Assembly (NCBI GenBank): GCA_022767445.1
Contig: JALENJ010000043.1
Coordinates: 1 to 43,441, forward strand
Length of the DNA stretch: 43,441 nt
Source: Erysipelotrichaceae bacterium
GTDB taxonomy: Bacteria > Bacillota_I > Bacilli_A > Erysipelotrichales > Erysipelotrichaceae
Reading direction: 5' to 3'
Part shown: in pieces, positions 1 to 43,441 of the stretch
Position numbering within the stretch: position 1 is the stretch's first letter
Layout: every line of letters begins with the position of its first letter
The notes under the pieces: generated by a model
Databases searched by the model: none
What the model was told of the DNA's origin: nothing
The model's input: only the letters and a program-made list of their open reading frames with translations
Position numbers and translations under genes: made by a program

Positions 1-52
1 ATGAAATTGAATCAAAGAAGAAACATCAAAAAGAAATTATTATAGAAGAAAT

Positions 53-87
53 AAAAAACAACCCAAACCAAATTGGAACGGGTTGTT
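53..87 (-). terminator. Terminator after the DUF885 gene
   Basis: Read on the minus strand, an 8 bp stem (AACAACCC with GGGTTGTT, 15-base loop) is followed by a run of T. It lies about 80 bases past the DUF885 stop codon and points the same way. Confidence 0.7.
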
Positions 88-166
88 GATCGATGAGAAT
101 TTTAAATATTTCCCATGTCTACTTGACTAGGGTTGTATCACTTTCACCTTCTACTCTTTATGTGAT

Positions 167-1987
167 TTATTTCTTCTTACGTGTTAATAAGATAAACAAT
201 ACGATTACAACTGCTGCACCGACTGCTCCTGCAAGTCCAATCAATCCAGGATTGGAAGTAACAGAAGATGTACTAGCACTGTTAGAACCAATATAGTTTG
301 TTAAGTCATTTTGTACAATATCAAACGGACGATCGCCATAGGTCAATAACACACGGTTGAAATCTACAACATTGAACTTATCACCATAAGCAGCCTGTGC
401 CTGATCACGGAAATCAAGATAGTAAGCCAAACCAATACCGTAAGGTACAATGGTTGCTGGTTCTTGTGTGACAGTATCAATCATCTGACTAGCGATAGAA
501 GGATTCAATCCTAGGGATTGATAATAATCACCTAGTTTCTTCTCATCCCAACCCATACCATTTACTAAGAAGTCAGCCTGTGCTGGTAAGATATAGTTCA
601 AGTTTGTATTGATACGATTCATCTCTTTGGCTTCATCATTCAAATCTGAATATGCCCAAGATACATCCTCCGCATACATTGCCCAACCTTCTGTATAACC
701 AATATTGCTTAACTGTGTACGTAGTAGTGTTGGGTTTGTATTCAAGTACCAAGTAATCTGGAATAGGTGTCCTGGGAAACCCTCGTGTGCTAATGTTGTA
801 AACATTTCATTTGTTGAGTTGACATTATCACCATTGATCTTGATAATGTTATCTTCAATGTCATCAATTGGTGGTTGCATATAATACGCAACAATACCAT
901 CATTCGCTACAGATGGATCCAGATAGTTCGCCGTAAAGGAAACCTTAGGTCCTTCAGGAAACTCCTGTAATTGATTTTGAAGAGAGGTTAGTACTTCTGT
1001 AGGATCTTTTTCCTCAAGAGTTTCCTCAAGCTTAGACTCATCAGATTTTAGATACAGTGTTGTATACTCATCTACTAACTTCTTTAACTGTGCATTTGTT
1101 AGGTCATATAATTCCTGCAAGGTTGCGGAGGAACTTGACTTATAACGCAATAAAGCTTGATAGTACTCTTTTCCATCTGGCATATCATAAAGACTTGTGG
1201 CTGTACGACTACCATAGAAAGACTGTAATTCATCAGCTAACTTTTCATATTCAGGAATATAGCTATTTAATACCAAGTCACGATTTCTTTCTTTGTAGTC
1301 TGCACGTTCTTGATCACTTAGGCCATCAAACTTATCAATATTCTGATTGAAGATTTGAATCAAAGGATTCTCATCCTTCTTTTCAACAAACTTCTCGATA
1401 CCCTCTAAAGTAGATTCAAGTGCAGAATCTGTCATGAAATATCCCTGTGAAGCCTGTGTACGAGTTACTTCAATTGCACCATCAATAAATGCAGGTACAC
1501 TCTCTAATACTGATAAATAATCATCGATATCTTCACGGCGATAGAACACAAACTCTGTAAAGTTTGTAATTAAGTTACTTTGAATACCACTATTTGGTAA
1601 GAAATAGAAGTTAAACATTGGATAATCCAATAACTTACGATTACTCTCCAGATAGTACATGTATGTATCGTAGTCATGTTGCTGTTCTTCTGTTAAAGCA
1701 TCATAGTTAAACTTCTTTAAGCCCTCAATCGATTTCTCAACATCTTCAATATCCTTCGTATTGTCTAATGTTGGAATCTCCCCAATCGTAGGTTGTGGCT
1801 TTTGAATACCATATTTTTCATAATCAATTAATGCGAAATGCAAGCTCGTATAATCACTTTCCATCATCTGTACGAACTCTTCTTTCATGAATTGATCGAA
1901 GTCTGCAGAATCATCCGCATGCACTGGTTGGTAAACAAACGCAAGTGCCAACACAACCATGCTAAGAATAAGCTTTCTTATTTTCAT
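167..1987 (-). CDS. DUF885 family secreted, membrane-anchored metallopeptidase-like protein
   Basis: A 606-residue protein of the DUF885 family, relatives of zinc peptidases whose substrate is mostly unknown. It has an N-terminal signal peptide (about residues 1-24, cleavage after VHA) and a C-terminal hydrophobic helix ending RKKK (about 577-606), so it should sit outside the cell tethered to the membrane. The diagnostic HEGFPGH motif (about residue 400), an HExxH-like zinc site, is intact, with the later YTEGWAMYAE segment that supplies the third ligand in this family. The start has an AAGGAG site 9 bases upstream. It appears to be a single-gene unit with its own terminator; the flavoprotein gene upstream also ends in a terminator. 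A role in peptide or cell-wall cleavage is inference. Confidence 0.88.
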   Translation of the reverse strand: MKIRKLILSMVVLALAFVYQPVHADDSADFDQFMKEEFVQMMESDYTSLHFALIDYEKYGIQKPQPTIGEIPTLDNTKDIEDVEKSIEGLKKFNYDALTEEQQHDYDTYMYYLESNRKLLDYPMFNFYFLPNSGIQSNLITNFTEFVFYRREDIDDYLSVLESVPAFIDGAIEVTRTQASQGYFMTDSALESTLEGIEKFVEKKDENPLIQIFNQNIDKFDGLSDQERADYKERNRDLVLNSYIPEYEKLADELQSFYGSRTATSLYDMPDGKEYYQALLRYKSSSSATLQELYDLTNAQLKKLVDEYTTLYLKSDESKLEETLEEKDPTEVLTSLQNQLQEFPEGPKVSFTANYLDPSVANDGIVAYYMQPPIDDIEDNIIKINGDNVNSTNEMFTTLAHEGFPGHLFQITWYLNTNPTLLRTQLSNIGYTEGWAMYAEDVSWAYSDLNDEAKEMNRINTNLNYILPAQADFLVNGMGWDEKKLGDYYQSLGLNPSIASQMIDTVTQEPATIVPYGIGLAYYLDFRDQAQAAYGDKFNVVDFNRVLLTYGDRPFDIVQNDLTNYIGSNSASTSSVTSNPGLIGLAGAVGAAVVIVLFILLTRKKK

Positions 1988-2056
1988 TTCTTCATTCTCC
2001 TTGAAATTAGTATAACAGAAGTATACAAAATCACGAAGTTGTATACCTAAGCATAC

Positions 2057-2081
2057 TAAAAGCCACTCAAAGAGTGGCCTT
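2057..2081 (-). terminator. Terminator after the first flavoprotein gene
   Basis: A 7 bp GC-rich stem (GCCACTC/GAGTGGC) with a 4-base loop is followed on the minus strand by TTTTAG. It lies 14 bases past the flavoprotein stop and separates that gene from the DUF885 gene. Confidence 0.75.
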
Positions 2082-2094
2082 CAAACATCACTTA

Positions 2095-4077
2095 CTACTT
2101 TGTATCAGCTAATAATGTATCAGCAGATAACTTACCAAATACAACAGTATCTACTACTGCATTACCGCCTAATCTATTTGCACCGTGGATACCACCAGTG
2201 ATTTCACCAGCCGCATATAGGCCCATAATTGGTTGACCCATTTCATCTAATACACGGGATTCAGTATCGATTGTAACACCACCCATTGTATGGTGAATGC
2301 AAGCCTGACGAGGTGTAGCTACCCATGGACCATTCTCTAACTTAGAAGAGAATAAAGTACGTCCAAATTCATCCGTTCCAATATCAACACTCTGATTGAA
2401 TGTATCAACAGTAGCCTGTAAGTCTTCGATATTCATCTCTAGCTTTTCAGCTAACTCTTCAAGAGTATCAGCGTAATAGATATATTCATTTTCAACGAGA
2501 TAATCAAATGTAAATCCATCTGCACTACGCCATGAAGGATCCTTGATATCCTTATATCCAGCACCATCGCCACTCTCTAAAAAGTAGAACATCTGATCAG
2601 GTTGTCCAAGAACACCTAAGCAAATCTCATCACGGCGACCATCCTCACGTACAAAGCGCTTACCTTCTTTATTGATGAAGATAACCTGGTCTGTACCATT
2701 TACACAACGTGGAGGATATTTTGTTAGTTGTCCATCTTTTACATTGCCAAGATATAACAACTGTAACTCATCCATATCTGTTAGTGATGCTCCAACATTC
2801 TTCGCCATTGTAATTCCATCTCCTTGAGAAGATGATTCACGGTTTGTAGTCGCAATCTTGGATAGATCTGGCCACTTACCAGTTGTGTTGTATTCTTGCA
2901 CCATCTTAGGATTTGCACTAAATCCACCTGTCGCAAGAACTACACCATCCTTGGCAGTGACTGTAAACTCTTTGCCTGTATGATTATCAGTTGCTTTTAC
3001 TGCTGTTACCTTATCACCATCTTTAACGAGTTCAGTTGCAGTTGCTTCATTGATGAGTGTAATCTTATCGCTATACTGTTCAATTTGATCAGCGTATACA
3101 GAGATAAAACCAGTACCCATGTTCATCTTAGATGTATGTGTACGTTGCCATAGAGATCCAGCACCCTGAGATACCGCATCTTTGAATTGCATACCTAATT
3201 GTTCAATCCATTCATATCCAGCATAGGATTGATAACATAGTACTTTTACTAAGTCTAAGCTACCAACCTTATCACCATTGATCCAAGTCTGTAATGCATA
3301 CCACTCCTTGGAATCAAATAAGTCAGTTCTTCCAGCTGCTTTGTAAGCATCCCATTGTGCTTGAACTTCCGCAAGTAATGCCGCATGTTCATCACTAACA
3401 GGTGTTTCAGCCAATGCCTTTTCGATGGTTGATTTCACCGCATCACTCATTTCAACCTTCGATTGCATAACCTCATCTGGTGCATTATAGATGGCACCAC
3501 ATACAAGCGTATCACCACCAACTTCACCTGCTTTTTCAATAATTGTAACAGTCTTACCATTGGCAGCTAATTCTACAGCACTCGCAAGACCTGCTCCGCC
3601 ACCGCCAACTACTACAACATCCGCTTCCCCATCTTGGCGGCCTTCATACTCTACTTCTTTATCAAAGGCATCTGCACTACCACCAGCCTGCTCAATCACA
3701 TCCTTCACTGCACGCTTAATCGCAGCAGATGTAATTGTCGCACCAGTCACATTATCAACCTTCAAACTTTGGTGTTTCACAATCTCCTCAGGAATTAAAT
3801 CAACAGGAGATACACCACCAGTGGTAACGACCTTTCCATCCTTGTCCATTAACTGACCACCAATACCAGGAGTCTCTGCATTGGATGTTACTTTAATAGA
3901 CTTAATTTCTGTTTCACTTACTTCTACTTCAACTACTACTTTGTCGTTCATTCCAACTGCGCTGGCAGTATATGTGCCAGCCTTCATCTTGGAAGCTGTT
4001 GTGTTGGCAGCGTTGTTGCAGCCTAATAAAGACGTTGCTAAGACAGCGCTAACCAGTGAAATACTCCACTTCTTCAT
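2095..4077 (-). CDS. Lipoprotein FMN-binding/FAD flavoprotein reductase (fumarate/urocanate reductase family)
   Basis: A 660-residue exported flavoprotein. The N-terminus is a lipobox signal (SLLGC, Cys about 20), so it is probably lipid-anchored outside the membrane. Next comes an FMN-binding domain (about 33-130) with the VTGATITS motif, whose Thr takes covalent FMN in this family, then a FAD-dependent reductase domain starting at GGGGAGLASA (about 158). Residues of the fumarate reductase type active site are visible: the REDGRRD segment with its Arg, the HHTMGG segment, and NRLGGNA near the C-terminus. Enzymes with this layout reduce an activated C=C bond (fumarate, urocanate, cinnamates) as external electron acceptors; the actual substrate cannot be read here. 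A MarR gene lies just upstream on the same strand, separated by a terminator, and may control it. Confidence 0.9.
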   Translation of the reverse strand: MKKWSISLVSAVLATSLLGCNNAANTTASKMKAGTYTASAVGMNDKVVVEVEVSETEIKSIKVTSNAETPGIGGQLMDKDGKVVTTGGVSPVDLIPEEIVKHQSLKVDNVTGATITSAAIKRAVKDVIEQAGGSADAFDKEVEYEGRQDGEADVVVVGGGGAGLASAVELAANGKTVTIIEKAGEVGGDTLVCGAIYNAPDEVMQSKVEMSDAVKSTIEKALAETPVSDEHAALLAEVQAQWDAYKAAGRTDLFDSKEWYALQTWINGDKVGSLDLVKVLCYQSYAGYEWIEQLGMQFKDAVSQGAGSLWQRTHTSKMNMGTGFISVYADQIEQYSDKITLINEATATELVKDGDKVTAVKATDNHTGKEFTVTAKDGVVLATGGFSANPKMVQEYNTTGKWPDLSKIATTNRESSSQGDGITMAKNVGASLTDMDELQLLYLGNVKDGQLTKYPPRCVNGTDQVIFINKEGKRFVREDGRRDEICLGVLGQPDQMFYFLESGDGAGYKDIKDPSWRSADGFTFDYLVENEYIYYADTLEELAEKLEMNIEDLQATVDTFNQSVDIGTDEFGRTLFSSKLENGPWVATPRQACIHHTMGGVTIDTESRVLDEMGQPIMGLYAAGEITGGIHGANRLGGNAVVDTVVFGKLSADTLLADTK

Positions 4078-4175
4078 TATCTTTATCCTCCGATGTTATA
4101 TTCATAATAGTTCAAAAATTCACAAAATACTAGTACCATTTTCACTTTAATAAATTCTTTAAAATTACAAATATA

Positions 4176-4220
4176 ACAAAAACCCTGTAACCAGCTATAC
4201 CAACATCCAATTACAGGGTT
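4176..4220 (-). terminator. Terminator between marR and the flavoprotein gene
   Basis: On the minus strand a perfect 10 bp stem (AACCCTGTAA/TTACAGGGTT, 20-base loop) is followed by TTTTTG. It begins 9 bases after the MarR stop. The flavoprotein must therefore have its own promoter in the roughly 100 bases beyond, or depend on read-through. Confidence 0.75.
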
Positions 4221-4229
4221 ATCGTCATG

Positions 4230-4613
4230 TTAGAGTGTTTCGATCTTCACCTTGCAGTTACGTTCTTTATCAACCTGTGGTTCACGGTTGCTAAACTCCG
4301 TACAGACATCTTCAACACATCTTCTTCCTAGGTCAGTCATCTTGACCATCTTAGAAAAGTGCTTCTGTGAATAGCGAATTTCAACCAGGCCAGCCTCTAG
4401 CAATTTAGATAGATAACGAGATACGATTGCCTTATCTACATCTACATTTCTCTCGATTTCTTTATTACGTGTGCCCTCATCTTTTTCGACACCAAATAAG
4501 ACTTTCATGCTTGTGAAGTCCACACCATAACGTTTGCCAATATTACGCATGCATGTTTCAAAATTAACAACGTAACAATTGAGCCTCCTATAGTAGCTTA
4601 CATAATCTTTCAT
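4230..4613 (-). CDS. MarR-family transcriptional regulator
   Basis: A 127-residue winged-helix protein of MarR type: an N-terminal dimerisation helix, a helix-turn-helix at about residues 50-75 (NKEIERNVDVDKAIVSRYLS), a wing (about 80-92) and the MTDLGRR turn that precedes the last dimer helix. It is slightly short for the family (about 140). An AGAAGGG ribosome site precedes the ATG. It is the gene immediately upstream of the flavin reductase, so its likely target is that gene or its own promoter; this is inference. The pairing of a MarR gene with an FMN-binding flavoreductase recurs at the other end of the window. Confidence 0.85.
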   Translation of the reverse strand: MKDYVSYYRRLNCYVVNFETCMRNIGKRYGVDFTSMKVLFGVEKDEGTRNKEIERNVDVDKAIVSRYLSKLLEAGLVEIRYSQKHFSKMVKMTDLGRRCVEDVCTEFSNREPQVDKERNCKVKIETL

Positions 4614-4702
4614 AATTTGATACCCTTCTTTCTTATTTTTGAAAACACTATATACGATGCAATGATTTTGTATGAAACTTGTAGTTAATCGAGAGACTTG
4701 GC

Positions 4703-4909
4703 TTATACATCACTATCTTTTATCATCAGCCTTTTCTTTAAGATAATACTAATCCCAATTGTTGTTGCAATCAACAGGCATAAGCAAATTTTAATTTTTG
4801 TATCATCATTTGTTTTTGGAGTATTCATATTTCCATCGTCTTTTGTTGCATATATAAACTTTAGTAGATTTAAATCAATTAAATCTACTGTAAGTATAAA
4901 AACTCCTGA
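4703..4909 (-). pseudogene. Remnant of a cell-wall-anchor (LPXTG-like) C-terminal tail
   Basis: The 350-base stretch between the MarR gene and the SARP pseudogene holds an open minus-strand segment of 68 codons with no start. Its end has the layout of a sortase signal: a PKTND motif (NTPKTNDD, canonical LPxTG lacking the Leu), about 20 hydrophobic residues (ICLCLLIATTIGISIIL), then KKR and a short tail to TAA. Just upstream the frame is closed by TGA at 4910-4912, and I see no coding continuation, so this looks like the last scrap of a deleted surface-protein gene. A chance ORF in AT-rich DNA is the alternative. A longer plus-strand ORF over the same bases has no such features. Confidence 0.4.
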
Positions 4910-4970
4910 TCACAACTTAGTCACAAGGAATACTCTCTTAGAATATTCAACATCAAAAAAGGATAGTTAC

Positions 4971-6137
4971 CTATCCAATTTCTGTATCTTCCCACTGTAG
5001 TTTGAAATAATGAAAATCTAGTAGATGATTTTCTTTGCAATGATCGATTAGTCTGTCTTTGTAGATACTAGCATCTTCTCTTTTACAAGATACCAACAAA
5101 ATCAAATATTGATTTTCACTGTATCTTGTAATCGCATCACTAGAGCGAGTAGTAAGTAGTAGTTTCTTCTCAATTTGTTTCATGATAAAACTGAGTTGCT
5201 GTTGAGGATTACTATGCAATTGATTCGATACATGTATCGTTGCCAGTAGTAATGTTGCTTTCTTATGTGTACGCAATATCTGTTCTCGTACAAGCTTGTA
5301 TATCTTTACAAAAGCAGCCAGTGAATACATCATGCCATGATAACTCGCTTCTTTATTTAATATACGCATCACTTTACTCATATCACTTGGCAGTAATGCA
5401 TTTCCACTTTTTAGTTGTATCCCTAAATAACGGAATGCATCAGATGCGTTTGTTTCATCATCTTTGTAAATGCGATGGATCGCCTCTTGGTATGTCGTAC
5501 TTGCTTGCGATAATAGATTCTCTCTCATGCATGCATATACAAACCAATAATAAGATATCTCTTCCATCGCATTTACATAAATACCCTGTTTCGCGATATG
5601 CTCTATATTTTGATACTCACCATGATCATCATAGATCTTACATAACTTATCCAATACATCAAAATATAGATTCTCATAATATACACGTGTTGTAATAATC
5701 AAATGATGACCAGTGATACCCTCCAAGAAACAACCACGATACATCTTGAGTAAAGATTCGTATGTTTCTTTTTGTTTATCGGATTGGGTTAATAGATAAT
5801 CAAACTAGCTTGTGTCTAACACTACATTGAGTTGTGGATTTAATACATACCCATTGTGTCTTGTTAACCAAAATGAGGTATTTGGCCAATATGTTTTTAG
5901 TAGCTTACGCAAGCGATACATTAAGTTCTTGATGGTATTTTTAGGATTAGCTAAATCTTCACCCATCCATAATACATCATCTAAACGTTGGCTTTTTACC
6001 ACATCCTTATAGTTGTACAACAAGTACGTTAGATACTTGGTTAGAATGTCTGAGTGAATATCGCTTTGTGATAAGGTGATGCCTTGGTAACACATCTTAA
6101 ATTCACCAAACAAAAACACTTCAATTGTATTATCCAT
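4971..6137 (-). pseudogene. SARP/BTAD-type transcriptional regulator interrupted by an in-frame TAG
   Basis: Two ORFs in the same frame join through one TAG codon (5805-5807). The first part (6137-5805, 110 codons) is an OmpR-like winged helix of the SARP type (MDNTIEVFLFGEFKMCYQG; then a DVLW segment and the NTIKNLMYRLRKLLK recognition region). After the stop, FDYLL... continues into an all-helical bacterial transcriptional activator (BTAD/TPR-like) domain to 4971. Without the stop the protein would be 388 residues, a normal length for small SARP-like regulators. The stop falls between the two domains, so a free DNA-binding domain could still be made. The ATG at 5744 has no clear ribosome site. 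It lies 19 bases after the GGDEF gene, which is also broken, suggesting a regulatory pair lost together. Confidence 0.8.
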
Positions 6138-6156
6138 GAACTTTCTCCAGTTCTAA

Positions 6157-7193
6157 TTATTTCTTATTTTCATACATCATCTGATCCGCTTGTATAATCG
6201 CATCGTGTAGTTGTCCTTGGCTTTTATGATGAATCTGATAGCCAAAGGACACAGAATACCAAAGACTTTCTAATATATGACAAATCTTTGAAATTGCGTT
6301 TTCTACTTGGCTAATTCCTGCATTTTGCCAAAGTACAACAAATTCATCTCCACCAAGACGATAGATCATCGCAGAGATTGGTAAGTGCTTCTGTAGTACA
6401 CTACCAACCATCTTTAAAGCGATATCTCCTGCAGGATGTCCATATGTATCATTGATCTCTTTCAAGCGATTAACATCTGCTACAATCACTGCCACATGTT
6501 CCTTTCTTTCAAATCGCTTGATATCAATGTCATAACAGTTACGATTCAACATTCCCGTCAATGAATCAACCTTATACTGTAGGGAATGTAAATACATATA
6601 ATAGAAAATCAAAGACACTGGCATCACCAACAAATACAAGTCTTGATATACAGGTTGCAAACCTAAGAATAAAGCCAAGACAATCAGTAGGATAAGGAGA
6701 ACAAAAATCACAACCTCCATCGTTCGTTGTCGAGAGTGTAAACGAATCGAAAAAGCAAGTGTCATCAAAAGATATACAAGATTGATAAAGAATGGATAGA
6801 AATATAGACTACCACGCATGAACACATTCATTTAATTAAATCGAAATATCACTGGATAATAGATACTGATTAAGCAGAGTAATACATTACTCGCTAGTGG
6901 AATTACAAATAGATAATCATGCTGGAATGTCTTACGGCGAACAATGAGATATACGATGTACGTAATCATATTCTTAACGATATATCCGGCAGCGCTCAAT
7001 ACTCTACGAGTCATTGTAGGATACGGTAATGTAGCATAAGATTGTTCATATGCCTAATTGGAAGCAGTGCTAGTATCAAGATAATCGCAATCACAAACTT
7101 ACGATCAACCGTATGATCTTCATATGGATTGGCAATGATAAACAACAGTAGTAATGTACACGCAAGCAGCGTAAAAATTGTAAATAAACTCAT
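6157..7193 (-). pseudogene. Membrane-bound GGDEF (diguanylate cyclase) protein broken by a frameshift and an in-frame TAA
   Basis: Three pieces make one GGDEF protein. The likely start is ATG 7193 (MSLFTIFTLLACTLL), preceded by AAAGGAAA. The first frame runs to NNLM and is then lost around 7026-7045; the next frame picks up with PYPTMTRRVLSAAGY and runs to FRFN, where TAA (6832-6834) interrupts it in frame before MNVFMRGSLYF. The N-terminal half holds about six membrane helices; the C-terminal GGDEF domain (RLGGDEF at 6320-6345, plus DSLTGMLNRN and DVNRLKEINDTYGH) is intact and ends ENKK. No inhibitory RxxD site is evident. If translated from 6831 the cytoplasmic domain alone, with about three helices, could still form. 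It would have made cyclic di-GMP at the membrane. A group II intron derivative sits directly upstream. Confidence 0.82.
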
Positions 7194-7274
7194 GATATTT
7201 CCTTTAATATCGTGATTGTAAATTGCCCCAAACACTTTGTAAACAAATAATTGCTTGATAGTTGCCATAAGCAA

Positions 7275-7585
7275 TCGAGTAGGAGGAAGTTTTAAAGAGT
7301 TTTAAAACTTCCGACCTCTCACACCACCGTACGTACCGTTCGGTATACGGCGGTTCAAAACTTAATAACTATGCACTTGTTGGTAGTGGTCTGTTAGTGA
7401 TAACAGACCTTTTAATTTTAGAATCTTCGCACTGATGAGTGATCCTCGGGCCAGCAATTTGCCTAATTCTTCCTTCAGATTCCACCTCACGATGGATACC
7501 CTTGAATTCGGCTAAACCTTAGGGACTACATCCCTTGGTTAGTAGTACCTTTCAACCTCTAAGATATATGCCATGTCTGGCACAC
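7275..7585 (-). mobile_element. Miniature/deleted group IIC intron
   Basis: On the minus strand this 311-base segment begins GTGTGCC (group II 5' consensus GUGYG) and ends in CCTACTCGAT. It carries a domain V hairpin at 7323-7354 (arms ACCGCCGTATACC and GGTACGTACGGTGGT around GAAC), then GTGAGAGG and a domain VI stem at 7285-7312 (GGAAGTTTTAAA arms) with an unpaired A near the 3' end. The 5' part retains domain I sequence (GGTGGAATCTGAAGGAAG). From memory, domain V and the 5' end closely match the Oceanobacillus group IIC intron. Known ORF-less group II introns are larger and coding ones reach 2 kb; here no maturase ORF exists and much of domains I-IV is missing. The exact 3' end may be off by one base. 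Confidence 0.85.
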
Positions 7586-7614
7586 AAAAAAGAATACTGA
7601 ATTCAGTATTCTTT
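7586..7614 (-). terminator. secA terminator (intron target)
   Basis: A perfect palindrome (AAGAATACTG / CAGTATTCTT around AATT) followed by a T-run on the minus strand starts about 8 bases past the secA stop. The group IIC intron begins at the very next base after the T-run, which is the classical insertion site of class C introns. Confidence 0.88.
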
Positions 7615-7621
7615 CATAAAC

Positions 7622-9955
7622 TCATGCTTGCATGTCTTCATCAGGCTGTGATTGAATTGAATGTAAAGCAATCACAGTCTGTTCGGAAATATTCTGCATC
7701 ATAGAATTGAATCTTTCAAATGCTTCATCACGATATGCATCGATCGGCTTAACATTCGCATAACTTCTAAGACCAATACTGCGCTTCAATTGTTCCATCA
7801 CATCCACATGTTTTATCCACTCTCTATCCAATGTAGATAGGAAGATATACTTCACCATACTCTGCAGTTGTGCTTGATCGATATCCTTTGTATGGTCGTG
7901 ATAGACAGCTTCAATCTGTTCAATACATAAATCAGCTGTATCACGATTGACACTTTCAACAATGTTACTACCATCAATACCCATTGTCGATAGGTATTGG
8001 GCAAGCTTTTGTTTAGCTTCATGTTTATTTGGCATTTGATGATAGCCATCAATTGCCATCTCTACATTCTCTTTGATTAGCTCATGGATCAGAATATTCA
8101 TATCATCCATATCTAAAACCTTGTCTCTTTGTCCATAGATTAAGTGTCTTTGTGCCATCAGAATATCATCATAGTCCAATGTATTTTTACGCATATCAAA
8201 ATGTAATCCTTCTGCTCTTTCTTGCGTATGATCAATCATGACTCTCATCTTTTGTTCGCTCTCTTTATCCTGCATGTAGCGATCGATCATTGGCGCACTT
8301 TCTTCAGAGTGATATTGCACGATCAGATCATCATCCATCGCACAATAGAATCTAGAGAAACCAGGATCGCCTTGACGACCTGAACGTCCACGTAACTGAT
8401 TATCGATACGCTTCGCTTCATGTCGCTCACTACCAAGTACCGCAAGTCCACCAAGTTCAAGGACGCCTTCACCAAGTTTAATATCGGTACCACGACCTGC
8501 CATATTTGTCGCAACCGTTACCGCAAATCTCTGTCCTGCTTTGGCGATAATCTCTGCTTCATCCGCATCGTTTTTCGCATTCAATACCTGATGGGGAATG
8601 TTCTTCTGTTTTAACATTTGGCTTAACGCTTCATTGCAACCGATGGAAAGCGTACCAATCAATACAGGTTGTCCTTTTTTGTATAACTCTTGGGCATCCT
8701 GGACAATTGCTTCATATTTGGAGTGTCTATCCTTGAATACTCTATCCTCTTCATCCACTCTTGCGATTGGACGATTGGTAGGTACTTGATATACACGCAT
8801 GTTATAGGTGTTTAAGAATTCATCTTCTTCTGTTTTTGCAGTACCTGTCATACCACTTAACTTATCATATAGACGGAAGAAGTTTTGATACGTGATTGTC
8901 GCTAGTGTAATCGTCTCTTGCTTAATACCGACATTTTCTTTTGCTTGAATGGCTTGGTGTAATCCATCGCTAAACTCACGACCAGCCATCTTACGTCCTG
9001 TAAATGCGTCCACAAGAATGATTTCATCATCACCAACAACGTATTCTACATCCTTACTCATCAGGTAGTTTGCACGCATGGCATTCTGTATATAGTGCAC
9101 AAGTTCTGCGTGTGTACCATCGTAGATATTATCAACTCCAAAGGACTTATCCGCTTTACGAATTCCATTCTCCGTCAATACAACTGCTTGATCTTCACGA
9201 TTAATCTCAAAATCCACATTGACTTTACAACTCTTCGCAAAGCGATCTGCTTGCAGATAATGCTGGTCAAGTACTGGACCTGGTCCACTGATAATCAGTG
9301 GCGTACGTGCTTCATCAATTAAGATAGAATCTACTTCATCCAATACTGCATAATGCAAACCACGCAATACACGTTGACTCTTATCCATGACCATATTATC
9401 GCGTAGATAATCAAAGCCTAACTCAGAGTTTGTTGTATAGGTAATATCACATGCATATGCTGCACGCTTTTCATCTGCGTTTAAAGAATGTAAATTACAA
9501 CCAACACTCAATCCCAAGAAGGTGTATACCTGTCCCATCCACTGGGCATCACGTTTAGCTAAGTATTCATTGACAGTAACTACATGTGCTCCCTTTTTCT
9601 CAAGCGCATGTAGATAGATAGGCATAACTGCGGTTAGTGTCTTACCCTCGCCGGTCTTCATTTCAGCGATATCACCATCGTGTAATAACACACCACCAAG
9701 TACCTGTACACGATATGGAAACTCATTGAGTACACGACGTGCTGCTTCACGAACATTCGCAAAAGCATCTGGTAATACATCCTGTAAGGAAGCACCTGAT
9801 GCTAATTTGTTTTGTAGTAAAGTTGTTGTTTGACGCAACTGTTCATCTGACTTGTTTGCGTATTCATCTTCTAGCTTCATTACTTTATCGGCTAGAACTT
9901 CTGCTTTATGAAAGTGTCTTTTCTCACTATCAAATATATTTCCTAAAAATCCCAT
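7622..9955 (-). CDS. secA: Preprotein translocase ATPase SecA
   Basis: A 777-residue SecA, the ATPase that drives preproteins through SecYEG. Visible motifs: Walker A in MKTGEGKTL (about residue 102), the DEVDSILIDEARTPLIISG block (about 207-225), GRGTDIKLG (about 490) and the GRSGRQGDPG finger (about 528-537). Order is NBD1 - preprotein cross-linking domain - NBD2 - helical scaffold/wing. The C-terminal Cys/His zinc-binding tail found in many SecA proteins is absent; the sequence ends QPDEDMQA, as in many short Firmicute forms. Its AGAGGT ribosome site lies in the last codons of the upstream pulA gene (start 3 bases after that stop), so the two are co-transcribed and probably coupled. It ends in a strong terminator. 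Confidence 0.97.
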   Translation of the reverse strand: MGFLGNIFDSEKRHFHKAEVLADKVMKLEDEYANKSDEQLRQTTTLLQNKLASGASLQDVLPDAFANVREAARRVLNEFPYRVQVLGGVLLHDGDIAEMKTGEGKTLTAVMPIYLHALEKKGAHVVTVNEYLAKRDAQWMGQVYTFLGLSVGCNLHSLNADEKRAAYACDITYTTNSELGFDYLRDNMVMDKSQRVLRGLHYAVLDEVDSILIDEARTPLIISGPGPVLDQHYLQADRFAKSCKVNVDFEINREDQAVVLTENGIRKADKSFGVDNIYDGTHAELVHYIQNAMRANYLMSKDVEYVVGDDEIILVDAFTGRKMAGREFSDGLHQAIQAKENVGIKQETITLATITYQNFFRLYDKLSGMTGTAKTEEDEFLNTYNMRVYQVPTNRPIARVDEEDRVFKDRHSKYEAIVQDAQELYKKGQPVLIGTLSIGCNEALSQMLKQKNIPHQVLNAKNDADEAEIIAKAGQRFAVTVATNMAGRGTDIKLGEGVLELGGLAVLGSERHEAKRIDNQLRGRSGRQGDPGFSRFYCAMDDDLIVQYHSEESAPMIDRYMQDKESEQKMRVMIDHTQERAEGLHFDMRKNTLDYDDILMAQRHLIYGQRDKVLDMDDMNILIHELIKENVEMAIDGYHQMPNKHEAKQKLAQYLSTMGIDGSNIVESVNRDTADLCIEQIEAVYHDHTKDIDQAQLQSMVKYIFLSTLDREWIKHVDVMEQLKRSIGLRSYANVKPIDAYRDEAFERFNSMMQNISEQTVIALHSIQSQPDEDMQA

Positions 9956-9958
9956 TTT

Positions 9959-12073
9959 CTACCTCTTACATACTATAAGGCTGAGTGCAGGTACTGCTAC
10001 CTGTTGTAATACATCATCTATACCATTACCATTTTCATCAAAGATGACCTTCCATTCCTCATCGAAATGATAGAAACGATCTTCTCTGGATGGATTGATG
10101 ATGACACGTACCACGTGATCACTCTCCTTAGAGCCTGCAATATCATAGAATACAGATGCATCATCCGCAACCCATACTCTAACTTTTTCAGCGATTTTAT
10201 CCGCAGTTTTCAGACAAAATTCACATAAGGACTTTCTCAACGCTACAGCCTTGCGGAAATAGCGTACAACCTCTTGATAGTATTCCATTCTCTTATAATC
10301 TAAGCGATTAATCTCATCTGGTGCATTGTATGAATTATGATTGTCCTTCTTTGTACCACAAAATTCAAATCCAGAGTGAATAAACGGTATACCCTGTGAT
10401 ACAAGTGTGATTGCTAACATCAACTTTTGACGACGAATTCTCGTCGCTCTATCCTCATTGTTACAACATGCATGCATCTTATCCCACACAGTGCTGTTAT
10501 CATGTGTTTCAAACGCATTGATTGACTGATCTGGTGATGTGAATCGCTTGTAGTGTGGATGATCTAGTACATTGGCTGTTAACGCTGCTAATGTCGCAAA
10601 ACCAGCGCCAAGATTACCTGTTGCATATCCTTGATCATACTTATCATTCTCACTGGTCTTACCCTTGATCACATCACGGAAATAATCATTGAAGAAACCA
10701 ATGTGTGCTAACTCATATTGATTGAGTATATTTGCCTTCTTGTCTTGGTCTAACATCGTAGGCATATCCCAACCTTCCCCATAGATCATCACATCAGGAT
10801 TGATTTTCATCACCTCATAGCGAATTTGATTCATCGTATCCACATCCAAGATACCCATCAAATCAAAGCGGAAACCATCCACATGATAAAGTCTCATCAA
10901 TGATTGAATCACATATACAAGGTATCTAGATGCCATTGGCATCTCAGACGCAAAATCATTTCCACAGAAGGAACCATTAGACATATATCCCTCTTCGTTA
11001 TAACGGAAATAATAATACGGCACAATCTTATCAAAAGCAGATTCATCCACATCATAGACATGATTGAATACAACATCTAAATTCACTCTTAAATGATTTT
11101 TATGACAACAAGATATCAACTTCTTAAACTCTATCATGCGTGCATATGGATCATCCGCTTTTGTACTATAACTACCCTTCAAGGATAAAAACTGCCTAGG
11201 GTCATATCCCCAGTTATAGTTCACCTCCGGATGAAAATCATCCACTGTACTAAAATCTGTAATTGGCATCAATTGTACATGCGTAATACCTAGTGACTTT
11301 AGATAGGATAGTCCTGTAGGTAAACCCATGTACTCTGTATTCTCTTGGCATAATGAAACAAACTTACCACCTGGGTTAATTCCACTGGATGGATCACTTG
11401 TCATATCACGTACACTACACTCATAGATAATCGCATCCACACCAGTGATATGATCATCCAGTGGATAATCCTTCACTTCATCAATCTTAGAAGTATCAAT
11501 GATTGCACTGGCTTTACCATTGTCATTACTGCTATATGCATAAGGGTCTAAAGCCTTAACAACTTCACCATTTCTTTCCACAAGATAGTTGTAAGTCACA
11601 TCTTTATAATCACCATTTACGGATGTGGTCCAGGTACCCATCTCACTAGGTTCCATTGCCTGCATGAATGTTACACCATCCACATCCATCTCTAAAGTTA
11701 CATTGACTGCGGTTGGAGCCCACACCCTAAAAGTTGTCTTTTCGGGTGTATAAAAAGAGCCTAAATCATCCTTGTTGTAGTCAAACATTCTTTGGAACTG
11801 ATCACGCTTAACAATCAAACGAGCAATCAGTGGTGTGTATCTACCATGACTCTCCCGCACTTGATAATCCATACGGAAATTTGGTTCCTTGAGTCCTCGC
11901 AAGCGATATAGAATATAACGATCATGCGATTCAATCCCATCAATCGTTAGTTCCTCAAAGTATCCACCCATTCCAATCACTTGAAAACGATCCGATTTTC
12001 CTTGATAAAAGCTACGATCAATCGTGACTGTGATTTTTCCAAAATCATCTAAATATGCATTCAATATAGACAC
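9959..12073 (-). CDS. pulA: Type I pullulanase (alpha-glucan debranching enzyme)
   Basis: A 704-residue GH13 enzyme that hydrolyses alpha-1,6 branch points in pullulan, glycogen or amylopectin. It has no signal peptide, so it acts in the cytosol. A CBM48-like beta domain (about 90-200) precedes the barrel. The pullulanase signature YNWGYDP is present (about 288), with the nucleophile Asp in DGFRFDLMG, the acid Glu in MIYGEGWD and the third carboxylate in FETHDN. The start is GTG, with AGAGGTG about 7 bases upstream overlapping the end of the glgB gene (gap 11 bases). It forms an operon glgB-pulA-secA; with branching enzyme and phosphoglucomutase it points to breakdown or remodelling of stored glucan, although glgA/glgC/glgP are not in the window. 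Confidence 0.95.
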   Translation of the reverse strand: MSILNAYLDDFGKITVTIDRSFYQGKSDRFQVIGMGGYFEELTIDGIESHDRYILYRLRGLKEPNFRMDYQVRESHGRYTPLIARLIVKRDQFQRMFDYNKDDLGSFYTPEKTTFRVWAPTAVNVTLEMDVDGVTFMQAMEPSEMGTWTTSVNGDYKDVTYNYLVERNGEVVKALDPYAYSSNDNGKASAIIDTSKIDEVKDYPLDDHITGVDAIIYECSVRDMTSDPSSGINPGGKFVSLCQENTEYMGLPTGLSYLKSLGITHVQLMPITDFSTVDDFHPEVNYNWGYDPRQFLSLKGSYSTKADDPYARMIEFKKLISCCHKNHLRVNLDVVFNHVYDVDESAFDKIVPYYYFRYNEEGYMSNGSFCGNDFASEMPMASRYLVYVIQSLMRLYHVDGFRFDLMGILDVDTMNQIRYEVMKINPDVMIYGEGWDMPTMLDQDKKANILNQYELAHIGFFNDYFRDVIKGKTSENDKYDQGYATGNLGAGFATLAALTANVLDHPHYKRFTSPDQSINAFETHDNSTVWDKMHACCNNEDRATRIRRQKLMLAITLVSQGIPFIHSGFEFCGTKKDNHNSYNAPDEINRLDYKRMEYYQEVVRYFRKAVALRKSLCEFCLKTADKIAEKVRVWVADDASVFYDIAGSKESDHVVRVIINPSREDRFYHFDEEWKVIFDENGNGIDDVLQQVAVPALSLIVCKR

Positions 12074-12084
12074 ACTAACACCTC

Positions 12085-13899
12085 TTACTTCTTACGTATC
12101 ACAAAATAGATAGCCACAAACGGTGCTAAATTCACCTTGATACAATCCTTACCTTCATGCCTGCATGAGCGAATCGCCCTAGGATGTATCAAACCACATC
12201 CACCATACTTGCTATCCTCAGAGTTTATAATCTCCTTATAGTAACCCTTATAAGGCACATTCACATAGAAATCTTGATACATATTCCCACTTAAATTCAA
12301 GATACATACAAGGCATTCGCTATCACTTTGACGATAGAAAGAATACACACTTTGTACATTATTATCCGCATCAATCCACTTAAAACCATCATAGCGGTAA
12401 TCATTTTGATACAGACTATCATAACTGCTATATATCTGATTTAACTTCTGTATATATTGATGAAAGCTATCATGCATTGGATACTGTAACAGTTGCCAAT
12501 CCAATTCCCTGCTTTCATCAAACTCTCTAAAAGAACCTAATTCATTGCCCATAAAGTTTAACTTCTTACCCGGATGGGCATACATGTATGCATATAGATT
12601 TCTAGCTTGCGCAAACTTCTGCTCATAGCTACCCCACATACGATCTACGATGGTCTTTTTGCCATGCACATTTTCATCATGACTAAACGGCAATAAGAAC
12701 TTCTCACTGTAGAAATAAGCCATTGAGAATGTCAACTTGTTATGGTCATAGTAGCGATACAAAGGATCTGTCTCATAATAATGAAGAGTATCATTCATCC
12801 AACCAAGATCCCACTTATAATCAAAGCCCAAACCGTCTTTATCACTAGAAGCCGTCACATTCGCAAAGTCAGAACTATCCTCCGCAATCATCATCACACC
12901 AGGAAATTCATGATGGATGCTGTAGTTTAAACGCTTGATAAAGTCTATCGCACCTTGATTTGTACCACGATCACGGTTTCCATCCCAATAGATCAAATTT
13001 GAAACCGCATCAATACGGATACCATCCATATGATAGGTATCCACCCAGAAGGTAGCAGATGAAATCAAGAACGAACGTACAACCTCACTCCAAAGATTGA
13101 AGTTCATCGTACCCCATTGCGAATTCGCATTTGCCTCATCCCCATACTCATATAAAGCTTCGCCATCAAAGTAACGTAAGCCAAAATCATCCTTCACAAA
13201 GTGAACCGGTACCATATCCATAATGACACCAATCCCTGCCTGATGGCATCGATTGACAAATCGACCAAACTCAACAGGATTCCCATAACGAGATGTTAAA
13301 GCGTAATACCCACTGACCTGATATCCCCAAGATCCATCAAAAGGATGCTCACTCAGTGGCATCAACTCAATATGCGTATAACCATTCTGCTTCACATATG
13401 GAATTAACGCATCCGCCAACATATCATACGAGTATGGATGTTCCCCATTGCGCTTCCATCCACCAGCATACACTTCATAGATATTCAAAGGTTGATCAAA
13501 ATTTAAACTACGACTTTGAATCCATGAAGAATCTTCCCACTGAATTTTGTTGATATCCACAAGCTTAGAAGCAGTTCCTGGTCGTGTTTCACTATAATAG
13601 GCATAAGGATCTGCTTTATACAAAATCTTTCCACTACGGGTTTGAATCTTAAACTTGTACACTTCCCACTCATTTAAATTAGGCACAAATACAGACCATA
13701 CACCCTTAGAGTGAATACGTTCCATATTAATAGGGTGATCATCCCAATTCGTAAAAGAACCCACAACCCAAACAACTTCCGCATGTGGTGCATACACCGT
13801 AAACTGCACGCCACCATCTATAAAATTTGCACCAAAAACCTCATAGGCACGACTTGTATGACCCTGAAAAAACTCCTCTAGAATACGATCTTGCACCAT
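12085..13899 (-). CDS. glgB: 1,4-alpha-glucan branching enzyme
   Basis: A GH13 branching enzyme that moves alpha-1,4 segments to alpha-1,6 positions. It carries an N-terminal CBM48 domain (FTVYAPHAEVVWVVGSFTNW, about residues 30-50), then a catalytic barrel with HMDGIRIDAVSNLIYW (nucleophile Asp), MIAEDSS (acid Glu) and LPFSHDENVHGK (stabilising Asp), and a C-terminal beta domain. I take ATG 13899 (MVQDRILEEF) as start because GGAGG lies 5 bases before it; an in-frame ATG at 13911 overlaps that site and would add four residues. That gives 604 residues, normal for the shorter GlgB class. It is followed at once by pullulanase, so branching and debranching are made together. Confidence 0.95.
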   Translation of the reverse strand: MVQDRILEEFFQGHTSRAYEVFGANFIDGGVQFTVYAPHAEVVWVVGSFTNWDDHPINMERIHSKGVWSVFVPNLNEWEVYKFKIQTRSGKILYKADPYAYYSETRPGTASKLVDINKIQWEDSSWIQSRSLNFDQPLNIYEVYAGGWKRNGEHPYSYDMLADALIPYVKQNGYTHIELMPLSEHPFDGSWGYQVSGYYALTSRYGNPVEFGRFVNRCHQAGIGVIMDMVPVHFVKDDFGLRYFDGEALYEYGDEANANSQWGTMNFNLWSEVVRSFLISSATFWVDTYHMDGIRIDAVSNLIYWDGNRDRGTNQGAIDFIKRLNYSIHHEFPGVMMIAEDSSDFANVTASSDKDGLGFDYKWDLGWMNDTLHYYETDPLYRYYDHNKLTFSMAYFYSEKFLLPFSHDENVHGKKTIVDRMWGSYEQKFAQARNLYAYMYAHPGKKLNFMGNELGSFREFDESRELDWQLLQYPMHDSFHQYIQKLNQIYSSYDSLYQNDYRYDGFKWIDADNNVQSVYSFYRQSDSECLVCILNLSGNMYQDFYVNVPYKGYYKEIINSEDSKYGGCGLIHPRAIRSCRHEGKDCIKVNLAPFVAIYFVIRKK

Positions 13900-13995
13900 A
13901 AATGCCTCCATGATTAGTTATCTTCATTTTAACACTGCATATACTGAATAGATATAAGAAAAGCCAAGATTGAAACCAACCCTGACTTGTAAACA

Positions 13996-15678
13996 TTATT
14001 TGAATAAAGGCTGTAAAGCAGCTGCCAATGTAGCCTTTTCACTCTGTGCTTCATGCAAAGTCTTACCCTTCGTTGTAAAGTAAGTCTTAATCTTAGGCTC
14101 TGTACCAGAAGGTCTAACGATGATTGTTCCACCATTATCCAATTGATAAATCAACACATTGGCATATGGTAAACCTGTCTTTTCAGGTTGGGTATAATCC
14201 ACAATGGAAACAACCTTTCTATCCGCAAACTCACTTGGTACATTTTGACGTAAGCCATCCATGATAGACTTCATTTTATCCATGCCAAATAGACCATCAA
14301 ACTCATAGCTATCGACTTCATTCAGGTAACGACCATACTCTGCATAAATTTCATCTAAACGTTGTTTGATAGATGAGCCGATACTGCGATAATAAGCAGC
14401 CATCTCACAGATTAACATCGAACCGACAATCGCATCCTTATCACGTACATAGCTACCCGCAAGATATCCATAGCTTTCCTCAAAGCCAAAGATGAAACGA
14501 TCCTCTTGTCCATCTTTTTCAAGCTTGGCAATCTGATCACCAATCCACTTAAATCCAGTCAGTGTGTGTCTTAGCTCCACACCATAATGTTGTGCAACCA
14601 AATCCGCCAAAGGCGTAGACACAATGGATTTCACAGCCACAGGATTTTTTGGCATCGTGCCCTTTTCAATCCTGCCAGCACAGATATAATCCAACAATAA
14701 GACACCCATCTCATTACCAGATACCAGCTCATAAGAACCATCCGGACACTTCATCGCAATCCCTACACGATCGGCATCAGGATCTGTTGCTAACATCAAA
14801 TCAGCTCCAGTCTGTTTTGCCAAGTCCACACCCTTACTCAACGCCTCATAAATCTCAGGATTTGGATAAGGACAGGTTGTAAAGTATCCATTCGGATATT
14901 CCTGCTCAGGTACAATTGTAATATCCGAAATACCAATATCATTTAACACATGCGTTACCGGTACCAAGCCAGTACCATTCAATGGTGAATATACCAACTT
15001 TAAACCAGCCTGCTTGCATAACCCAGGTCTTACCTGTCTAGATTCAATCGCTTCATAGAGTGCCTGCTTACAATTATCCTCTACAAACTGAATCAAGCCA
15101 TCTTGTACCCCTTTAGCAAATGACAAATACTTGGCACCCGTTAGAACATCAGTCTTTTGAATTCTATCATAGACAACAGAAACAGCTTCATCCGTCATCT
15201 GACATCCATCAGGACCATACGCTTTATAGCCATTATACTTAGCTGGATTATGAGAAGCAGTGATCATAATACCTGCATTACAATGATAATAACGAGTCGC
15301 AAAACTCAATGCAGGTACCGGCATCAATTCATCATACAAACGTACATGAATCCCATTCGCCGCAAGTACACACGCAGCTTCTTTGGCAAACGTCCAACCC
15401 TTCAAACGGCTATCATAACTGATCGCAACCGTTTGACTTCCACCTTGTGTAAGTACCCAATCCGCTACACCCTGTGTTGCTTGGCGTACAACCCAAATAT
15501 TCATACGATTTAAACCAGCCCCAAGAACACCTCTTAAACCTGCTGTGCCAAACTTTAAGGCAACCGCAAATCTCTCCTTGATTGCTTCCTCGTCATCTTG
15601 AATACTAGCCAATTCCGCATGTAAATCAAAATCAATTAAATCAGAATCCAACCAACGTTGATACTCATCTTTATACAT
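13996..15678 (-). CDS. pgcA: Phosphoglucomutase/phosphomannomutase (PgcA-like)
   Basis: A 560-residue alpha-D-phosphohexomutase interconverting glucose-1-phosphate and glucose-6-phosphate, linking glucan metabolism to glycolysis and envelope sugar precursors. All four active-site loops are seen: phosphoserine loop TASHNPAKYNGYK (about 141-153), metal loop DPDADRVG (about 295-302), sugar loop GFEESYG and phosphate loop RPSGTEPKIK near the C-terminus. Its length fits the PgcA/Pgm2 class rather than the 450-residue GlmM class. A GGAGGTAAG ribosome site precedes the ATG. It sits about 95 bases ahead of glgB on the same strand and may head that operon; it is separated from ptsH by a terminator. 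Confidence 0.95.
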   Translation of the reverse strand: MYKDEYQRWLDSDLIDFDLHAELASIQDDEEAIKERFAVALKFGTAGLRGVLGAGLNRMNIWVVRQATQGVADWVLTQGGSQTVAISYDSRLKGWTFAKEAACVLAANGIHVRLYDELMPVPALSFATRYYHCNAGIMITASHNPAKYNGYKAYGPDGCQMTDEAVSVVYDRIQKTDVLTGAKYLSFAKGVQDGLIQFVEDNCKQALYEAIESRQVRPGLCKQAGLKLVYSPLNGTGLVPVTHVLNDIGISDITIVPEQEYPNGYFTTCPYPNPEIYEALSKGVDLAKQTGADLMLATDPDADRVGIAMKCPDGSYELVSGNEMGVLLLDYICAGRIEKGTMPKNPVAVKSIVSTPLADLVAQHYGVELRHTLTGFKWIGDQIAKLEKDGQEDRFIFGFEESYGYLAGSYVRDKDAIVGSMLICEMAAYYRSIGSSIKQRLDEIYAEYGRYLNEVDSYEFDGLFGMDKMKSIMDGLRQNVPSEFADRKVVSIVDYTQPEKTGLPYANVLIYQLDNGGTIIVRPSGTEPKIKTYFTTKGKTLHEAQSEKATLAAALQPLFK

Positions 15679-15699
15679 ACACTTACCTCCTAATGATTA

Positions 15700-15731
15700 T
15701 AAAAAAGAAAGATGCACGAAGCACCTTTCTC
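15700..15731 (-). terminator. ptsH terminator
   Basis: On the minus strand a GC-containing stem (GAAAGGTGC / GCATCTTTC, loop TTCGT) is followed by TTTTTT. It begins about 13 bases after the HPr stop and isolates ptsH from pgcA. Confidence 0.8.
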
Positions 15732-15743
15732 ATTGTTTATTTA

Positions 15744-16010
15744 CTAAGCAATAACCTTTTGTGCACGAAGAACGTCTTCAATTGTCTTAACAGCTGAATC
15801 TTCATCGTCACCTTCACAGGAAATTGTAATTTCAGACTGTGTAGGAATTCCTAGTGACATAACACCCATAATGGACTTCATGTTAACTGTACGTCCCTTA
15901 TAGGAAACTTTCACTTCACTCTTAAATTTGCTTGCAGCATTTACAGCAACCGTAGCAGGACGAGCGTGTAGTCCTACTGGATCTATAACTGTAACAGTAA
16001 TCTCTTTCAT
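15744..16010 (-). CDS. ptsH: Phosphocarrier protein HPr
   Basis: An 88-residue HPr, which passes phosphate from enzyme I to the sugar-specific EIIA proteins of the PTS. His15 is in GLHARPAT and the regulatory Ser46 in NMKSIMGVMSLG, so it should be a substrate of HPr kinase and a co-effector of CcpA, as in other Firmicutes. Length and start match the family; AGGAGG lies before the ATG. It is monocistronic here: ptsI, its usual neighbour, is absent, a promoter-like element lies upstream and a terminator downstream. Confidence 0.97.
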   Translation of the reverse strand: MKEITVTVIDPVGLHARPATVAVNAASKFKSEVKVSYKGRTVNMKSIMGVMSLGIPTQSEITISCEGDDEDSAVKTIEDVLRAQKVIA

Positions 16011-16048
16011 TGGTTTATCCTCCTGATAATTTCACTTACTAACAGTAT

Positions 16049-16077
16049 TTTATAACATCCTGTATTGACTTACAAGC
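16049..16077 (-). promoter_or_regulatory. Candidate ptsH promoter
   Basis: On the minus strand TATAAA (16054-16049) lies 15 to 17 bases downstream of TTGTAA/GCTTGT, about 40 bases before the HPr ATG. The -10 is good and the -35 weak, so this is a likely but unproven promoter. Confidence 0.4.
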
Positions 16078-16128
16078 GGTTACAACACAAGAAATTGTCA
16101 AACGATACAATATTTCTATTCAAGAAAT

Positions 16129-16605
16129 TTATTTATGATAGGGTTCATTGTGTAGTATTCGAAAACTACGATACACCTGTTCCACCACTAAAATACGACA
16201 TAATTGATGCGGAAAAGTAGCTTTCGAAATACGCCAACGAAAATTCGCTCTTTGAATTACATCTTTACTTAAACCAAGGGAACCACCAATCACAAATGTG
16301 ATTTTACTTTTCCCTTGGTTATAACAATCCTGTATCTTATTAGCAAGCATCACAGAATCAATATCCTGCCCTGCCAGGTCTAACAAGATGACAAACTCAT
16401 CATCACGAATACTCTTTAAAAGACGTTCCCCCTCAGCTTGTTTGACCTGCTCATTTTCAGCAGGAGAATTACTTTCTGGAGCCTTTTCGTCCGCAACCTC
16501 AATCATTTCAATCTTATCGTAAGGACGAATACGCTTCGTATACTCCGCAATACCATCCTTCATCCACTTCTCTTTCACCTTGCCACAGGCGATGATTTTA
16601 ATCAT
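16129..16605 (-). CDS. rlmH: 23S rRNA pseudouridine-1915 N3-methyltransferase RlmH
   Basis: A 158-residue SPOUT-fold methyltransferase that modifies pseudouridine 1915 in helix 69 of 23S rRNA. The trefoil-knot signature is present: FVIGGSLGLSKDV (about 104-116) and the C-terminal FPHQLCRILVVEQVYRSFRI segment ending in PYHK. The usual start MIKI is kept. Its ATG overlaps the stop of the HtrA-like gene by 4 bases (ATGA), so translation is coupled. It closes the walJ-htrA-rlmH string that is common in Firmicutes. Confidence 0.96.
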   Translation of the reverse strand: MIKIIACGKVKEKWMKDGIAEYTKRIRPYDKIEMIEVADEKAPESNSPAENEQVKQAEGERLLKSIRDDEFVILLDLAGQDIDSVMLANKIQDCYNQGKSKITFVIGGSLGLSKDVIQRANFRWRISKATFPHQLCRILVVEQVYRSFRILHNEPYHK

Positions 16606-17639
16606 TCTAACACCACACTAACCATTCTACTTTGACCACCACGTACAACTGTAACCTGTACAGTATCATTCGGTTGATGTGTATAAAGAATACCCATTAA
16701 ATCACTCATGGACGATACTTCAACACCATCAATTGCGGTAATAATATCACCAACCATCAGGTTGTCTTCACCACTTTGATCAGCCAATAATGACTGTACA
16801 AAAACACCATTTCTTGTATCAATACTGATGTTGTATGCACTCTTTTCATATGCAAGCATGCCAGAGACATCCTTCATCATTACATCAAAAGAGCCTCTTG
16901 TAACTGTACCATTATTCTTTAGTGATGTATAAATCAACTTCAACTCATTGATAGACAATGCATAACCCATACGAGAATTGGATTGTACTGGTTGTGGTAC
17001 CACCATACCAATTAAAGTACCGTTCAAATCAATCAAGGCACCGCCTTCTTGGCTTGTTGTTGTGGTGACATCCATTTCAATCATGGATGATAACCAACGT
17101 GTATTCGAAATTGTACGCCAGCTACCTGGTTCAGAAATCATACCACCACTGTATGTTGCAGAGCCTGTATGCAAATTCTTACCACTCATCGCTACTACAT
17201 TAGCACCAGGCATAAGCGCAAGCGTATCCAGCGTGCTAAATACCTTGACATCAAAGGCCACAGATACCTGTAACAGTGCAACTCCACTATCTGTATCTTC
17301 GCCAACAATCGCAGATTGTACAGATATATCATTGTCAAACACAACGGTTGGACTACTATTCTTAGTAGCCTTGGTTGTCGTTAAGATATAGACAACATCA
17401 TTTTCTTTTGCAAAGATGACACCACTATAGTATGTATCCTCATTGACCACACTAACAACACTACTTCTAGCACTGTTGATCGCCTCTGTATGATCAGAAG
17501 TTGTGTAGTTTGTACTATCCATATTATCGATCTGTACACGTGTTGTGCTATTTCTCTGTGTTTGTTGATAGAAGACTATCGTTAGAATGAGATTCCAAAT
17601 GAATAGTATCACTAACACTGCCGGCATCAATTTCTTCAT
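16602..17639 (-). CDS. Catalytically degenerate HtrA/DegP-like protein with PDZ domain
   Basis: A 345-residue protein of the HtrA type: N-terminal membrane anchor (about residues 5-25), a chymotrypsin-fold domain (about 55-235) and a C-terminal PDZ domain (about 250-345, GVFVQSLLADQSGEDNLMVG). HtrA proteases normally degrade misfolded exported proteins. Aligned by eye, the catalytic His motif TNNHV is replaced by TTTKA, the Asp is still present (EDTDSGVALL), and GNSGGAL has become SQEGGAL, so both His and Ser are lost. It should not be a protease; a chaperone, scaffold or regulator role is inference. The start at 17639 has GAAAGGG upstream and lies inside the walJ reading frame (92-base overlap). 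Confidence 0.85.
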   Translation of the reverse strand: MKKLMPAVLVILFIWNLILTIVFYQQTQRNSTTRVQIDNMDSTNYTTSDHTEAINSARSSVVSVVNEDTYYSGVIFAKENDVVYILTTTKATKNSSPTVVFDNDISVQSAIVGEDTDSGVALLQVSVAFDVKVFSTLDTLALMPGANVVAMSGKNLHTGSATYSGGMISEPGSWRTISNTRWLSSMIEMDVTTTTSQEGGALIDLNGTLIGMVVPQPVQSNSRMGYALSINELKLIYTSLKNNGTVTRGSFDVMMKDVSGMLAYEKSAYNISIDTRNGVFVQSLLADQSGEDNLMVGDIITAIDGVEVSSMSDLMGILYTHQPNDTVQVTVVRGGQSRMVSVVLE

Positions 17640-18387
17640 CTTTTATACCCTTTCTTATCATCTCATGTTGACCTGCTGCACATACAATCAATCCTGCATG
17701 CATGTCACCTTCATGATGTTTTAACATATCTACAGTTACCTGTAATGCTTTGTTACGTGTGTTTGCTTGTTCACTGATGTGAGCCAAGATTATCATCTTG
17801 GTATTCTCACTTACGATCTTATCGAGTACACTTGCACAATCCTCATTACATAGGTGTCCTGTATCACTGTAGATTCTTTGTTTGGTGAATTGTGGACGAT
17901 TGGTGGCCATCAACATCTCAACATCGTGATTAGACTCTAGCACGATATAATCCGCATCCTTTAACATATCAATATACTTCTCATTGATATATCCCGTATC
18001 TGTGATATATACCAATTTCTCAACACCATTTTCAACGATATATCCAGTGGTATTCATCGCATCATGCGATAGAGCAATTGGTGTAAAACGCAACGTTTCA
18101 ATTGTAAAGCATACACCTGGTCTTACCATAAATGTATCATAGTCATCCATGATCACTGGGGCATAGATTGGTAACGATTTAAAGTGTTTAATCTGTGAGA
18201 CATGATCAGAGTGATCATGTGTAATCACGAGTGCGTCTAAATCTTCTACTTGTATGTTTAAGTCGTTGAGTTGTCCAAGTAGATATTTCTTGGTGGTACC
18301 ACAATCTATCATTACCTTTGTGGTACCATCCACAATAACAAAGCTATTCCCTTTTGAACCACTGGCTAATAACGCAAATTCCATCAT
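17548..18387 (-). CDS. walJ: WalJ/YycJ-type MBL-fold hydrolase
   Basis: A 279-residue metallo-beta-lactamase fold protein of the YycJ/WalJ family, predicted nuclease-like enzymes linked to cell division and cell-wall control in Bacillus and streptococci. The metal-binding HDHSDH motif is present (ITHDHSDHVS, about 56-65), with further ligands in ALSHDAM, TDTGY and LAHIS. The N-terminus LASGSKGNSF is typical. The C-terminal end (residues about 250-279) is polar and overlaps the HtrA-like gene by 92 bases, longer than usual. In Bacillus it follows walR-walK-yycH-yycI; here an M23 protein precedes it with a 4-base overlap. Confidence 0.93.
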   Translation of the reverse strand: MMEFALLASGSKGNSFVIVDGTTKVMIDCGTTKKYLLGQLNDLNIQVEDLDALVITHDHSDHVSQIKHFKSLPIYAPVIMDDYDTFMVRPGVCFTIETLRFTPIALSHDAMNTTGYIVENGVEKLVYITDTGYINEKYIDMLKDADYIVLESNHDVEMLMATNRPQFTKQRIYSDTGHLCNEDCASVLDKIVSENTKMIILAHISEQANTRNKALQVTVDMLKHHEGDMHAGLIVCAAGQHEMIRKGIKDEEIDAGSVSDTIHLESHSNDSLLSTNTEK

Positions 18388-19892
18388 CGACTCAAACCCT
18401 CACAATTCATTAACACCTGACATGCATTGATACTTTCACCATTCTGTAATAGATGGAATGTCACATGTGGTCCTGTAGCGGCACCACTCATACCAATCAT
18501 GCCGATTACATCACCCTTCTTCACGTTTGTGCCAACCTCTAAAGGACTTGCCACAAATAGGTGTCCATAGATACTTGTATATCCATTATGATGATCAATC
18601 ATGATGTAGTAACCCAATTCATCATCATATCCCTTTTCACTGATCTCACCATTATCAACTGCTAGTATATTTCCCCATCGATTATATCGATTGATAAAAT
18701 CAACAGATTCAAATCCTGCATAACACCCATAATTACAGATGATTTGTGGATTATCTGTAGGATAGGCGAAGGAACCTGTACCTATCGCAACACCACTTCC
18801 ACTACCACTTGCGATTAACTCATCCTGTTTATTCGCTGTAATGACCGAGGAAATCTCTTTACCATCCTCCAAGACACCATTGACCCATGTCTCATCATAG
18901 AATACATTCTTTGAGCCATTGGCACCTGCTTGTCTTATAATGGTCTGTCCTTGTGGTACTGTGCTATCCTCGACGATTGATGTGTCATAAAAGATATCTT
19001 CTTTACGTAAACTTTGTTTATATACATACACATCAATTGGCGAAGTAAAATAAGTGATACAAATCTTTGTGCCAACCGGTAATGGCATACTGATATCCGT
19101 TACGATATCTTGATTGATGAGTAGTAATTGGCTCGCTGTTAAACCGTAATTATGCAAGCCAATCGAAGCTAAGGTATCACCTTCAACCGTTGTGTAATAC
19201 TCTAGATTCTCATTATCCCCATAGGATAGATAACGCAATACAGACTCCTCATCCATCTTAATTTCATCTTCACTTGCATACGCATCACTAATCTGAATAT
19301 TCTCATTGATCTTATAACCAACCGTCATATCACCATATCCAGTTAAGTCACTCATACGCTTATGATTGTTGATCACTTGTAAAGTATCTTCATCCACAAA
19401 ATATCCCAAATACTTCTGTAAAGCATTTTCATAGATCTCTTTTGATTTGACGAATATGCGTGCATACTCTCCCTGTTGATCCGAAAATGAAATTGCTTTA
19501 CAAGCAATCGTATACGCATTTTGTTGATCAAGATAATCCATAATCTGATCATCCACATCTTGATAAACAACATGACTTAACTCTTCTACCAGATACATAT
19601 TCTTACCGATATTCAAATGACTATCCGAAAACATGCTAGCATACTTATCTTGGTAGATATCATCAAGATGCTGATCCAAAACTCTTTTATCATCAATGAT
19701 TCCAACCAGTTTATCATCCTCATATAACTTATACACTGGTTGGCCAACAACAGATACACCCACAACATCTTGATGAAAAACACCCATAGACTCCTGCAAT
19801 CCAACCTGACTATAAGAGTCTAAAAAAGAAGGCACGATGACAATAACAATTGCGAACAACAAACAAGTAGCTACTGCAATCAAGTTCTTCAT
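18384..19892 (-). CDS. Exported LysM / G5-like / degenerate M23 protein
   Basis: A 502-residue exported protein with an N-terminal signal anchor (about 3-22), a long helical/beta region, a LysM domain (about 235-280, YYTTVEGDTLASIGLHNYG), a G5-like segment (about 283-345) and a C-terminal M23/LytM domain (about 385-500). M23 enzymes cut peptidoglycan cross-bridges using His-Asp-His zinc ligands. Here the HxxxD motif has no His (AGFESVDF) and the final HxH is HVT (GPHVTFHL), while YGHL remains. The domain is therefore probably inactive and may act as an EnvC-type activator or binder. It stands where walK-yycH-yycI would be in Bacillus, between dnaB and walJ. Confidence 0.85.
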   Translation of the reverse strand: MKNLIAVATCLLFAIVIVIVPSFLDSYSQVGLQESMGVFHQDVVGVSVVGQPVYKLYEDDKLVGIIDDKRVLDQHLDDIYQDKYASMFSDSHLNIGKNMYLVEELSHVVYQDVDDQIMDYLDQQNAYTIACKAISFSDQQGEYARIFVKSKEIYENALQKYLGYFVDEDTLQVINNHKRMSDLTGYGDMTVGYKINENIQISDAYASEDEIKMDEESVLRYLSYGDNENLEYYTTVEGDTLASIGLHNYGLTASQLLLINQDIVTDISMPLPVGTKICITYFTSPIDVYVYKQSLRKEDIFYDTSIVEDSTVPQGQTIIRQAGANGSKNVFYDETWVNGVLEDGKEISSVITANKQDELIASGSGSGVAIGTGSFAYPTDNPQIICNYGCYAGFESVDFINRYNRWGNILAVDNGEISEKGYDDELGYYIMIDHHNGYTSIYGHLFVASPLEVGTNVKKGDVIGMIGMSGAATGPHVTFHLLQNGESINACQVLMNCEGLSR

Positions 19893-19906
19893 GCCTTCAT
19901 ACCTCC

Positions 19907-21271
19907 TTATGATTGTGATTGATTTCTTGCGATATTGTAGAGTGCGTTGGTATCCGCTTCAAATGCGACATACACTCTACCAGTTGCTCCATTACGGTGC
20001 TTGGCAAGATTAATTTCTAGACGTTCTGTACCACTTTCTCTAGCCTGTTCCTTGGCTTCCTCACTATAGTAAGACTCACGATACAACATCATAACGATGT
20101 CGGCATCCTGCTCGATCGCACCAGATTCACGTAAGTCACTCAACATTGGATGCTTATCCTCACGTTGTTCAACGGTACGGCTTAACTGCGATAGTGCTAC
20201 AACTGGAACATTTAGCTCACGTGCTAATGCCTTTAGACTACGTGAAATATCTGAAACTTCCTGTTGACGGTTTGCACCAGCACGATCATTTGGTCCACTG
20301 ATCAATTGGATATAGTCTATCATCACCATGTTAAGACCATGTTCAGCTTGTAATCTACGACATTTAGAAAATATCTCAGGAATCTTAATACCTGCGGTAT
20401 CATCGATATAGATATTCGATGCTTTTAACTCAGAGCTAGCTTCATTGATGCGATTCCATTCTTCGTTTGTTAAACGACCTGTCTTTAGCTTATCACCTTG
20501 AATGTGACTCTTGGCACTTAACAAACGCATTGCTAACTGCTCAGCACCCATCTCAAGTGAGAAGATCGCAATCGCACCTTTCGACATTTGTGGGATTAAC
20601 GCAACGTTCATTGCTAGGTTTAAGGCAACCGCTGTTTTACCCATGGAAGGACGAGCGGCCAAGACAATCATATCACCACGTTGTAAACCATGTGTTGTAT
20701 GATCAAGATCATTAAAGCCTGTCTTTAATCCTGTAATCTCAGAGGAATTCTCTGCCGCAGAGCGGATTGTCTTAAGTACTTCATTTAAGACATCATTTGG
20801 ATTCTTAAACTCACCAGCTTTACGGTTACGTGATACATTCAAGATTTCCTTTTCCGAGCGATCAAGATAATCATTCAAATCCGTCTGACCACCAAATCCC
20901 TCTTCGACAACTTTCTCCGCCGCTTCAATCATGCGGCGCATCATCGCTTTATCACGAATCAAATTGACATAAGTCATCGTATTGGCACTGGTAACTGCAG
21001 CGTTCATCAAGTTGAGGATATACTCCATACCACCGGACTTATCTAAGGCATCATTATCCTTTAGACGTGTCGCTACAGTCGTTGAGTCTATCTTGGTTCC
21101 CTCTTGGTATAACTGCTCACATGCCTGATAGATTCTACGATTGGCATCTGTAAAGAAGTCCTCTGAAGATAGTCCTTCTTCTAGAGCAGTTCTTGAAGCG
21201 TTTGGATAGACCAACATCGTACCCAGCAAACTGGCTTCTGCCTCTTGGGCAGAAGGTAAAACCCTAGGCAT
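19907..21271 (-). CDS. dnaB: Replicative DNA helicase DnaB
   Basis: A 454-residue hexameric helicase (called DnaC in Bacillus) that opens DNA at the replication fork. The N-terminal domain starts MPRVLPSAQEAEASLLG; the RecA-like motor has Walker A in ARPSMGKTAVALN (about 207-219), Walker B in MVMIDYIQLI, the QLSRTVEQR element, and RHRNG-like KHRNGATG near the C-terminus. No intein is present. It starts 2 bases after the rplI stop, in the conserved order gdpP-rplI-dnaB. Confidence 0.97.
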   Translation of the reverse strand: MPRVLPSAQEAEASLLGTMLVYPNASRTALEEGLSSEDFFTDANRRIYQACEQLYQEGTKIDSTTVATRLKDNDALDKSGGMEYILNLMNAAVTSANTMTYVNLIRDKAMMRRMIEAAEKVVEEGFGGQTDLNDYLDRSEKEILNVSRNRKAGEFKNPNDVLNEVLKTIRSAAENSSEITGLKTGFNDLDHTTHGLQRGDMIVLAARPSMGKTAVALNLAMNVALIPQMSKGAIAIFSLEMGAEQLAMRLLSAKSHIQGDKLKTGRLTNEEWNRINEASSELKASNIYIDDTAGIKIPEIFSKCRRLQAEHGLNMVMIDYIQLISGPNDRAGANRQQEVSDISRSLKALARELNVPVVALSQLSRTVEQREDKHPMLSDLRESGAIEQDADIVMMLYRESYYSEEAKEQARESGTERLEINLAKHRNGATGRVYVAFEADTNALYNIARNQSQS

Positions 21272-21273
21272 CT

Positions 21274-21723
21274 TTACTCCTCACTTCCACGAACTCTCAC
21301 GTTGATTGTACCGATGACATTCTTGTGAAGTTCAACTTTAACTTTTGTAGTACCTAAACTATGAATTGGTTCTGTATCGATAATCTTACGTTTCTCGATA
21401 TGAATTCCCTGTTTATTTAAAGCTTCAACAATCTGCTTCGTAGATACGGAGCCAAACACTCTACCCTCTTTACCAGATTTCACTGTAAAGGAGATAAAAG
21501 TCTTTTCTAATAGAGCTGCCTTTTCACGTGCTTCTTCTTCACGTTTCGCTTCCAAAGCTGCCTCTTCTGATTTTTGTTCCTTCAAGATCTCTAAGCTTGC
21601 CTTTGACTCTGCAACCGCAAGACCTCTAGCAATCAAAAAATTTCTTCCGTAACCGTCAGATACTTCAACGATATCCCCACGTTTACCTACTTTTTTCACA
21701 TCTTGCTTAAGAATTACTTTCAT
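21274..21723 (-). CDS. rplI: 50S ribosomal protein L9
   Basis: Ribosomal protein L9, two globular domains joined by a long helix. The start is set at MKVILKQDVKKVG (ATG 21723), the universal L9 N-terminus, with AAAGGAG 7 bases upstream; a second ATG lies directly before it at 21726, and a longer upstream extension inside gdpP is not believable. That gives 149 residues. The N-domain motif GYGRNFLIARGLA, the alanine/glutamate-rich helix (about 45-75) and the C-domain SGKEGRVFGSVS are all present. The gene overlaps the end of gdpP by 17 bases. Confidence 0.97.
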   Translation of the reverse strand: MKVILKQDVKKVGKRGDIVEVSDGYGRNFLIARGLAVAESKASLEILKEQKSEEAALEAKREEEAREKAALLEKTFISFTVKSGKEGRVFGSVSTKQIVEALNKQGIHIEKRKIIDTEPIHSLGTTKVKVELHKNVIGTINVRVRGSEE

Positions 21724-23677
21724 CATTTGTCTCCTTTTCTTGTTGTTGGAGTATACCAATCAACTCTTCTTTTAACTGACTTACGGTAGCGTCTTTTCTC
21801 TGCGTCGCAGCAGCCGTCATATGACCACCACCATGCATCGCTTCCATAATTGACTGTACATTAATCCCACCATTCGATCGAGCAGAAATACTGGCAATCG
21901 AAGTGTTCTTATCCTGTGCGATTACAAAGGCTGCCTTAACATCCTGAATACTCAATAGACTATCGGCCACCTGACTCATCATAGAACGCGTAATCTTTTC
22001 ATTCTCTACGGCCGCAATCACAATACCATCCGCATATCTTTCACTAGCACCCATAATTGCACTCTTGAGTGAGAACTCTTCATATGTATCCTTGAGATAG
22101 TCATAGGCAACTTGAGGATCTGCACCTAACTTACGTAAAGCGCTGGCCGCATCATACGTACGTACACCAGTTCTCTCACGCCATTTACGTGTATCAATTG
22201 TCATACCTGCAAGCATGAAAGTCGCTTCAAGCTCAGAGATATCCACCTTACTTGATACAAATGGAATCATCTCCGTCAATAGCTCACAGGTACTAGAAGC
22301 ACCTGCTTCAATATAGATTAAGATAGGCTTAACACCCATATCTGTACTTCTGCGGTGATGATCAATCACGACAACACGTTGTGCACTCTCAAGTAGCTTA
22401 GCACCGTTAGACTGTAGGATATTATGATGATCCGTCATAATCACAAGCGTATCATCCTTTAGCTGATTGATCGCTTCACCCTCAGTTACAAATGATATAT
22501 CCTGGGCAAGTTCAGCTTCATTCGCCTTCATCGCCGCATCCAACTTCTCTTCAATACCACCCGTCTTTGCGATGATACTAGCCGGCTTATTAAACGCAGA
22601 AGCCATCTTAGATAAGCAGATTGCAGAACCAATACAGTCAAAATCCGCATTCTTATGACCACAGATAATGACATTCGAAGAATGTTGAATCAAGTCACGT
22701 AATGCATGTGCCATGACACGTACACGTACACGACTTCTCTTCTCAGTAGCCTCGGTCGATCCACCAAAGTACTTCACATCTTCACCAACGACCTGAATGG
22801 CAACCTGGTCACCACCACGTGTCTGTGCCAAGTCCATCAAACGAGTAACCGTTTCATCTAACTCTGCAAAGTTTGAACTACCCTTGGCAAACGCCATGGA
22901 TAAGGTGATAGAAACTTCTGCCTTCTGTGAAGCCTTACGGACCTTATTCAATATTGAGAAACGATCCGCTGCGATATCATGATAAATCTTCTCATTTAAT
23001 ACAAGAAGATAACGATTGTTATTTAATCTTCTTGAGAATACACCAAACTGTTGACAATACTCATTCAGTGGAGTTCGGATGGTTGCGTTGATATTTGCGA
23101 TATCCGCATCATCCGCATACATCGTGCTCTCCTCATAGTTATCAAAACTTGCTAGACCTAAGACAACATGTTCCTCATTATACTTACCACGATACTCATC
23201 CAACAAAGTAATATCTTTGAAATAAATCGTTGGCGTATTTTCGCGTTTGGAAATCTCATACTTATACTGATCAATCTGCACAACAACTTTATCCGCTTCC
23301 CCAGCGATAATGTCGTTAACCTCAGGCAACCAAGTTAATAACTTTGAACCAATTCGATCCAAACCTCTTTCTTGAAACAATTCACTTTGCCAAGTGATGA
23401 TGTAGTTATCATCATAGTTCAATAAACCAACGCCACCCACAAGGTAGGCATCCGCATAAGAACCACCAAGATACTTCTCAAGACCAATCGACTCTTCCTC
23501 ATTTGCGGTTTGGAAGGCATCCGTCAGATAAAATACGATACCTGCCTCCACAATCAATATCAAAATACCAGCCGTAATATTCCAACGGAACAATAACCTT
23601 GAAAGAATCAAAACAACCAACTGAATAATCAATGCGATCAAAATAAACTGTCGAATTCTACTCATTCTTTGTTGCAT
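21707..23677 (-). CDS. gdpP: Cyclic-di-AMP phosphodiesterase GdpP
   Basis: A 656-residue membrane enzyme that hydrolyses cyclic di-AMP to pApA. Domains in order: two transmembrane helices (about 10-55), a degenerate PAS domain (about 75-150), a degenerate GGDEF domain (about 170-300) and the DHH/DHHA1 catalytic unit (about 330-645). Catalytic motifs NADFDCIGSA, MTDHHN and VVIDHHRRS are intact, and GGGHMTAAA ends the DHHA1 part. The start is fixed by AAGGAGGG 5 bases before ATG 23677; it overlaps yybS by 20 bases. Cyclic di-AMP level sets turgor, cell-wall strength and beta-lactam tolerance in Firmicutes. Confidence 0.96.
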   Translation of the reverse strand: MQQRMSRIRQFILIALIIQLVVLILSRLLFRWNITAGILILIVEAGIVFYLTDAFQTANEEESIGLEKYLGGSYADAYLVGGVGLLNYDDNYIITWQSELFQERGLDRIGSKLLTWLPEVNDIIAGEADKVVVQIDQYKYEISKRENTPTIYFKDITLLDEYRGKYNEEHVVLGLASFDNYEESTMYADDADIANINATIRTPLNEYCQQFGVFSRRLNNNRYLLVLNEKIYHDIAADRFSILNKVRKASQKAEVSITLSMAFAKGSSNFAELDETVTRLMDLAQTRGGDQVAIQVVGEDVKYFGGSTEATEKRSRVRVRVMAHALRDLIQHSSNVIICGHKNADFDCIGSAICLSKMASAFNKPASIIAKTGGIEEKLDAAMKANEAELAQDISFVTEGEAINQLKDDTLVIMTDHHNILQSNGAKLLESAQRVVVIDHHRRSTDMGVKPILIYIEAGASSTCELLTEMIPFVSSKVDISELEATFMLAGMTIDTRKWRERTGVRTYDAASALRKLGADPQVAYDYLKDTYEEFSLKSAIMGASERYADGIVIAAVENEKITRSMMSQVADSLLSIQDVKAAFVIAQDKNTSIASISARSNGGINVQSIMEAMHGGGHMTAAATQRKDATVSQLKEELIGILQQQEKETNDESNS

Positions 23678-24602
23678 GATATCCCTCCTTTACTATACGA
23701 TCATGAATATTCGATGTGATGTATAAGAAACCATATAATGCAATCACCATCGGCATCGTGAATGCTAATACAAATATTAACAATGTGATTAAACCACGAT
23801 TCGCTTTGATAAATACAGGAATCAATACCAACAAGCCAATCACACCCATACATACAAGATACAATATTGAAAAACTACCCAATGCAGTAACGATGGATGT
23901 CCATGGTTCCACTGTCAAACGGCCACCATTTACATACAAATATCCAGCAACACCAACTACCGCAACATATCCAATCCACTTTGGCGGATAATACAGGTAG
24001 AGAGGTTGTGATGGTGGCATCTTCACATGTAATCTCTTCAATAAAATTCTCGATAACATGTGTGTTACACCTGCTTCAAGAATCCCTAAAAACATTGTAC
24101 TGACAAAGAAGACATTTCTAATCATCATATTGATGTCCACATTTGCCGGAATCGCAACAGAACCCACCTTCATCATCGTATCAAACATCACTCTCATCTC
24201 TTGTACAAGCTCATCCAGCTTGACACCAAAAATCGCAACGTTGATAACAACTGCTAATATTTCTACAAGGGCACCTAATACCATTGTTCTAAGTAAGATT
24301 TTCTGATTCTCTTCCTGCTTATAGATACCATGTCCATATACCAATCCAATCACCGCTTCCGCAATGAAGAAAAACGCAGAAAACGGATTGGAAAACAAGA
24401 ATGATATCAACACGATAGCCACAAACACCATCAAACTATCACGCATGGAATACTTACTTGCATAATATACCATTGGCAAAGGCAATACAAACACCAACAT
24501 ACTAGAGAGTGTACCCTGTAGTTGTCTGTCGATTAACATAAATACACCAATCAGGCCAACCATCATTGCCCCTTCGGTTATCTTCCTAACATCTTGATTC
24601 AT
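23658..24602 (-). CDS. yybS: YybS/DUF2232 family membrane protein
   Basis: A 314-residue integral membrane protein with about eight predicted helices and no enzymatic motif that I can see. It belongs to the DUF2232 (YybS) family by position and overall pattern: it directly precedes gdpP-rplI-dnaB, as in Bacillus. The family is related to substrate-binding S components of ECF transporters, but no ligand is established for it. The N-terminus (MNQDVRKITEGAMMVGLIGVFMLIDR) is the usual cytosolic lead into helix 1. It appears to be the first gene of the operon, divergent from a VanZ-like gene, with 127 bases between. Confidence 0.85.
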   Translation of the reverse strand: MNQDVRKITEGAMMVGLIGVFMLIDRQLQGTLSSMLVFVLPLPMVYYASKYSMRDSLMVFVAIVLISFLFSNPFSAFFFIAEAVIGLVYGHGIYKQEENQKILLRTMVLGALVEILAVVINVAIFGVKLDELVQEMRVMFDTMMKVGSVAIPANVDINMMIRNVFFVSTMFLGILEAGVTHMLSRILLKRLHVKMPPSQPLYLYYPPKWIGYVAVVGVAGYLYVNGGRLTVEPWTSIVTALGSFSILYLVCMGVIGLLVLIPVFIKANRGLITLLIFVLAFTMPMVIALYGFLYITSNIHDRIVKEGYHATKNE

Positions 24603-24729
24603 AATCTTCTCCCAAAAAGCATGATAAAAACACTTTTTGCATGCGTATATTATAACATATCACCCAAATCCATTCACCCTTTAGCCCCACATACATATCT
24701 GTTATGATATTCACCAAAGAGGTACATAT

Positions 24730-25140
24730 ATGCTAACAAAACTACTATACTTTTTTATACGTATCATCACCCAAATACACAACAAGATACTCACCCTCAA
24801 CGATCAATACCTCACCAACCTAACAGATAAACAACTACACTTCATTATCATCGGTATTTTTGGCATTCTGTTGATTCTACTCATCTATCCACTCTTCAAA
24901 TCTCTTGCCAAAAACAAACACTACCTCACCCTAACATGGATCTACGTATTCACGCTGATCATCGTGATTACATTTGCGATAGAAATCGGTCAAGGCATCA
25001 CCCATACAGGTACGATGGACTTCGATGATATCTTAGCAGGTATCGCAGGATTCCTGCTGATGTATATTGTACTTGCACTACTTATCACCACCATCCAAGG
25101 CATACGCTACCTTTCAAAGAAACCACACAAACGAAACTAA
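24730..25140 (+). CDS. VanZ-like membrane protein
   Basis: A small 136-residue protein with about three membrane helices and the VanZ-family core EIGQGITHTGTMDFDDILAG followed by a final helix. VanZ lowers teicoplanin binding in enterococci; most genomic relatives have no proven role, though an envelope function is likely. An AGAGGT site lies 8 bases before the ATG and a TATGAT box upstream. It runs opposite to the yybS operon and directly ahead of a tRNA-Pro gene. Codon use is rich in C-ending codons compared with the neighbours. Confidence 0.8.
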   Translation: MLTKLLYFFIRIITQIHNKILTLNDQYLTNLTDKQLHFIIIGIFGILLILLIYPLFKSLAKNKHYLTLTWIYVFTLIIVITFAIEIGQGITHTGTMDFDDILAGIAGFLLMYIVLALLITTIQGIRYLSKKPHKRN

Positions 25141-25166
25141 TTTTGTTATAATCATACATGCATACA

Positions 25167-25240
25167 CGGGGTGTGGCTCAGCTTGGTAGAGCGCTTCGTT
25201 CGGGACGAAGAGGTCGTGAGTTCGAATCTCGTCACCCCGA
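25167..25240 (+). tRNA. tRNA-Pro (anticodon CGG)
   Basis: A 74-base cloverleaf: acceptor CGGGGTG pairs with CACCCCG, D arm GCTC...GAGC, anticodon stem CTTCG/CGAAG with loop TTCGGGA (anticodon CGG, codon CCG), T arm with TTCGAAT, discriminator A. The C1-G72 pair is typical of bacterial tRNA-Pro. CCA is not encoded. A TATAAT box lies 14 bases upstream and a terminator directly downstream. Confidence 0.95.
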
Positions 25241-25243
25241 CTC

Positions 25244-25274
25244 AAAACTCTTTCTCTCATCGAAAGAGTTTTTA
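25244..25274 (+). terminator. tRNA-Pro terminator
   Basis: A 10 bp stem (AAACTCTTTC / GAAAGAGTTT) followed by TTTATTT begins five bases after the tRNA. Confidence 0.85.
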
Positions 25275-25287
25275 TTTATGTTACAAA

Positions 25288-25305
25288 TTCGATATTTACA
25301 TCGAA
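25288..25305. promoter_or_regulatory. Palindrome at the promoter of the broken reductase gene
   Basis: TTCGAT and ATCGAA form a perfect inverted repeat with a 6-base spacer. It overlaps the likely -35 region of a TATACT -10 box (25316-25321) ahead of the reductase pseudogene. The operator role is inferred; no regulator gene is adjacent. Confidence 0.4.
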
Positions 25306-25355
25306 TGATATATGGTATACTGCTGACTTAAATTTGAGAAAGAAAGGACAGCAGT

Positions 25356-26043
25356 ATGAATATCGTAATTATCAATGGCTCCCCAAGAAAAAAAGGAACG
25401 ACAGCTAACATTCTTCACAGCTTTGAAGAAAAACTACACTCATATGAAGATGTAAATATCGAATACTTCGATTTAATTGATTTAGATATCAAGACATGTA
25501 GCGGTTGTTGTGGTTGTTATAGAACAGGAACATGCTATATGAAGGACGATGCAGAAATGCTATCAGAAAAGATATCCTGCTGTGATGGATTGATATATTA
25601 GGAGGTCCTACATATGCCAGCAACGTATCAGGTCTATTAAAAGTATTCATTGACAGAGGACACTTTGTTATCGAACATCTATTACACAAAAATATGCGAT
25701 CAGTGTCGCAACAGGTGAAAACTATGGTAGCCACGATACCAGCAAAGCAATCAACAAATTAATCCAATATTCCGGAGGCTTACTAACTGGCAAGATTGTT
25801 TATAACACACCATTCAACTCCAAAATGAGCGATGCCAAGTTGAAACAAAAAATTGATACGTTATCGTATCAATACTACATAGATATCCAAAAACAAAGAA
25901 AACATCCAATCCAATCCCTTGTACACAATGTCATCTTCAATGTAGGAATCAAATCATTTGTAAAGAATAATGGCGACAAGTATCAAGGTGTCCTAGATAA
26001 ATATCTCTATCTAACAAGCAATCAAAAGTGGCTATCATCTTGA
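25356..26043 (+). pseudogene. NAD(P)H-dependent FMN reductase / flavodoxin-fold protein with two frameshifts
   Basis: The protein starts MNIVIINGSPRKKGTTANIL, the phosphate-binding loop of the flavodoxin-like FMN reductases, with a CSGCCGCYRTGTC cysteine cluster (about 48-60) seen in iron-sulfur/flavoprotein relatives. The frame is lost after DGLIY at about 25600, where TAG follows; GGPTYASNVSGLLKVFIDRG continues in another frame, and a second shift in the A-run near 25687 restores a third frame (YAISVATGENYGS) that runs to TGA 26041-26043. Repaired length is about 229 residues, normal for the family. A ribosome site (GAAAGGA) precedes the ATG. Two separate indels argue for true decay rather than one sequencing error. 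Confidence 0.85.
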
Positions 26044-26060
26044 TGTGACAGCCACTTTCT
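26024..26060. terminator. Shared terminator between convergent genes
   Basis: AAAGTGGCT and AGCCACTTT form a 9 bp stem around a 16-base loop. It straddles the end of the plus-strand reductase pseudogene and lies just after the minus-strand peroxiredoxin-like gene, with TTTTG on the minus side. Confidence 0.55.
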
Positions 26061-26062
26061 TA

Positions 26063-26608
26063 CTATTCATGTAATAAACTGATTAACTTATTGACAGAAG
26101 GAGTATCTCCTGCACCCTTACCATAATATACATAACTAGCTTTAGCATCTTTATCTAATATGAAGGTAGCAGGTAACTGCAACTCCTCACCTTCATACTC
26201 ACCATGCTGGTATCCACCAAGCTTCATCTTGCCAATCTTCAATGCAGTCTTGGCATCCAAAAGCTTGGCCTTGTCCTCTGCTACATCAATCTCCAATTGC
26301 TTATATAAAGCCTGTGTAGGATCACAAATAATTGGATATGGTAAAGCATGACCTTCAAGCCTTTCCTTCAACTTCTCTTTGTCTGATTGCAGCACCACAT
26401 AGATATATGCATCATCATCTGTTAAAGCAGAATAACTTTTAGCCATCTCATGCATATCCATCTGACAAAGTGGACAACCATAATAGCGTAAGAAGATAAA
26501 AGCAGTCTTTCGATGTTGTTTTACAACGTCATGCATGTTCAACCCACTATCATCTAATGTATCAAAGATGAAGTTATCAACAACATCGCCAACATTCACT
26601 TTACTCAT
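26063..26608 (-). CDS. AhpC/TSA-like peroxiredoxin-family protein
   Basis: A thioredoxin-fold protein of the AhpC/TSA type, about 181 residues from ATG 26608 (MSKVNVGDVVDNFIFDTL), which starts 4 bases after the patB stop; a TTG/ATG start further upstream at 26635 would overlap patB by 23 bases and has no ribosome site. The probable redox centre is CPLC in LRYYGCPLCQMDM (about residue 44), a CxxC arrangement typical of the peroxiredoxin-like-2 group. The usual Pro is present in LPATFILD. Likely role: reduction of peroxides or disulfides in the cytosol. It is the last gene of the ridA-permease-patB unit, suggesting thiol or cysteine stress as the theme. Confidence 0.8.
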   Translation of the reverse strand: MSKVNVGDVVDNFIFDTLDDSGLNMHDVVKQHRKTAFIFLRYYGCPLCQMDMHEMAKSYSALTDDDAYIYVVLQSDKEKLKERLEGHALPYPIICDPTQALYKQLEIDVAEDKAKLLDAKTALKIGKMKLGGYQHGEYEGEELQLPATFILDKDAKASYVYYGKGAGDTPSVNKLISLLHE

Positions 26609-26612
26609 ATGC

Positions 26613-27830
26613 TTACCAATTCCCGTTGAAGACATACTTGTCTAAACGCTCGAAAGCTTCTTGAACTCTTGATAGAGGTAGTGCTAAATTCAAGCGAATC
26701 GATTGTGGTCCATGGAACATACGTCCATCCTGCCAAGCAACACCAACACGCCAACCTTCCTTTTCAACCTCTTCAATCGACTTACCATGCTTTTGACACC
26801 ACTTAGCACAATCGATAAACAACATATAAGTACCTTCTGGTCTCATCACTTCAACACCCTCAAAGTGCTCATTGATAAAATCAACTGCATAGTTGATATT
26901 ACCCGTAATAACCTGACGAAGTTCATCAATCCACTCATAACCTTCAGGTTTATATGCACCAATCAATGCATGCATAGATAATACATTCATATCATTGTAA
27001 TGAGGCTTAGAAGACTTTGCACGAACACGATCACGTAAAGTCTGATTATAGATAATATGATATGAACCAACAAGACCTGCTAAATTAAATGTCTTACTTG
27101 GTGCATACAATGCCACAACATGATCGTGCGCCCATGCATTCACAGATTGTGTAGGGATATGTTTATAACCATCTAGGATGATATCTGACCAAATCTCATC
27201 AGAGATAACAGTCACATCATACTTCTCATAGATAGCCATTGCTTTCTCTAACTCATCCTTTTGCCATACACGTCCACAAGGATTATGAGGTGAACAGAAG
27301 ATAGCCACATGGATATGATTCTCTTGAATCTTCTTCTCCATATCCTCATAGTCCATACGCCAGATACCATCCGCATTCTTCTGTAGAGGACTATGAACAA
27401 TCTTAAATCCATTATTCGTCAAACTCATTGTAAAGCCAATGTACGTTGGACTATGCACAAGTACCGCATCACCCGGTGCAGCGTACGCAGTCAATGTAGA
27501 TATCACACCACCCAATACACCATTTTCATACCCAATATGTTCCTTACTTAAACCTGTGACACCATTACGTTTTTCGTGCCATTGGATAATACTGTTATAG
27601 TACTCATCTGATGGTTGAAAATAACCATAAGCTGGATGCTTAGTACGCTCAATAATAGCCTCTTGAATGGTAGGTACTGTTGGGAAATTCATATCCGCAA
27701 TCCACATAGGGATTACATCAAAACCCTCATCTGGTTTCTCTGGTGTAAAGCCAGGCATTGAACCTATGCCATCAACCGCAATCGCATCTTTACCATGTCG
27801 GTCCATAATGGACGTAAAATCATACTTCAT
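26613..27830 (-). CDS. patB: PatB/MalY-type PLP-dependent C-S lyase
   Basis: A 405-residue fold-type I PLP enzyme of the MalY/PatB group, which cleaves cystathionine or cysteine (beta-elimination to pyruvate, ammonia and a thiol or H2S) and related substrates. Seen: PMWIADMNFP near residue 40, CSPHNPCGRVW (Asn of the PLP pocket, about 170), SDEIW (about 200), the Schiff-base Lys in APSKTFNLAGL (about 235-245) and the C-terminal Arg in SIRLNLALP. An AGGAGG site 8 bases before the ATG lies right after the permease stop (14-base gap). With RidA, which removes the enamine made by such lyases, it forms a coherent pathway. Confidence 0.93.
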   Translation of the reverse strand: MKYDFTSIMDRHGKDAIAVDGIGSMPGFTPEKPDEGFDVIPMWIADMNFPTVPTIQEAIIERTKHPAYGYFQPSDEYYNSIIQWHEKRNGVTGLSKEHIGYENGVLGGVISTLTAYAAPGDAVLVHSPTYIGFTMSLTNNGFKIVHSPLQKNADGIWRMDYEDMEKKIQENHIHVAIFCSPHNPCGRVWQKDELEKAMAIYEKYDVTVISDEIWSDIILDGYKHIPTQSVNAWAHDHVVALYAPSKTFNLAGLVGSYHIIYNQTLRDRVRAKSSKPHYNDMNVLSMHALIGAYKPEGYEWIDELRQVITGNINYAVDFINEHFEGVEVMRPEGTYMLFIDCAKWCQKHGKSIEEVEKEGWRVGVAWQDGRMFHGPQSIRLNLALPLSRVQEAFERLDKYVFNGNW

Positions 27831-27844
27831 ATTTTATTATCCTC

Positions 27845-29224
27845 CTATTCTTCAGCAGCTAATGCAGCTTTAATAATCTTCTCTTTACGCTTTTCTAAAT
27901 CTTCTTTCTTAACCGCACCAATCTTCAATCTCCAGATTGATAAGCCAAGTAGCAATACAATAATGACAATACATGTAATCGCATCTTTTAATACCAATGT
28001 CTTAAATAAGTTATATGCGACTACACCTGCACAGAATGCACCTAGTACACAACATACATAATAGAATCCCTTACTCATCTTGATTGAGCGCTTCTCCCAT
28101 TGCTTAGGATATGCATTTGGTAATTTCATGCATACAAGGTTAATATATAGATTCATCAACATCATTGGAATCATAACCAATGATACAGCAGAATCCAACT
28201 GCATACCTGTTAGGATTGGAAATACTGAAATTAAATAGAACACGATATAAGTTAAATAAGGATATCCAGATTTTGTTGTCTTCTTGAATACAGCTGGTAA
28301 CCAACCGTCTTCTGCGATATGCATCAATGGATAACGGAACATTGCTAAACCACCAAATAATGATGAAGCAATTGCACCAATACCACCACCTACAACAAAG
28401 AATAAATACAGAGCTCTAGGGAATATCACCCCAGCTGTAACACTTAAATTCGCTCCAGCTATCTGCTCATATGGTAACACACCACCAGCAACATATGACA
28501 TCAAGCCATAAGTAATTGCTAGTAAGACTGTAATAATGATAATCGCTACTGGAATTGTCTTCTTTGGATTTTTTGTAACTGCTGCCATGGATACAGGAGC
28601 CATTGTTGTTCCCTGACATGCCCAACCCATTACCGCAATCGCATTTACAAATCCGCTAAATCCTCCACGGAAGAATCCTCCATCTGCAGTAGGACTAAAA
28701 AAGTTTGTAAAGTCTACCTTTGTAATTCCAAACACAACAAATAGTGCTAAAGCAACAATCAATACAATTGTAACAACGTTCTCCAATATCGTCACAAAGC
28801 GAGAACCCTTGATTGTTGTTAAAAAGAATAAAGTCATCAACACGAATGAACATAATGTCGAATGTGGTAATAATGCTGGAAATACAATACATAAGTAAGA
28901 TGTTAATGCGATTGCATAACTAGATAACGCAAACGCATTAATGATTGTCATCCATGCACTGACACCTGTCATCAGTGGATTAAACAACATTGTCTTCATA
29001 CTGTAGTCGCCACCCTCCAGTATGAACATTAATGGCATTGCTAAGTTATACCAATATGCCAATAACATAAAGAAACAACCAATGATTACAACCGGTACAA
29101 TTGATCGACCAGTGTATCCAATACCGTAACCAAGTAACACGAAAATACCAGTGCCGATAGCACCACCCAAACCTAATCCTACAATATTCCAAAGATTAAG
29201 TTTCTTATCTTGTTCTTTATCCAT
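27845..29224 (-). CDS. APC-superfamily amino acid permease
   Basis: A 459-residue integral membrane transporter with about 12 helices. The first helix carries GLGLGGAIGTGIFVLLGYG, the substrate-backbone-binding glycine motif of the amino acid-polyamine-organocation family; the rest of the pattern fits that superfamily. The C-terminus is cytosolic and charged (KKEDLEKRKEKI). GAGGGAAA precedes the ATG. It lies between ridA and patB in one operon, so it probably imports the amino acid (or thio-amino acid) that PatB degrades; the exact substrate is not visible. Confidence 0.9.
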   Translation of the reverse strand: MDKEQDKKLNLWNIVGLGLGGAIGTGIFVLLGYGIGYTGRSIVPVVIIGCFFMLLAYWYNLAMPLMFILEGGDYSMKTMLFNPLMTGVSAWMTIINAFALSSYAIALTSYLCIVFPALLPHSTLCSFVLMTLFFLTTIKGSRFVTILENVVTIVLIVALALFVVFGITKVDFTNFFSPTADGGFFRGGFSGFVNAIAVMGWACQGTTMAPVSMAAVTKNPKKTIPVAIIIITVLLAITYGLMSYVAGGVLPYEQIAGANLSVTAGVIFPRALYLFFVVGGGIGAIASSLFGGLAMFRYPLMHIAEDGWLPAVFKKTTKSGYPYLTYIVFYLISVFPILTGMQLDSAVSLVMIPMMLMNLYINLVCMKLPNAYPKQWEKRSIKMSKGFYYVCCVLGAFCAGVVAYNLFKTLVLKDAITCIVIIVLLLGLSIWRLKIGAVKKEDLEKRKEKIIKAALAAEE

Positions 29225-29260
29225 AAATTAAATTTCCCTCAAATTTTATTGTGATTGATT

Positions 29261-29641
29261 CTATTTCACTGCGACTGCTTCAATTTCCACCTTCGCACCC
29301 TGTGGTAGGGCAGCTACTTGGAATGCAGCTCTTGCTGGAAAGTCTGCAGTAAAGTACTGTGCGTATATTTCATTCATTGCCTTAAAGTCCTGAATATCTG
29401 CTAGAAGGACTGTTGTCTTTACAACATGATCCATACTCATTCCTGCTTCTTGTAGGATTGCTTTGATATTCTCTAATGATTGCCTTGTCTGACTTTGAAT
29501 ATCCTCCCCTGCAAAACTTCCTGTTGTTACATCAATTGGTAATTGACCTGACACAAACAATACTTCCCCGGTAGATAGTACTGCTTGTGAGTAAGGTCCA
29601 ATTGCTTTTGGTGCATTTAAAGATTGAATTGTCTTTTTCAT
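29261..29641 (-). CDS. ridA: RidA family enamine/imine deaminase
   Basis: A 126-residue YjgF/YER057c/UK114 protein. RidA hydrolyses reactive 2-aminoacrylate and similar enamines released by PLP enzymes. The N-terminal [12 protein letters not shown] motif, the GQLP segment, the conserved substrate-carboxylate-binding Arg in [13 protein letters not shown] (about residue 105) and the Glu in KVEIEAVAV are all present, so it should be active. It heads the operon ridA-permease-patB-peroxiredoxin, which directly supports a role in detoxifying the PatB product. It is divergent from a YheO/DauR-type regulator across 233 bases. Confidence 0.96.
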
Positions 29642-29752
29642 ATATTATCCTATCTTTTATGTATCGATACTTATACATATAATTTATATATTCAACCTAT
29701 TATGTGCAATAGATTTTATTAAAATGAGAATGTTTTTATTTTATCATTTTTA

Positions 29753-29779
29753 TATAAGCCCTTATACAAAGGGCTTATA
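29753..29779. promoter_or_regulatory. Palindrome in the ridA-regulator divergent region
   Basis: TATAAGCCC and GGGCTTATA form a perfect 9+9 bp inverted repeat with a 9-base spacer, midway between the divergent ridA operon and the regulator gene. No T-run follows on either strand, so an operator (for example for the adjacent regulator) is more likely than a terminator. The rest of the 233-base gap is very AT-rich with no further clear structure. Confidence 0.5.
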
Positions 29780-29874
29780 CGCATTTATCAATAATTATCA
29801 TGCAGAATGATTTTAGATTATGAATTACTATTTTCAACATTTCGTAATAGAATAAATTCAAGGAGAACACAATC

Positions 29875-30501
29875 ATGTTAGATAATGAAATATTAGAAAT
29901 GTACAAGCCTCTTGTGACTTTTATTGCCCAGTTTTGTGGACCTTCTTGCGAAGTAGTCCTACATAATTTAAATGACCCTAAGCGTTCAATTATCGCAATT
30001 GAGAATGGGCATTACTCAAAGCGATCCATTGGCGATCCACTCACTGACTTCGGTATGGAAATCCTAAATCGAGGACTCTATAAAAATAGCGATTATCTGA
30101 TTAACTACAAGGGATACGTTCGTGGTAAAGAATTTAAATCATCCACTTACTTTATTAAGAATGGGGATGAGAAAATCATTGGTATGTTGTGCTTAAATTC
30201 CGATGTGACACCGATCAATGACTTAGATCGAGCAATTACCAATCTAAAGCGTTTCTATAATCTGAAACAATCTTCTTCGGGTTATCGTGAATCGTTGGAT
30301 GCACCTGTGGATTCTATCCTGCATGATATGATTCATAATGCAATCCAGGAATATGATGGAAACATCTCTTTACAAGATCGTATCGATATCATCCAGAAGT
30401 TAAAGAAGAATGGTGTACTTGCCATGAAGGGTGGTATTGCTGAAGTAGCCAAACAGCTCAATGTATCAGAACCAACAATTTATCGTTATATGCATAAATA
30501 A
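29875..30501 (+). CDS. YheO/DauR-type PAS-HTH transcriptional regulator
   Basis: A 208-residue regulator with a YheO-like PAS sensor domain (about 5-115, starting YKPLVTFIAQFCGPSCEVVLHN) and a C-terminal helix-turn-helix (about 165-208) with GGIAEVAKQLNVSEPTIYRY. Members include DauR, which controls D-arginine catabolism, and regulators of amino acid breakdown near RidA genes. A strong AAGGAGA lies before the ATG. It is transcribed away from the ridA-permease-patB-peroxiredoxin operon and is its obvious candidate regulator, perhaps sensing an amino acid or imine through the PAS domain; this is inference. A terminator shared with the next convergent gene follows. Confidence 0.9.
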   Translation: MLDNEILEMYKPLVTFIAQFCGPSCEVVLHNLNDPKRSIIAIENGHYSKRSIGDPLTDFGMEILNRGLYKNSDYLINYKGYVRGKEFKSSTYFIKNGDEKIIGMLCLNSDVTPINDLDRAITNLKRFYNLKQSSSGYRESLDAPVDSILHDMIHNAIQEYDGNISLQDRIDIIQKLKKNGVLAMKGGIAEVAKQLNVSEPTIYRYMHK

Positions 30502-30502
30502 G

Positions 30503-30548
30503 AAAAGCCTTTGGTACATATCACACTGATATGATCCAAAGACTTTTT
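30503..30548. terminator. Bidirectional terminator between the regulator and SnoaL-like genes
   Basis: A long, nearly perfect hairpin (AAAGCCTTTGG...CCAAAGACTTT with CATATCA/TGATATG in the upper stem) ending in TTTTT on the plus side and TTTTC on the minus side. Its stem sequence closely resembles that of the hairpin at 31447-31489. Confidence 0.8.
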
Positions 30549-30556
30549 GGTGTTAA

Positions 30557-31327
30557 TTAGAACTTACCATTTTGATTTTGGTGAGTAGATGGATCTGCGA
30601 TTGTTTCCATTACATCCCAGTGTTCTGCAATCTTACCATCTTCTACACGGAACAAGTCATAGTAAGAAGTATGTGCACCACCAAATGTTCCTTCGCTAAC
30701 TGCTAATGCATAGTCGCCATCTGCTAAGACAAAGTGTGTCTTGTCATATACCATCTGAATACTCTGTTTTGCCATAGCTTCTAAAGCAGCTCCTAAGCCA
30801 GTTAAGCCATCTGCGATTTCTGTGTTGTGTTGGATGTAGTTATCTCCATTGAAGTATGATGTTAAATTACCTGGATTTTCGCCACGTAATACATCACCTA
30901 CAAAGTTGCTTACAACCTGTCGTGTCTGTTCTTTATCGACATCCTTCTTTGTTAGTGTACCGTCAATCTGTGTATGTCCTGAAGGATTTGCTTCTGCCTT
31001 AGCTGCCAAGTTATCCCAGTGCTCTGCAATCTTTCCGTTCTCATCGAATCTAAAGATATCAAACGCTACTTGTTCGCCTGCTCCAGCAAAGTTATATACA
31101 GTCTGTAAGAATACCTTGTCTCCATCTTCAAATGCACGAATGTTGTTAACTGTTGTCTTAACAGGTGCAGATGCTAGATACTCAACAGAACCAGCAAATG
31201 CCGCAACACCTGTTCCATAAGCTAGGTTATGTTGAATATAACCTTCTGCTAATAATTCCTTAGCCTTTGTTGTATCACCTGTAGTAAATGTGTTAATGAG
31301 TTCTAATGCCTTTTCAATGTTTGTCAT
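30557..31327 (-). CDS. Tandem SnoaL-like (NTF2-fold) protein
   Basis: The protein (about 256 residues from ATG 31327) contains two homologous NTF2/SnoaL-type alpha+beta barrel domains (about 1-110 and 125-256). Each half has a YIQHN motif and a DLFR/DIFRF...GKIAEHWD motif, a clear internal duplication. SnoaL-like proteins are small cyclases, hydrolases or stress-related binding proteins; the substrate here is unknown. I choose 31327 rather than an upstream in-frame codon because GGAGGAG stands 6 bases before it. The promoter region contains a 10+10 bp palindrome and a direct repeat, so it is probably an inducible single-gene unit. Confidence 0.85.
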   Translation of the reverse strand: MTNIEKALELINTFTTGDTTKAKELLAEGYIQHNLAYGTGVAAFAGSVEYLASAPVKTTVNNIRAFEDGDKVFLQTVYNFAGAGEQVAFDIFRFDENGKIAEHWDNLAAKAEANPSGHTQIDGTLTKKDVDKEQTRQVVSNFVGDVLRGENPGNLTSYFNGDNYIQHNTEIADGLTGLGAALEAMAKQSIQMVYDKTHFVLADGDYALAVSEGTFGGAHTSYYDLFRVEDGKIAEHWDVMETIADPSTHQNQNGKF

Positions 31328-31350
31328 ATTTATCTCCTCCATACTTGATG

Positions 31351-31383
31351 TAACTATATTGGTTTCATCTAAATAACTATATT
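31351..31383 (-). promoter_or_regulatory. Direct repeat and -10 box upstream of the SnoaL-like gene
   Basis: TAACTATATT occurs twice (31351-31360 and 31374-31383), 23 bases apart. On the minus strand the upstream copy provides TATAGT, 19 bases after a TTGACG (31406-31401), a possible promoter with the long spacer used by MerR-type regulators. Confidence 0.4.
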
Positions 31384-31391
31384 ACTCTCTT

Positions 31392-31418
31392 TTGTTGTAA
31401 CGTCAACAGTTACAACAA
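31392..31418. promoter_or_regulatory. 10+10 bp palindromic operator of the SnoaL-like gene
   Basis: TTGTTGTAAC and GTTACAACAA are perfect inverted repeats with a 7-base spacer. The site overlaps the TTGACG -35 candidate of the SnoaL-like gene, so a repressor bound here would block transcription. No regulator gene is beside it. Confidence 0.6.
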
Positions 31419-31446
31419 ATATTTTTAGAATATCTTTGATAAAAGA

Positions 31447-31489
31447 AAAAGCCTTTGATTCATATCGCATTTCGATATGAATCAAAGAC
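31447..31489 (-). terminator. GT2 gene terminator
   Basis: A perfect 15 bp stem (CTTTGATTCATATCG with its complement, 5-base loop) followed on the minus strand by GGCTTTTTC directly after the glycosyltransferase stop. Confidence 0.88.
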
Positions 31490-32770
31490 TTACTTCTTAT
31501 TTAATTCTTCTGTAGAATGATGCTCAATAGGCGCCCAATGCACCTTGGAAAACAGGGCTTGAATCGAAATCGGCAGATAAGACAATAAGAATAGTGGAAA
31601 TAACAATAGATGCTTGATTTTCGACCAATTATTTGTCTCAATACGATCCCACTCCATACCAACAGTAATGGCACCAATAATCATTAACGATATCCAGAAG
31701 CCACCGATTGTCTTAAGCACAAACCATAGCATCTCTCGTTGGAAGACAAGACGCACATAGTATGGCATCAGCCCAGCCGAAGCCATGATCCATAATACAA
31801 AACCAAGAATCGCAATTGTTAATAAGCTGGCTGGTAATACTGTCATCAAGATATCATAGAACGCAAGGCGCCGACCTTTTGCCGTAAGCACACCCTTTGT
31901 CAAATCACCCAAATACCTACTATCAATCTGATAGAAGCCCTTTGCCCAACGCATACGTTGTTTCCAAGATTGTCTCCAAGTAGATGGTTGTTCATCGTAT
32001 AGAATCGCTGTATCACAATAGCCAATCTTCAACTGATTAATAGTACTTACAACCGAGAATTGAATATCCTCTGTTAATAGGTAATAAGGCCAGCCCTCAT
32101 TATCCTTCATAACTTTCGCCGAAACCACAAAGCCAGTTCCTGAAATCATACACTGCGCACCCAGCAACATACGTGGATAGTTTAAGTGACGTGCCTCATG
32201 CATAAACCAGATGGAATATGCGGCTGTTAACCAGTTTTCATCAAAGTTCTTGGAGTTACGATACGTAGTCATCGCATCAAACTCATCTGTATCAAATGTC
32301 TTATTGACCTCACGCAAGAAATTTTGATCAATGATATTATCCGCATCAAATACCATGAATGCTTCATAGTAATCTTCACCCTTGCGTTCTATCACATTAT
32401 GGTAAAGGAAGTTTAGCGCATAACCCTTGCCAACCTCTTCTTGGTTGAAACGTTCAAATACGATGGCACCATGTTGACGAGCTACTGCAGCAGTTTCATC
32501 CGTACAGTTATCTGCCACAACATACATATCGTACATTTCATCTGGATAGGTCTGATTGCGTAAACTATCTAACAATTCTCCAATAACACCTTGTTCATTT
32601 CTCGCAGAGATGAAAATTGCGTATCGATGATTCTTTTTTGCGTCAGGTAACTTTGGAACCTTGCGTTTAAACATACTGACCGCAATATAAACAATCTGAT
32701 ATAGATATAACAAAATCATCAGTCCAAAGATAATATCTGTGATTAATGTAAACTGTTCAAGAAATTTCAT
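31490..32770 (-). CDS. Membrane glycosyltransferase, family 2 (processive-type)
   Basis: A roughly 426-residue GT2 enzyme with one N-terminal helix (about 8-35), a cytosolic GT-A domain and three to four C-terminal helices. Catalytic motifs: DNCTDE (about 90), DADN (about 140), TED (LLTEDIQFS, about 230) and QRMRW (about 270), the D,D,D,QxxRW pattern of polysaccharide synthases such as cellulose, hyaluronan and PNAG synthases. It probably makes or extends an envelope polysaccharide or glycolipid. The start is ATG 32770, with GGAGG and 3 spacing bases upstream; an in-frame codon at 32785 is inside that signal. It is divergent from a VanZ-like gene and has its own terminator. Confidence 0.88.
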   Translation of the reverse strand: MKFLEQFTLITDIIFGLMILLYLYQIVYIAVSMFKRKVPKLPDAKKNHRYAIFISARNEQGVIGELLDSLRNQTYPDEMYDMYVVADNCTDETAAVARQHGAIVFERFNQEEVGKGYALNFLYHNVIERKGEDYYEAFMVFDADNIIDQNFLREVNKTFDTDEFDAMTTYRNSKNFDENWLTAAYSIWFMHEARHLNYPRMLLGAQCMISGTGFVVSAKVMKDNEGWPYYLLTEDIQFSVVSTINQLKIGYCDTAILYDEQPSTWRQSWKQRMRWAKGFYQIDSRYLGDLTKGVLTAKGRRLAFYDILMTVLPASLLTIAILGFVLWIMASAGLMPYYVRLVFQREMLWFVLKTIGGFWISLMIIGAITVGMEWDRIETNNWSKIKHLLLFPLFLLSYLPISIQALFSKVHWAPIEHHSTEELNKK

Positions 32771-32835
32771 TTGACCTCCGTCCACACAACAATCATTTTT
32801 ACATACTTTCTATCATTTGTGTTAATATAATTTCT

Positions 32836-33330
32836 ATGTATATTAACATTCTACCTATGTTACCGGATTTTATCGCATTAACATGTCTATACTACTATAT
32901 TTGGCTGCCAAGGTGGAGACGTCTTTCACATTCTAATTTTATTTGGCATACGGTACTATACATATACATCTGCATCATATTGATGTTGACGCTCATGCCG
33001 ATTATTACAAACTTACCGAATATATTCAGCGGATTTTCTGCGGAAATTAACTTCCATCCGTTTATCGACTGGCAATTACAGCGCGGTTCTTATCTGACTG
33101 AATCTTTATTAAATATATCACTGTTTATCCCGTTTGGATTCTTAATTCAGAAAACCTTAAGACTTAAACCGCTATCGGCAATTATGATTGGGATGATATT
33201 CAGCATCTCCATTGAAGTCTTACAACCACTTATCTCTACGAACCGCGTAGGTGACATCAGTGATGTCATCACCAACACTGTCGGAACATGTATCGGAATA
33301 TTGCTTTATCAACTTTATAAGCACAAATGA
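32836..33330 (+). CDS. VanZ family protein
   Basis: A 164-residue protein with four to five membrane helices and the VanZ pattern: NFHPF before the middle helices, LLNISLFIPFGFLI (about 95-108), SISIEVLQPLISTNRVGDISDVITNTVG (the EvxQ...R..D..D...N..G signature, about 124-152). No ribosome site precedes the ATG, and a TATAAT hexamer ends only 5 bases before it, so the message may be leaderless or start at the internal ATG (residue 8). It diverges from the glycosyltransferase gene. The role is unknown beyond a probable envelope function. Confidence 0.85.
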   Translation: MYINILPMLPDFIALTCLYYYIWLPRWRRLSHSNFIWHTVLYIYICIILMLTLMPIITNLPNIFSGFSAEINFHPFIDWQLQRGSYLTESLLNISLFIPFGFLIQKTLRLKPLSAIMIGMIFSISIEVLQPLISTNRVGDISDVITNTVGTCIGILLYQLYKHK

Positions 33331-33382
33331 TTTTGATAATTTTTTCTTTAAAAGTAGCACCATACAACATGATTTTGTGTGA

Positions 33383-33417
33383 AACCTCCAAAGTCGGATA
33401 TAACCTTGGAGGTTTTT
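33383..33417 (+). terminator. Terminator after the VanZ gene
   Basis: AACCTCCAA and TTGGAGGTT form a 9 bp stem followed by TTT. It lies 52 bases after the stop; the remaining 137 bases up to the traX stop show nothing recognisable. Confidence 0.75.
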
Positions 33418-33554
33418 ATGACATTTATCTATACAACGTATAACAAGAATATCATTTGACTTTGTTTTGTTTTTGAACATTCGAAATAACCACAACTCTT
33501 GCAAAACATAAACATCGATAAATGGCTTAAAAATCAAATATAGAATTTCGGCTC

Positions 33555-34277
33555 TTAAGAGACATAATAGGCGATTGTAGCTAATAACCATAGATGTGCA
33601 GGATAAAATACGTAGAAGAAATATTTACTGAAGTTTGTATGAGGACCATGTTCTCCATTGTACATATACAAGAACGGAATTACCAGTATAAACATAAAGT
33701 CAGAATTATATGCAAGCATGGAAATCGTTGCGGCAATTGTCTCATAAGGAACAAATGATACCGCAAACAAGATTATCGACAACACAAAATAACAAGCATT
33801 TCGAATGACAGGTTTCTTGTATGTATAATAGCTAATCAACATAAACGGTAATACTATGCTTCCACCTTCTGTAACTATAAACCCTACAGAAAACGCAGCC
33901 ACGGCCACAAGATAGGAAAGTGGCTTATTCTTTATATATTTCAAAGCAGACAGCATTGTTACACCAAGCGCAAGTGTTAAAAAGATATTATTCGAAATAA
34001 GAATATTTTTTGCAGCAAACAGTATTTCCAACAATTTACTACCGGCAAACATAACTGCTGCTGCACCATACAAGCGAAGAATGTATCTCTGAATGTTGTG
34101 AGAATATATCACGCCCTCTACCGCACCATAGGCAAACCAGACTCCAACGCAGCGCGTTAATACATGAAAAATCATTGCAAGATAATCCGGAATCAATCCC
34201 GGGACATGATTCAAATGGTCTGTTACCATTAATAATGCCATCAATATTTTGATTTGATATTGGTTAAATTTTTTCAT
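33555..34277 (-). CDS. TraX family membrane protein
   Basis: A 240-residue polytopic membrane protein of the TraX family (named after the F-pilin N-acetylating protein). The start MKKFNQYQIKILMALLMVTDHLNH is typical and is preceded by GAGGAGG, which also encodes the last residues of the BceB-like permease; the gene begins one base after that stop. Seven to eight helices follow and the end FFYVFYPAHLWLLA is the usual TraX C-terminal pattern. Chromosomal TraX proteins are thought to be acyltransferase-like, possibly modifying surface molecules. Being coupled to an antimicrobial peptide transporter suggests an envelope-defence task; this is inference. Confidence 0.88.
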   Translation of the reverse strand: MKKFNQYQIKILMALLMVTDHLNHVPGLIPDYLAMIFHVLTRCVGVWFAYGAVEGVIYSHNIQRYILRLYGAAAVMFAGSKLLEILFAAKNILISNNIFLTLALGVTMLSALKYIKNKPLSYLVAVAAFSVGFIVTEGGSIVLPFMLISYYTYKKPVIRNACYFVLSIILFAVSFVPYETIAATISMLAYNSDFMFILVIPFLYMYNGEHGPHTNFSKYFFYVFYPAHLWLLATIAYYVS

Positions 34278-34278
34278 T

Positions 34279-36225
34279 TTATAAGCCTCCTCGATAAATG
34301 CTTTTTGCGCCTTGATACGCAACGAAGTAATACCCTCCATACATAACAAATAGAATTGAAACTGTTACCAAAATTGTTCCAAGGTATATCTTATTCTCCG
34401 GTATAAACTTCGGAATTACTGACAGAATACCAACCCCCGCATGAAATACCGCAAGTATAAGCGGAAGTAAGAAACTGAAAGAGATTTGTCTAAATATTGC
34501 TTGGTTGATCATCTTTTGATCTGCACCAAGTTTTTCTAACATCACATATACATTTCTGCTGTCTTCAATCTGTGTTAATTGCTGTAAGGACAGAATTGTT
34601 GCACAACTCAAAATCATTATGGTTGCTACATACAACACAACAAAGATGATTGCTGTCCGTAAATCAGAAACTTCTCCATACATACCCTCTCTTGTATTTA
34701 CATTTACATATGCATTGTTACGTATTACAAGAGATGCCTGTGAAATATAGTCATCACCATAGGTTTTCTCTAATGCACTTCGAAAATCATTTTCACTTAT
34801 TTGATTAGCAAAGGAGAAATTCAATAATTCAAATTGAGCGGACTTCCCTTTCAAAATAGAATCATGTACCACAAGAACCTGTTTGCATAGTCCACTGTTT
34901 ACACTCATGTTCCAAAGGTATGTGTTCAAGATACGACTTTGATGTCGTGTAAGATTCTTCCCAAATACGGTGATTTGCTCTTCTTTTTCAGATAATTTCT
35001 CTTTTGTATCGTTCGAAATTACAGCAAACTCTCCTTCTTCTAGTTCAATTGCAGGTTTATTCTCCATTGATAAGATTTGATTACATTCAGACTGTGAAAG
35101 AACTATCGTTGATATGCCGTTTATCATCTGTTTATACAGTTGTGCGTGTGATTGCTTTGAACTGAATTGCTTTAAATCTAATCCTGCATCTTCAAAATAT
35201 GCGCATATGCCATTCGATATTTCATGACCGCTGATGGCAAGAATACTTACATCAAAAGGTGTACGTCCAAAAAGATTGTTCCGAAGAGTATCGTAGATTC
35301 CCAAGCCGCCGCAAAACATGGTAATCGATGCCGCCAAAAGCAGGCTGATCATTGCCATCGACCCAGATGTAGTGCGAACTCTTGCCGCAATTTGTCGTAT
35401 CACCACCATATTCAGATTCTTCAAATACCCTTTACCTCGGGTTTTGATCCACAATACCATTCCGGAAAGTGAACGGAAAAATAGATAACTTCCAATCAGC
35501 GCACCTGCACCTGCAATCAAAGACTGTCCAGTAAAATCTCGTACAGGTGATATAACAAGCGGTACATATCCTGCAATCATTAGTAAGATAGAAAACACAA
35601 ACAAGATTACGCTCCTGCCCAAATGAGAAACCTGCATCTCATTCTTCTTTTCTCCATAGATCAGATTCATCAATGAAGAAACAGTAACTATCTTAATATC
35701 CCAAACCAAGACGATGCCATCAATGATGGCAAAATAGGAAATTGTCTTCAGGCAGGATGCAGGTGAAAAAACAAAGTGAAACTGCGATAATCTAACATTT
35801 AACAGATTTGCTACAACGGCAGCCATTCCCTGTGAAAGAAAAATACCTATCAATAATCCCACACCAAGTGAGAGCATTCCGACAAAGATTGTTTCATACA
35901 ACAAAATCTTTGCCACGGAAAAACGGTTCATCCCCAATGTAAGATATATCCCAAACTCCTTCTTTCTTCTGTGTATCAAAAAACGATTTGCATAGACTAC
36001 AAGGAATCCTAGAATGACTGCCACAAAAACTGAAACAGCACTTAGAGCATCAACTAAATTTTGAATCAGTTCTGCTTTCGAAGACGTGAGTTCCAGCATA
36101 CTACTTTGGCTTTCCAAAGAGTTAAACAGATAGAAAATACAGATTCCCAGCATCAATGTCAGAAAATATATCGTATAGTTATGCAGACTTCTTTTTATAT
36201 TTCCAAGCGCAATTTTACAATACAT
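34279..36225 (-). CDS. BceB-type ABC transporter permease
   Basis: The protein (about 648 residues from ATG 36225, [13 protein letters not shown]) has the BceB plan: ten membrane helices with a large extracellular domain between helices 7 and 8 (about 310-530) that contacts the peptide-lipid complex. FtsX-like cores are at about 50-190 and 540-640. Bce systems free lipid II cycle intermediates from bacitracin, nisin or lantibiotics. An alternative ATG at 36234 sits only 2 bases past GGGAGG, while 36225 is 11 bases away; either is possible. The start overlaps the ATPase gene, so the two subunits are coupled. Confidence 0.9.
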   Translation of the reverse strand: MYCKIALGNIKRSLHNYTIYFLTLMLGICIFYLFNSLESQSSMLELTSSKAELIQNLVDALSAVSVFVAVILGFLVVYANRFLIHRRKKEFGIYLTLGMNRFSVAKILLYETIFVGMLSLGVGLLIGIFLSQGMAAVVANLLNVRLSQFHFVFSPASCLKTISYFAIIDGIVLVWDIKIVTVSSLMNLIYGEKKNEMQVSHLGRSVILFVFSILLMIAGYVPLVISPVRDFTGQSLIAGAGALIGSYLFFRSLSGMVLWIKTRGKGYLKNLNMVVIRQIAARVRTTSGSMAMISLLLAASITMFCGGLGIYDTLRNNLFGRTPFDVSILAISGHEISNGICAYFEDAGLDLKQFSSKQSHAQLYKQMINGISTIVLSQSECNQILSMENKPAIELEEGEFAVISNDTKEKLSEKEEQITVFGKNLTRHQSRILNTYLWNMSVNSGLCKQVLVVHDSILKGKSAQFELLNFSFANQISENDFRSALEKTYGDDYISQASLVIRNNAYVNVNTREGMYGEVSDLRTAIIFVVLYVATIMILSCATILSLQQLTQIEDSRNVYVMLEKLGADQKMINQAIFRQISFSFLLPLILAVFHAGVGILSVIPKFIPENKIYLGTILVTVSILFVMYGGYYFVAYQGAKSIYRGGL

Positions 36226-36982
36226 CAGCCGCATCACCTCCCAATAGGGAAACGACTTCCATAATTTCATCAAAGAATTGTTTTCGCCCCTTGTTTCCTT
36301 TTACCAATTCATAAAACAGCTTCCCATCTTTGAGAAAGAGTATCCTTTGCGCATAACTGGCAGAAAACGGATCATGTGTCACCATCAGAATAGTTGCTCG
36401 CAGATCTTGATTTGCTTTCTTAAAACACTCCAATAAAAACCGTGCAGCTTTAGAATCTAATGCACCGGTCGGCTCATCTGCTAAAATCAACACCGGATTT
36501 GTTACCAATGCTCGGGCACTTGCAATACGCTGCTTCTGTCCTCCAGACATCTGATACGGATACTTTGTCAATACAGTTTCAATTTCTAACTTCTTCGCAA
36601 TTTCCATTACTCTATCGTGAATATCCTTTGGTTGCGTTTTCAGAATAGACAATGCAAGAGCAATGTTTTCATAACCAGTTAGAGTATCAAGCAAGTTATA
36701 GTCTTGAAAGATAAACCCTAATTTCTCTCTGCGAAATTTTGATAATTCATTTCGCTTTAATTCCGTAATATCTTTATTTTCAATAAAAATATGCCCTGAA
36801 GTTACATCACAAATTGTCGCAATACAGTTCAACATAGTTGTTTTTCCACTTCCGGATGCTCCCATAATACCGACATACTCCCCAGGATTTATACAGAAAC
36901 TCAAATCATTGACCGCCTGTGTGATGTTTCCTCTGCCACCATAGATTTTCTTCAAATGTTCAACTTTTAATATTGGTTCCAC
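36215..36982 (-). CDS. BceA-type ABC transporter ATP-binding protein
   Basis: A 255-residue ABC ATPase. Walker [13 protein letters not shown] (about 39-50), Q-loop [14 protein letters not shown], signature [15 protein letters not shown] (about 144-158), Walker [13 protein letters not shown] and the switch His in MVTHD are all intact. The MacB/BceA style C-terminal extension is present. The start is GTG, 8 bases after GGAGG. It powers the adjacent BceB permease. Its operon follows the histidine kinase gene after 163 bases that may hold a promoter controlled by the response regulator. Confidence 0.94.
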
Positions 36983-37063
36983 TTATGGCACCTCCCATTC
37001 ATCTTTACAGTATTAATTTATCTTAGAAAATACTCTCGTGCTATCTATCTTTCTAACGCTAAC

Positions 37064-37105
37064 CTCACATTTATGTGAGAAAAGGGAGTTCATTAGATGA
37101 ACCCC
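37064..37105. promoter_or_regulatory. Two hairpins between bceS and bceA
   Basis: CTCACAT/ATGTGAG (2-base spacer) and GGGaGTTCAT/ATGAACCCC lie side by side in the 163-base gap. On the minus strand the second is followed by TTTTC and could end the kinase message; the first could be the binding site for the BceR-like regulator at the transporter promoter. Both roles are inferred. Confidence 0.45.
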
Positions 37106-37145
37106 CCCACCAACTGTAATACTCTGCTTACAATGCCGATATATT

Positions 37146-38162
37146 TCAATCAGCAAAAAGGATATGTGATCTATCTTTTGGAAAACACAGTGAAACAACC
37201 GTACCGCCTGCAGTATTTTCACGAATCGACAGTTTTAAATTCATTTTCTGACATAGCGTATTGCACAGATATAAACCAATTCCCGTCGATTTTGCAAACT
37301 TCCTTCCATTTTCGCCAGTGAAGCCTTTTTCAAAAACACGATTGATATCCTGCTTCGGAATACCGATTCCATTATCGGCTATCTCCAAGAAGATGCTGTT
37401 CCCCTTTTCAAAAGCGGTGAAGCAAAGTTTTAAAGAGCCCTGCCGATATTTAATACTGTTTGACAAAATCTGATTCAAGATAAAATCTAACCATTTCGGA
37501 TCAGCGAAAACAGTTTGATTCAGTCCATTTGTTTCAATCTCCGGTTTGCAGGAAATTAATGCCTGTGAATTGGATTTAAGTGCTTTATGAACCAAATCAT
37601 TCAAATTTATTTCTCTAATCAGATAATCTTTCTCGACATTAAAACTACGGGCATAAAATAGTGCTTGTTCCACATCGTTCTCAATTCGTTTTAACTCTCT
37701 TGAAATCGTTGAGGATTCTTCAAAAGCATGGTTTTCACATTGCAAAGCAATGCAAGAAATCGGTATTTTCACTTCATGGATCCAAGTTTCAATATACTCA
37801 CGATACTCGTCTTGGGCAATACGATATTTCTCCAACGCATCATTCATTGATTTTGCAATTAGATGCAAACTATCCGTAAATATCTCTCCTTCATAAAAAT
37901 CCGGCACATTGATCAATCCTGCTACAAGATATTTTTGTTTTGTTGAATCGAGCATGTTTTCAACCTGTTTATAAAATGCATTCTTCTTCCAAAATTCTAT
38001 TCCCAAAGACAATATGTCTGCACAGAAAAGCATGATACATACAAAAATCGAAACCCAAAAACCTGCATTCATTGCATGAAAAAGAAATGTCAGAAAAATC
38101 AATACGAGCAAATGCAACAACAAATAGATCTGCTTTTCTTTCAAAAAACGAATCAAATTCAC
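37146..38162 (-). CDS. BceS-type intramembrane-sensing histidine kinase
   Basis: A 338-residue kinase with two N-terminal helices and almost no outside loop (about 13-58), as in BceS kinases that sense through their transporter. The phosphorylated His lies in WIHEVKIPI (about 128), followed by the BceS-typical EQALFYARSFNVEKDYLI segment. The ATPase domain has NQILSNSIKY (N box), DNGIGIPKQD (G1) and STGIGLYLCNTLC (G2). Its first codon overlaps the stop of the response regulator. It ends SHILFAD. Input is presumably the peptide-loaded BceAB transporter encoded next. Confidence 0.93.
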   Translation of the reverse strand: MNLIRFLKEKQIYLLLHLLVLIFLTFLFHAMNAGFWVSIFVCIMLFCADILSLGIEFWKKNAFYKQVENMLDSTKQKYLVAGLINVPDFYEGEIFTDSLHLIAKSMNDALEKYRIAQDEYREYIETWIHEVKIPISCIALQCENHAFEESSTISRELKRIENDVEQALFYARSFNVEKDYLIREINLNDLVHKALKSNSQALISCKPEIETNGLNQTVFADPKWLDFILNQILSNSIKYRQGSLKLCFTAFEKGNSIFLEIADNGIGIPKQDINRVFEKGFTGENGRKFAKSTGIGLYLCNTLCQKMNLKLSIRENTAGGTVVSLCFPKDRSHILFAD

Positions 38163-38824
38163 AATAGATACCCCATTCCTCTCTTTGTTTGCACAAATTC
38201 CTTCGCACCAATTTCATCTAATTTCTTTCTGAGACGATTGATATTCATCGTCAGTGTATTATCACTGACAAATTCATCTGATTGCCAAAGTGTATCCATC
38301 AACTTTTCCCTAGATACGATCTTTTCCGAATTTCTCATTAATAACATTAAAATCTGGCGTTCATTTCTTGTGAGTTCAACACTTCTTTCGCCATAAGAAA
38401 CAAAACTTTTTGCAATATCAAGTTTTAATCCGCGACAAGTAATCAAATCATCTTCTGTCATTCCTTTACTGCGTTTTAGAACAACTGCTATATGTGCAAT
38501 CAAAACACCAGGATTAAACGGTTTGGCAATGAAATCATCCGCACCGATTTCCAATCCCATGATCTCGTCCATTTCTCCACTGCGGCTTGTAAGAATAATA
38601 ATCGGAACAGAAGATTGTTTACGAATCTCTCGGCAAATATGAAAGCCGTCAAAATACGGCAGATTGATGTCTAAGATTATTAAATCTGGAGCAGTTGAAA
38701 GCACCTCCAATACAATATTCTCAAAATCATCACTAACAATGCCGGTATATCCATAACGACTTAGTAACTTCACAAGTTCATTACGATGCGTAGCATCATC
38801 TTCCACAATAAATATTCGGCTCAT
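38159..38824 (-). CDS. BceR-type OmpR-family response regulator
   Basis: A 221-residue regulator: receiver domain (about 1-115) with phospho-acceptor Asp in LIILDINLPYFDGF (about 52), Thr and Lys in ILTSRSGE and IAKPFN; then an OmpR-type winged helix (about 125-221) with DNTLTMNINRLRKKL as the recognition region. It starts just after the broken gene at 38830, whose end carries its GGAGG. With the downstream kinase and ABC transporter it forms the order RS-AB, so it should switch on bceAB-traX when antimicrobial peptides are met. Confidence 0.94.
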   Translation of the reverse strand: MSRIFIVEDDATHRNELVKLLSRYGYTGIVSDDFENIVLEVLSTAPDLIILDINLPYFDGFHICREIRKQSSVPIIILTSRSGEMDEIMGLEIGADDFIAKPFNPGVLIAHIAVVLKRSKGMTEDDLITCRGLKLDIAKSFVSYGERSVELTRNERQILMLLMRNSEKIVSREKLMDTLWQSDEFVSDNTLTMNINRLRKKLDEIGAKEFVQTKRGMGYLL

Positions 38825-38829
38825 AACAT

Positions 38830-39165
38830 TTAATCCTCCATCTCAAAAATCCAGAAAACTTTCTCCTGAATCATCTTTTTGATCCATTCCTTCTGCTTGC
38901 CACTTACATCACCAAATCTTTTTATGACTATATTTTCCATTTCTTCCGCCTTTAAAATCTCTGCATACACATCTGAAATCTATGCAACCATAGAAACCTC
39001 AACCGCAGCACAGTTTGTTACGGCATATGGTATTTGAAGTTCAAACTCAGAATCAATAATTTCATTAACATGATAAATATATCCCGAAACACCTTTACAT
39101 ATCTGTTTAACAGCATCACTCAAATACGCCAAGACATTTTCCTTCTTCTTGAAAAAATAAATCAA
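38830..39165 (-). pseudogene. Unrecognised gene with an in-frame TAG, N-terminus missing
   Basis: An open segment begins without a convincing start (TTG at 39165; the frame opens at TAA near 39200) and reads LIYFFKKKENVLAYL..., then TAG at 38980-38982 interrupts it in frame after EVSMVA; ISDVYAEILKAEE continues to a natural TAA at 38830. Total about 111 codons. I do not recognise the family. The residue pattern and the clean continuation past the TAG make it real coding sequence that has decayed. It lies between cas2 and the BceR gene, whose ribosome site overlaps its end. Confidence 0.6.
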
Positions 39166-39228
39166 TGGAATACCGTGATTTGATATTGATAATTAATGTT
39201 ATCATAAAGATAGTCGAATTATTATAGT

Positions 39229-39489
39229 TTAAATCAGAATATTCATTGGCTCACAAGTTCTATATAATGATTCTTTATACATTTGCTTTTCATTGTAAGA
39301 TATGTAAAACAAAATTGAATCAGTTTCGATTGATACTTTTCGTAAATCACATAGTAAGTCTCTATATGATTTTGGTGTAAGACCCCCTTCAAACACTGAT
39401 TTTTGAATATGGAACAAGTACTTTCTTAATACCTTCATTACCTTTGCACATCTTTTTTCATCAACATCATAAACACAAACCATATACAT
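39229..39489 (-). CDS. cas2: CRISPR-associated endonuclease Cas2
   Basis: An 86-residue Cas2, the ferredoxin-fold partner that dimerises and bridges two Cas1 dimers during spacer capture. Seen: the first strand MYMVCVYDVDEKR with the conserved Asp, the HIQKSVFEGGL segment and the DSILFYISYN strand. Length and sequence fit the Cas2 of type I-B/I-A loci. GAGGGAACGAAT precedes the ATG. It follows the broken cas1 by about 30 bases. No CRISPR repeats were seen on either side, so it is an orphan unless the array is elsewhere. Confidence 0.92.
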   Translation of the reverse strand: MYMVCVYDVDEKRCAKVMKVLRKYLFHIQKSVFEGGLTPKSYRDLLCDLRKVSIETDSILFYISYNEKQMYKESLYRTCEPMNILI

Positions 39490-39521
39490 ATTCGTTCCCT
39501 CTTGCTAGCTAGCATCACCTT

Positions 39522-40378
39522 TTACCATTTAAGTATAAACGGATTCATTGTTTTCAAATTGCCTTTAAGATATTCTGAAAGTTGATGTATTTCTTTGGCA
39601 ATCAGCGAGCGATAGCTATACCTTTTTCCATGGTATTCTATTGTTGATTGCATCAATATATCAAATTCTTTCATAAAAACTTTGATTCCATAGTTATTCA
39701 AAAAACATGCTTTGTTATCTTTCCAATCAAAATGAGATTTCACTATTTGCTTCTTTCTTATTAATCTCAAAACAAGCCTATCTACCAATACTGGCTTCAT
39801 GACATCAGCAAGATCAAACTGAAGTGAATCTGAGTTTTTACTTAAACTATGGATAAAGCTTATCTGAGGAAATAAACTACTTCTATCTAATATCGCAAGA
39901 TAAATACCATATAGTATTGCATAGCCATAGCTTATCATTGTATTCACTTCATTCTCAGGAGGATTTTTTGTTCTTTTTTCGAATGTAAAATCCTCCTGAC
40001 TTATTACAATGTCAAATAGTTTGTAGTAAAATTGCTTTGCTTTTGCTTCTATTAAAAGAAGTGATTCTATTGAATTGCTGTCAACAATTTCAGAAGCACA
40101 TTTTTCCAATTCATCAATTATTTCATTAACTTCTTTCCCTTTTTTCGATAATATTTTACCAATGATAACATGTTATGCAATGAACCTTTGAGTATAGTTT
40201 TAGCTATATATAATCTTTTATCAAAATCTTCATATGCATGTACCTGTTCCAATAGTATTTTTCCATTAATATACTCTTTAGGGGTGAACCTACCAGTATA
40301 ATTCCCATAGAAATTATAGAAGAGTATTGATATCTTTTTCTTATTCAATAATGAAAGACACCTCTTATTAAGTGTTAC
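39522..40378 (-). pseudogene. cas1: Cas1 (type I-B-like), 5' truncated and frameshifted
   Basis: Cas1 integrase in two frames. The first part (about 40378-40134) reads VTLNKRCLSLLNKKK, then FYNFYGNYTGRFTPKEY and IAKTILKGSLHNML, the usual N-to-middle region of type I-B Cas1. A frameshift in the A/G run at about 40134-40146 moves the reading to EVNEIIDELEKCASEIV..., which continues to TAA at 39522. Active-site residues remain in the second part: Glu in NPPENEVN, His in ISFIHS, Asp in FDLADVMKP. About 45 N-terminal residues of normal Cas1 (about 330) are missing; in their place a MarR domain is fused in frame. It cannot work as written. Confidence 0.88.
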
Positions 40379-40767
40379 CTCAGAAAAGCAGTCAAATGCT
40401 GTTGAAATCTGATCTACCAGATTGATATCAATTTCTTCCATCAGCTGTTGTCCCTTTTCTGTAAGATCCGCTCTTACTATTTTCCGGTTTACAGTATCAG
40501 TCGTCCCGAAGACATAGCCACCGCCTTCTAATACTTTGATCTTGGCATTCAGTTGCTGCTTGTTAATGCCAAGATTTGATGCCATTTCCTGTATTCTGAT
40601 CGGTCCTTCTGCAGAAAGGACAAGCAGTACCTGCAGCTGTCCGTTTGTGATACTTTTAGGCAATTCGGGTTTATATGTATAGACTACCTTTCTGTTTAAA
40701 AGCGGAAGCAGAGACAGTGTGAGATGGATGATATCATTTTCTTCCAGTTGTTTTTTGTTCCGTTCAT
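40378..40767 (-). pseudogene. MarR-family regulator, 3' end lost and fused to cas1
   Basis: The wHTH half of a MarR regulator: IIHLTLSLLPLLNRK (dimer helix), MASNLGINKQQLNAKIKVLE (recognition region), a wing (TTDTVNRKIVRADL) and LTEKGQQLMEEI, then ISTAFDCFSE, where the sequence passes without a stop into Cas1 (chimeric ORF 40118-40663 from a TTG). The real 5' end is unclear: ATG 40767 (MNGTK) would join the rest if one A were added in the A-run at 40751-40756, otherwise no good start exists. Codon use here (CTG, CAG, GGA) matches the plus-strand flavoprotein gene, from which it diverges, not cas1. It was probably that gene's repressor and is now a fragment. Confidence 0.8.
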
Positions 40768-40825
40768 AATAAGAAAATTGTTCCCTATCCTGGCAAAAAG
40801 AAAAATATAAATTTGCGTTCTTTTA

Positions 40826-40853
40826 TTGACAATTACTCTGCAAAAAATAAATA
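40826..40853 (+). promoter_or_regulatory. Promoter of the tandem-FMN flavoprotein gene
   Basis: TTGACA (40826-40831) and TAAATA (40848-40853) are spaced 16 bases apart, about 37 bases before the start codon and directly ahead of a palindromic operator. Confidence 0.6.
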
Positions 40854-40860
40854 ATATTTC

Positions 40861-40878
40861 GGTAAATAGATATTTACC
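40861..40878. promoter_or_regulatory. Perfect palindromic operator, probable MarR site
   Basis: GGTAAATA-GA-TATTTACC: 8+8 bp perfect inverted repeat placed at the expected transcription start and just before the AGGAGGG ribosome site of the flavoprotein. It is the right size for a MarR dimer, and the now broken MarR gene diverges from here. Confidence 0.7.
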
Positions 40879-40889
40879 ATAGGAGGGTT

Positions 40890-43142
40890 ATGAAAAAGTT
40901 AGTATCATTGAGTTTGGCGGTAGCTTTAGGGGCAAGCATACTGCAGGGATGCGGATCAAAAACTGGATCTGCAGAAGTATTTACTGCCAGCTCCAAGGGA
41001 TTTGGCGGTGACGTGACTATCACAGCGAAAGTAGAAAACGGAAAGATTCTATCTGCTACAGCTGAAGGAAAGTATGAAACAGAAGGAAAAGGAAGTCTTG
41101 CCATTGATTCATTCAATAACGGTGAGCTCGGTGTAAAGAGCGGAAATGATATTTCGTCCAGCAGTGTTGATTCTGTATCAGGAGCTACGGTAACCAGCTC
41201 TGCACTGCAGACAGCCTGGAAGAGCATCATCAGACAGGCAGCTGGCAATACGGATTCAAAAAAAACTACGATGAAGGAAGGCACATATACAGAAACTGTC
41301 TACGGAAACAACTATTCCAGACCGTTTAAAGTAGCTGTTACTCTAGGTAAAGATTCAATTGATGACATCCAGGTGACAGATATCGGTGGGGAAACACAGG
41401 AAATCATTCAGACAGTGATCGACAATCTGATTCCAAGGATCAAAAGCAACCAGAGCCTGGCAGTTGACTCTATTACCGGCGCAACTGCATCTTCAGGTGG
41501 TGTAAAGACTGCCGTAAAGAATGCAATTGATGAAGCCGGAGGAGACAGCAGTGAATGGTATGATGAAATTCAGTATAAATCTGACACTGTAGAACTGGAT
41601 GACTATGATACGGTCATCGTTGGACTTGGAGGAACAGGTGTGTCTGCCTTCCTGAGTGCATCAGATGCCGGAGCAAGTGTTATCGGTGTTGAAGCTGCAG
41701 CAAAGGTCGGCGGTACTTCAGCAACGGTTGGTGGCCCAATGGCAATCAACCCTAAAGATCCAAGCGTTCAGCCGGAGTCTGGCACAGAAGGATATCCAAT
41801 CGATACAGATGCATTTGAAAAACAGTGGATCAAGGATACAAATGGAGATGCCAAGAAAGAATGTATCGATATCATGATGAATGATTCCGGAAACACTTTA
41901 GACTGGATGATTGAAGACCATGGATTCAGCTTCACTCCGCTATCCAGTTTTATGATATATCCATACATCCTGTATTCTGAATATGACATCCAGAATACGA
42001 TTACACAGCTATATGTAAATGCGCTGGACGAAGCATGCAAGAAAAATGAAAAAAATCAGTATCTGACAGAAGTGAAAGCAGAAAAAATCCTTTCTGAAAA
42101 TGGAAAGATCACAGGAATCGAGGCTAGAGGCGTAGACGGAACTATCTACAAGATTCATGCGAAATCTGTAATTCTTGCAACAGGCGGTTTTGGAGGAAAT
42201 GCAGAACTGACAAAGAAGTATACAGGAATTAAAATGAATCTTTATGGAATGTACCAGAATGACGGAACGATGCTTGCATATGCAGTAGAGAACCTGAATG
42301 CAGATACATACAATATCGGAACTGCAGGTATTACACATTTAGCACGTACAACAGTAGATCTGAGGGATTCATCAGTTACACCTAGTCACCAGAAGACACT
42401 TGATGCGATTGTAGACAGTACAGATGTGCTGCATGTTGATGAAAAAGGAAACCGCTTCACACAGGGAGACAGAGCAGAAGATATTACTGAAAATGCACAT
42501 AAAGCCGGTGATTATTTCTGGTCTATCGTCAGTGATGAATATATGAACGATATCAAGGAAAACGGATTGAACCAGGTCTATATGATGCTGAATGTTCAGG
42601 ATGGTTCTCTTCCAATCATGGCAATGATTGATCCTTCTGTTGAAATTCCAGAAGAAAATGCCAAGTATATCTTGAAAGAAAACGATCCTATCACTGACAT
42701 TGACAAGATCATCAGTATTGGAGAAAAGATGGGCATCGTTGTAGAAGCTGATTCATTAGAAGAGCTTGCAGAAAAGATCGGTGCAGCAGATCTGAAAGAA
42801 ACTGTAGAAAAATACAATTCTTATGCAAAAGATGGAAATGATCCAGAATTCAACAAGGCCAAGGAAAATCTGAAGGAAGTAAGCGGAAAGAAATATTACG
42901 CAATCAAGGGTACAGGATACAGCTACAGTACATGCGGCGGACTGAATGTCAATGAAAACATCGAGGTTCTGGATAAAGATGGAAATGTCATTCCAGGTCT
43001 GTATGCTGCCGGAACAGATTCAATGGGTGTCCTGCTGAGTGAAACAACAGGATACATCGACTATGGCGGAATCGATCATGGATGGTGCCTGACTTCCGGA
43101 AAAATTGCTGGAGAAAATGCCGCTAAATACGCTTCAAAATAA
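40890..43142 (+). CDS. Lipoprotein flavoprotein reductase with two FMN-binding domains
   Basis: A 750-residue exported flavoprotein. A lipobox signal (ILQGC, Cys about 21) is followed by two tandem FMN-binding domains (about 30-118 and 128-220), each with its own attachment motif (VSGATVTS and ITGATASS), then a FAD domain (about 238-750) starting IVGLGGTGVSAFLSA. It differs from the flavoprotein at 2095-4077: it has an extra FMN domain, and the C-terminal NRLGGNA arginine motif is replaced by LLSETTGYIDYGG, so the substrate is probably not simple fumarate. Related enzymes in gut Firmicutes reduce many C=C compounds with electrons supplied from the membrane. AGGAGGG precedes the ATG. Confidence 0.9.
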   Translation: MKKLVSLSLAVALGASILQGCGSKTGSAEVFTASSKGFGGDVTITAKVENGKILSATAEGKYETEGKGSLAIDSFNNGELGVKSGNDISSSSVDSVSGATVTSSALQTAWKSIIRQAAGNTDSKKTTMKEGTYTETVYGNNYSRPFKVAVTLGKDSIDDIQVTDIGGETQEIIQTVIDNLIPRIKSNQSLAVDSITGATASSGGVKTAVKNAIDEAGGDSSEWYDEIQYKSDTVELDDYDTVIVGLGGTGVSAFLSASDAGASVIGVEAAAKVGGTSATVGGPMAINPKDPSVQPESGTEGYPIDTDAFEKQWIKDTNGDAKKECIDIMMNDSGNTLDWMIEDHGFSFTPLSSFMIYPYILYSEYDIQNTITQLYVNALDEACKKNEKNQYLTEVKAEKILSENGKITGIEARGVDGTIYKIHAKSVILATGGFGGNAELTKKYTGIKMNLYGMYQNDGTMLAYAVENLNADTYNIGTAGITHLARTTVDLRDSSVTPSHQKTLDAIVDSTDVLHVDEKGNRFTQGDRAEDITENAHKAGDYFWSIVSDEYMNDIKENGLNQVYMMLNVQDGSLPIMAMIDPSVEIPEENAKYILKENDPITDIDKIISIGEKMGIVVEADSLEELAEKIGAADLKETVEKYNSYAKDGNDPEFNKAKENLKEVSGKKYYAIKGTGYSYSTCGGLNVNENIEVLDKDGNVIPGLYAAGTDSMGVLLSETTGYIDYGGIDHGWCLTSGKIAGENAAKYASK

Positions 43143-43207
43143 TTGGAAAATGCATTTCTAAAAGAAAGTGTCATGTGCACTTGAAGCACAAGTAGATCGA
43201 AGCTTAG

Positions 43208-43260
43208 AAAAAAGGAACAGTGATGCATCATAAAGTGATGTATTGCTATTCCTTTTTATT
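43208..43260 (+). terminator. Terminator after the tandem-FMN flavoprotein
   Basis: A long hairpin (AAAAGGAACAGTGATGCATCA with TGATGTATTGCTATTCCTTTT, 5-base loop) followed by TATTTTT. The 80 bases after it show no gene. Confidence 0.85.
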
Positions 43261-43341
43261 TTTCTGTCATTAGAATCTGCAAACTACCGCCGCAACTTTG
43301 CATTTTTTGAGGGCGTACTAATGAAAGTATATTAATTATAT

Positions 43342-43441
43342 TTAGTCTAGTTTCTTAACTGGTCCTTTAAGATCTTCTTCAGAGAGCAGACTTGCAGCAT
43401 CTTCATCTGCGATAACTGTGAAGTTAGGATGCAGACGGAGT
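43342..43441 (-). CDS. C-terminal end of an unidentified protein (cut by window edge)
   Basis: The last 32 codons of a minus-strand gene that enters from beyond the window: LRLHPNFTVIADEDAASLL then SEEDLKGPVKKLD and TAA. The codon choice (GAT GAA GAT GCT GCA) and residue pattern are coding-like and resemble the neighbouring flavoprotein segment in composition. I cannot name the family from this much. Confidence 0.55.
   Translation of the reverse strand, partial: LRLHPNFTVIADEDAASLLSEEDLKGPVKKLD

Follow-up and report, generated by a model that had tools for sequence, protein, structure and literature searches.

An in-frame MarR-Cas1 open reading frame as a probable dead junction at a decaying type III-A CRISPR locus

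From our analysis of the minus strand of the window (the whole 43,441-nucleotide stretch of Erysipelotrichaceae DNA under study), one ORF at 40118-40663, listed with a TTG start and open for 181 codons, reads as a MarR regulator and then as Cas1. Profile searches matched Pfam MarR at residues 5-63 (1.9e-6) and Pfam Cas_Cas1 at residues 70-177 (4.3e-20), with the NCBIfam Cas1 models agreeing with Pfam on the Cas1 part; from stop to stop, the frame that holds this ORF spans 234 codons (40822-40121). Homology to Cas1 starts at CFSEV, which is residue 41 of 329 in the alignment to Cas1 of Holdemanella biformis, and homology to MarR stops at about ...AFD in the alignment to two MarR orthologues; by these alignments, approximately 40 N-terminal residues of Cas1 and approximately 30 C-terminal residues of MarR are lost at the join. 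Protein alignments and reading frames together place the join (...STAFD, then CFSEVTLNKR...) at 40379-40393 (-), a range rather than an exact base because MarR and Cas1 resemble each other there (for example, the MarR orthologues have FDQFTPEE and FALLSETEL, and Cas1 has CFSEV). GC content also shifts at the join, being 0.30 in 38825-40380 and 0.41 in 40381-43441. The uninterrupted MarR-then-Cas1 ORF, the change in base composition and the missing MarR end had all been described in the initial annotation and are borne out here, and the two halves, for which it had proposed protein searches, match MarR and Cas1 in Pfam. Its position for the join, near 40378, and its estimate of about 45 missing Cas1 residues are replaced by the values given above.

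The Cas1 sequence itself is broken into two frames. Cas1 part 1 (40118-40390, -) covers residues ~41-128 in H. biformis numbering, with 61% identity over 102 aligned residues, and ends at a premature stop. Cas1 part 2 lies in the -1 frame at 39522-40136 (-) (open frame 40172-39525) and is 61% identical to H. biformis Cas1 over 211 residues; the listed ORF 39522-40109 is the catalytic part (Pfam Cas_Cas1, 1.3e-43), in which the E, H and D motifs are retained. The frame breaks at 40139-40145 (-), GAAAAAAGGG, within an A6 run (40145-40140) whose H. biformis counterpart, AGA AAA AAA GGA, contains seven A; this confirms and narrows the frameshift that had been put at about 40134-40146. Most simply, to judge from this comparison, the frameshift would be the loss of one A from an A7 run. 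With ~40 residues missing and the frame shifted, a complete Cas1 reading frame is absent from the locus. The missing residues amount to roughly half of the N-terminal strand domain. In solved structures of Cas1-type integrases, this domain mediates dimer formation and helps to contact Cas2; in E. faecalis, its strand 1 takes part in the Cas2 contact (PMC6977970).

The MarR remnant (40391-40822, -) keeps its winged helix-turn-helix (wHTH) core (PF01047, 28.1 bits against a cut-off of 24.6), but complete N- and C-terminal helices are absent: the last ~30 residues are gone and the frame from 40822 to 40664 holds no ATG, GTG or TTG, leaving no usable in-frame start. The sole plausible ATG (40767-40765), at about the place where intact MarR orthologues start, is one frame off and has an A6 run (40756-40751) directly behind it, within an A_AAA_AAC heptamer at 40750-40756 (-); a -1 change is needed to pass from this ATG into the MarR frame. 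It seems, then, that the marR start region was also hit by a one-base loss in this run, a defect that had gone unmentioned in the initial annotation. Divergent from the remnant lies an intact flavoprotein gene (40890-43142, +) with two Pfam FMN_bind domains and FAD_binding_2, whose product is a lipoprotein-like reductase and whose usual divergent MarR neighbour is the one broken here. Two congeners (G062 and G037) have the same divergent arrangement of marR and FMN/FAD flavoprotein gene, with flavoproteins 66% and 59% and MarR cores 52% and 47% identical to those of the window, whereas their marR genes are separate, intact, 160-162 aa long and without Cas1 sequence. The closest relatives of the flavoprotein/MarR unit are from the same genus, which fits the host genome. 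The gene from which the remnant derives probably regulates the neighbouring flavoprotein gene, which may here be left unregulated.

On the other side of cas1, cas2 (39229-39489, -) is open over its full length of 86 aa (Pfam 1.5e-16) and shares 66% identity with H. biformis Cas2. A further gene remnant (38830-39165, -), absent from the initial annotation, lies between cas2 and the intact gene that comes next; an in-frame TAG at 38980-38982 interrupts it, after which the same frame resumes to 38830. No family in Pfam, PHROGs or NCBIfam matches it convincingly, and it sits where relatives have a CRISPR array. There is no CRISPR array in the window; near cas2 or the join, the best repeat-like match (40362-40378) is no better than chance and falls in sequence that codes for Cas1. 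A response regulator, sensor kinase, ABC ATPase and permease follow cas1-cas2 in the same order in the window (34279-38824) and at L028:11167-15750, with proteins only 26-51% identical, so that the shared order could be chance or old synteny. This neighbourhood was rejected as proof of ancestry, the response regulator being 40% identical to that of H. biformis and 39 other family genomes matching better. Elsewhere in the window, two Rfam group II intron matches were noticed at 7274-7496 (-).

The nearest intact relatives of the two cas genes are those of H. biformis DSM 3989 (NZ_DS996841.1), where Cas1 is 62% identical. There, cas1 and cas2 stand in the same order as in the window, at the end of a type III-A operon (csm1/cas10, csm2, csm3, csm4, csm5, cas6, cas1, cas2, then an array of 16 repeats), and cas1 is intact at 329 aa; csm1-csm5, cas6 and the array are all missing in the window. 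Four further genomes (G286, G308, G141 and G305) have the same III-A layout with arrays, judged by gene order and size, and no cas4 was seen in these loci or in that of H. biformis. By its sequence relatives, the cas1/cas2 lineage is type III-A-associated. The type I-B assignment made in the initial annotation is not supported, since the nearest intact Cas1 relatives sit in csm operons without cas4. Of cas3, cas8b, cas5, cas7 and cas4, none adjoins the window cas1 or occurs in the closest relatives' intact III-A loci. The earlier label is explained by a misleading model name, because the III-A Cas1 of H. biformis also passes the threshold of this 'type I-B' Cas1 model. H. biformis has a second Cas1 (54%), which adjoins other RAMP-type genes.

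We then considered the remainder of the host genome, which comprises 1.91 Mb in 74 contigs and is 97.17% complete. No Cas10 was detected in it (the best Cas10 match had an E-value of 0.011, with 22% identity over 63 residues) and no repeats matching the III-A type were found, and the cas1-cas2 piece is therefore an orphan, although, in an assembly of 74 contigs, a minor portion of such a system may have gone missing. Contig 58 (L080:5666-11933) carries a separate and apparently complete type II-A locus with Cas9, Cas1, Cas2 and Csn2, and an array of at least six repeats that runs to the contig end.

To look for recurrence of the junction, a check proposed in the initial annotation, we searched 70 genomes of the genus and 316 of the order and obtained no join-spanning match in either set, so that the join is found in one genome only; the exact join sequence was also absent from viral contigs. 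An ancestral site, with an intact csm operon adjoining marR, was found in no relative. Among the papers listed by a literature search, none describes a MarR-Cas1 fusion in its title or abstract. In the known RT-Cas1 and Cas4-Cas1 fusions, as here, the second domain precedes Cas1 in one frame; those fusions, however, retain the whole of Cas1 and are found repeatedly in different genomes (for RT-Cas1, PMC5513706), whereas the window MarR-Cas1 has lost the Cas1 N-terminus, is frameshifted and is found in one genome. Within the same genus, genome G046 encodes a 691 aa protein (L004:862-2937) that reads as a reverse transcriptase fused to Cas1, and its other Cas1 copies occupy open frames 644 and 649 aa long.

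Taken as a whole, the locus very probably holds a dead chimera, formed when a type III-A locus in decay underwent a deletion or illegitimate recombination. The ancestor would have carried a type III-A operon with csm genes, cas6, cas1, cas2 and an array. A deletion or illegitimate recombination would then have taken away all that lay upstream of cas1 codon ~41 and fused what remained to the 3' part of the marR gene divergent to the flavoprotein gene, in frame by chance, and the CRISPR array would have been lost as well. Freed from selection, the remnant would have gained one-base losses in A-runs, in cas1 and, seemingly, in marR. We infer this order of events, in which the join may stem from a deletion between neighbours or from an incoming unit, and in which the flavoprotein gene would have been left without its usual regulator. 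That both halves are incomplete at the join, cas1 is frameshifted, marR is startless and a third remnant with a stop lies beside cas2 argues for decay. Against it, both cas2 and the catalytic domain of Cas1 remain open and show good conservation, which is indicative that the decay is recent or that some constraint persists. The earlier proposal of a deletion or illegitimate recombination between a MarR/flavoreductase unit and a CRISPR adaptation locus is supported, apart from its type I-B label.

An artefact of assembly or base calling, through a chimeric contig with its breakpoint at the join or through A7 runs under-called as A6, is unlikely, as base calling could not make two truncated genes meet in frame and the in-frame TAG of the third remnant is a substitution-type defect. 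The join does lie ~3 kb from the contig end, with GC changing there, the tetranucleotide distance of the last 3 kb reaches the 97th percentile for the host genome, and both frame breaks fall in A6 runs where A7 is expected. Nevertheless, 7- and 8-base A/T runs are only slightly below the rates expected from related lower-GC sequences and are not clearly depleted, and long ORFs cover 92-94% of the sampled sequence; a general homopolymer collapse of the assembly is therefore unsupported. Still less probable is that the truncated MarR, trailing a tolerated Cas1 fragment, continues to repress the flavoprotein gene. Its wHTH core is complete and conserved, but the first in-frame start, at 40663, drops the first helix. 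The usual MarR dimer interface is formed by the N- and C-terminal helical parts, and with the last helix lost as well, both are damaged here.

A working fusion by programmed -1 frameshifting, in which the MarR wHTH stands in for the beginning of Cas1 and directs the integrase to DNA sites, appears highly improbable. The initial annotation had thought a working DNA-binding/Cas1 fusion less likely while raising a programmed shift that would give a full MarR-Cas1 protein. The former judgement is borne out by the lost N-terminus, the frameshift and the lack of recurrence. One point speaks for the latter, as an in-frame A_AAA_AAG is present at 40145-40139 and a -1 shift there leads exactly into the Cas1 catalytic frame, where the catalytic motifs are present; the product would, however, still lack the first ~40 residues of Cas1. 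An A_AAA_AAC is similarly placed in the marR start region, in-frame heptamers are uncommon in the host genome (15 sites in 218 long frames), and other Cas1 fusions (RT-Cas1) occur in the genus. On the other hand, losing one A from an A7 run that encodes a KKG motif creates A_AAA_AAG automatically, so that the heptamer can be seen as a by-product. A AAA AAG is found in 68 E. coli genes (PMC9307594), and, taken with the count in the host genome, the presence of the heptamer alone therefore means little. Among the features of dnaX-type -1 frameshifting, the slippery heptamer in frame is present and the downstream stimulatory structure is absent, no stable RNA fold being predicted (z = -0.45; 62 of 200 shuffles fold as well). 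On these grounds we rejected programmed frameshifting. Furthermore, two successive shifts would be required, Cas1 has lost half of its N-terminal domain, none of the 316 order genomes has a homologue with the join, and no array or effector of the III-A kind was detected. The chance is just as slight that the two A-run shifts reflect sequencing errors, or that slippage overcomes them, and that the locus encodes one ~420-residue MarR-wHTH-Cas1 with an intact catalytic domain beside Cas2. If true, this protein would be an integrase retargeted by the DNA-binding domain of a regulator, and a working fusion would be a new kind of Cas1 targeting.

Read as a dead chimera, the MarR-Cas1 ORF is an ordinary product of decay, yet a clear illustration that a deletion can produce an in-frame 'fusion' with the look of a new domain architecture. 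It also shows that cas1-cas2 can persist after the remainder of a type III-A locus has gone, as a second genome holds an independent, differently cut relic. In G166 (MAG S22M_St_77; L115/L029), the relic at L115:1-864 has, like the window, a 5'-truncated cas1 with a stop, an intact cas2 and no adjoining csm genes; unlike in the window, cas1 is cut at about codon 181, carries an in-frame TGA and is not joined to marR. The different breakpoint indicates that truncation of cas1 with survival of cas2 happened at least twice. On L115, a separate operon resembling type I-E begins at 5.6 kb, after the cas1-cas2 relic.
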